Below are positions 1-40,879 of a stretch of 40,879 nucleotides of DNA, piece after piece. The number at the start of each line of letters is the position of its first letter. Position 1 is the stretch's first letter. The DNA is taken from contig JAGAOR010000033.1 of assembly GCA_017623605.1 (NCBI GenBank), forward strand, positions 1 to 40,879, in the 5' to 3' direction. The DNA comes from Clostridia bacterium (GTDB lineage: Bacteria > Bacillota > Clostridia > Christensenellales > Borkfalkiaceae). Position numbers and translations under genes: made by a program. The notes beneath the pieces were generated by a model that was not told the origin of the DNA, made no database searches, and saw only the letters and a list, made by a program, of their open reading frames with translations.

Positions 1-2
1 GC

Positions 3-71
3 AAGGCAATGGCGAAAATTAACGCTTCGGGGATCGGAAAAGTGCAAGCAGCGATTCGCGTGGAAAATTAA
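3..71 (+). CDS. 3' end of an unknown gene (partial)
   Basis: The window opens inside a reading frame that ends at a TAA at 69-71. The visible C-terminus is 22 residues ending in QAAIRVEN. A terminator-like hairpin follows 21 bases later, which supports a real gene end here. The other two frames are less convincing: one stops within seven codons and the other runs on through the terminator hairpin. The family cannot be named from so short a tail. Confidence 0.5.
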   Translation, partial: KAMAKINASGIGKVQAAIRVEN

Positions 72-92
72 CAAACGAAAACGGAAGATCTT

Positions 93-132
93 AAAACGGG
101 GTTATTTTATTTATAAAATAATCTCGTTTTTT
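93..132 (+). terminator. Intrinsic terminator before serC
   Basis: A 17-bp stem (93-109 with 114-130, two G-T wobbles) with a TTTA loop ends in a run of T. It separates the upstream gene from the serC promoter. Confidence 0.7.
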
Positions 133-144
133 CCTTTTATTTTC

Positions 145-174
145 TTGCTTTTTTGGGGTGAGATGTGATATAAT
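145..174 (+). promoter_or_regulatory. SigA-type promoter of the ser-his operon
   Basis: A perfect TATAAT at 169-174 carries an extended TG motif at 166-167. A weaker TTGCTT at 145-150 lies 18 bases upstream. It is the only convincing promoter I see before serC, and no other is evident until after hisIE, so it may drive the whole 12-kb run. Confidence 0.65.
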
Positions 175-230
175 ATTAGTTAACAGGAAAAAAGAAAAAG
201 CGTATCCTGTGAAAGAAGGAGAAAAAGAAA

Positions 231-1319
231 ATGGAAAGAGTGTTTAATTTTTCAGCAGGTCCCTCTATGTTGCCCGAGAAAGTACTCGCCCGCGCGGCGG
301 AGGAAATGCTTTGTTACGAAGATAGCGGCACGTCCGTTATGGAAATGAGCCACCGTTCGCCCGTTTACGAGAAAATTATTGCGGATGCGGAAGCGTTGCT
401 CCGAAAGGTAATGGAAATTCCCGATAACTATAAAGTTCTGTTTTTACAAGGGGGCGCGTCTACGCAGTTTGCCGCCGTGCCCTTGAATTTGCTGAATAAA
501 AACGGCAAAGCCGATTATATTCTTTCAGGTCAGTTTTCAACGAAAGCGTATCAAGAGGCGCAAAAATACGGCGATATTGCCGTTGCTGCTTCGAGCAAGG
601 ACGCGAATTTCTCGTTCGTGCCCAAAACGGATAAAAATTCTTTCCGAAACGATGCGGACTACGTGCATATCTGTTTCAATAACACGATCTACGGCACGAA
701 ATTTCCGTATATTCCCGACACGGGCGCAATTCCGCTCGTCGCGGATCTTTCCTCGTGTATTTTAAGCGAACCGATCGACGTTAGCAAATTCGGCTTAATT
801 TACGCAGGGGCGCAGAAAAATATGTCGGCGGCGGGGCTTACCGTTGTGATCGTGAGAGAGGATTTGCTCGGAAACGCGCGCAAAGATACGCCCGCTATGC
901 TTGATTATAAGCTTATGGCAGATAACGGATCTATGTATAACACGCCACCCTGCTGGTGTATTTATATCGCCAAGCTCGTATATGAATGGATTTTGGAGCT
1001 CGGCGGTTTAAAGGCAATGCAAAAACGCAACGCGGAAAAGGCGCAAATTTTGTACGACTATCTTGATTCGCAGGATTATTATCTTGCGCCCGTGGAAAAG
1101 GAAAGCCGCTCTATGATGAACGTAACGTTCGTAACGGGGAATGCGGAGCTTGATAAAAAATTTGCAAGCGAGGCGGCGGCAGAGGGGTTGATCAACCTCA
1201 AAGGACACCGCTCCGTAGGCGGTATGCGCGCTTCGATTTATAACGCTATGCCCAAAGCCGGCGTGGAAAAGCTCGTGGCGTTTATGAAAAAATTCGCAAA
1301 AAATAATCCCAAAGCATAA
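231..1319 (+). CDS. serC: Phosphoserine aminotransferase
   Basis: A 362-residue class V aminotransferase that converts 3-phosphohydroxypyruvate and glutamate to phosphoserine and 2-oxoglutarate, the second step of serine synthesis, in the cytoplasm. The N-terminus FNFSAGPSMLP is the SerC signature. The pyridoxal phosphate lysine is K196 in AGAQKNMSAAG. HRS at 41-43 and GGAS at 74-77 match substrate- and cofactor-binding parts of the family. The length equals the usual 360 residues. The start is fixed by AAGGAG at 216-221. serA follows after 59 bases without a terminator, so the two are probably one transcript. Confidence 0.97.
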   Translation: MERVFNFSAGPSMLPEKVLARAAEEMLCYEDSGTSVMEMSHRSPVYEKIIADAEALLRKVMEIPDNYKVLFLQGGASTQFAAVPLNLLNKNGKADYILSGQFSTKAYQEAQKYGDIAVAASSKDANFSFVPKTDKNSFRNDADYVHICFNNTIYGTKFPYIPDTGAIPLVADLSSCILSEPIDVSKFGLIYAGAQKNMSAAGLTVVIVREDLLGNARKDTPAMLDYKLMADNGSMYNTPPCWCIYIAKLVYEWILELGGLKAMQKRNAEKAQILYDYLDSQDYYLAPVEKESRSMMNVTFVTGNAELDKKFASEAAAEGLINLKGHRSVGGMRASIYNAMPKAGVEKLVAFMKKFAKNNPKA

Positions 1320-1378
1320 AAAATGGCAGAGGGTTATTGAAAAAAAGAAGAGCTTTGATAAAATAGGAGAGTAAAAAA

Positions 1379-2542
1379 ATGTTCAAAGTGAAATTGATGA
1401 ATAAGATTGCAAAGGTAGGCACGGACGTATTGTCTAAAGAACAATACGAGATCGGTGAAAACATAGAAAACGAGGACGCGATTTTAGTGCGTTCGGCGGC
1501 TTTGCACGATATGCCGCTTGGAGAGAATTTAAAAGCGATCGCACGTTGCGGTGCGGGCGTAAACAATATTCCGATTGAGAAATGTACGAAAGCGGGCGTG
1601 GTGGTGTTCAATACTCCTGGTGCGAATGCGAACGCGGTAAAAGAGCTTGCGATTGCAGCTTTAATCCTTGCCTCGCGCGACGTAATCGGTGGTGTGGAAT
1701 GGGCAAAAACACTCAAAGGACAGGAAAACGTTGCAAAGGCGGTGGAAGCAGGCAAATCGGCGTTCGTAGGACACGAGCTTGCGGGAAAAACGTTGGGTGT
1801 CGTTGGGCTTGGTGCAATCGGCGGTATGGTGGCGAACGCGGCAATCTCGCTTGGAATGAGCGTTATGGGCTACGATCCCTATATTACGGCGAAAGCGGCT
1901 TGGAGTTTAGCACCTTCCGTAAAGCAGGCTGCCGATTACGCGGAAATTTTTAAGACCTGCGATTATATCACCTTGCACGTACCCGCCACTCCGCAAACGA
2001 AAAATATGATCAACGAAAAAACGCTTGCGCAAATGAAAGAGGGCGTACGTATTTTAAACCTTGCGCGCGCCGATCTCGTGAATGCGGACGATTTGAAAAA
2101 GGCGATTGAAGCGAAAAAGGTGGCGAAGTATATCACCGATTTCCCGACGGAAGAAACGGTGTGCGTGGAGGGAATCGTAGCGATTCCGCACCTTGGCGCA
2201 TCTACGGTGGAATCGGAAGATCATTGCGCGATTATGGCGGCGCAACAGCTCGATGAATTTTTGGCTTGTGGAAATATTCGTAACAGCGTGAATTTTCCGA
2301 CGGTTGGTTTGCCTCGCTCGGAAAATCCCCGCGTTTGCATTATGAACGAAAATATCCCGAATATGCTTTCGCAGATTACCGCGGCGTTCTCGTCGAAAAA
2401 TATCAACATTGAAAATATGGCGAACGGCTCAAAGGGCGAGGTGGCGTATACGATCGTAGAAACCAACGTGCCCGCAAATGAAGAGATCGTGAAAACCCTG
2501 CAAGCGATCAACGGCGTGTTCGGTGTGAAAGTCTTTGCGTGA
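1379..2542 (+). CDS. serA: D-3-phosphoglycerate dehydrogenase with ACT domain
   Basis: A 387-residue enzyme that oxidises 3-phosphoglycerate to 3-phosphohydroxypyruvate with NAD, the first committed step of serine synthesis. The NAD fold shows GLGAIGG at 143-149. The family's catalytic Arg, Glu and His correspond to R230, E258 or E259, and H271 (PHLGAST). Residues from about 319 on form an ACT domain, which in this family usually binds serine for feedback inhibition. It is the short form with one ACT domain and no intervening allosteric domain. An AGGAG site lies upstream. The next gene's ribosome site overlaps the serA stop, which implies coupling. Confidence 0.95.
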   Translation: MFKVKLMNKIAKVGTDVLSKEQYEIGENIENEDAILVRSAALHDMPLGENLKAIARCGAGVNNIPIEKCTKAGVVVFNTPGANANAVKELAIAALILASRDVIGGVEWAKTLKGQENVAKAVEAGKSAFVGHELAGKTLGVVGLGAIGGMVANAAISLGMSVMGYDPYITAKAAWSLAPSVKQAADYAEIFKTCDYITLHVPATPQTKNMINEKTLAQMKEGVRILNLARADLVNADDLKKAIEAKKVAKYITDFPTEETVCVEGIVAIPHLGASTVESEDHCAIMAAQQLDEFLACGNIRNSVNFPTVGLPRSENPRVCIMNENIPNMLSQITAAFSSKNINIENMANGSKGEVAYTIVETNVPANEEIVKTLQAINGVFGVKVFA

Positions 2543-2555
2543 GGAGGAAACGGCA

Positions 2556-3794
2556 ATGATCACGGTAAAACCCTTTTCCGCGCTTCGCCCCAAAAGCGAA
2601 TACGCGAAAGAATGTGCCGCGCTGCCCTACGACGTAATGTCGAGCGAGGAGGCGCGGAAAATGGTGGCGGGAAAGCCTTATTCGTTCTTGCATATCGACA
2701 AGGCGGAGATTGATCTTGATCCGTCGGTCGGGCTTTACGACGATCGCGTGTATCAACAAGCGGCGGCGAATTTAAAAAAATTCGAAGAGATCGGCGTTTA
2801 TTTTCAAGACCACGTTAAAAAATATTATTTTTACCGTCAGGCAATGGACGGACGGGTGCAAACGGGAATCGTCGGTTGCGCGTCGATCGACGATTACATA
2901 CAAAACAAGATTAAAAAGCACGAGCTTACCCGCGCGGATAAGGAGCTTTATCGGATTCGCCACGTAGATACCTGCGCGGCGCAAACAGGACCGATCTTTC
3001 TTGCTTACCGTGAAAGCGAAACGCTGGATCAAATTATTCAAGCGGAAACGGCGCACGAGCCTCTTTACGATTTCGTGGCGGACGACGGCATCTCCCACAC
3101 CGTTTGGGAAAGCTCGTCGCGCGAGATCGACGAGAAAATCGAAAGGGCGTTCGGTGAGTTGAACGCGTTGTATATTGCGGACGGACATCACCGCGCGGCT
3201 TCGGCGGTAAAAGCGGGCTTAAAGCGTAGAAACGAAACCCCCGCGTATAAAGGAAACGAGGATTATAATTTTTTCCTTTCGGTGGTTTTTCCTGCAAAGA
3301 GCTTGAAGATTCTCGATTATAACCGCGTTTTGCGCGATCTGAACGGACTTTCGGCGAACGCGTTTTTACAGGCGGTGCAAACGCATCTCGGTTCGGTTAC
3401 GCCCGTAGAGGGGATATACCGCCCGAAAGAAAAGCACGAGGCGGGATTTTTTGTCGGCGGGAAATGGTACTGCGTCAAATTTAAAGAGGAGCTTTGCAGG
3501 GCTGCTTCGCCCGCTGAAAATCTTGATCCTGCGATCTTGCAAAAATATTTGCTTGCGCCCGTACTCGGAATCGAAGATCCCAGAACGGATAAGCGTATTG
3601 ATTTCGTAGGCGGTATTCGCGGACTTGGGTATTTGGAGCGGCGTTGCAGCGAAGACGCGGTGGCGGCGATTGCGATGTATCCCGTGTCTATGGACGAGTT
3701 GATGTCTATTGCCGACGCGGGCGAGATTATGCCGCCCAAATCCACTTGGTTCGAGCCCAAGCTTCGAAGTGGCTTGATTATTCATAAAATTTGA
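2556..3794 (+). CDS. DUF1015 family protein
   Basis: A 412-residue protein beginning ITVKPFSALRP, the typical N-terminus of the DUF1015 family (PF06245). The family motif is seen as ADGHHRAASA near residue 212, and a conserved IDFVGG occurs later in the chain. ATG at 2556 is chosen because GGAGG sits at 2543-2547; an upstream TTG at 2535 lies within serA. No biochemical function is established for the family as far as I know. It sits directly between serA and hisZ, and no serB is present, so a link to phosphoserine or serine metabolism is a reasonable inference only. Confidence 0.9.
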   Translation: MITVKPFSALRPKSEYAKECAALPYDVMSSEEARKMVAGKPYSFLHIDKAEIDLDPSVGLYDDRVYQQAAANLKKFEEIGVYFQDHVKKYYFYRQAMDGRVQTGIVGCASIDDYIQNKIKKHELTRADKELYRIRHVDTCAAQTGPIFLAYRESETLDQIIQAETAHEPLYDFVADDGISHTVWESSSREIDEKIERAFGELNALYIADGHHRAASAVKAGLKRRNETPAYKGNEDYNFFLSVVFPAKSLKILDYNRVLRDLNGLSANAFLQAVQTHLGSVTPVEGIYRPKEKHEAGFFVGGKWYCVKFKEELCRAASPAENLDPAILQKYLLAPVLGIEDPRTDKRIDFVGGIRGLGYLERRCSEDAVAAIAMYPVSMDELMSIADAGEIMPPKSTWFEPKLRSGLIIHKI

Positions 3795-3820
3795 TTTGAT
3801 AAAAGTAGGAAGGCTTTATT

Positions 3821-4912
3821 ATGTCCCAAACGATTTTGAAAAAAGAGGAAAAGGTGGCGTTCGCGCTTCGCGCGCTGTATCGTAAATACGGTTATTTGCC
3901 TTACAATATGAGCAAATTCGAGCCGTACGATCTGTATTCTTCCAACAAGGATTTCCTCGTGGGCGACGGCGTGATCACGTTCAACGATGCGTTCGGAAAA
4001 TTGCTTGCGCTCAAACCCGACGTTACGCTTTCGATTATCAAAAACGCAGGCGGGGAAAATTGCAAGGTATATTATCACGAAAACGTATACCGCATTTCGG
4101 GCGCGACGAAAGAATTTAAAGAGCTTATGCAGGTGGGCTTGGAGCGTATCGGCGAAAAGGGCGTATACGCGCTGTACGAAACGGCGTATTTAGCGGCGGC
4201 GAGTTTGAACGAAATCTCCACTGATTTCGTGCTGGATATTTCGCATCTGGGCATTTTGTCGGCAACGCTTGAAGCACTTGGCGAGGACGCGGCATTCCAA
4301 AAACGGATTATGCAAAAAATAGCGGAAAAGAACGTACACGAAACGCTCGCGCTTTGTCAAAGCCGCAACGTAGACGAGGAAAAGACGAACGCGCTTTTGT
4401 CGCTTGTCAAAACCTACGGCGATATGCAAACGGTTCTTAAAAAGCTCGCGCCCCTTTGCGAGAGCGGGAAAGCGAAAGAGGCGTATGAAGAATTAAAAGC
4501 CGTTTGCGCGTTGCTTGAAAAGACGGAATACGCCAATAAAATTCGCATTGATTTCTCCGTCGTCAACGATATGAAATATTATAACGGTTTGGTGTTTAAG
4601 GGCTTCGTCGGCGGCGTGTGCGAGGGCGTACTTTCAGGCGGGCAATACGATCGGCTTATGGCGCGTATGGGCAGAAAGACGGGCGCGATCGGCTTTGCCG
4701 TATATCTTGATTTGTTAGAGAATTTGCAGGAAAATAAAAGGGAATACGATATAGATTTACTCGTTTTATACGACGATGATACAGGTCCTGCGCTTCTTGC
4801 GGCGACGGTAGAAAAGGCGATCGGCGAGGGCAAGAGCGTGAGCGCGCAAAAGGAAAAGGGCAATCTCCGCTTCTTTGAAACGCTCGATTTAACAGGGAGG
4901 AAAGAAATATGA
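3821..4912 (+). CDS. hisZ: ATP phosphoribosyltransferase regulatory subunit
   Basis: A 363-residue class II histidyl-tRNA synthetase-like protein that lacks aminoacylation activity and serves as the regulatory partner of short-form HisG. The class II core is seen in KLLALKPDVTLSI, YYHENVYR and the later SGGQYDRLMARMG followed by AIGFA. Next to a 206-residue HisG the assignment is secure, because short HisG needs HisZ to be active and feedback-inhibited by histidine. An AGGAAGG site precedes the start. The stop overlaps the hisG start by four bases (ATGA). The gap from the DUF1015 gene is only 26 bases, so transcription probably continues from the serine genes. Confidence 0.93.
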   Translation: MSQTILKKEEKVAFALRALYRKYGYLPYNMSKFEPYDLYSSNKDFLVGDGVITFNDAFGKLLALKPDVTLSIIKNAGGENCKVYYHENVYRISGATKEFKELMQVGLERIGEKGVYALYETAYLAAASLNEISTDFVLDISHLGILSATLEALGEDAAFQKRIMQKIAEKNVHETLALCQSRNVDEEKTNALLSLVKTYGDMQTVLKKLAPLCESGKAKEAYEELKAVCALLEKTEYANKIRIDFSVVNDMKYYNGLVFKGFVGGVCEGVLSGGQYDRLMARMGRKTGAIGFAVYLDLLENLQENKREYDIDLLVLYDDDTGPALLAATVEKAIGEGKSVSAQKEKGNLRFFETLDLTGRKEI

Positions 4913-5529
4913 TTAACGTAGCGTTGCCCAAGGGTAGATTGGGTGAAAAGGTGTACGCTACCTTTGAACGGGCGGGCTATGAATGTCCGGCGATTAAGGA
5001 AGTCAATCGCAAGCTCGTGTTTGAAAATGCGGAAAAGGGCGTGCGGTATTTTTGGGTGAAGCCCTCCGACGTTTCCATTTACGTGGAGCGGGGCGCGGCG
5101 GATATAGGCGTTTGCGGGAAAGACATTCTCGCGGAATATTCCCCCGACGTGTACGAGCTTCTTGATCTGAAAACGGGTGTGTGCCGTATGGCGGTGGCGG
5201 CGAAAAAGGATTTCTACGACGATCGCGCTTCTACCTTGAAAGTCGCGACGAAATTCGTCAATATTGCGAAAAACTATTACGCGGGCAAGGGTAGAGAGAT
5301 CGACGTAATTCATTTAAACGGCTCGATAGAGCTTGCGCCTATTTTAGGACTTTCCGACGTGATTGTGGACATCGTGGAAACGGGCACGACGCTTAAAGAA
5401 AACGATCTTGACGTCGTGGAAACGATTATGCCCATTAGCGCAAGGCTGATTGCAAACAAGGCGAGCTTTAAATTCAAAACCGCCGAAATTGAGAAATTGA
5501 CGGAAAAAGTAGGCGCGTTGATCGACTAA
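4909..5529 (+). CDS. hisG: ATP phosphoribosyltransferase, short form catalytic subunit
   Basis: A 206-residue enzyme condensing ATP with PRPP, the first and regulated step of histidine synthesis. It has the N-terminal INVALPKGRLGEK, then GAADIGVCGKD, and the PRPP-binding loop DIVETGTTLKEN near residues 152-163. Length and absence of a C-terminal ACT-like domain mark the short form, which forms a hetero-octamer with HisZ in known examples. It overlaps hisZ by four bases, with GGGAGG upstream inside hisZ. Confidence 0.96.
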   Translation: MINVALPKGRLGEKVYATFERAGYECPAIKEVNRKLVFENAEKGVRYFWVKPSDVSIYVERGAADIGVCGKDILAEYSPDVYELLDLKTGVCRMAVAAKKDFYDDRASTLKVATKFVNIAKNYYAGKGREIDVIHLNGSIELAPILGLSDVIVDIVETGTTLKENDLDVVETIMPISARLIANKASFKFKTAEIEKLTEKVGALID

Positions 5530-5542
5530 AAGGAAGAAAACT

Positions 5543-6811
5543 ATGATAAAAATTTTAAAATGCGGGGAGGTGTCCCCCGAGGAAATTTTTGCCAGAAATA
5601 ATCCCACTTTAAGTGTGTCGGGGATTGTTTCGGAGATTATTGCGGAGGTCGTTAAAAACAAGGACGTCGCGCTTAAAGCGTACGGGGAGAAATTCGACGG
5701 CGTAACCCTTACTTCTTTGGAAGTGAGCGGGAAAGAAATCGAAGAGGCGTATCAAAAGGCTGATAAGGAATTTATTTCCGTTTTGGAGGAAGCCGCGGAA
5801 AATATTCGTGCGTTCCACGCCGAGCAAAAGCGAGAGGGCTTTGCGTTGAAAAAGGAAAACGGCGTGATCCTCGGGCAGAAAATTACGCCGATTGAACGGG
5901 TAGGCTTATACGTGCCCGGCGGCACGGCGGCGTATCCCTCGACGGTGCTTATGAACGCCATTCCCGCAAAGATCGCAGGTTGCAAGGAGATCGTTATAGT
6001 AACGCCGCCGTCGAAAACGGGCGGGGTGAACGAGAACGTGCTCGTGGCGGCAAAAATTGCGGGGGTGAACCGTATTTTTAAGGTGGGCGGCGCGCAGGCG
6101 ATCGCCGCGCTTGCTTACGGCACGGAGAGTGTTCCAAAAGTAGATAAAATCGTAGGACCTGGCAACGCGTTCGTGGCGGAAGCAAAAAAACAGGTGTTCG
6201 GGCTCGTTTCGATTGATATGATCGCAGGTCCAAGTGAAATTTTGGTAGTGGCAGACGGCAAGAACGATCCAAAGCATATCGCCGCCGATCTTTTATCGCA
6301 AGCAGAACACGATAAAAACGCGAGCGCGGTGCTCGTAACTGACGACGCGACGTTTGCGAGTAGGGTTTCGGAAGAGCTTGAAAAGCAAATCCCCACGCTG
6401 CTTCGCGCAGAGATCGCGAGGAAATCCATCGACGATAACGGTAAAATTATCGTGGCGGAAAATCTGTCCGCGGCGATCGAAATTGCCAACGAGATCGCGC
6501 CCGAGCATTTGGAGCTTTGCGTGGACGAACCTTTTTTATATCTCGACGGGATTAAACACGCGGGTTCGATTTTTATGGGGCGGCATTGCCCCGAAGCACT
6601 CGGCGATTATTTCGCAGGACCTAACCACACCCTTCCCACGAGCGGCACAGCACGCTTTTCTTCGCCCTTGTCCGTGGACGATTTCATAAAGAAATCGCAG
6701 TATTTATATTACACCAAAGAAGCGCTTGAAAAGGTTGCGGATAAGGTGGCGTATTTTGCGGAAAAAGAGGGCTTACAGGCGCACGCAGAAAGCGCAAAGG
6801 TGAGATTATGA
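5543..6811 (+). CDS. hisD: Histidinol dehydrogenase
   Basis: A 422-residue zinc enzyme that oxidises histidinol to histidine with two NAD, the last two steps of the pathway. Recognisable blocks are PIERVGLYVPGG, GGAQAIAALAYGT, KIVGPGNAFVAEAK, IAGPSEILV, LSQAEHDKNASA (zinc and catalytic region), EIAPEHLEL and GPNHTLPTSGTARF. Length is typical. An AAGGAAG site 13 bases after hisG marks the start, and the stop overlaps hisC by four bases. Confidence 0.97.
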   Translation: MIKILKCGEVSPEEIFARNNPTLSVSGIVSEIIAEVVKNKDVALKAYGEKFDGVTLTSLEVSGKEIEEAYQKADKEFISVLEEAAENIRAFHAEQKREGFALKKENGVILGQKITPIERVGLYVPGGTAAYPSTVLMNAIPAKIAGCKEIVIVTPPSKTGGVNENVLVAAKIAGVNRIFKVGGAQAIAALAYGTESVPKVDKIVGPGNAFVAEAKKQVFGLVSIDMIAGPSEILVVADGKNDPKHIAADLLSQAEHDKNASAVLVTDDATFASRVSEELEKQIPTLLRAEIARKSIDDNGKIIVAENLSAAIEIANEIAPEHLELCVDEPFLYLDGIKHAGSIFMGRHCPEALGDYFAGPNHTLPTSGTARFSSPLSVDDFIKKSQYLYYTKEALEKVADKVAYFAEKEGLQAHAESAKVRL

Positions 6812-7875
6812 GTAGGTTTTTCAGCGATAAATTTTCCTCGCTCGCACCTTATGTGCCCGGGGAACAGCCCAAAGATATGCAGTATATCAAATTGAACACG
6901 AACGAATCGCCTTTCCCGCCGCCTAAATCGGTGGTGGAAGCGGCGAGAGTGGAAGCGCAAAAGGCGCAGCTGTATTCCGATCCCGAATGTTCTTTACTTG
7001 TGGAAAAGGCGGCGGAAACGTTCGGCGTGAAAAAAACGCAGCTCCTTTTTACAAACGGCTCGGATGAAATTTTAAATTTCGCATTTATGGCGTTTTGCGA
7101 TCCGTCTACGCCCGCCGTATTTCCCGATATAACCTACGGCTTTTATAAGGTGTTCGCGGCACTCCACGGCGTGCCGTATCGAGAAATTCCGCTCAAAGAG
7201 GATTTTTCCATTGATTATCGCGATTATTTGGGCGTGAACGCAACCGTTTTTATTGCTAACCCCAACGCCCCGACGGGTATGCTACTCGGCGTTCGGGAAA
7301 TTGAGGAGATTTTGAAATCTAACCCCGATCACGTGGTGGTGATCGACGAGGCGTACGTCGATTTCGGTGGCGAAAGCTGTATTCCCTTAACCCAAAAATA
7401 CGACAATTTGCTCGTGACGCAGACCTTTTCTAAATCGAGAAGTTTGGCGGGCGCGCGGCTTGGCGTGGGGATTGCAAGCGAAAACTTGATTGCGGATTTG
7501 AACGTGATTAAGTATTCGACAAATCCGTATAACGTCAACCGTATGACTATGGCGGCGGGTTACGCTTCTTTGTGTGAGGCGGAGCATTTTTCAAAAACCT
7601 GCGCGGTGATCGAAAAGAACAGAGAATACACGGCGAAAAAGTTAAAGGAAATGGGCTTTGAGGTCTTGGATTCCAAAACCAACTTTTTATTCGCAAGAAA
7701 CGAAAAGATCGGCGGGGAGGAATTGTATCAAAAGCTCAAAGAACGCGGGGTTTTGGTGCGCCATTTCAAAGCGGAGCGGATCAAGGATTTTAACCGCGTG
7801 AGTATTGGAACGCTCAGGCAAATGGATATATTTTTAGAAAACGTAAGACAAATTTTATTGGAGATAAAGCAATGA
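6808..7875 (+). CDS. hisC: Histidinol-phosphate aminotransferase
   Basis: A 355-residue class I/II aminotransferase that transfers an amino group from glutamate to imidazole acetol phosphate. The N-terminus has YIKLNTNESPFPP, and TNGSDEIL, NPNAPTGM and VIDEAYVDF follow. The PLP lysine lies in TFSKSRSLAGARLG, and the C-terminal arginine region is RVSIGTLRQM. It overlaps both hisD and hisB by ATGA, so translation is coupled. Confidence 0.95.
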   Translation: MSRFFSDKFSSLAPYVPGEQPKDMQYIKLNTNESPFPPPKSVVEAARVEAQKAQLYSDPECSLLVEKAAETFGVKKTQLLFTNGSDEILNFAFMAFCDPSTPAVFPDITYGFYKVFAALHGVPYREIPLKEDFSIDYRDYLGVNATVFIANPNAPTGMLLGVREIEEILKSNPDHVVVIDEAYVDFGGESCIPLTQKYDNLLVTQTFSKSRSLAGARLGVGIASENLIADLNVIKYSTNPYNVNRMTMAAGYASLCEAEHFSKTCAVIEKNREYTAKKLKEMGFEVLDSKTNFLFARNEKIGGEELYQKLKERGVLVRHFKAERIKDFNRVSIGTLRQMDIFLENVRQILLEIKQ

Positions 7876-8459
7876 GAAATGCGGAAATAATCAGAAAAAC
7901 GGCGGAAACGGATATTCGGCTTTCCCTGAATTTAGACGGCTTTGGCAAAAGTGAGATCATAAGCGGCGCGGGCTTTCTCGATCATATGCTCACTCTTTTT
8001 GCAAAGCACGCGGGCTATGATCTTTGCCTCACCTGTAAGGGGGATATAGAGGTGGATTATCACCACACCGCAGAGGATATAGGCATTGCGCTCGGCGCGG
8101 CGTTTTGTAAAGCGCTTGGCGACAAGCGAGGAATCGTGCGCTACGGGGATATTGTTTTGCCTATGGACGAAACACTGATTATGGCGGCAGTGGATATTTC
8201 GGGGCGTGATTACGCTTCGCTTGATTTACAAATTCCCGCGCAAAAAGTGGGGGATTTCGACACCGAGCTTTGCGAGGAATTTTGGCTTGCGTTCGTGCGC
8301 GAGGCGAAAATAACCTTGCACGTGAAGCAGCTTGCGGGTAAAAACGCGCACCATATTATCGAGGGCACGTTCAAGGCGGTTGCGCGCGCGCTCGGCAAGG
8401 CGACCAAGATCGACGAAAACAAGAAGGACGAAATTCCGTCCACGAAAGGCGTGTTATGA
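7872..8459 (+). CDS. hisB: Imidazoleglycerol-phosphate dehydratase
   Basis: A 195-residue manganese enzyme removing water from imidazoleglycerol phosphate. The metal-binding histidine and glutamate clusters are DHMLTLFAKH, DYHHTAEDIG, MDETLIMAAVD and HHIIEGTFKA. It is the monofunctional form, without the histidinol phosphatase domain found in enterobacterial HisB. Overlaps with hisC and hisH are four bases each. No histidinol phosphatase (HisJ/HisK type) is present elsewhere in the window, so that step must be encoded outside it. Confidence 0.97.
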   Translation: MRNAEIIRKTAETDIRLSLNLDGFGKSEIISGAGFLDHMLTLFAKHAGYDLCLTCKGDIEVDYHHTAEDIGIALGAAFCKALGDKRGIVRYGDIVLPMDETLIMAAVDISGRDYASLDLQIPAQKVGDFDTELCEEFWLAFVREAKITLHVKQLAGKNAHHIIEGTFKAVARALGKATKIDENKKDEIPSTKGVL

Positions 8460-9067
8460 TAGCGATTATTGATTACGGGGTGGGTAATTTATTCTCCGTT
8501 TGCGCTTCGCTTAAAAAAATCGGCGCGGAAGCGATCGTAACCTCCGATCGTCGAGAGATAGAAAACGCGGATAAAATTATTTTGCCCGGCGTCGGCGCGT
8601 TTTCCGACGCGATGAAAAAGCTTAAACAAACGGGCTTGGACGAAGTGATTAAAGCGGAAGCAAATAAGGGCAAGTATATTATGGGCATATGTTTAGGTAT
8701 GCAAATGCTCTTTGAAAAAAGCTACGAATACGGCGAACACGAGGGCTTGGGACTTTTGAAAGGTTCAATAGTGCCTATGAAAGGCGTGATCGACGAACGT
8801 TTGAAAATTCCGCATATCGGTTGGAACGCACTCCGTTTTGAAAAACCGCATTTCCTGTTTAAATATATCAAAGAGGGCGATTGCGTGTATTTCGTACATT
8901 CCTACTACGCGACTGATTGTAAAGATAGCCTGATCGCGACGACAGAATACGATCAATATTTGACGGCGGCGGTGGCAAAGGGCAACGTGTTAGGTTGTCA
9001 ATTCCACCCTGAAAAAAGCGGTGAAGTGGGGCTTGCTATGCTCAAAGCGTTTTGCGAGGCGGTGTAA
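8456..9067 (+). CDS. hisH: Imidazole glycerol phosphate synthase, glutaminase subunit
   Basis: A 203-residue class I glutamine amidotransferase that feeds ammonia to HisF. The nucleophile is the cysteine in MGICLGMQMLFE near residue 78, and the His-Glu pair is in CQFHPEKSGE near residues 181-185. IIDYGVGNLFSV is the HisH N-terminus. It overlaps hisB by four bases and hisA starts two bases after its stop. Confidence 0.97.
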   Translation: MIAIIDYGVGNLFSVCASLKKIGAEAIVTSDRREIENADKIILPGVGAFSDAMKKLKQTGLDEVIKAEANKGKYIMGICLGMQMLFEKSYEYGEHEGLGLLKGSIVPMKGVIDERLKIPHIGWNALRFEKPHFLFKYIKEGDCVYFVHSYYATDCKDSLIATTEYDQYLTAAVAKGNVLGCQFHPEKSGEVGLAMLKAFCEAV

Positions 9068-9069
9068 AT

Positions 9070-9642
9070 ATGAAAATTTTTCCTGCTATTGATTTATACG
9101 ACAACAAAGCGGTGCGCCTTTTTAAGGGCGACTACGCGAAAATGACGGTGTATAACGACGATCCCGTGGCAGTCGCCCGTGATTTTAAGGCGGCGGGCGC
9201 GGAGCAAATTCACCTCGTCGATCTCGCGGGTGCAAAAGCGGGCGTGCCCGTGCACGCGCAGACCGTGCAAAAAATCGTTTCCGAAACGGGACTGTTTGCT
9301 GAAATCGGTGGCGGTATTCGGAATATGGAAACGATTGAAAAATATCTTGAAGCGGGCGCAGGTCGGGTAATTCTCGGCACAGCGGCGGTAACGGACGAGG
9401 CGTTTTTAAAGGAAGCGTTGGCTCGCTTCGGCGATAAAATTGCCGTAGGCGCGGACGTTTTAGAAGGCAAGATCGCGATCAAGGGTTGGATAGAAAAAAC
9501 CGATTATACCCTCGACGCGTTTTTGGATAAAATGCAAACACTGGGCGTAAAAACGGTGATTTGCACGGACATTTCCAAGGACGGCGCAATGAAAGGTACG
9601 AACCGCGCGCTTTATAAGGAATTAACGGAAAATACGCGTTGA
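9070..9642 (+). CDS. hisA: Phosphoribosylformimino-5-aminoimidazole carboxamide ribotide isomerase, interrupted by a frameshift
   Basis: This is the first 190 residues of the (beta/alpha)8 isomerase that opens the ProFAR ring. The N-terminus [14 protein letters not shown] holds the first catalytic Asp and [15 protein letters not shown] the second. The frame stops at TGA 9640-9642 just after [11 protein letters not shown]. The family is about 235-240 residues, and the missing quarter lies in the next frame (9639-9782). A start at 9070 is preferred over one at 9052 inside hisH; GAGGCGG precedes it. One base seems lost near CGTT at 9637-9640: with an extra T the protein would read [11 protein letters not shown]. 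As read, the product lacks the last phosphate-binding loop and should not fold properly. Confidence 0.9.
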
Positions 9643-9782
9643 ACGTGGTTGCGTCAGGCGGGGTATCGTCAATAGACGATATACGCGCACTTGCAGATTC
9701 GGGCGTATACGGCGCGATCGTAGGAAAGGCGTATTATATCGGCGCGATCAATTTAAAAGAAGCGATAGAGGTGGCGAAATGA
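9639..9782 (+). pseudogene. hisA: C-terminal part of hisA in the -1 frame
   Basis: This stretch encodes [18 protein letters not shown] and then [15 protein letters not shown], which is the standard end of HisA including the ASGG phosphate-binding loop, followed by about ten residues. It has no start of its own. Its stop overlaps the hisF start at 9779 as ATGA, exactly as elsewhere in the operon, so this frame is the natural end of hisA. The break is thus recent, or an error in the sequence. Confidence 0.85.
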
Positions 9783-10537
9783 TCACGAAACGGATTATTC
9801 CCTGCTTGGACGTGAAAGACGGGCGGGTGGTGAAAGGTGTCAATTTCGAAAAGCTTAAAGAGGTGGCTTCGCCCGTCGATCTTGCAAAATTTTATTCGGA
9901 GAACGGCGCGGACGAGCTCGTGTTTTACGATATTACGGCTTCCGCGGAGGGCAGAAAACTGTTTACGGGTATTTTGACGGAAGCAGCGAGCTCGGTGTTT
10001 ATTCCGCTCACCGTTGGTGGCGGGATCAGAGAACTTTCCGATTTTGAACGAGTGCTCTCCTGCGGCGCAGATAAGGTAAGTGTGAATTCGGGCGCGATTG
10101 CGAACCGAGCCTTGATTGGCGAAGCGGCGAAAAAATACGGCGATCAATGCGTAGTAATCTCGGCGGATATTAAGCGGGTAGACGGCGCGTTTCACGTGTT
10201 TGCCAAGGGCGGCAGAGAGGATACGGGCTTGGAGGCGATCGAATGGATCAAACGATGCGTCGGCGAGGGTGCGGGCGAGGTTGTCGTTAATTCTATGGAC
10301 ACCGACGGCGTGAAAGGCGGGTTTGATTTGGAGCTTTTAAAGGCGGTGTGCGACGTGGTGGACGTGCCCGTGATCGCTTCGGGTGGAGCGGGAAAAACGG
10401 AGGATTTTATTCGGCTTTTCAAGGAAATTCCCAAGGTGGACGCGGGGCTTGCCGCTTCCGTTTTCCATTTCGGAGAGATTGCGATTCCCGATTTGAAAAG
10501 AAAGCTAAAAGAAGAGGGCGTGAACGTCCGGTTATGA
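9779..10537 (+). CDS. hisF: Imidazole glycerol phosphate synthase, cyclase subunit
   Basis: A 252-residue barrel enzyme that uses ammonia from HisH to make imidazoleglycerol phosphate and [24 protein letters not shown] holds the catalytic Asp equivalent to D11, and VVISADIKR the Asp equivalent to D130. Phosphate-binding loops GGGIR and ASGGAGK are present. It overlaps the shifted end of hisA by four bases. Confidence 0.97.
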
Positions 10538-10553
10538 AACGAGGAGAAAGAAT

Positions 10554-11204
10554 ATGATTAAGATTGAAGAATTAAAATTTGACGAAAAGGGCTTAATTCC
10601 CGCAATCGTAGTAGATGCCCAAACGAAAGACGTGTTGACGCTTGCGTATATGAACGAGGAAAGCTTACGTATTACGCTTGAAAAGCAAAAAACGTGTTTT
10701 TGGAGCAGAAGCAGAAAGGAGCTTTGGCTGAAAGGCGAAACGAGCGGGAATTATCAGCACGTAGTGTCGATTACTGCGGATTGCGATAAGGACGCGCTCG
10801 TTGTCAAAGTGGAAAAGGACGGACCTGCTTGCCATACGGGCGCGGAGAGCTGTTTCTTTAATCCGCTTTATATTAACGAAGAAAAACACGAATTTAGCTT
10901 GCGCGGACTTTACGGTTTATTGCTCGGTAGAAAAGAGGCAATGCCGCAGGGCTCGTATACGACCTATCTTTTTGAAAAGGGTTTAGATAAAATTTTGAAA
11001 AAAGTAGGGGAAGAAAGCACGGAGGTGATTATTGCGGGCAAGGCGCAGGATAAAGCGGAAACGATTTACGAAATTGCCGATCTTGCCTATCACGTGATGG
11101 TTCTTATGGTACAAGCGGGGATTACGGTGGACGACGTGCAAAAAGAGCTCGCTTCCCGACACGTGATTGATCATAAGGTGAAACAGGAGAAAATGACGAA
11201 ATAA
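10554..11204 (+). CDS. hisI: Bifunctional phosphoribosyl-AMP cyclohydrolase / phosphoribosyl-ATP pyrophosphohydrolase
   Basis: A 216-residue HisIE fusion carrying out steps two and three of the pathway. The cyclohydrolase half (about 1-105) shows [28 protein letters not shown] and the metal site in DCDKDALVV plus [12 protein letters not shown]. The pyrophosphohydrolase half (about 110-205) shows [23 protein letters not shown] and [17 protein letters not shown] lies upstream of the start. It is the last his gene; no terminator follows before the next gene. Confidence 0.96.
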
Positions 11205-11221
11205 GAAAAATGAGGCAATTT

Positions 11222-12220
11222 ATGCGGGGAACGAAAAAATTGCTGATAGGGTTCTTGGTGTGTTTGAGTGTACTTTTTAGCTCGATTGGCTTGGCTGCGT
11301 GCGAATATACGGAAAGCGCAAAACAGTCTTCTGATACGGGAAGTTGTACGAGTATCGAACAAAACGCAAGCGATTCTTCACAAACGCAAGAAAATGCAAG
11401 TGATTGTTCACACGAACAAGAAGATTCAAGTGATTGTTCGCACGAACACCAATATACGGCGGTTGTAACCGCGCCTACTTGCACCGAGCAGGGCTTTACG
11501 ACGTATACTTGTTCTTGTGGCGATAGCTACGTAGACACGTACGTAAACGAGCTTGACCACGAATTTAAAAATTACGTTTCCAACGGCGACGCGAAATGCG
11601 AAACAGACGGAACGGAAACGGCGGTTTGCGAGCGTGAGGATTGCGAAGTAACAGACACGCGAACGCAAGAAAATTCTGCGCTTGAACACATTTACGATAG
11701 GAAAACGGTAGAAACGAAATATCAAAAATCCGAAGCGACTTGCACGAGCAAAGCCGTTTATTATAGGTCTTGCGTTTGTGGTAAGGCGAACGCAACGGAA
11801 ACGTTTGAATACGGCGACTGCCTTGAACATAAAATAAACGATTTGGGGATATGTAGAGTGTGCGAAGATCCCATTCTTCCAACGCACGGCGTTCTTTACG
11901 AAAAGCTTCCAGACGGTACGGCGCGAGCGATTGCGTACGAGGGGCAGCTCGTAAAGGTGCGTATTGCCGAAACGTACGACGGCGCGCCCGTTACCAAAAT
12001 CGGCAACGCCGCGTTTAGAAATAGCAACGTTACGCGCATTATAATCCCCGATAGCGTAAAATCTATCGAGCAGTATGCGTTCTATGGGTGCGAGCGTTTG
12101 ACGAGTATCACGTTTCAAGGTACAATAAAGGATTGGATCGCCGTTTCCAAGGGGGATAAGTGGAGCGATAACGTTGCTGCAACCAAGGTTGTGTGCTCGG
12201 ACGGGGAAGTGGAGATATAA
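11222..12220 (+). CDS. BspA-like lipoprotein with Cys-rich repeats and one leucine-rich-repeat unit
   Basis: A 332-residue predicted surface lipoprotein. MRGTKKLLIGFLVCLSV and lipobox LAAC (C27) align closely with the N-terminus of the BspA gene at 30027; that match and GAGG at 11212-11215 favour ATG 11222 over 11210. A Ser/Cys/His-rich linker of three 10-residue repeats follows, then a Cys-rich part with TCTEQGFTTYTCSCG and similar blocks common in gut BspA proteins, then a short LRR_5 region (IIIPDSVKSIEQYAFYGC) and a tail ending KVVCSDGEVEI. It starts 17 bases after hisIE with no promoter seen, so it may ride on the his transcript. Function unknown; adhesion or surface binding is usual for the family. 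Confidence 0.8.
   Translation: MRGTKKLLIGFLVCLSVLFSSIGLAACEYTESAKQSSDTGSCTSIEQNASDSSQTQENASDCSHEQEDSSDCSHEHQYTAVVTAPTCTEQGFTTYTCSCGDSYVDTYVNELDHEFKNYVSNGDAKCETDGTETAVCEREDCEVTDTRTQENSALEHIYDRKTVETKYQKSEATCTSKAVYYRSCVCGKANATETFEYGDCLEHKINDLGICRVCEDPILPTHGVLYEKLPDGTARAIAYEGQLVKVRIAETYDGAPVTKIGNAAFRNSNVTRIIIPDSVKSIEQYAFYGCERLTSITFQGTIKDWIAVSKGDKWSDNVAATKVVCSDGEVEI
11363..11452 (+). repeat. Three tandem 30-bp repeats in the lipoprotein linker
   Basis: Units at 11363, 11393 and 11423 each encode a 10-residue block of the type NASDCSHEQE. They differ at a few bases, so they are diverging copies, and copy number could change by slippage. Confidence 0.8.
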
Positions 12221-12238
12221 CGACTTCCGCCGTTATAA

Positions 12239-12312
12239 GTGAAATGAACGCTTCGCGTTCGTGAAATGCCCTTTCGGGGCGTGAATTGAAAACCTGTCGG
12301 TTTTCGTGAAAA
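12239..12312 (+). repeat. Stem-loop array with GTGAAWT linkers, short copy
   Basis: Linkers GTGAAAT (12239), GTGAAAT (12261), GTGAATT (12281) and GTGAAAA (12306) alternate with three hairpins: GAACGC/GCGTTC with loop TTC, GCCC/GGGC, and GAAAACC/GGTTTTC with loop TGTC. The array begins 19 bases after the BspA gene and ends just before the next promoter. A related, longer array lies at 31412-31614. Confidence 0.85.
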
Positions 12313-12318
12313 GGACGG

Positions 12319-12347
12319 TTGACAAAAACGCGTATTTGCGATACAAT
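12319..12347 (+). promoter_or_regulatory. Consensus SigA promoter of the peptide-binding protein
   Basis: TTGACA at 12319-12324, 17-base spacer, TACAAT at 12342-12347. The transcript would have a leader of about 85 bases before the ATG at 12438; I see no convincing riboswitch fold in it. Confidence 0.85.
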
Positions 12348-12437
12348 ATATAATGTGTTGTCATAAAATTGCGTTATTGTGCCGTTGAGTAGCTATAAAG
12401 TCAAGTGTTGGGATAATAATAAAAAGGCGAACGATAT

Positions 12438-14666
12438 ATGAAAGAAAAATGGAAAAGATTTATAAGCGTAGTGCTTGCGGCGATTTCCGTAAGTGCGACG
12501 GCGTTGCCTATGATTGCTTGCGGCGAAAAACCGAATAATCCTAAAACTCCGCCGCTTACGTTCGGTATTGATGCGCCGAGCGGGAATTTTAATCCGTTTT
12601 TCTTGGAATCGGTAAGCGATTCTAAGATCGTGGGGCAAACGCAGATTCGTATGCTCACGGCGGACGCGAGCGGGAAGCCTATCTGCGGGGAAAATCAACC
12701 GACCGTGGCTCTTTCCTACACGGAAACGATGAAAAAAGGTGAAGAAACTACGACGAACGCGAATGAGGCGACCTCAACCGAATACGAGTTCGTGCTGAAA
12801 AACGGCATTAAATTTTCCGACGGTACGCCGCTTACGATCAAGGACGTTTTGTTCAATCTCTACGTGTACCTCGATCCTATGTACGCGGGCTCGGCTACGA
12901 TTGCTTCCACGAGGATTCAGGGCTTGAACGCGTATCGTTGGCAAGATCCGCTCGCTTCGGACGATCAGGATATTAACGAGGGGGAAGAATATTTCTATAC
13001 GCAAGCGGACGCGCGAATTCTCAATGTTTTAAACTACCTTTCGAATAAAACGGGTGATCCCGAAAACGAGATAAAAGCGGATATTGCTTTCATTAAAAAG
13101 CTGTTTTTTGAAGAATCGGAAAGCGGAGCCGATCTTGATTCGCAAATTCAAGACGTGCTTACGTCCGAGGAAACGCTTGGCACATTGCGCGAAGAATTAG
13201 CAAGGGAAATTCGCTGGGCGTACTACGACGATTTCAAAGAAGAAAACGACGGGTTGCTCGTGAAAACGATTTCGGGAATCACGACGAGTACGAAAGTGGT
13301 GGACGACGAAACGCACGACGTGTTGAAAATTGCGGTCAACGGCGTTGATCCCAAAGACGTTTGGAATTTTGCGTTCCCCGTTGCGCCTATGCATTATTAC
13401 GCAGGCGAAACGTACGCGGCGAAAGCGAACGGCGTCGATCATTTTGGCGTGGAATATAGCGACAAGGAATTTTTCCAAGACGTGCTCCAAGATCCGGCGA
13501 AAAACGCGTTGCCCGTCGGCGCGGGCGCGTATCAGGCGAGCAATTTGGACGGCGCGAGCACGGGTATAGACGGCGACGATTTTTATAACGGTAGCTACGT
13601 ATATTTCACCAAAAATAACTATTTTAACACGGTTGGTTCGGATTTGCGCAACGCGAGAATCAAAAATCTTTGGTATAAGGTCGTGGCGAGCGATCAAATT
13701 CTCGATGCGCTTAAGAGCAACGAAATTCACGTAGGCTTCCCGATCGCAAAGCTGGAAAATATTTCCGCAGTGGACGAATATAAAGATCTCGAACGCGTAA
13801 CGTATACGACGAACGGCTACGGGTACGTGGGTATCAACCCCAAAGCCGTGCCCGATATTGAGGTACGCAGGGCGATTATGAAAGCAATGGATACCGCTTC
13901 GATCGTGAAGAATTATTATTCTCCCGAGCTTGCTGAAACGCTTCACCGTTCTATGTCTATGGAATCCTGGGCGTATCCGAAAGTTGGCGATAAGAACGTC
14001 GGACGGCACGAAAAGGTGAAATTTTCACGCGACGCGGAAGAAATTTGCACGCTCGTGGAAGCGGCGGGATATAGCCGTGTGGATAGCAATAGCGTGTATA
14101 GTAAAGACGGTAAACCGCTTAAGCTCGTGTTTACAATCGCGGGCGAATCCAAAGATCACCCCGCTTACGATATGTTTACGGAAACAGCCGAATGGCTAAA
14201 CGAAAATTGCGGCTTTGATATTACGGTTGCGACGGATATTCACGCACTTTCCAAGCTCGAAACGGGCGATTTGCAGGTATGGGCGGAGAGTTGGTCGTCG
14301 AGTATTGATCCCGATTTGTATCAAGTTTATCATAAAGATAGCTCGGCTACGAGTATTAAAAATTGGGGCTACGATACGATTTTTGCCGATTCGACGGGGC
14401 AATTTACCTATGAAAAGGACATTATCAATCAGTTGAGCCAAAAGATCGAAGCGGGCAGAGAAACCATTAACCGCAACGAAAGAACGAGAATTTACGCGCA
14501 AGCACTCGATTTGATTATGGAGCTTTGCGTGGAGCTTCCCGCCTATCAAAAAAAGGATATGGTCGTGTATAATAAGAAACTGATTAACAGTTCGACAATC
14601 CGTACAAGGAACGCTTCGTCCACTTCGGGCGTGTTCGATCGCATTTGGGAAGTGGATTACCGTTGA
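12438..14666 (+). CDS. Family 5 (oligopeptide type) substrate-binding lipoprotein
   Basis: A 742-residue extracellular solute-binding protein. Signal peptide with lipobox MIAC (C28). The family core is seen as LKNGIKFSDGTPLTIKDVLFN near 120-140, FTKNNYF before the middle hinge, GYVGIN and EVRRAIMKAMD, and YAQALDLIMELCVELPAYQ near the end. It is longer than the usual 520-600 residues because of inserts, including an acidic stretch near 190-260. No permease or ATPase gene lies nearby, so its transporter partners are elsewhere or it acts in sensing. It has its own promoter and terminator, so it is a single-gene unit. Ligand cannot be told from sequence. Confidence 0.88.
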   Translation: MKEKWKRFISVVLAAISVSATALPMIACGEKPNNPKTPPLTFGIDAPSGNFNPFFLESVSDSKIVGQTQIRMLTADASGKPICGENQPTVALSYTETMKKGEETTTNANEATSTEYEFVLKNGIKFSDGTPLTIKDVLFNLYVYLDPMYAGSATIASTRIQGLNAYRWQDPLASDDQDINEGEEYFYTQADARILNVLNYLSNKTGDPENEIKADIAFIKKLFFEESESGADLDSQIQDVLTSEETLGTLREELAREIRWAYYDDFKEENDGLLVKTISGITTSTKVVDDETHDVLKIAVNGVDPKDVWNFAFPVAPMHYYAGETYAAKANGVDHFGVEYSDKEFFQDVLQDPAKNALPVGAGAYQASNLDGASTGIDGDDFYNGSYVYFTKNNYFNTVGSDLRNARIKNLWYKVVASDQILDALKSNEIHVGFPIAKLENISAVDEYKDLERVTYTTNGYGYVGINPKAVPDIEVRRAIMKAMDTASIVKNYYSPELAETLHRSMSMESWAYPKVGDKNVGRHEKVKFSRDAEEICTLVEAAGYSRVDSNSVYSKDGKPLKLVFTIAGESKDHPAYDMFTETAEWLNENCGFDITVATDIHALSKLETGDLQVWAESWSSSIDPDLYQVYHKDSSATSIKNWGYDTIFADSTGQFTYEKDIINQLSQKIEAGRETINRNERTRIYAQALDLIMELCVELPAYQKKDMVVYNKKLINSSTIRTRNASSTSGVFDRIWEVDYR

Positions 14667-14734
14667 TAAAATTTTTGCTTGCCTGAGCGTGGGGCGGTGC
14701 GTTTGCTCGCTTATTCTTGTCGTTAATAAATTGT

Positions 14735-14774
14735 AACCGCACGGCGTGTGAAGTATCGCCGTGCGGTTGTATTT
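14735..14774. terminator. Bidirectional terminator between convergent genes
   Basis: A perfect 12-bp stem (14735-14746 with 14757-14768) is followed on the plus strand by TGTATTTTTT. It serves the peptide-binding protein and, read in reverse, the convergent lipoprotein gene. Confidence 0.85.
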
Positions 14775-14775
14775 T

Positions 14776-15480
14776 TTAAGATTCCCGTTTTGCTAAAATT
14801 TTACCGCTTGTGGCGTTGATCAAAAATGCGTTCGTTTTGCCGCTACGATCAATCACGCCTACGTAGTAATAGGGGGAATCCTCGTAAATTAGGCGAAGAT
14901 AAATTTCGCCGGCAAAGCCGTATTTGTCCGTCATAGAGGCAAACAGCTCGCTTTCTGCCGTTACGAGATTTTTTAAAACGGCTTCGGGGGAAAGCGTTTT
15001 TTCGCCCAGTACCGATTGCGCCGTAAGCTCGCGTTCCGTTTCGCCGTGGGTGATCGAACAGGTGAGAGAGGAAAGCGCGGCAATATCCAAAGGACACGCG
15101 AAATAGTATTCCGCTTTCACTTGATCGTACGACATTTCCCCGCCGTGCGTTTTTCCGTCTATCTCAAATGAAACGCTACATTCTTTTTCACCCGACGGCG
15201 CGACGAGCCAAAGCTCCGTGCGAACGTTCGTTTCCCGCGGTACGCCGTCTGCGCTGTAAGGAGATTCTTTGACGACGGAATATACCCGCAAGGAAAATTC
15301 TTCGTCGCTCGCCAACAAAACGTTACGGCGAAGCTCGGAAACGTAGTCGAAATAATTGATTTCCTTATGGCAAGCGAACAGACAAGATGAGAGACATAAA
15401 AGGAGGAAAAAGAAAAGCGTGGCGCGAAGCGTTTTTATCGGTTGTAAAAGCTTGGATTTTAAGTGAGAAAAAACGTTCAT
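14776..15480 (-). CDS. Lipoprotein of unknown function
   Basis: A 234-residue protein with a long hydrophobic signal (about 19-36) and two overlapping lipobox options, LSSC (C33) or LFAC (C37). The mature part has no family I can name; its end, YYYVGVIDRSGKTNAFLINATSGKILA, resembles the final strand pair of PepSY-type domains, a weak likeness. No Shine-Dalgarno is visible before ATG 15480. A TATAAT on the same strand at 15490-15485 sits so close to the ATG that the message could be leaderless, though the area is AT-rich and this may be chance. Confidence 0.75.
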   Translation of the reverse strand: MNVFSHLKSKLLQPIKTLRATLFFFLLLCLSSCLFACHKEINYFDYVSELRRNVLLASDEEFSLRVYSVVKESPYSADGVPRETNVRTELWLVAPSGEKECSVSFEIDGKTHGGEMSYDQVKAEYYFACPLDIAALSSLTCSITHGETERELTAQSVLGEKTLSPEAVLKNLVTAESELFASMTDKYGFAGEIYLRLIYEDSPYYYVGVIDRSGKTNAFLINATSGKILAKRES

Positions 15481-15536
15481 AGTCCATTATATTAAAAAAA
15501 AATTAAAAACATACCCGATAAATTTCGTTTAGACAG

Positions 15537-15565
15537 TTGATTTTTTATTCGCAATATGGTAAAAT
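15537..15565 (+). promoter_or_regulatory. SigA-type promoter for the 15594 gene
   Basis: TTGATT at 15537-15542, 17-base spacer, TAAAAT at 15560-15565, ahead of a good GGGAGGAG site at 15580-15587. Confidence 0.65.
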
Positions 15566-15593
15566 AATATAAATACAATGGGAGGAGAGCTAT

Positions 15594-16196
15594 ATGCGCG
15601 TTGATAAAGTAATTTTGCGCGCCGCTATCAGTACGTTGGCGGCAATCGTAGCGTTGCTTGCGGCTATGCTTCTCGCGCTGTGCTTTATCTTCCCTTCTAC
15701 TATGATGCGCATTACCTACGATATGGGTATGGACGGAGCGAGTATCCGTTACGCCCGCCGCGCCTACGACTACACGGACGACGTATATTTTATTGCGTTT
15801 GCAACGGAGGTTGCAATCGGGTTGGAGGATTACGCCCAGATCGAAACGTGCGGCGAGGAATTGATCGCGGACGAAAAATTCAGCACGCATTGCGACAAGC
15901 AAAACGCGGCGATTGAGAGTGAGGGCGGCTACGAGCAATACGTGTTCGGGCAAATTTGTCTCGCTAAATACCGTCAAGGTGAAAAAACGGAATCGATCGA
16001 GAAAGCGTTTGCGCTTGTGGATAGTAGCTTTCCGAAGAACAACGCGGTGGCGGCGGTACTTTTGACTGCGCTCTCGGCGGGGGATAACGAAACGGCAGAC
16101 GCCGTGAAAGAGAAAATGAATGAGATGAACGTAAGTGCGTTTTCGGCTTCCGATAAGGAATACTACGACGCTTTGCTTGCGCTTGCAAACGGATAA
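15594..16196 (+). CDS. Membrane-anchored protein of unknown function
   Basis: A 200-residue protein with one N-terminal membrane segment (about 9-33, AAISTLAAIVALLAAMLLALCFIF) and no lipobox or clear cleavage site, so the rest probably faces outside as an anchored domain. The remainder is helical and acidic with paired helices (ATEVAIGLEDYAQIETCGEELI, FALVDSSFPKNNAVAAVLLTALSAG), suggestive of TPR-like repeats. I cannot name a family. It has its own promoter and lies just before guaB, with a hairpin in between. Confidence 0.75.
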   Translation: MRVDKVILRAAISTLAAIVALLAAMLLALCFIFPSTMMRITYDMGMDGASIRYARRAYDYTDDVYFIAFATEVAIGLEDYAQIETCGEELIADEKFSTHCDKQNAAIESEGGYEQYVFGQICLAKYRQGEKTESIEKAFALVDSSFPKNNAVAAVLLTALSAGDNETADAVKEKMNEMNVSAFSASDKEYYDALLALANG

Positions 16197-17738
<1,542 letters not shown>

Positions 17739-17772
17739 TTGAGATTTTTTAAGTTAAGGAGATATAAAATTT

Positions 17773-18753
17773 ATGGATAACAACGTACGTCCTGAAACGA
17801 TGAAACGGATCAACAACAAGGCACTTGCACAGGCGTTTATCGACGAGCAGGTGGAAATTATCCGAGGGCAAGTGGGCAATAAAAAGGTTTTGCTTGCGCT
17901 TTCGGGCGGGGTGGATTCCTCCGTCGTTGCCGCGCTTTTAATCAAGGCAATCGGTAAACAGCTCGTCTGCGTGCACGTCAATCACGGACTTTTAAGAAAG
18001 GGCGAGCCCGAACAGGTTGTTGAAGTGTTCAGAAATCAAATGGACGCAAACCTCGTTTACGTAGATGCGGTAGAACGGTTTTTGAGTAAGCTTGCGGGCG
18101 TGGAAGAACCTGAAAAGAAACGTAAAATTATCGGCGCGGAATTTATCCGCGTGTTTGAAGAAGAAGCGAGAAAACAAGAGGGGATCGAATTCCTTGCTCA
18201 AGGCACGATCTATCCCGACATTATCGAAAGCGACGGCGTGAAAGCACACCACAACGTGGGCGGACTTCCCGAAGATATGCAATTCGAGCTCGTTGAACCG
18301 CTTAAATTCCTTTATAAAGACGAGGTTCGCGTGGTGGGTAGCGAGCTTGGCTTGCCCGACGGTATGGTATACCGTCAACCGTTCCCCGGTCCGGGGCTTG
18401 GCGTGCGTTGCCTTGGCGCAATCACGCGTGAAAGATTGGAAGCCGTGCGCGAGTCGGACGCAATCTTGCGTGAAGAATTTGCAAACGCAGGCTTGGAGGG
18501 AAAGGTTTGGCAATATTTCACGGCAGTACCCGATTTCCGCTCCGTGGGCGTGAAAAACGGCGCGAGAACGTATGCGTATCCCGTGATTATCCGCGCGGTG
18601 AACACCGTTGACGCGATGACGGCGACGATCGAGGAAATTCCTTACGAGCTTTTGAAGAAAATCACGAACCGTATCACAACGGAAGTGGAGAACGTCAACC
18701 GCGTGCTTTACGATTTAACCCCGAAGCCTTCCGGCACGATTGAATGGGAATAA
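17773..18753 (+). CDS. guaA: GMP synthetase, ATP pyrophosphatase subunit only
   Basis: A 326-residue protein equal to the C-terminal two thirds of bacterial GuaA. The PP-loop [10 protein letters not shown] lies at 42-50, followed by [22 protein letters not shown] and, in the dimerisation domain, [16 protein letters not shown] and the terminal KPSGTIEWE. Standard GuaA is about 510 residues with an N-terminal glutamine amidotransferase, and none is encoded here or upstream; only 34 bases separate it from guaB. It therefore resembles the two-subunit archaeal form. It must use free ammonia or a separate glutaminase. AAGGAGAT at 17756-17763 supports the start, so this is not a simple missed N-terminus. 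Confidence 0.93.
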
Positions 18754-18768
18754 TTTTTGTTTGAAAAC

Positions 18769-18798
18769 AGCCTGTCGTAACCAATACGGCAGGCTTTT
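18769..18798 (+). terminator. Terminator after guaA
   Basis: A 10-bp stem (18769-18778 with 18786-18795, one G-T pair), loop AACCAAT, followed by TTTT. Confidence 0.75.
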
Positions 18799-18852
18799 GC
18801 ATATATTGTATTATGAGGTTTTCCTCAAATACACAAGAGGTTTTGATATACT

Positions 18853-19269
18853 ATGTGCAATAGATGTAATTCGAACGCTTCTTCTCAAAATACGTCCTGC
18901 AATTGCGGTTGCAATTCGTGTGGCTGTGGAAACGGCGGTTGGGGCAATTTCTGGAATTCGTGCTATCAAAGTATTTGCCGTGATTGTTGTGGCAATATTC
19001 GCGTAAACGACAGCGGTTGCCACTCGTGCGGCTGTAATTCCTGCGTTTCTTCTAACAACGGCTGTGGTTGTAGCGATACGTCGAGCAGCGTATACGTGTT
19101 TACGGGCTGTAACAGAGCGTCGGGCGGTTACGCTTTAAGCGGCGACGATTATTATACCCGTCAATACGGCTTGAACGCGTGTGGTTATTCGAACGGCTAT
19201 TCAAACAGCTATTCGAATGGTTATTCGCGTGGCACGCGTGGCGGTTGCGGTTGTGTTTACGGAGATTGA
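18853..19269 (+). CDS. Cysteine-, glycine- and asparagine-rich small protein
   Basis: A 138-residue protein with 21 cysteines (15%), mostly as CNC, CGC, CNSCGC and CC groups, no signal peptide, and a C-terminal part with YSN/GYS repeats (SNGYSNSYSNGYSRG) ending GGCGCVYGD. No other methionine occurs, so ATG 18853 is the only ATG start; AAGAGG ends 12 bases upstream, a little far. It is flanked by terminators on both sides, so it is a single-gene unit. Composition recalls spore coat or metal-binding Cys-rich proteins, and the genome carries sporulation genes, but I cannot assign a family. The conserved in-frame structure and framing argue for a real gene. Confidence 0.7.
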   Translation: MCNRCNSNASSQNTSCNCGCNSCGCGNGGWGNFWNSCYQSICRDCCGNIRVNDSGCHSCGCNSCVSSNNGCGCSDTSSSVYVFTGCNRASGGYALSGDDYYTRQYGLNACGYSNGYSNSYSNGYSRGTRGGCGCVYGD

Positions 19270-19293
19270 TCGTTAAAAAAATACGAAAGACGG

Positions 19294-19325
19294 GGGCGAC
19301 GGGGAAAACCGTCGCCCTACTTTTT
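19294..19325 (+). terminator. Terminator after the Cys-rich gene
   Basis: A perfect 9-bp GC-rich stem (19294-19302 with 19309-19317), loop GGAAAA, then TACTTTTT. Confidence 0.85.
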
Positions 19326-19363
19326 GATTGAAAAGGGCGTAAATCGGATATACTGATAACGGA

Positions 19364-20185
19364 ATGGAAAAATTGCACAGGGTTTACCGATTTTTAAAAG
19401 GAAAATACGAGCTTTTGGCTTTGAAAAAATACACTACGCTTGCGGGCACGCTCGTGTTTTTTTTGATTATGTCGATCGTGCCACTTTCCTTTTGGGCGAC
19501 GATTTTAATCGGTAAAATTCCCGTAGACACCGAGCGTATTTTTTCTTTGCCTGTATTCGATTCAGTAAAGAACGTGCTCGTCTACGTGCAAAAGGAAGCG
19601 AAAAACGCCACGACGGGTGCGTCGGTAATTTTGCTTTTTACTACGCTATATTCGTCCACGACGTTGTTTTATCAAATGCGGAAAAGCGGGGAGATTATCT
19701 ACGAGCACCCGCGTCCGAAAAAGGGCTTGCGTGTTCGGATCGGTGCGCTTTTCTTGCTTATAATCGTAATGTCCGCGGTGGTGGCGTTTGCGTTGCTTTT
19801 TGCGCTCGGTTCGTTTTTGTTTTCGCGGCTTCTTTCCCCCGCGTGGGAGAGAGTTGCCGATTACGCGCTACTTCTTGCGCTTTCGTTTGCGCTCGTGTTG
19901 CTTTTGAATGCGTATATCTGTCCCTATAAAGTGCCGCTTAAAAAATTTTTGTCGGGTACGGTGATCACGGTTGTGGCGTGGATTGCTGCCGTGGTTGGGT
20001 TTACGGTATATTTACAAATCAGTAATATGGACAAACTCTACGGCGCGTTAAGCGCGATTATCGTTTTTTTGCTTTGGCTATATATTTTGATGATCTGTTT
20101 TATCGCGGGCGTGATCTTTAACAGCGATAAGATCGCTTTGGAACGGAAAATGCATAGAGGCAAAAAATCTACGCATACTTCTTGA
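19364..20185 (+). CDS. YihY/BrkB family inner membrane protein
   Basis: A 273-residue membrane protein with about six hydrophobic segments (near 27-48, 84-102, 122-150, 158-182, 195-218, 225-252). The pattern, TTLYSSTTLFYQMRKSGEIIYE followed by a run of helices, then LYGALSAIIVFLLWLYILMICFIAGVIFN near the end, is the YihY/BrkB family (once called RNase BN). Function is unsettled; transport or envelope roles are suggested. A TATACT at 19349-19354 may be its -10 box, but the -35 spacing is poor. The next gene begins one base after its stop. Confidence 0.85.
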   Translation: MEKLHRVYRFLKGKYELLALKKYTTLAGTLVFFLIMSIVPLSFWATILIGKIPVDTERIFSLPVFDSVKNVLVYVQKEAKNATTGASVILLFTTLYSSTTLFYQMRKSGEIIYEHPRPKKGLRVRIGALFLLIIVMSAVVAFALLFALGSFLFSRLLSPAWERVADYALLLALSFALVLLLNAYICPYKVPLKKFLSGTVITVVAWIAAVVGFTVYLQISNMDKLYGALSAIIVFLLWLYILMICFIAGVIFNSDKIALERKMHRGKKSTHTS

Positions 20186-20186
20186 T

Positions 20187-20585
20187 ATGAAATTGAAATA
20201 TTCCTTTTGCGCGGGGCTTGCCGCGCTATTGCTTGCATTGCCGTCCTGTGGGAACGGCTCGCTTAAAGATATAACCAAGCCGTATCTCGGCGAATACGAG
20301 TGCGAAAGCGCGAGAATAGGCGATAGAGAGCTTACTGACGAATTTTCCTTTATCCGTTTGGAACTGAAACGTGGCGGGGAATTTACGCTTTATTACAGTC
20401 CCAAAAACGGCGTAAAGGGAGAGGAATCGGGAACGTACGTCTACGACGAAAAAGAACACACGCTTTGCCTTACCTACGAAAACAACGGGGTGTTCAAACG
20501 AAAATTTCCTTTAAAAAACGGCGAAATCAGCGTAACGCTTCCTATCGGTTCGCAAACGCTATCTATGAAATTTACAAGAAAATAA
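20187..20585 (+). CDS. Small lipoprotein, lipocalin-like
   Basis: A 132-residue predicted lipoprotein with lipobox LPSC (C21). The mature part is about 110 residues with alternating short strands and the pattern YLGEYECES...GGEFTLYYSPKNG...SGTYVYDEKEHTLCL, like small lipocalin-type domains that measure a folded beta barrel. No Shine-Dalgarno of its own; it follows the membrane protein by one base and is likely coupled to it. Function unknown. Confidence 0.75.
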   Translation: MKLKYSFCAGLAALLLALPSCGNGSLKDITKPYLGEYECESARIGDRELTDEFSFIRLELKRGGEFTLYYSPKNGVKGEESGTYVYDEKEHTLCLTYENNGVFKRKFPLKNGEISVTLPIGSQTLSMKFTRK

Positions 20586-20599
20586 CGAAAAATAACGAC

Positions 20600-20624
20600 A
20601 AAAGCAGGGTTTTCCTGCTTTTTT
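20600..20624 (+). terminator. Terminator after the small lipoprotein
   Basis: A 9-bp stem AAAAGCAGG/CCTGCTTTT with a 5-base loop running into TTTT. Confidence 0.85.
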
Positions 20625-20674
20625 ACGCCTTGAAATATTTCACAAACAAATGTTCGCTTGAGTGTGAAAAACGC

Positions 20675-20703
20675 TTGCAATTTGTAAAAATTTGTAGTAT
20701 AAT
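20675..20703 (+). promoter_or_regulatory. SigA promoter of the ttcA-like gene
   Basis: TTGCAA at 20675-20680, 17-base spacer, TATAAT at 20698-20703. AAAGGA precedes the ATG at 20732. Confidence 0.8.
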
Positions 20704-20731
20704 AGGTGCATAAAACGAAAAAAGGAATGTT

Positions 20732-21583
20732 ATGCCCAAGATATTAGAGAAATGTCAACAAATCGAGCGGTCGATTATCACGACGTATCGCAAAACGCTT
20801 TGGTCGCCTTTCGTGCTCGCGGTGAAAAAATACCGTTTGATCGAAAAGGGGGACAAGATTGCCGTGTGCATTTCGGGCGGGAAAGACAGTATGTTGCTTG
20901 CCAAGCTTATGCAGGAGCTGCAAAAGCACAGCGAAACGCCGTTCGAGCTCGTATTTTTGGTGATGAATCCAGGGTATAACGAAATCAACCTGAAAAAGAT
21001 CGAAGAAAACGCGGCTTTATTGCAAGTACCGATCACTGTTTTTGAAAGCGATATATTCGCTGCGAGCGAAGCGGCGGCGGGGGATAATCCCTGTTATCTT
21101 TGCGCGAGAATGAGAAGGGGACATCTCTACGCCAAGGCGAAGGAGCTCGGTTGTAACAAAATTGCGCTTGGGCATCACAAAAGCGACGTGATCGAAACGA
21201 CGGTTATGGGTATGCTCTACGGCGGGCAGTTGCAGGGTATGCTACCGAGGATTAAAAGTACGAATTTCGAGGGAATGGAGCTGATTCGTCCGCTTTATTG
21301 CGTGTTGGAAAACGATATACTGCGCTGGAAAGAGCATAACGGCTTGGATTTTATCGCTTGCGCGTGTAAATTTACGCAAAAAACGACGGGTGGCGACGAC
21401 GATTCGTTTTCTGCTCGCAAAAGGGTAAAGGCTTTGATTGCCGCGTTAAAAGAAGAAAATCCAAACGTGGAAAATAATATTTTTCAAAGTATCCATAACG
21501 TACAGCTCGACACGCTTGCGGAATATAAAACGGACGGTAAAAAACATTCCTTTTTGGATAAATTCGAAAAAGCAGACATATAA
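20732..21583 (+). CDS. TtcA/TilS-family PP-loop tRNA-modifying ATPase
   Basis: A 283-residue enzyme of the PP-loop superfamily. The ATP site is ISGGKDSM at 47-54. Cysteines C121 and C124 in NPCYLCARMRRG form the CXXC of the TtcA group, and C210 and C212 in FIACACKF may complete an iron-sulfur site as in TtcA, which makes 2-thiocytidine-32 in tRNA. GHHKSDVIETTVM is a further family block. TtcA is common in proteobacteria; many Firmicutes carry TtcA-like paralogues of uncertain substrate, so I leave out a gene symbol. The sporulation genes follow after 26 bases. Confidence 0.85.
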   Translation: MPKILEKCQQIERSIITTYRKTLWSPFVLAVKKYRLIEKGDKIAVCISGGKDSMLLAKLMQELQKHSETPFELVFLVMNPGYNEINLKKIEENAALLQVPITVFESDIFAASEAAAGDNPCYLCARMRRGHLYAKAKELGCNKIALGHHKSDVIETTVMGMLYGGQLQGMLPRIKSTNFEGMELIRPLYCVLENDILRWKEHNGLDFIACACKFTQKTTGGDDDSFSARKRVKALIAALKEENPNVENNIFQSIHNVQLDTLAEYKTDGKKHSFLDKFEKADI

Positions 21584-21609
21584 AACGCTTCCCTTGCATA
21601 AGATACGGT

Positions 21610-21864
21610 ATGCAAGAAAATAAAAATCACTCGGTAACAATCGAACAAAGGAAATCAATTACGGTGAGCGGCGTGGAGAGTGTTTCCGCGTTTTCAGAAA
21701 TTAAGATCGTGCTCACGCTGATCGGCGGCGGAAAAATGCACGTCGCGGGAAGCGATCTGAAAATTATCGGCTTTTCTAAAACGAACGGTACGTTCACGGC
21801 AGAGGGCGCGATTAGCGGCGTTTCATACGGCGGAAAATCGTTTGCGGCAAAGCTGTTTAAATAA
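21610..21864 (+). CDS. yabP: Sporulation protein YabP
   Basis: An 84-residue protein starting HSVTIEQRKSITVSGVESVSAFSE, typical of the YabP/YqfC family, with the later GGKMHVAGSDLKIIGF. In Bacillus YabP is needed for spore cortex formation and is encoded with yabQ and divIC, the same order as here. YabQ starts on the base after its stop. Confidence 0.88.
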   Translation: MQENKNHSVTIEQRKSITVSGVESVSAFSEIKIVLTLIGGGKMHVAGSDLKIIGFSKTNGTFTAEGAISGVSYGGKSFAAKLFK

Positions 21865-22251
21865 ATGGACACGGGTAATCAATTCGCCGTGTTTGGGCTG
21901 TGTATCGGCGTAGGCTTTGTGGGCGGCGCGCTATACGAAGTGTTTGCGTGTTTGCGTTTTTTGCTGCTTCGTTCGCGCGGAAAAAACAAAATACTTGGCG
22001 GCGCGCTTGATATTGTTTTTTTTATCTGCTTTGCCTGTATTTGCGTTTTTGCGGCGTACGTTTTCCGATTCCCCGATTTTCGGGTGTATACGTGGCTTGG
22101 GTATGCACTGGGCGGGATATTATATTTGAAAACTTTGCACGAAATCGTTGCTTTTTTTGGGAAAGTGTGCTATAATAGTATCACGAAACTAATAAAAAAA
22201 GCAAAAAACCGAGAAAAAACTCTTTTTAAAAGAGGGGATACGAATTTATGA
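21865..22251 (+). CDS. yabQ: Spore cortex protein YabQ
   Basis: A 128-residue membrane protein with an N-terminal helix (about 7-25), two more (about 48-66 and 74-90) and a basic C-terminal tail. The family pattern GGALYEVFACLRFLL and GYALGGILYLKTLHEIV is seen. YabQ lies in the outer spore membrane and is needed for cortex synthesis in Bacillus. Context between YabP and DivIC makes the call firm. The stop overlaps the next start. Confidence 0.85.
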   Translation: MDTGNQFAVFGLCIGVGFVGGALYEVFACLRFLLLRSRGKNKILGGALDIVFFICFACICVFAAYVFRFPDFRVYTWLGYALGGILYLKTLHEIVAFFGKVCYNSITKLIKKAKNREKTLFKRGDTNL

Positions 22252-22505
22252 CACAAGAGAAAATGAGAAAATTGATCGTAGCGTGCGTCGTCGCGGCGAC
22301 GTTGCTTCTCGTGCTTTTGCTGGGCGTTTTGGTTTATCAATGGATCAGAATCGGCGTTTTGAACGGCAGGATCGAAAAGATCCAGCAGGAGAACGCGCGC
22401 TTGGAAGAAACAATCGAGAAGAACGCAAAAGACGCGGAATATTACGAATCGGTTATGGGCAAGGAATGGCTTGCGTTCCAAAACGGATTCGTGCGTCCCG
22501 ATTAA
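22248..22505 (+). CDS. divIC: DivIC/FtsB-like septum formation initiator
   Basis: An 85-residue bitopic protein: short cytoplasmic start, one membrane helix (about 9-28), then a coiled coil (IEKIQQENARLEETIEKNAKDAEYYESVMG). It matches the DivIC/FtsB family that bridges FtsL and FtsQ/DivIB in the divisome. The yabP-yabQ-divIC order is as in Bacillus. It is shorter than Bacillus DivIC (125 residues) but normal for Clostridia. Confidence 0.82.
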   Translation: MTQEKMRKLIVACVVAATLLLVLLLGVLVYQWIRIGVLNGRIEKIQQENARLEETIEKNAKDAEYYESVMGKEWLAFQNGFVRPD

Positions 22506-22517
22506 GGAGAAAACAGA

Positions 22518-23381
22518 ATGAAAAAATACGCCGTGATTGATGTCGGCTCTAATTCCGTTCGCCTAATGCTCGTGGCGAACGGAAAAGTTTTATATAAACG
22601 CCTTGGCACCACCCGCCTTGGCGAGGGGCTCGCGTCTTCTTCGCGTTTAAAAACGGAAGCGATCGAAAGAACCGCAAACGCCACCCACGCCTTTTATCAA
22701 ACGGCAAAAAACGACGGGGCGGAAGCGGTGTACGCGTTTGCGACGGCAGCGGTGAGAAGCGCGGAAAACGGCGGAGAATTTATTGAAAAAGTGAAAACGC
22801 TCTGCGGTTTGGAGGTGGAAGTCGTTTCAGGGGATAAGGAAGCGGAGATAGGAATTACGGGTGCACTCGGAATCGGCGACGGCGCGGTGCTCGATATGGG
22901 CGGTGCAAGCTGCGAGCTCGTGGTGAAAACGGGCGGTAAGCTCATTTATAAAAAAAGCGTGAATATCGGCGTGGTGCGCTTAAAAGACGAATGTGGCAGG
23001 GATAAAACCAAGCTGATCAATGCGGCTATTCGCGCAGCGGAGGAATACGGTGCAACGCCTGAAATTAAAACCGTTCACGCGATCGGCGGCACGGCAACGA
23101 CGCTCGCCGCGCTCACGCTCGGCTTAACGGAATACAGCGGGGAAAGGGTTACGGGCGCACGCATTACGTTAAAGGAAATGCAAGAGATTGCGGACAAGCT
23201 TTTGAATATGCCGATTGAAGAAATCGAAAGACTTCCGTGTATGCCGGTGGGGCGCGCGGACGTGATCGCAGGCGGTGCAGTTGCGCTTGCTACGATTATG
23301 CAGCGGTTAGGCGTTGAAAAATTGATCGTAAGCGATCGCGACAATTTAGAGGGCTACGCGATCGAAAAGGGGATATTATGA
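22518..23381 (+). CDS. Ppx/GppA family phosphatase
   Basis: A 287-residue ASKHA-fold enzyme: phosphate 1 motif VIDVGSNSVRLMLV, YAFATAAVRSAENG, SGDKEAEIGITGAL, phosphate 2 motif VLDMGGASCELV, and IGGTATTLAAL. It has only the N-terminal catalytic pair of domains, like the short family members that hydrolyse polyphosphate or pppGpp; which of the two cannot be told here. AAGGAG precedes the start; the stop overlaps the next gene by ATGA. Confidence 0.9.
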   Translation: MKKYAVIDVGSNSVRLMLVANGKVLYKRLGTTRLGEGLASSSRLKTEAIERTANATHAFYQTAKNDGAEAVYAFATAAVRSAENGGEFIEKVKTLCGLEVEVVSGDKEAEIGITGALGIGDGAVLDMGGASCELVVKTGGKLIYKKSVNIGVVRLKDECGRDKTKLINAAIRAAEEYGATPEIKTVHAIGGTATTLAALTLGLTEYSGERVTGARITLKEMQEIADKLLNMPIEEIERLPCMPVGRADVIAGGAVALATIMQRLGVEKLIVSDRDNLEGYAIEKGIL

Positions 23382-24442
23382 AAAAGAGTACGTTGGCAAC
23401 GATATACGCGATTTTCTGCGCCTTGTTATTGCTCGCAGGGCTTTCGCTCGCCTTTTATTTTGCTTGGATTACGGGTTTAGGCGACGGCGTTGAAGTACTC
23501 GTTTCCATCGTGATTTCGCTATTTCTTGTGCCCACGCTTCACGAGCTTGGACACGTCGTTTTCGCGGGGGCGTGCGCTATGGAAATCGAATACGTAAAAT
23601 TTTTTTGCTTTAAACTCGTGAGAACGAGCGGAAAATTACGCTTCTCGCTTGCCTCGCCCTTTGCGCCCGACGAAACGCAAACGCTTCCTACGCGCGGTGG
23701 TAATATGCAAAAACGGGCGGCGTTGTATACGTTGGGCGGTTTGATTTTTGAGGGCGTTTTTACGTTGTTAATTGCAATTTCCGCGATCACGCTTTCGTGT
23801 TTTCAAATATATTCGTTCGCACTTTGGGGGCTTTTGCCGTATGCGGCGTATTTGTTTTTGATGAACGCTATACCGCTCGAATATCCAAGCGGAAAAACGG
23901 ACGCACTCGTGTATTGGGGCTTAAAAAAGGGCGCGCCTACTGAAAAAAATATGCTTGCGGCAATGGAAATTCAAGGTCGCTTATATGCAGGAGAAAGCTT
24001 TGCGGAAATTGATGAAAAGTTATATTTTTCCGCACCGCAGCTTTGCGAGGACGAGCCTCTTTACGCCGTGATGCTCGATTTGCAGTATCGGTATTATTTG
24101 GAAAAAAACGAGCTTGAAAAGGCGGCGGACAGATTAAATCGGCTTGCGAGTGCGCAGGCGTATTTGACGGAAAGAGAAGTGGAAAAAATTGCCGCAGAGC
24201 TTACGTATCTGCACGCGTTAAACGGCGATCAAGCCCGCGCGCAGGAATGTTCCAAACTTTGCGAGGATTATCTTCGAGAAGAAGAAGCAGTAGCAAAACG
24301 CGCGCTTGCAGCGTATTGTAAGGCGTTTGGAAAAGAGGAAGCCGTTGCACCGTTGATTTTGCAAGCGGAACGGATTTTGCAAGAGGCGCGTTGCAAGGGT
24401 GAGGCGAAAGCGGAACGGATTTTACTTGCGCGCCTTGCATAA
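23378..24442 (+). CDS. Membrane protein with HELGH motif, M50-like putative metallopeptidase
   Basis: A 354-residue protein. A first membrane helix (about 8-30) and a second (38-58) lead into TLHELGHVVFAG, whose H55, E56 and H59 fit a zinc site. Two further helices (118-140, 146-165) end in LMNAIPLEYPSGKTDALVYWG, in the place of the NxxPxxxxDG motif of site-2 proteases; N163, P166 and D175 are kept with altered spacing. Residues 190-354 are soluble helical pairs that look like TPR repeats. An intramembrane protease or an inactive relative is likely. It is translationally coupled to the phosphatase gene. Confidence 0.7.
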   Translation: MKKSTLATIYAIFCALLLLAGLSLAFYFAWITGLGDGVEVLVSIVISLFLVPTLHELGHVVFAGACAMEIEYVKFFCFKLVRTSGKLRFSLASPFAPDETQTLPTRGGNMQKRAALYTLGGLIFEGVFTLLIAISAITLSCFQIYSFALWGLLPYAAYLFLMNAIPLEYPSGKTDALVYWGLKKGAPTEKNMLAAMEIQGRLYAGESFAEIDEKLYFSAPQLCEDEPLYAVMLDLQYRYYLEKNELEKAADRLNRLASAQAYLTEREVEKIAAELTYLHALNGDQARAQECSKLCEDYLREEEAVAKRALAAYCKAFGKEEAVAPLILQAERILQEARCKGEAKAERILLARLA

Positions 24443-24474
24443 AATCAAAAGAAAAAGGCAATAGTAGAAAGACT

Positions 24475-25998
24475 ATGAAAAGGAATGTGCAAACGGAAAA
24501 TAAAAGAAAACGGCAAGCGGGGATTTTAATGCCCGTTTCTTCTTTGCCCTCGTCGCAAGGGATCGGCACGCTTGGCGAAGGCGCGTATGCGTTCGTTGAT
24601 TGGCTGGAAAGTGCGGGTATGAAGATATGGCAGGTGTTGCCGCTGCTTCCCACGGGCTACGGTGATAGCCCTTATCAATCGTTCGCTTCCGATGCGCTCA
24701 ATTATTATTTTATTGATTTCGACGCGCTCGCACAGCAAGGCTTGCTTGATAAATCTGATTACGAGGATTTGGATTGGGGAAAGGACGAGCGGCGCGTGGA
24801 TTACGGCAAGCAGTTTTCGCAAAAGACGCAGGTTTTGAGAAAGGCGTTTGCGGCGTTTGATAAAACGGACGACAAATGGCGGGAATTTCTTGCGTTTGGG
24901 CAGTATTACGATTTCGCGCTGTTCACTTCACTAAAAATCCGTTTCGGGTATAAGGCTTGGGACGAATGGGACGAGCCGTTAAAGCGCGCGCAAAAAGATG
25001 CGATTGCCGCGCACGAAAAGGAATACCGCGAGGAAATCGAATTTTGGCAATTTACGCAGTTCGTGTTTTTAGAGCAATGGAAAAAGCTCAAAGCGTACGC
25101 AAACGGAAAAGGGATTTCCATTATGGGCGATATGCCCATTTACGTCGCTTACGATAGTGTGGAAACGTGGCTATACCGCAAGGAGCTTTTTGCGCTGGAT
25201 AGAAAGGGAAACGTATCCTTGCGAGCGGGCGTCCCCCCCGACGATTTTTGCGAGGACGGACAGCTGTGGGGTAACCCCGTTTACGATTGGAAAAAAATGA
25301 AAAAGGACGGTTATTCGTGGTGGAAAAACCGTATCCGTTACGCGTTTTCATTGTTTGATAGCGTTCGAATTGATCATTTCCGTGGCTTTGATCGGTTTTA
25401 CGCGATCCCTGCGAGCGCGGAAACGGCGAAAGAGGGGGAATGGCAGGACGGTCCGAAAGTCGCGTTGTTTGAAGATATGAAAACGTGCGCAATCGTGGCG
25501 GAAGACCTCGGTGTGATCGACGAGGGCGTGCGAACGCTTATGAGGGATACGGGGTATCCAGGTATGAAAGTGTTCGAATTTGCATTCAACGGCGATCCCG
25601 AAAACGAATACCTGCCCTCGCAATATTCGGAAAATTGCGTGGCGTATACGGGCACGCACGATAACGATACGCTTCGCGCGTTTCTTGAAAATATGGATAA
25701 AAAGCAGCGCAGGGAATTTGAAGAAGCGTTGGAAGCGGAATGTTTAAAAGCGGACGTTGCGTATATCTGCGAAACGCTGGAAGACGAGTGCGAGAGTATC
25801 GTTCGATTGCTTATGAGCTCGAAAGCAAACGTGGTGATCGTGCCTATGCACGACGTACTTTGTTTTGGCGAGGAAGCGCGGCTCAACGCCCCGTCTACCG
25901 TAAGCGATCGAAATTGGACGTTCCGCTTTACTGTAAAGGACTTCAAAAAACGAAAAGCCGCTTGGCTTAAAGCATTGACGGAAGAATATCATAGATAA
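24475..25998 (+). CDS. malQ: 4-alpha-glucanotransferase (amylomaltase)
   Basis: A 507-residue GH77 enzyme that moves glucan chains between maltodextrins and releases glucose. AGILMPVSSLPSSQGIGTLG is the family N-terminus. The nucleophile is the Asp in VRIDHFRGFDRFYA, the acid/base the Glu in VAEDLGVI, and the third carboxylate is in TGTHDNDTLRAF. Length is normal. It lies 131 bases before a maltodextrin-type importer, which fits one catabolic module, though a terminator separates them. Confidence 0.96.
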   Translation: MKRNVQTENKRKRQAGILMPVSSLPSSQGIGTLGEGAYAFVDWLESAGMKIWQVLPLLPTGYGDSPYQSFASDALNYYFIDFDALAQQGLLDKSDYEDLDWGKDERRVDYGKQFSQKTQVLRKAFAAFDKTDDKWREFLAFGQYYDFALFTSLKIRFGYKAWDEWDEPLKRAQKDAIAAHEKEYREEIEFWQFTQFVFLEQWKKLKAYANGKGISIMGDMPIYVAYDSVETWLYRKELFALDRKGNVSLRAGVPPDDFCEDGQLWGNPVYDWKKMKKDGYSWWKNRIRYAFSLFDSVRIDHFRGFDRFYAIPASAETAKEGEWQDGPKVALFEDMKTCAIVAEDLGVIDEGVRTLMRDTGYPGMKVFEFAFNGDPENEYLPSQYSENCVAYTGTHDNDTLRAFLENMDKKQRREFEEALEAECLKADVAYICETLEDECESIVRLLMSSKANVVIVPMHDVLCFGEEARLNAPSTVSDRNWTFRFTVKDFKKRKAAWLKALTEEYHR

Positions 25999-26004
25999 AA
26001 AGAA

Positions 26005-26036
26005 AAATCTATCTCTTGCAAGGAGGTAGATTTTTT
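26005..26036 (+). terminator. Terminator after malQ
   Basis: An 11-bp stem (26005-26015 with 26023-26033, one wobble) with loop TTGCAAG and a TTTTTT run. Confidence 0.8.
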
Positions 26037-26129
26037 CTCTTTGCGGGAATAAAAAACGGGGAAGATAGAAAAACTAAAAGAAAAGGTTACCCGAGATTTT
26101 TTGCTTGGGTGAAAAGTGAGGTGTGTTTT

Positions 26130-27404
26130 ATGAAAAAGACGGTAAAAGCCGCTTGCGGCTTGCTTGCGCTTTGCTCGGCTCTGTCGGCGTCGGGTTGTAG
26201 CTGTATGGGTGCGGGTGATCCGAACGCAATCAAATTAACCGTTTGGGTGTCGGAAGCCGATCGCGCGTTTGCAACGCAGGTGGCAAACGATTTCAAGGCG
26301 GCAAATCCCGACAAAAAATACAATATCGTGATAGATATTCAAGGCGAAAACGACGTGGCAACTCGCGTATTGAACGACGTTGAAAACGCGGCGGACGTAT
26401 ATTCCTGCCTGAACGATCAGATCAGTAAGCTTATCAACGGCGATGCCCTCGCGCAGATCGCTGGCGAAAGATTGGAACGGGTAAAGGAAGCAAATTCCGA
26501 TGATTCTATGGATTCGGTAACGCTTACGGTGAACGGAAAATCGGGGGTATACGGTATGCCGTATACGGATAATACCTTTTTCCTTTATTACGATAAATCG
26601 GTGTTGACGGAAACGGACGTGCAAAGTATAGACGGCATTTTGAACAGGTGCGAGGGGAATAAGAAATTTGCGTTCCCTATGACGGACGGATGGTATACCT
26701 CCGCTTTCTATTTTGGAAAAAACCTCGGCTACGACGTAACGTATAATGCGAGCCTTGCGGAAACGAATATCGTTTGCGAATTTGATAGCGATACGGGCGT
26801 ACAGGTTACGCAGGCGATGTGGGAGCTTGTGCAAGACAATCGCGTGAAAGCGGACGCGGACGATTCCAAGATTACCGCGGGTTTTCACGACGGTTCGATT
26901 ATTGCGGCGACTTCGGGAACTTGGAACAGAACGACGATTGAAAGCTATTTAGGTGATAATTTCGCGGCGGCAAAATTGCCCACGTACACCTTTGCCAAAG
27001 GCACGGCAAACGAGGAGCAGGTGCAACTCGTGCCGTTTGCGGGCTATAAGCTTATGGGTGTGAATAATTATTCGAAAAATAAAACGGACGCAATGGATTT
27101 TGCGGAATTTTACACGAATAAGGAAAACCAGATTAAGCATTTCGAGGCGCGCGGCTTCGTGCCGACGGACGAATCGGCGCGTGCAGACGAACGCGTACAA
27201 TCGGACGTTTGCGCGAAGGCAATCACGGCGCAGCTTGCGCACGCAAAAACGCAAAAGAACGTACCCTCCACCCTTTGGGTGCCGTTGCAGGGCTTGGGTT
27301 CGGCAATGATTACGGGTGCGCAGAGCGGCAATTTCGATTTAAGAGCACAGCTCAAAGCCTGCGTAGACGCAATAGAAACGACGACGCAAACGAAAGGGGA
27401 ATAA
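26130..27404 (+). CDS. Maltodextrin-type ABC transporter substrate-binding lipoprotein
   Basis: A 424-residue family 1 solute-binding lipoprotein with lipobox SASGC (C23). The mature part begins IKLTVWVSEADRAFATQVANDFKAAN, the usual MalE-like start, then YGMPYTDNTFFLYYDKSVL and VPFAGYKLMGVN. ATG 26130 is chosen over an in-frame start near 26016 because AAGTGAGG lies just upstream and the signal peptide begins there with MKKT. It captures sugar outside the membrane for the two permeases that follow; neighbouring malQ suggests maltodextrins. A hairpin ACCCGAG/CTTGGGT at 26089-26110 lies in its leader and could be a weak operator or attenuator. Confidence 0.9.
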   Translation: MKKTVKAACGLLALCSALSASGCSCMGAGDPNAIKLTVWVSEADRAFATQVANDFKAANPDKKYNIVIDIQGENDVATRVLNDVENAADVYSCLNDQISKLINGDALAQIAGERLERVKEANSDDSMDSVTLTVNGKSGVYGMPYTDNTFFLYYDKSVLTETDVQSIDGILNRCEGNKKFAFPMTDGWYTSAFYFGKNLGYDVTYNASLAETNIVCEFDSDTGVQVTQAMWELVQDNRVKADADDSKITAGFHDGSIIAATSGTWNRTTIESYLGDNFAAAKLPTYTFAKGTANEEQVQLVPFAGYKLMGVNNYSKNKTDAMDFAEFYTNKENQIKHFEARGFVPTDESARADERVQSDVCAKAITAQLAHAKTQKNVPSTLWVPLQGLGSAMITGAQSGNFDLRAQLKACVDAIETTTQTKGE

Positions 27405-27431
27405 GTATGCAAATAAAGAGGAGAGAGGAAA

Positions 27432-28835
27432 ATGGGAAATGAAAAGACGAAAAAGAGAAAGTCGGGCGTAGGCGTAGAGCTTGTCGGCGCGATCAAAAAC
27501 GGTTCGTTTTCCACGCGCCTCTCTTTCCTTTTTATGGGGTTTGGGCAAATGGCGCGTGGGCAGATCGTCAAGGGCTTGCTGTATTTTCTTTTGCAAGCGG
27601 CTTTTTTGCTCTTTATGATCTTTTTCGGTTGGCAATATATCGCACACCTCTTTTCAGGGGATTTGGGCACGAAGCTTTCGGGCGAGATATGGAACGAGGA
27701 ATTGCAGATCTTTGAAAAGGTGAAAGGCGACAACAGTTTTTTAATTTTGCTTTACGGCGTAGTAACCTTGCTTTTGATAGCGTTCTTTTTGATCATTTGG
27801 TGGGTGAACGTGAAAGGCGCGTACGAAAACGATAAAAAACTCGCGCGCGGGGAGCGGATAAACACTTGGAAAGAGGACGTGCGCACGCTTTTGAACGAGA
27901 AATTTTATCTGCCACTTCTCACGCCGCCTTTTTTGGGCTTGCTCGTGTTCACCGTGATGCCGCTCGTGTTTATGGTTCTGATTGCGTTCACGAATTATGA
28001 CTACGCGCACACGCCGCCGGGAAAATTGTTCGATTGGGTAGGATTTTCCAATTTTAAAACGCTGTTTTCTCTTTCGGGCGGGGCGAGCGGCTTTGCGTTC
28101 GTGTTTCTGCGGGTACTTTTATGGACGTTCGTTTGGGCGTTTTTCGCGACGTTTACCAACTATTTTTTAGGGCTCGTGATCGCGCTTTTAATCAATAAAA
28201 AAGGCATAAAGCTCAAAGCTTTATGGCGCACGCTGTTCGTCGTGGCGATCGCCGTTCCGCAGTTCGTAACGCTGCTTTTGATGCAAAAAATCCTTGATGG
28301 CGACGGGATCTTAAATAAAATTTTAGGCACGAATATCTTATGGCTCGCCGATCAAAGGTATTTTTCTTTGTTGCCGAGGGTGATGATTATTCTCGTAAAT
28401 ATCTGGATCGGCGTGCCGTATACGCTGTTGATGTGTTCAGGTATACTTTTAAATATTCCCGCCGATTATTACGAGGCGGCGAGAATTGACGGCGCGTCGC
28501 CGGTGCGTATTTTTATGAGCGTAACGCTTCCTTATATGTTACACGTAACCACGCCTTATTTGATCACGCAATTCGTGGGAAATATCAACAACTTCAACGT
28601 GATTTGGCTTTTGACGGGCGGCGGTCCTGTGGATAACGTATATTACGGAAGCGGTTCGCAAGCGCAATCAACGGACCTGCTTGTAACGTGGCTATACCGT
28701 TTAACGACTGATCAAAACCCGAAATATAACGTGGCTTCGGTGATCGGGATTGTCATTTTCGTCATTAGCGCGGCGCTTTCGCTCATCACGTATAATAAAA
28801 CGTCGGCGGCAAAGGGGGAGGATACGTTTCAATGA
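27432..28835 (+). CDS. MalF-like ABC sugar permease
   Basis: A 467-residue inner membrane permease of the sugar (MalF) family. It has an N-terminal extra part with GFGQMARGQIVKGLLYFLL near 35-53 and a helix pair before the core, as in clostridial MalF proteins, then the coupling loop YYEAARIDGASPVRIFMSVTLPYM, which contacts the ATPase. About eight membrane segments. It overlaps the MalG-like gene by four bases. AGGAGAGAGGA precedes the start. Confidence 0.92.
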   Translation: MGNEKTKKRKSGVGVELVGAIKNGSFSTRLSFLFMGFGQMARGQIVKGLLYFLLQAAFLLFMIFFGWQYIAHLFSGDLGTKLSGEIWNEELQIFEKVKGDNSFLILLYGVVTLLLIAFFLIIWWVNVKGAYENDKKLARGERINTWKEDVRTLLNEKFYLPLLTPPFLGLLVFTVMPLVFMVLIAFTNYDYAHTPPGKLFDWVGFSNFKTLFSLSGGASGFAFVFLRVLLWTFVWAFFATFTNYFLGLVIALLINKKGIKLKALWRTLFVVAIAVPQFVTLLLMQKILDGDGILNKILGTNILWLADQRYFSLLPRVMIILVNIWIGVPYTLLMCSGILLNIPADYYEAARIDGASPVRIFMSVTLPYMLHVTTPYLITQFVGNINNFNVIWLLTGGGPVDNVYYGSGSQAQSTDLLVTWLYRLTTDQNPKYNVASVIGIVIFVISAALSLITYNKTSAAKGEDTFQ

Positions 28836-29695
28836 TAGGAAAAACGACGGCTTCTATGCGTAAAGGTATATCGAACGCGCTAACCTATGCGCTTCTTGCT
28901 ACGCTTGGCACGCTTTGGGTGCTACCGATTGCGTATCTCGTCTATACGGCGTTTCGCGAATCGCCGTCAACGGGTATTATCAATACCCTTTTTCCTGCCG
29001 ATCTGCGGCTGGGATTTGGGAATTTTGCGCGGCTTTTTTCAGATACGATATTTACCCGTTGGCTTTTAAATACGCTCCTCGTTGCCACCTGTTCTTGCGC
29101 GCTTACCACGATCTTTATTCTTATGGTGAGCTACGCGTTATCAAGGCTCAAATTCAAGCTTCGTAAGCCGATTATGAACGTGCTGCTCGTGTTGGGTATG
29201 TTCCCTGGATTTATGAGTATGATCGCCGTGTATTTCATTTTAAAGGCTATGAATTTGACGAATTCCCTGCTTGCGCTTATTTTGGTGTATTCGGGAAGCG
29301 CGGCATTGTCGTATTATATTTGTAAGGGATTTTTCGACACCGTGCCACGGGCAATGGAAGAAGCGGCAATTTTGGACGGTGCTAACCAACCGACGGTGTT
29401 TGTGAAGATCATTTTGCCGCTTGCAAAGCCGATTATCGTATATACGGTACTCACCTCTTTCATTTCTCCCTGGTGCGATTTCATTTTCGTTAACACAATC
29501 ATAAGTGATCGCGAGCTTTACACGGTCGCGCTGGGACTTTATAAAATGATCAACGCCGAAAAGAACAGCTTTAACGACAATTTCACCGTGTTCTGCGCGG
29601 GTGCATTCGTCGTCGGTGGGATTATCGTAACGCTGTTTATGAGTATGCAACGCTACTACGTGGAGGGCGTAACGAGCGGCGCAGTAAAGGGGTAA
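28832..29695 (+). CDS. MalG-like ABC sugar permease
   Basis: A 287-residue permease with six membrane segments and the coupling loop MEEAAILDGANQPTVFVKIILPLAKP. Together with the previous gene it makes the heterodimeric channel. No ATPase gene follows; in Firmicutes such importers share the MsmX/MalK-type ATPase encoded elsewhere, which I infer here. Ends close to the accessory region. Confidence 0.93.
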   Translation: MIGKTTASMRKGISNALTYALLATLGTLWVLPIAYLVYTAFRESPSTGIINTLFPADLRLGFGNFARLFSDTIFTRWLLNTLLVATCSCALTTIFILMVSYALSRLKFKLRKPIMNVLLVLGMFPGFMSMIAVYFILKAMNLTNSLLALILVYSGSAALSYYICKGFFDTVPRAMEEAAILDGANQPTVFVKIILPLAKPIIVYTVLTSFISPWCDFIFVNTIISDRELYTVALGLYKMINAEKNSFNDNFTVFCAGAFVVGGIIVTLFMSMQRYYVEGVTSGAVKG

Positions 29696-29790
29696 AGAAA
29701 AACGCAAAAGAAAAAGGCTTCCTTTGTTTTGGAAGTGAGGAGAAGTGTTTATAGGCGAAGAAGTTTTTGGCGCAATTCTCGTTCAAACGA

Positions 29791-29819
29791 TTGCAAAAAG
29801 AAAGCGAATATGTTAAAAT
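29791..29819 (+). promoter_or_regulatory. SigA-type promoter of the structured RNA / BspA leader
   Basis: TTGCAA at 29791-29796, 17-base spacer, TAAAAT at 29814-29819. The start site would fall at about 29825, the base at which the long inverted repeat begins. Confidence 0.75.
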
Positions 29820-29823
29820 AGAG

Positions 29824-29993
29824 TTGCGACATAACTAAATATTCGTCTATAAACGTATGCTCTTGGGTAAGGGTGTACCTTTTCGCGTTTACAAAACTTT
29901 TATAGACGAGTATTTTTTGTAGTTGTGTCGCAGCAAAGCGAAAAAACACTTTTATCGGTGCCGTTTCGTTTTGCGGAGCGGCACTTTTATTTT
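29824..29993 (+). ncRNA. Structured RNA or attenuator leader, new family
   Basis: Arms 29824-29837 and 29920-29933 form a 14-bp stem with two G-U pairs, arms 29843-29853 and 29899-29909 a perfect 11-bp stem, separated by an internal loop. The 45-base apical part can form AAACG/CGTTT and GGTA/TACC helices. An 11-bp terminator hairpin (29958-29968 with 29974-29984) with TTTTATTTT follows. Promoter, fold and terminator give a unit of about 165 bases, either a free small RNA or a leader that ends transcription before the BspA gene. It does not match 6S, SRP, tmRNA, RNase P or a riboswitch I know. A miniature inverted-repeat element is the alternative. Confidence 0.6.
29958..29993 (+). terminator. 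Terminator upstream of the second BspA gene
   Basis: An 11-bp stem beginning GTGCCG and closing CGGCAC, with two wobbles, loop TTTTG, then TTTTATTTT. It lies 33 bases before the BspA start, so it can only end the upstream RNA or act as an attenuator. Confidence 0.8.
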
Positions 29994-29994
29994 G

Positions 29995-30019
29995 CCGTAA
30001 AAAATCATTTTACGGAGGG
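29995..30019 (+). promoter_or_regulatory. Hairpin overlapping the BspA ribosome binding site
   Basis: CCGTAAAA (29995-30002) pairs with TTTTACGG (30008-30015). The last GG is the start of the Shine-Dalgarno GGAGGG at 30014-30019, so the hairpin partly hides it. Confidence 0.55.
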
Positions 30020-30026
30020 TTCTTAT

Positions 30027-30884
30027 ATGAAAAGAACGAAAAAAATTTTAGTAGGTTTGTTGGCAACGTTGAGCGTGCTTTCGGGTGCGCTGGGTTTGGT
30101 AGCTTGCGACAATGGAAGTGAAAGTTCTTCAAGTGTGAGCAATTCAAGTACGCAACAAAGCTCGTCTTCAAACGTTTCTTCGGAAACGGAAAGCAGTTCG
30201 GGTGAAGAAGATAACTCGGGTGAAGAAGTGGGCACTTTCTCGCAAGGATTAGAGTATACATTGCTTGACGACGACGATACATATGAAGTAACGGGGATAG
30301 GTAGTTGCACGGATACGGAGATCGTTATTCCAAGCCGTTATAATGGAAAATCCGTAACTTCTATCGGTATTGGTGCGTTCGAATATTGCGATAGCTTAAC
30401 GAGCGTAGAAATCCCCGACAGTGTAACTTCTATCGGTCGTTATGCGTTCTTTGGTTGCAGTATCTTAACGAACGTGGTCATTCCTGAAAGTGTAATGTCA
30501 ATAGGCTATAGAACGTTTGTTGGTGCTAGCTTACAATTTAACGAATATGGAAATGGAAAATATTTAGGAAGCAAAACGAACGATTATTTTGCTTTAATTG
30601 AAGCAACAAGTACAGATTTGAGTGGTTTCAGCATTCATAACGACACCAAAGTGATTGCAGATTCTGCTTTCTCTAATTGCGATAGTTCGACGTATAACAT
30701 AAAAAACAACTTAAAATATGTAGGAACCAAACAAAATCATTATTTATATTTAGCGGGCGTTAACGATACGTCTATCGCAAGCGCGACAATAGAGAACACT
30801 TGTAAATTTATCGGCTATAGTGCGTTCGAAGATTGCGATAGCTTAGAGAGTTATGCGTTATGCATTGATAGAGATAACTGCTGA
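30027..30884 (+). CDS. BspA-like leucine-rich-repeat lipoprotein, truncated
   Basis: A 285-residue product: signal and lipobox LVAC (C27), a Ser-rich linker, then LRR_5 units of 23 residues ([22 protein letters not shown]) and an island typical of BspA proteins (KYLGSKTNDYFALIEATS, NDTKVIADSAFSNC). ATG 30027 follows GGAGGG. The frame ends at TGA 30882-30884 inside about 101 bases of unrelated sequence, after which LRR units resume in another frame. BspA proteins are surface adhesins or binders; this one is probably broken or short. Confidence 0.8.
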   Translation: MKRTKKILVGLLATLSVLSGALGLVACDNGSESSSSVSNSSTQQSSSSNVSSETESSSGEEDNSGEEVGTFSQGLEYTLLDDDDTYEVTGIGSCTDTEIVIPSRYNGKSVTSIGIGAFEYCDSLTSVEIPDSVTSIGRYAFFGCSILTNVVIPESVMSIGYRTFVGASLQFNEYGNGKYLGSKTNDYFALIEATSTDLSGFSIHNDTKVIADSAFSNCDSSTYNIKNNLKYVGTKQNHYLYLAGVNDTSIASATIENTCKFIGYSAFEDCDSLESYALCIDRDNC

Positions 30885-30946
30885 CGAATAGTCGCAGGCA
30901 TAAACAGCGGTCAGCGGGAACTTTGCGGATATAGTAAAATACGTTA
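30846..30946 (+). other. Insertion-like segment in the BspA gene
   Basis: Between TTA at 30843-30845 and TTA at 30944-30946 lie about 101 bases with no LRR likeness, not a multiple of three and not a whole number of 69-bp units. It holds the inverted arms GCTGAC (30880-30885) and GTCAGC (30911-30916), and stops in the frames on both sides. Confidence 0.65.
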
Positions 30947-31411
30947 ACGAGCATAGAAATTCCCGACAGTGTAACTTCGATCAACTATGCTGCGTTCTAT
31001 TCTTGCGGTAGCTTAACGAGCATAGAGATAGGCGACAGTGTAACTTCTATCGGTTCTTCTGCGTTCTCTTATTGCAGAAGCTTAACGAGCATAGAAATTC
31101 CTGACAGTGTAACTTCTATCGGCAATTATGCGTTTTATGATTGCAGTAGCTTAACGAGCATAGAAATTCCCGACGGTGTAACTTCTATCGGCAATTATGC
31201 GTTCGCTGGTTGCAGAAGTTTGACGAGCATAGAAATTCCCGACAGTGTCACTTCTATCGGCGAGAGTGCGTTCAGTGGGTGCGATAGCTTAACGAGCATT
31301 ACCTTTAACGGCACGAAAGCGCAGTGGAATGCGATCGAGAAAGAAAGCGGGTGGGCGTTCTATGTTCCTGCGACCAAGGTCATTTGCTCGGACGGGGAAG
31401 TGGAATTGTAA
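30938..31411 (+). pseudogene. Detached C-terminal part of the BspA gene
   Basis: From 30944 the frame reads [13 protein letters not shown] and five more units, then [38 protein letters not shown] and TAA at 31409-31411. No ATG with a ribosome site begins it; the first in-frame start-like codon is TTG 31220. The tail is homologous to the end of the BspA gene at 11222 both as protein and as DNA. Confidence 0.8.
30944..31288 (+). repeat. Five 69-bp tandem repeats (LRR units)
   Basis: Units begin at 30944, 31013, 31082, 31151 and 31220, with a sixth, degenerate one at 31289. They are nearly identical (TTAACGAGCATAGAAATTCC as opening). Two related units at 30396 and 30465 lie before the break. 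Such identity favours recombination and copy-number change. Confidence 0.9.
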
Positions 31412-31614
31412 GTGAAATGAACGCAAAGCGTTCGTGAAATGCTCCTTTGGAAGCGTGAATTGAAAACCTGACGGTTTTCGTGGATTGCACGGCGTTGCCG
31501 TGCGTTGTCGAATCATTCCATAACGCGTTGCATTGCAACGCAATTCACGCGAGATTTGCTCGCAATTCATTGAGCGGAACGCGAAAATTCACGCAAACGA
31601 AGTTTGCAATTCAC
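31412..31614. repeat. Stem-loop array with GTGAATT/AATTCAC linkers, long copy
   Basis: It begins one base after the BspA stop. Left half: linkers GTGAAAT (31412), GTGAAAT (31434), GTGAATT (31455), GTGGATT (31480) between hairpins GAACGC/GCGTTC, a GCTCC/GGAAGC stem, GAAAACC/GGTTTTC and GCACGGC/GCCGTGC. Right half: hairpins GCGTTGC/GCAACGC, GCGAG/CTCGC, a weak GCG/CGC and GCAAAC/GTTTGC, followed by the linker in reverse orientation, AATTCAC (31542), AATTCAT (31564), AATTCAC (31586, 31608). The two halves face each other around 31504-31524, where GAATCATTC sits. Confidence 0.85.
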
Positions 31615-31651
31615 CATATTCGTTCGCGTTTCGTTGTGGAAAACCTAATAT

Positions 31652-31690
31652 CCCCGCCGTTTGCGTTTTCGCAAACGGCGGGGTTTCCCT
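31652..31690. terminator. Terminator-like hairpin at the end of the BspA module
   Basis: A perfect 14-bp GC-rich stem (31652-31665 with 31670-31683), loop TTTT, then TTTCCCTTTT. Its core CGCCGTTTG recurs in the valS terminator at 37196-37233. Confidence 0.75.
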
Positions 31691-31725
31691 TTTACGGCGG
31701 GTTTTCATATCATTCCCACCATTTT

Positions 31726-31833
31726 CCCCCCCCCCCTACAAAACCTATAAAATATATGAAGATATGAACATATATTCATATCTTCATATAACGTATTCGT
31801 ATCATTTTAGGTTGGGTGGTAGGTTGGGTGGGG
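31726..31833. repeat. C-run, 16-bp palindrome and G-rich repeats
   Basis: Eleven C bases in a row (31726-31736), a perfect 16-bp inverted repeat (31753-31768 with 31775-31790, loop CATATA) and two G-rich 12-mers (GGTTGGGTGGTA at 31810, GGTTGGGTGGGG at 31822). Read leftward the palindrome is followed by TTTTAT and may end the leftward ABC operon. With the array and hairpin before it, this accounts for the whole non-coding stretch 31412-31835. Confidence 0.7.
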
Positions 31834-31835
31834 TG

Positions 31836-32645
31836 TTATTTTTGATTTTTAATAACGAGCTTTTCAAGGAGAGCGACGAGCGCGTACATAATCGCCGCGA
31901 GTACGCAAAGGATAAACACCGCGCTCATCACAAGGTCGAGCTTAAATACCTGCCCGCCGTAGACGATTAAGTATCCGATCCCTGCTTTGGAAACGATATA
32001 TTCGCCCATGATCGAGCCGATCCACGCCATACCTACGTTTATCTTTAACATAGAGATAAAGTTGGGAAGCGACGAGGGGATCACGAGTTTGGTGAGAAGC
32101 TGCAATTTACTCGCGCCCATAGATCGGAGCAATAAAAGCTTATTCTCATCGGTGGACATAAAGCCGTTCAACATATTCAAGATTGCCACGATCAAGCCGA
32201 TTAAAACGGTCATAAACACGATCGCTTTGCTGCCTGTTCCAAACCAAATGATGATAAGCGGACCGAGCGCAATTTTAGGCAGGGCGTTGAGTACGACGAA
32301 GTAGGGTTCGGATATGCGCCTGAACGCTTCACTCCACCAAAGTAGCAGGGCGATCGAGTACCCAAGCGCGACGGCGATAAAAAAGCCGAGCAGAGTTTCC
32401 CAAAGGGTGGTGCTTACGTGAAGAAAAAGTGAGCCGTTTTGATAGAGATCGGCAATCGTTTTGCAAATACGCGAAGGGGAGCTCGTGATAAACGGGTTCA
32501 CCCATTCAAAGTGCGCGGAGAGCTCCCAGAGTCCAAGTAGAAGAAAGAGAACGGCAAAGCGCACTACGTTGATAAACACACTTTTTCTCTTCACGTCCTT
32601 TAAGTATAGTAAGTGTTCTTTTGAATAATTTTTTTCGTTTTTCAT
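31836..32645 (-). CDS. ABC transporter permease, nitrate/sulfonate/HMP type
   Basis: A 269-residue permease of the SsuC/TauC/ThiX group with six membrane segments. The coupling loop is LLLRSMGASKLQLLTKLVIPSSLPNF, and ALPKIALGPLIIIWFGTGSKA is a family block. ATG 32645 is preferred over an upstream one at 32663 because GGAGGG (32661-32656 on the minus strand) is spaced well for it and the start then overlaps the ATPase stop as ATGA. Last gene of the leftward unit. Confidence 0.92.
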   Translation of the reverse strand: MKNEKNYSKEHLLYLKDVKRKSVFINVVRFAVLFLLLGLWELSAHFEWVNPFITSSPSRICKTIADLYQNGSLFLHVSTTLWETLLGFFIAVALGYSIALLLWWSEAFRRISEPYFVVLNALPKIALGPLIIIWFGTGSKAIVFMTVLIGLIVAILNMLNGFMSTDENKLLLLRSMGASKLQLLTKLVIPSSLPNFISMLKINVGMAWIGSIMGEYIVSKAGIGYLIVYGGQVFKLDLVMSAVFILCVLAAIMYALVALLEKLVIKNQK

Positions 32646-33376
32646 ACGTTCAATTCCCTCCAAAGTATTTCAAACCATTTGGAAAATTCCTTGTTTTCTC
32701 TTCTTTTGAGCGGCTCGTGTTCAGGGAAATCGAGCGCGTGAGTGGCCACCACTTGCGCGGGGCGATGGGAAAGAACGAAAATTTTATCCGCAACCGAGAT
32801 CGCTTCGCTGATGTCGTGCGTGATAAGAAGCGCGGTTTTCTTTTCGCTCCGAATGATCCTGTAAACGTCGTCGCAAACGGATAAACGCGTTTGGTAATCG
32901 AGCGCAGAGAAAGGCTCGTCGAGAAGCAACACGTCGGGATCGACGGCAAGCGTACGGATCAGCGCCGCGCGTTGCCGCATACCGCCCGAAAGGGACGACG
33001 GATAATTTTTCAAAAATTGTTTCAAGCCGTATTTTTCTGCAAGGGCAAGCGCGCGTTCGCGGTTTTCGGGCGTGTTCTTGCGTTTGATTTCAAGGGGAAG
33101 GAAAATATTCTTTTCGATCGTGCGCCAAGGGAATAATTCGTCTTTTTGCAACATATAACCAAACGTGCAACCGTTCGTTTTTACCTCGCCGCCCGTGGGC
33201 GGGAGTAAACCCGCCGCCAAGGAAAGCAAGGTGGTTTTTCCGCAACCCGACGGTCCGATAATCGCCACGAATTCTCCCTCCGAAACGGAAAAATTCATAT
33301 TCTCTACCGCCACGGTTTCCCCCTGTTTGCTGTGATAGTGCATCGAAACGTTTTCAAAGCGTAAAACTTCTTTCAT
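32642..33376 (-). CDS. ABC transporter ATPase, nitrate/sulfonate/HMP type
   Basis: A 244-residue nucleotide-binding protein: Walker A GPSGCGKTT at 42-50, Q-loop MLQKDELFPWRT, signature LSGGMRQRAAL, Walker B DVLLLDEPFSALD and switch ITHD. It powers import through the permease whose gene it overlaps. The SsuB/TauB/ThiZ subgroup is indicated by the PWRT and MRQR wording and by the partners. Confidence 0.95.
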   Translation of the reverse strand: MKEVLRFENVSMHYHSKQGETVAVENMNFSVSEGEFVAIIGPSGCGKTTLLSLAAGLLPPTGGEVKTNGCTFGYMLQKDELFPWRTIEKNIFLPLEIKRKNTPENRERALALAEKYGLKQFLKNYPSSLSGGMRQRAALIRTLAVDPDVLLLDEPFSALDYQTRLSVCDDVYRIIRSEKKTALLITHDISEAISVADKIFVLSHRPAQVVATHALDFPEHEPLKRRENKEFSKWFEILWRELNV

Positions 33377-33416
33377 TTGCGTGTTCCGTCCAAAAAGTAT
33401 TTCTAAAAATTAAGAT

Positions 33417-34427
33417 TTATTTGTAAATTTCATTATAGACTTTGCTTGCAAACGAGTTATCGACGAGCTCGCTCATTTGCGCGCGGCGGGAAAGTTCGCC
33501 CGCGTTTTCAATGATGTCCTGCAAGCGGTTAAAGCTCGCTTCCGTCATGGTAAGCTCGGTGCGCCAAGCGTCGATTGCGCGGTAACGCTCCACGGACGCG
33601 GCAAGCGAAGCTTCGCTCGTGCCCTCGAAGTACGACGTGAGATAGGGTGCAACCGTTTTCGAATCCGTTTCGTTTACGTATTTCACGGCTTTCGTGATCG
33701 CGCGAAGGAATCCCTCTGCGGTATCCTCGTTCTTTTCTATCCACGAATTTTTCGCAATAAAGCAGGTGTAAGGTACTTCGCCGGAAGCCTCGCCCACAGA
33801 AGCGACTACGTAGCCCTTGCCCGCCGCTTCGTATTCGTAGGCGGTGGGATCGAACATAGTGCAATAATCCGCCGTGCCTGCTTCAAATGCGCTCACCATT
33901 AAGTTAAACGCCACGTCGTAGTTCAAAGTCAAATCCGTTCCGTCTTTTAAGCCGTGCTCGCCGAGTACGTATTCAAACGTCATAGCGGGTACGCCACCCT
34001 TTCTGCCGGCGAGAATTTCCTTGCCTTTGAGATCTTCCCACTTGAAATTGGGTTCAGCCTTTCTCGACACCAAGAAAGAGCCGTCGCGCTTGGTCAGTTG
34101 TCCGATTACGGTAGGTACGTCGGACGAGCCGCCGATAAGTACGTATAAGGCCGCTTCTGGACCGCAAAAGCCTATATCCGAATCGCCTGAAAGGACTGCG
34201 GACATAACGCTATCCGCGCCGCCGCCGTTGGTAAGCTCGATCTTGATTTTTTCTTCTTCGAAATATCCGAGCGCTTCGGCGAGATACATAGGCGCATAGA
34301 ACACGGAATGAGTTACTTCGTTCAGTTTAATCGTCGTGTAGCCGTCGTCTTTGCCGCACGCGGAAAAGGGAAGAAAAGTGAGGCACGCGGCAAGTACGCC
34401 GCAAAGAGATTTAGTCGTTTTTTGCAT
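33417..34427 (-). CDS. NMT1/Thi5-like substrate-binding lipoprotein
   Basis: A 336-residue lipoprotein with lipobox FSAC (C24). IKLNEVTHSVFYAPMYLAEALGYFEEEKI followed by GGADSVMSAVLSGDSDIGFCGPEA is the NMT1/Thi5-like (SsuA/ThiY) fold; ligand may be a pyrimidine thiamin precursor, a sulfonate or similar. ATG 34427 is preferred since GGAG at 34442-34439 is 11 bases away; an ATG at 34436 would be only two bases from it. No TPP riboswitch precedes it, so a thiamin role is not supported by regulation. First gene of the leftward three-gene importer, 40 bases before the ATPase. Confidence 0.9.
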   Translation of the reverse strand: MQKTTKSLCGVLAACLTFLPFSACGKDDGYTTIKLNEVTHSVFYAPMYLAEALGYFEEEKIKIELTNGGGADSVMSAVLSGDSDIGFCGPEAALYVLIGGSSDVPTVIGQLTKRDGSFLVSRKAEPNFKWEDLKGKEILAGRKGGVPAMTFEYVLGEHGLKDGTDLTLNYDVAFNLMVSAFEAGTADYCTMFDPTAYEYEAAGKGYVVASVGEASGEVPYTCFIAKNSWIEKNEDTAEGFLRAITKAVKYVNETDSKTVAPYLTSYFEGTSEASLAASVERYRAIDAWRTELTMTEASFNRLQDIIENAGELSRRAQMSELVDNSFASKVYNEIYK

Positions 34428-34465
34428 AGGTATCATTTCTCCGATAAAAAAATTTTGAATAATAT

Positions 34466-34495
34466 ATTATATGTGCGGGCATTTATAATTGACAA
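34466..34495 (-). promoter_or_regulatory. Promoter of the leftward ABC operon
   Basis: On the minus strand TTGTCA (34495-34490), 18-base spacer, TATAAT (34471-34466). Its -35 box overlaps that of the valS promoter by five bases. Confidence 0.75.
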
Positions 34496-34517
34496 TCGGC
34501 AAAGAAAGTACTATAAT
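34489..34517 (+). promoter_or_regulatory. Consensus SigA promoter of valS
   Basis: TTGACA at 34489-34494, 17-base spacer, TATAAT at 34512-34517, both perfect. The leader is only about 45 bases, so there is no room for a T-box. Confidence 0.88.
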
Positions 34518-34566
34518 AAATAAACTGCACGAAAATTTTAACAGAAAATTACGAGGGGTTGGAATT

Positions 34567-37188
<2,622 letters not shown>

Positions 37189-37195
37189 TTTTAAA

Positions 37196-37233
37196 CGCCG
37201 CCGTTTGTGAAAAATGCAAACGGCGGCGGTTTT
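37196..37233 (+). terminator. Terminator after valS
   Basis: A perfect 12-bp GC-rich stem (37196-37207 with 37217-37228) followed by GTTTTAT. Confidence 0.85.
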
Positions 37234-37298
37234 ATAACGTTCGAAGTATGTTTTCTCCAAAAAAAGGAAAAACTTTATAAAAAACTTCTTTCAAACGT

Positions 37299-37327
37299 TT
37301 GACAAAACGCTTTTAATTTGTTAAAAT
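37299..37327 (+). promoter_or_regulatory. Promoter of the str operon
   Basis: TTGACA at 37299-37304, 17-base spacer, TAAAAT at 37322-37327. It gives a leader of about 160 bases before rpsL. Confidence 0.85.
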
Positions 37328-37333
37328 AATACC

Positions 37334-37450
37334 GTTGCGATTGTAGGGGATACTATGCCCTTTCGCTGAAAACCGGTAAAAATCAAGGAATTCGGACAAG
37401 CCGCAACACACCAACTTTGCTTTCTTTGAAATTGCGATAAGGGCAATTTC
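37334..37450 (+). promoter_or_regulatory. Structured leader of rpsL
   Basis: GTTGCG (37334-37339) pairs with CGCAAC (37402-37407) around a small hairpin AGGG/CCCT (37345-37348 with 37358-37361); then a perfect 8-bp hairpin GAAATTGC/GCAATTTC (37428-37435 with 37443-37450). No T-run follows, so it is not a terminator. A ribosomal protein autoregulation site is possible. This and the terminator account for the 305-base gap before rpsL. Confidence 0.5.
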
Positions 37451-37493
37451 GAGGGAAAATATATTCCAAAATTTTTACAAGGAGGTCAAATTT

Positions 37494-37865
37494 ATGCCTA
37501 CTATCAACCAGCTCATCAAAAAAGGTAGAGAGCAGATCACGTACAAATCCAAGAGCCCTATTTTGGATAACTGCCCTCAAAAACGCGGCGTATGTTTGTC
37601 CGTTACCACGACTTCTCCCAAGAAGCCCAACTCTGCTATGCGTAAGATTGCGCGTGTGCGCCTTACGAACAAGCAAGAGGGTACGGTCTACATCCCCGGC
37701 GAAGGACACAACCTTCAAGAGCACAGTTCCGTATTGATCAGAGGCGGACGTGTTAAAGACTTGCCCGGTGTACGTTATCACATCATTCGTGGCGCGCTTG
37801 ACACGGCAGGTGTTGCAAAGCGCAACCAATCCCGCTCGAAATATGGCGCAAAACGCCCTAAATAA
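37494..37865 (+). CDS. rpsL: 30S ribosomal protein S12
   Basis: A 123-residue protein of the decoding centre. The conserved [14 protein letters not shown] and [17 protein letters not shown], which border the residues linked to streptomycin response in other species, are both wild-type in pattern. AAGGAGG lies at 37480-37486. First gene of the str operon; a long structured spacer separates it from rpsG. Confidence 0.97.
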
Positions 37866-37881
37866 GAGTTAGGACGAAATC

Positions 37882-38100
37882 GCAAGCAATGCTTGCCGAG
37901 TGCGGTACGCTCGTAAAAACAAGCCGAAAGTCGGTTGCGTTTTAAGACTAAAACCAAAACGCAAAAGACCTACTTGCAATCGGAATATAGCTCGAAAAGC
38001 CCCGAATAAAAGTAGGCAGTATGCAACCAAGGTTGCAGAAGATTCGCACCTTTAATCTATTTCAAGAGGCGCGATAGCTGTACTGAAGGGTTATGCCCTT
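37882..38100 (+). promoter_or_regulatory. Structured spacer RNA between rpsL and rpsG
   Basis: The 263-base gap holds at least six helices: GCAAGC/GCTTGC (37882-37896), CGAGTG/CGCTCG (37897-37913), AGCCGA/TCGGTT (37922-37936), TTGCGTTTT/AAAACGCAA (37935-37964, exclusive with the previous one), CCTACTT/AAGTAGG (37969-38016), GCAACC/GGTTGC (38023-38036) and AAGGG/CCCTT (38086-38100). No promoter or terminator is seen. In E. coli S7 represses itself from this same interval, so an analogous control is plausible. Confidence 0.55.
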
Positions 38101-38128
38101 ATCAAAAAAATCAAAGGAGGATAAAACT

Positions 38129-38599
38129 ATGCCTAGAAGAGGTAACGTACCCAAAAGAGACGTATTGCCCGATCCTATGTATAACAGCAAAGTCGTAACC
38201 AAGCTTATCAATCAGATTATGCTCGACGGTAAAAAGGGAACGGCGCAAACCATCGTTTACGATGCATTCAAAATGATGGGTGAGAAATTAAATATGGAGC
38301 CGATGGAGATCTTCAAACAGGCAATGGAAAACGTAATGCCTGTGGTAGAAGTAAAAGCTCGCCGTGTAGGCGGTGCGAACTATCAAGTTCCTATCGAAAT
38401 CAGACCCGAAAGACGCCAAACGCTTGCAATTCGTTGGATTGTCATCAACACGAGAAAGAGAAGCGAAAGAGAAATGTCTTCCCGCCTTGCAGCGGAGCTT
38501 ATGGACGCGTATAACAATGCGGGTGGTTCTGTGAAGAAAAAAGAAGACACGCATAGAATGGCGGAAGCGAACAAAGCGTTCGCGCATTTCAGATTCTAA
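38129..38599 (+). CDS. rpsG: 30S ribosomal protein S7
   Basis: A 156-residue 16S rRNA-binding assembly protein. [28 protein letters not shown] is the standard N-terminus; [16 protein letters not shown] and [10 protein letters not shown] follow. ATG 38129 is chosen over an in-frame ATG at 38093 because AAAGGAGG sits at 38113-38120 and the length then equals the bacterial norm. fusA follows 15 bases after the stop. Confidence 0.97.
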
Positions 38600-38614
38600 T
38601 TTAAGAGGTAAGTT

Positions 38615-40696
38615 ATGGCAAGAGAATACGATTTACTTCACACCAGAAACTTCGGTATTATGGCGCACATCGACGCAGGTAAAACCACGACCACCGAGCG
38701 TATCCTGTTCTACACGGGTAAAACGCACAAGATCGGCGACACGCACGAGGGTACGGCGGTTATGGACTGGATGGCGCAGGAACAGGAACGCGGTATCACG
38801 ATCACGTCTGCCGCGACGACCTGTATTTGGAAAGGACACCGTTTTAACATTATCGACACCCCGGGACACGTTGACTTCACCGTAGAAGTTGAGCGTTCTT
38901 TGCGCGTACTCGACGGCGCTGTGGCGACGTTCTGTGCAAAGGGCGGCGTTGAACCGCAATCGGAAACCGTTTGGCGTCAAGCGGACAACTATAAAGTCCC
39001 CCGCATTGCATACGTCAATAAAATGGACATTAACGGCGCGGACTATTTCCGTGTAGAAAATATGATCCGTGAAAGATTGGGTGCAAACCCCGTACCCATC
39101 GAGCTTCCGATCGGAAAAGAAGATACGTTCAAGGGTATCGTAGATTTGATCCGTATGGAAGCGGAGGTTTACTACGACGATCTTGGTAAAGATTTCCGTA
39201 AAGAACCCATTCCGGCGGATATGATGGACATTGCGAATGAATACAGAGCAAAGCTCGTGGAAGAAGCTGCTTCGGCAAGCGACGAGCTTATGGAAAAATA
39301 CTTCGAAGAGGGCGATCTTTCCGAAGAAGACATCATTGCAGGGCTTCGTACGCGTTGCTTGAAAATGGAAGCAATTCCTATGCTTTGCGGTTCTTCGTAT
39401 AAGAACAAGGGCGTTCAGTTCTTGCTCGACGCGGTTATCAACTTCCTGCCCAGCCCCTTGGACGTTGCGCACGTAAAAGGCGTGAACCCCGACACGGGCG
39501 AAGAGGAAGAGAGAAGAACGGCAGACGACGAGCCTTTCTCTGGGCTTGCGTTCAAAATTGCAACCGATCCTTTCGTTGGTTCGCTTGCATATTTCCGCGC
39601 GTATTCGGGTACGCTTCCCGCAGGTTCTTATGTGTACAATTCCACGAAAGAAAAGAAAGAAAGAGTCGGTCGTTTGGTGCAAATGCATTCCAACGAAAGA
39701 AAGGATATTCCCGAAATTTGTTCGGGTGATATTTGCGCGATCGTAGGTCTTAAATACACGACGACGGGCGACACGCTTTGCGACGAAAAACACCCGATTA
39801 TTCTTGAAAAAATGGTGTTCCCTGAACCCGTTATTCAGCTTTCCCTTGAACCCAAGACGAAAGCAGGTCAAGAAAAAATGACGATGGCGCTTATTAAGCT
39901 TGCGGAAGAAGATCCTACGTTCAAGACGTATACCGATCAAGAAACGGGACAAACGATTATCGCAGGTATGGGCGAATTGCACCTTGACATTATCGTTGAT
40001 CGTTTGCTTCGCGAATTTAAAGTAGAAGCGAACGTCGGTGCGCCGCAGGTTGCATATCGTGAAACGTTCCGCAAAGCAGTGGAATGTGAAGGTATGTACA
40101 AGCGTCAATCGGGCGGTAAAGGTCAATACGGTCATTGTAAGCTTCGTCTTTCTCCCCAAGAACCGGGTGCAGGTTACGCGTTCGAGGATACGACGGTCGG
40201 CGGCTCTATTCCCAAGGAATATATCCCCGCAATCGACAAAGGTATTCAAGAAGCAGCCAAGAACGGTTTCCTTGCGGGTTATGAGATCGTAGACTTCAAA
40301 GTAGAAGTATACGATGGTTCGTATCACGAAGTTGACTCGTCCGAAATGGCATTCAAAATTGCAGGCTCTATGGGTTTCAAGAACGGTGTAGAAAAAGCGA
40401 ACCCCGTTTTACTTGAACCGATTATGAAAGTGCAAATCATCACGCCCGAAGATTACTTCGGTGATTTGATGGGTAACGTTTCGGGACGTCGTGGTACGAT
40501 TCTCGGCACGGACGATCGCAACGGCGCGAAGATTATCGACGCGGAAATCCCGCTTTCCGAAATGTTCGGTTATGCAACGGAGCTCCGTTCGCGTACGCAA
40601 GGTCGCGGTCAATTCACAATGCAGTTTGATCATTATAGCGAAGTGCCGTCGAGCATTTCCAAAGAAATCGTGGAAAAGCGCGGCAAGAAAGAATAA
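38615..40696 (+). CDS. fusA: Elongation factor G
   Basis: A 693-residue GTPase that drives translocation. G motifs: [13 protein letters not shown] (17-29), [19 protein letters not shown] and NKMD. Domain IV and V blocks such as [29 protein letters not shown] and [23 protein letters not shown] follow. Length is normal. Ribosome site AAGAGGTAAG sits at 38603. A terminator-like hairpin and a new promoter follow. Confidence 0.98.
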
Positions 40697-40709
40697 AAAC
40701 ATTCAAAAT

Positions 40710-40740
40710 CAATTCTCCGCTTGAAAAAAGCGGGGAATTG
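40710..40740 (+). terminator. Terminator-like hairpin after fusA
   Basis: A 13-bp stem (40710-40722 with 40728-40740, one wobble) with loop GAAAA. The T-rich tract follows only after a few bases, so read-through to the next gene may occur. Confidence 0.65.
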
Positions 40741-40783
40741 TGGGAATTTTATTAAAAATTTTGCAAAAATACCTGTAAAACGT

Positions 40784-40812
40784 TTGATAAATTCTTGAAA
40801 TTAAGGTATAAT
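40784..40812 (+). promoter_or_regulatory. Promoter for the gene right of the window (probably tuf)
   Basis: TTGATA at 40784-40789, 17-base spacer, perfect TATAAT at 40807-40812. A leader follows with a CGTCC/GGACG hairpin at 40818-40833. Placement after fusA suggests tuf, which is inference. Confidence 0.75.
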
Positions 40813-40879
40813 AGAATCGTCCAAGTATGGACGGACAGTACCGAACGGACAACTAATTTTAATAAAAAAAATTTATAGA

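What the first reader, a model, noticed from the sequence alone, without database searches (positions are those of the whole stretch)
31412..31614. Array of different stem-loops joined by one conserved linker, in two facing halves
Seen directly: at least seven short hairpins whose stem sequences differ from one another, separated by a near-constant 7-mer GTGAAWT. In the left half the 7-mer reads GTGAATT, in the right half it reads AATTCAC, so the halves face each other around 31514. In REP/BIME elements the stem is conserved and linkers vary; here it is the reverse. Possible roles (inference): a substrate for a hairpin-recognising transposase or recombinase, an mRNA 3' stability element, or a DNA extrusion site.
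Basis: partly seen in the sequence, partly recalled or inferred. Interest (0 to 1): 0.78.

Follow-up and report, generated by a model that had tools for sequence, protein, structure and literature searches.

The report
Hairpin-array repeats linked to four-helix-bundle gene
The array is a gene-less copy of a repeated, probably mobile piece of bacterial DNA whose two facing halves each carry four hairpins joined by a near-constant seven-letter linker, and some relatives of the same design carry a small four-helix-bundle gene of unknown function inside or beside the array.

Summary
The window has a complete facing array of 4+4 hairpin slots (31412-31614) and a three-hairpin half (12239-12308). 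The own genome gives 31 linker-spacer-linker hits against 0 in the reversed control; 24 of 31 spacers are clear hairpins (shuffles: at most 2). Related gut Clostridia carry dispersed copies: 20 of 57 genomes of the genus, up to 148 hits. Linkers hardly vary, stems vary with many compensated changes, loops are near random. A second linker (GTGAAGT) marks a parallel subfamily. Left linkers are complementary to right ones, so elements can fold as ladders of four-way junctions. The window array resembles Rfam Gut-1 RNA below its cut-off. In eight loci a PF05635 gene (23S rRNA IVP, four-helix bundle) lies between the halves; linker-hairpin units lie within 350 nt of 19 of 28 such genes in the genus, against 1 of 22 clpP genes. 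Best reading: a gene-less derivative of an IVP-encoding mobile element whose structured arms are the protein's sites. Binding and mechanism are inferred; array-rich genomes without the gene speak against it.

The parts
31412..31614 (.). complete facing element, 4+4 hairpin slots, 203 bp, beginning right after the stop codon (31409-31411) of an LRR reading frame
31412..31503 (+). left half: linkers at 31412, 31434, 31455, 31480 (GTGAAAT, GTGAAAT, GTGAATT, GTGGATT) and four hairpins 31419-31433, 31441-31454, 31462-31479, 31487-31503
   Evidence: exact linker positions
31504..31524 (.). centre, imperfect palindrome GTTGTCGAATCATTCCATAAC; at the matching place IVP-bearing relatives have the region just before the gene's start codon
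31525..31614 (-). right half: hairpins 31525-31541, 31549-31563, 31571-31585 (tandem G.A type), 31593-31607 and linkers at 31542, 31564, 31586, 31608
31410..31490 (+). match to Rfam Gut-1 RNA, 32.3 bits (below the gathering score of 50), E 1.4e-4 for a 421-base search
12239..12308 (+). second copy in the window: three-hairpin left half downstream of another LRR gene
31652..31683 (.). separate perfect 14-bp hairpin followed by T-rich sequence, terminator-like, not counted as part of the element

Best explanation
The array is a non-autonomous (gene-less) copy of a class of small repeated elements whose autonomous members carry a PF05635 four-helix-bundle gene (IVP). SHOWN: the body of the element is two facing half-arrays, most often four hairpins each, joined by a near-constant 7-nt linker; in eight related loci the IVP gene lies between the halves; linker-hairpin arrays with other linkers lie upstream of many other IVP genes; the array label and linker type cluster on the IVP tree; copies are dispersed, patchy and intergenic. 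INFERRED: the IVP protein (five chains in each of two solved relatives) binds the linkers or hairpin feet of the folded strand; a full element folds as five short rungs (four linker pairs plus the centre) joined by four-way junctions; the protein, or a host enzyme that it recruits, copies or moves the folded strand; gene-less copies are or were moved in trans, before the gene was lost from genomes such as this one.
For: IVP gene between facing halves in 8 of 28 genus hits, read by eye: L340, L342, L343, L344, L349, L350, L354, L360. At least 2 linker-hairpin units within 350 nt: 19 of 28 IVP loci in the genus (one, L352, looks like chance), 12 of 30 IVP loci fetched at order level, 1 of 22 clpP, 1 of 9 Y1 loci, shuffles 0.7-2.2% (Fisher p 5e-6 genus vs clpP, 0.004 order vs clpP). 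Array label on the IVP tree: 6 changes, shuffled mean 19.3, 0 of 500 as low. Four linkers per half is the commonest number. Per-site divergence linker 0.036, stem 0.135, loop 0.487; 131 compensated cells against 42 broken and 11 G.T. All four rungs form in 23 of 47 full 4+4 elements; mean gain 20 kcal/mol over local folding. Site polymorphism upstream of clpP. Gut-1 matches at 9 of 20 chosen IVP loci, three loci above the curated score, 0 of 19 controls. IVP element of 1225 bp at 99.3% identity in genomes of two families with unrelated left flanks. Solved relatives 2rld and 2gsc, five chains each.
Against: The own genome, G013, G015 and G033 hold arrays but no PF05635 hit; over 57 genomes arrays (two linkers) and IVP do not co-occur significantly (11 of 26 vs 10 of 31, p 0.58). 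No target-site duplication was seen by eye in the flanks. The IVP copies between fhs-like and glnS-like genes are at the same place in five species, so probably old and vertical. 18 of 30 order-level IVP loci have fewer than two units, among them all six of the YK(D/E)L..W type. In 24 of 47 full elements not all rungs form in the predicted fold, in 7 none. GTGAATT elements in L004, L344 and L062 gave no Gut-1 match at E up to 0.1, so the Gut-1 link rests on the window copy and on arrays with other linkers. The two window copies may have been duplicated together with LRR gene 3' ends. The cross-family copy ends at a contig end and could be mis-binning.
Confidence: 0.55

Rival explanations
1. 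REP/BIME-like repeats spread by a conventional transposase (Y1/RAYT, DDE or other); the IVP genes are passengers that tolerate or exploit the arrays.
For: Facing units, dispersed intergenic copies (of 130: 71 between codirectional, 28 convergent, 17 divergent genes, 11 at edges, 3 inside a frame); arrays without IVP in several genomes.
Against: Y1 not associated; no target duplication seen by eye; IVP sits inside the element in eight loci and linker type clusters on the IVP tree. DDE, serine, tyrosine and IS110 families were not tested.
Confidence: 0.2
2. A structured RNA element: the transcribed array acts as a noncoding RNA or mRNA processing/stability element, as Gut-1 was proposed to be a noncoding RNA.
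For: Gut-1 similarity; several copies lie between genes that I read by eye as parts of one operon; folds strongly as RNA.
Against: The clpP junction is not occupied in the same way in related species; G.U is not favoured over A.C in stems on the gene-sense strand, 14 to 14 with 13 other mismatches; the design reads the same on both strands.
Confidence: 0.15
3. Selfish or neutral palindromes kept perfect by template-switch repair during replication, without any dedicated protein.
For: Compensated changes and lack of strand bias are also what quasi-palindrome correction (recalled mechanism) would give.
Against: Does not explain near-constant linkers, four units per half, or the IVP association; loop inversion, expected from cruciform resolution, is hardly above the null (20 of 1242 differing pairs, 1.6%, against 1.2%).
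Confidence: 0.1

Closest known systems
Gut-1 RNA (Rfam RF01706; listed in PMC2864571)
   Same: Hairpins joined by (G)UGAAAU linkers; the alignment lays its three hairpins on our left half. Arrays with linkers GTGATAT or ATGAAAT beside three IVP genes reach 51.2-52.5 bits, over the curated 50.
   Different: In the passages that I saw it is a noncoding RNA found in environmental sequences only, 'human gut only'; facing halves, a protein partner or mobility are not mentioned there. The window copy is below the curated score, and GTGAATT elements in L004, L344 and L062 did not match.
23S rRNA intervening sequences with IVP/S23p gene (Coxiella IVS, PMC4990558, abstract and outline seen)
   Same: PF05635-type gene inside a foldable selfish element; the abstract says that the frame is undergoing reductive evolution.
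   Different: Ours are intergenic between protein genes, with multi-hairpin arms and a near-constant linker.
REP / BIME / REPIN with RAYT (PMC3733652, abstract and outline seen; PMC3116915 and PMC8266576, listing only)
   Same: Facing palindromic units with a constant unpaired tag next to the hairpin; extragenic; thought non-autonomous.
   Different: Tag is GTGAATT-like, not GTAG/CGTC; stems vary within one element and linkers are near-constant; four hairpins per half; no Y1 partner found.
Avd of diversity-generating retroelements
   Same: One weak PF05635 hit of the genus (L358) fits the NCBIfam Avd model, 37 bits against a cut-off of 80, so the families are near each other.
   Different: That locus has no array, and no reverse transcriptase was sought at array loci.

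Membership tests
REP/BIME/REPIN | conserved stem with GTAG or CGTC tag | tested here: not met
   linker GTGAATT/GTGAAAT; 30 of 31 spacers differ in the own genome
REP/BIME/REPIN | two units in facing orientation | tested here: met
   facing halves; half elements are also common
REP/BIME/REPIN | linked or co-occurring RAYT/Y1 transposase | tested here: not met
   9 of 20 vs 12 of 37 genomes, p 0.40; no arrays at 20 Y1 loci by linker positions; draft genomes
Gut-1 RNA (RF01706) | score at or above the gathering score of 50 bits | tested here: not met
   window 32.3 bits; two G013 arrays with other linkers 47 bits; three IVP-flanking arrays with other linkers 51.2-52.5 bits; GTGAATT elements in L004, L344, L062 none at E up to 0.1
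Gut-1 RNA (RF01706) | three hairpins joined by UGAAAU-like linkers | tested here: met
   alignment
IVP element (PF05635) | carries a PF05635 gene | tested here: not met
   no PF05635 hit in the own genome, which is 81% complete; met in eight relatives of the same design
IVP element (PF05635) | located in 23S rRNA | tested here: not met
   the window copy lies between protein genes and the window has no Rfam match at gathering scores
MITE of a DDE transposon | terminal inverted repeats with target-site duplication | tested here: inconclusive
   facing ends present; no duplication seen by eye in flanks; no exact empty site at nucleotide level obtained
MITE of a DDE transposon | related autonomous DDE transposon | not tested
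   no DDE family search was run

The most novel reading that the evidence does not exclude
A class of mobile elements without a conventional recombinase: the four-helix-bundle pentamer recognises a five-rung ladder of four-way junctions built by linker-linker pairing, with the linker as the code that matches element to protein, and moves or copies it, perhaps through an RNA intermediate with a borrowed reverse transcriptase, as Avd does for diversity-generating retroelements (recalled). Gut-1 RNA and rRNA intervening sequences would be members of this class.
Probability: 0.25. Interest if true: 0.92.

Novelty: new variant of a known kind. Interest (0 to 1): 0.72.

Why it matters
Two orphans, a noncoding RNA family without a known host in the paper that lists it (Gut-1) and a protein family whose function I do not know to be established (PF05635), appear here as parts of one kind of element. 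If right, the question of how IVP-type sequences spread becomes testable with a defined protein, a defined nucleic acid and a built-in specificity code (the linker). A ladder of four-way junctions kept while the stems change would be an unusual case of selection on shape, not sequence.

Tried and rejected
Y1 transposase as partner: rejected. Simple hairpin count near IVP genes: not discriminating (IVP genus 7.6, IVP order 6.2, Y1 6.2, clpP 4.9 hairpins in +-300 nt), so replaced by a linker-aware test. Loop inversion through cruciforms: hardly above the null. mRNA-strand selection: not seen (small counts). Known Rfam family at curated score in the window: none. The search for spaced half arrays gave one gene-bearing element, which led to PF05635. 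Literature searches (open-licence PMC only, no preprints): in what was listed (titles and starts of abstracts) I saw no description of hairpin arrays at PF05635 genes; subscription papers are not covered. Rows dropped: the clpP control used 22 of 30 fetched loci, the Y1 control 9 of 20; pair statistics used only slot groups of at least four similar spacers, which may hide mis-grouped hairpins; the IVP tree left out 1 of 58 proteins (L370, stop inside); the Gut-1 scan used 20 of 58 IVP loci, chosen by me and without seven of the eight loci that have the gene between the halves (L344 was scanned, no match). Of 118 genome contigs stretches (scan stopped at its limit) 80 were scanned, 30 had at least one spacer with a stem of 4 or more, 26 of them from Clostridia-type records (titles).

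Full report
The observation. The window (contig C7 of a 1.36-Mb draft genome, 81% complete) holds at 31412-31614 a 203-bp facing array. Left half: GTGAAAT-hairpin-GTGAAAT-hairpin-GTGAATT-hairpin-GTGGATT-hairpin; centre GTTGTCGAATCATTCCATAAC; right half: hairpin-AATTCAC-hairpin-AATTCAT-unit-AATTCAC-hairpin-AATTCAC. The unit at 31571-31585 (TGAGCGGAACGCGAA) closes only through two G.A mismatches; similar units (TGAGCGTTAGCGAA) recur in other copies. A three-hairpin half lies at 12239-12308. One search shows that its similarity to the main copy begins inside the 3' end of the upstream LRR gene, so this pair may have been duplicated with the gene.

Not chance. The own genome has 31 linker-spacer-linker hits against 0 for the reversed pattern; 24 of 31 spacers carry at least four contiguous Watson-Crick pairs against a mean of 0.17 and a maximum of 2 in 1000 letter shuffles, and 30 of the 31 spacers are different.

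Relatives. In the genus 20 of 57 genomes match, with 1 to 148 hits each, and the reversed control gives 0 in all 57. In the order 16 of 396 sampled genomes match a stricter pattern: the own one and 15 others, 8 of these in family f16. A second linker, GTGAAGT, mostly with T-A instead of G-C closing pairs, gives 5 or more hits in 10 of 57 genomes; 19 of 57 have any, and those with 1 to 3 hits resemble the controls, which reach 2. Both subfamilies occur in G013 and G016, and L336 has both linkers in one element.

Anatomy. Whole elements have sharp outer ends at the first linker, and four linkers per half is the commonest number in G011, G013, G015 and G016 (linkers with up to one mismatch). Half elements that stop at the centre are common. 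Linkers differ least between copies (0.036 per site), stems more (0.135), loops most (0.487); in the stems 131 cells are compensated double changes, 42 are broken and 11 are G.T. The grouping of spacers by 60% identity may mix different hairpins, so the compensated count is an upper estimate. Left and right linkers are complementary; in 23 of 47 full 4+4 elements the predicted RNA fold has all four linker-linker rungs, in 7 none; the mean energy is -79.1 against -58.7 kcal/mol when only local pairs are allowed. In the window copy the predicted fold has only part of the ladder. Folding is predicted, not observed.

Context. Of 130 elements with at least three linkers, 3 lie inside an open frame, 71 between codirectional, 28 between convergent and 17 between divergent frames, 11 at edges (frames called by length only); in the codirectional cases the element begins a median of 30 nt after the upstream stop and ends 83 nt before the downstream start. 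Upstream of clpP (53 of 57 genomes have clpP, 30 loci were fetched; G045 could not be read) both halves of a GTGAATT array, the left one decayed, are in G000 only; G011 and G048 carry what I read as decayed pieces, G040 a GTGAAGT array, and I saw no array of these two linkers in the rest. Copies therefore come and go.

The partner gene. One locus of G016 had left and right halves about 420 bp apart with an open frame between them. It is PF05635, 23S rRNA intervening sequence protein, E 2e-26, and TIGR02436, four helix bundle protein. In the genus 21 of 57 genomes have PF05635, 20 of them over the cut-off (28 rows). In eight of 28 the gene lies between facing halves; the centre motif then stands just before the start codon, as GTTGNGGG, ribosome-binding-like, in four of the eight and as variants in the others (by eye). 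In others an array with a different linker (ATGAAAT, GCGATAT, ATATAAC, GTTATGA) lies upstream. A linker-aware detector finds at least two units within 350 nt in 19 of 28 genus loci, 12 of 30 order loci (of those fetched for 105 positive genomes of 396), 1 of 22 clpP and 1 of 9 Y1 loci. Some loci that look array-like by eye (L341, L353, L364) are not counted by it. On a tree of 57 PF05635 proteins the array label needs 6 changes (at least 4 forced by starred branches) against 19.3 in shuffles, and like linkers group together, though GTGAATT lies on more than one branch and several forks are weakly supported (labels assigned by me). The YK(D/E)L..W type (L366-L371) has 0 or 1 unit per locus.

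Link to Gut-1. Rfam Gut-1 RNA is itself a chain of hairpins with UGAAAU linkers (alignment). It matches the window at 32.3 bits (cut-off 50), two G013 arrays with other linkers at 47 bits, and arrays with linkers GTGATAT and ATGAAAT beside PF05635 genes at 52.5, 51.9 and 51.2 bits; 9 of 20 PF05635 loci have a match at E up to 0.01, against 0 of 19 controls (18 clpP, 1 Y1). I chose the 20 of 58 loci, so the fraction is not an estimate for all. Against it, the GTGAATT elements in L004, L344 and L062 gave no Gut-1 match at E up to 0.1: the likeness is one of design, closest where the linker is GTGAAAT or nearly so.

Mobility. A PF05635 element followed by a methyltransferase-like frame (the NCBIfam matches shown are below their cut-offs) is 99.3% identical over 1225 bp between genomes of two families, with unrelated left flanks; on the right the contig of one ends. 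Against free movement, the element between the genes that I read by eye as fhs and glnS is present in 5 of 51 loci examined, at the same place, with array relics in G029 and G015 and single linkers in G000, G026, G045 and G050 that may be relics or chance. I read this as an old insertion repeatedly lost.

What is weak. No binding, transcript or movement has been shown. Array-rich genomes (G013, G015) lack a PF05635 hit, and presence of arrays and of the gene is not correlated over genomes (p 0.58). No target duplication was seen. Stem mismatches on the gene-sense strand show no G.U preference (14 to 14), which argues mildly for a DNA-level or strand-symmetric constraint. PF05635 genes have a tRNA or tmRNA within the fetched stretch of up to 3.3 kb in 14 of 57 loci, against 1 of 39 clpP and Y1 loci and 0 of 12 array loci of the own genome, which may be a target preference; the clpP controls are one orthologous site and so weak.

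Verdict. A real, repeated, gene-less element; Gut-1-like in design; linked by anatomy and phylogeny to PF05635 genes; most likely a non-autonomous member of an IVP-type mobile element class. The five rungs and the five chains of the solved relatives 2rld and 2gsc are a suggestive coincidence only.

Noticed in passing
window 29925-31411: The BspA-type LRR frame upstream of the array ends at 30884, but LRR-like coding sequence resumes about 60 nt later in another frame and runs to a stop at 31409-31411: broken gene or assembly error.
   Followed up: partly
L338, L339, L374, L377 (downstream of the PF05635 gene): A SAM-methyltransferase-like frame follows the four-helix-bundle gene in one branch and seems to travel with it.
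   Followed up: partly
L341, L346, L348, L351, L352, L356, L361, L364, L379, L380, L386, L390: A tRNA or tmRNA gene lies upstream on the same strand as the PF05635 gene in these 12 of 57 loci (14 of 57 have one anywhere in the stretch).
   Followed up: partly
L343 downstream of the gene: The right half is expanded into nine units of two alternating hairpins with the same linker within 350 nt.
   Followed up: no
L358 (G028): Weak PF05635 hit that fits Avd of diversity-generating retroelements, with repeat-like sequence on both sides.
   Followed up: partly
L025, L024, L026 (G000 contig C20): Arrays in a contig that carries a phage-capsid-like frame (read by eye), so arrays may also enter prophages.
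   Followed up: no
L063, L064, L066, L067 flanks: A second dispersed repeat (TCATTCTGAGCG or TCATCCTGAGCG type) is often adjacent to the arrays in G013.
   Followed up: no
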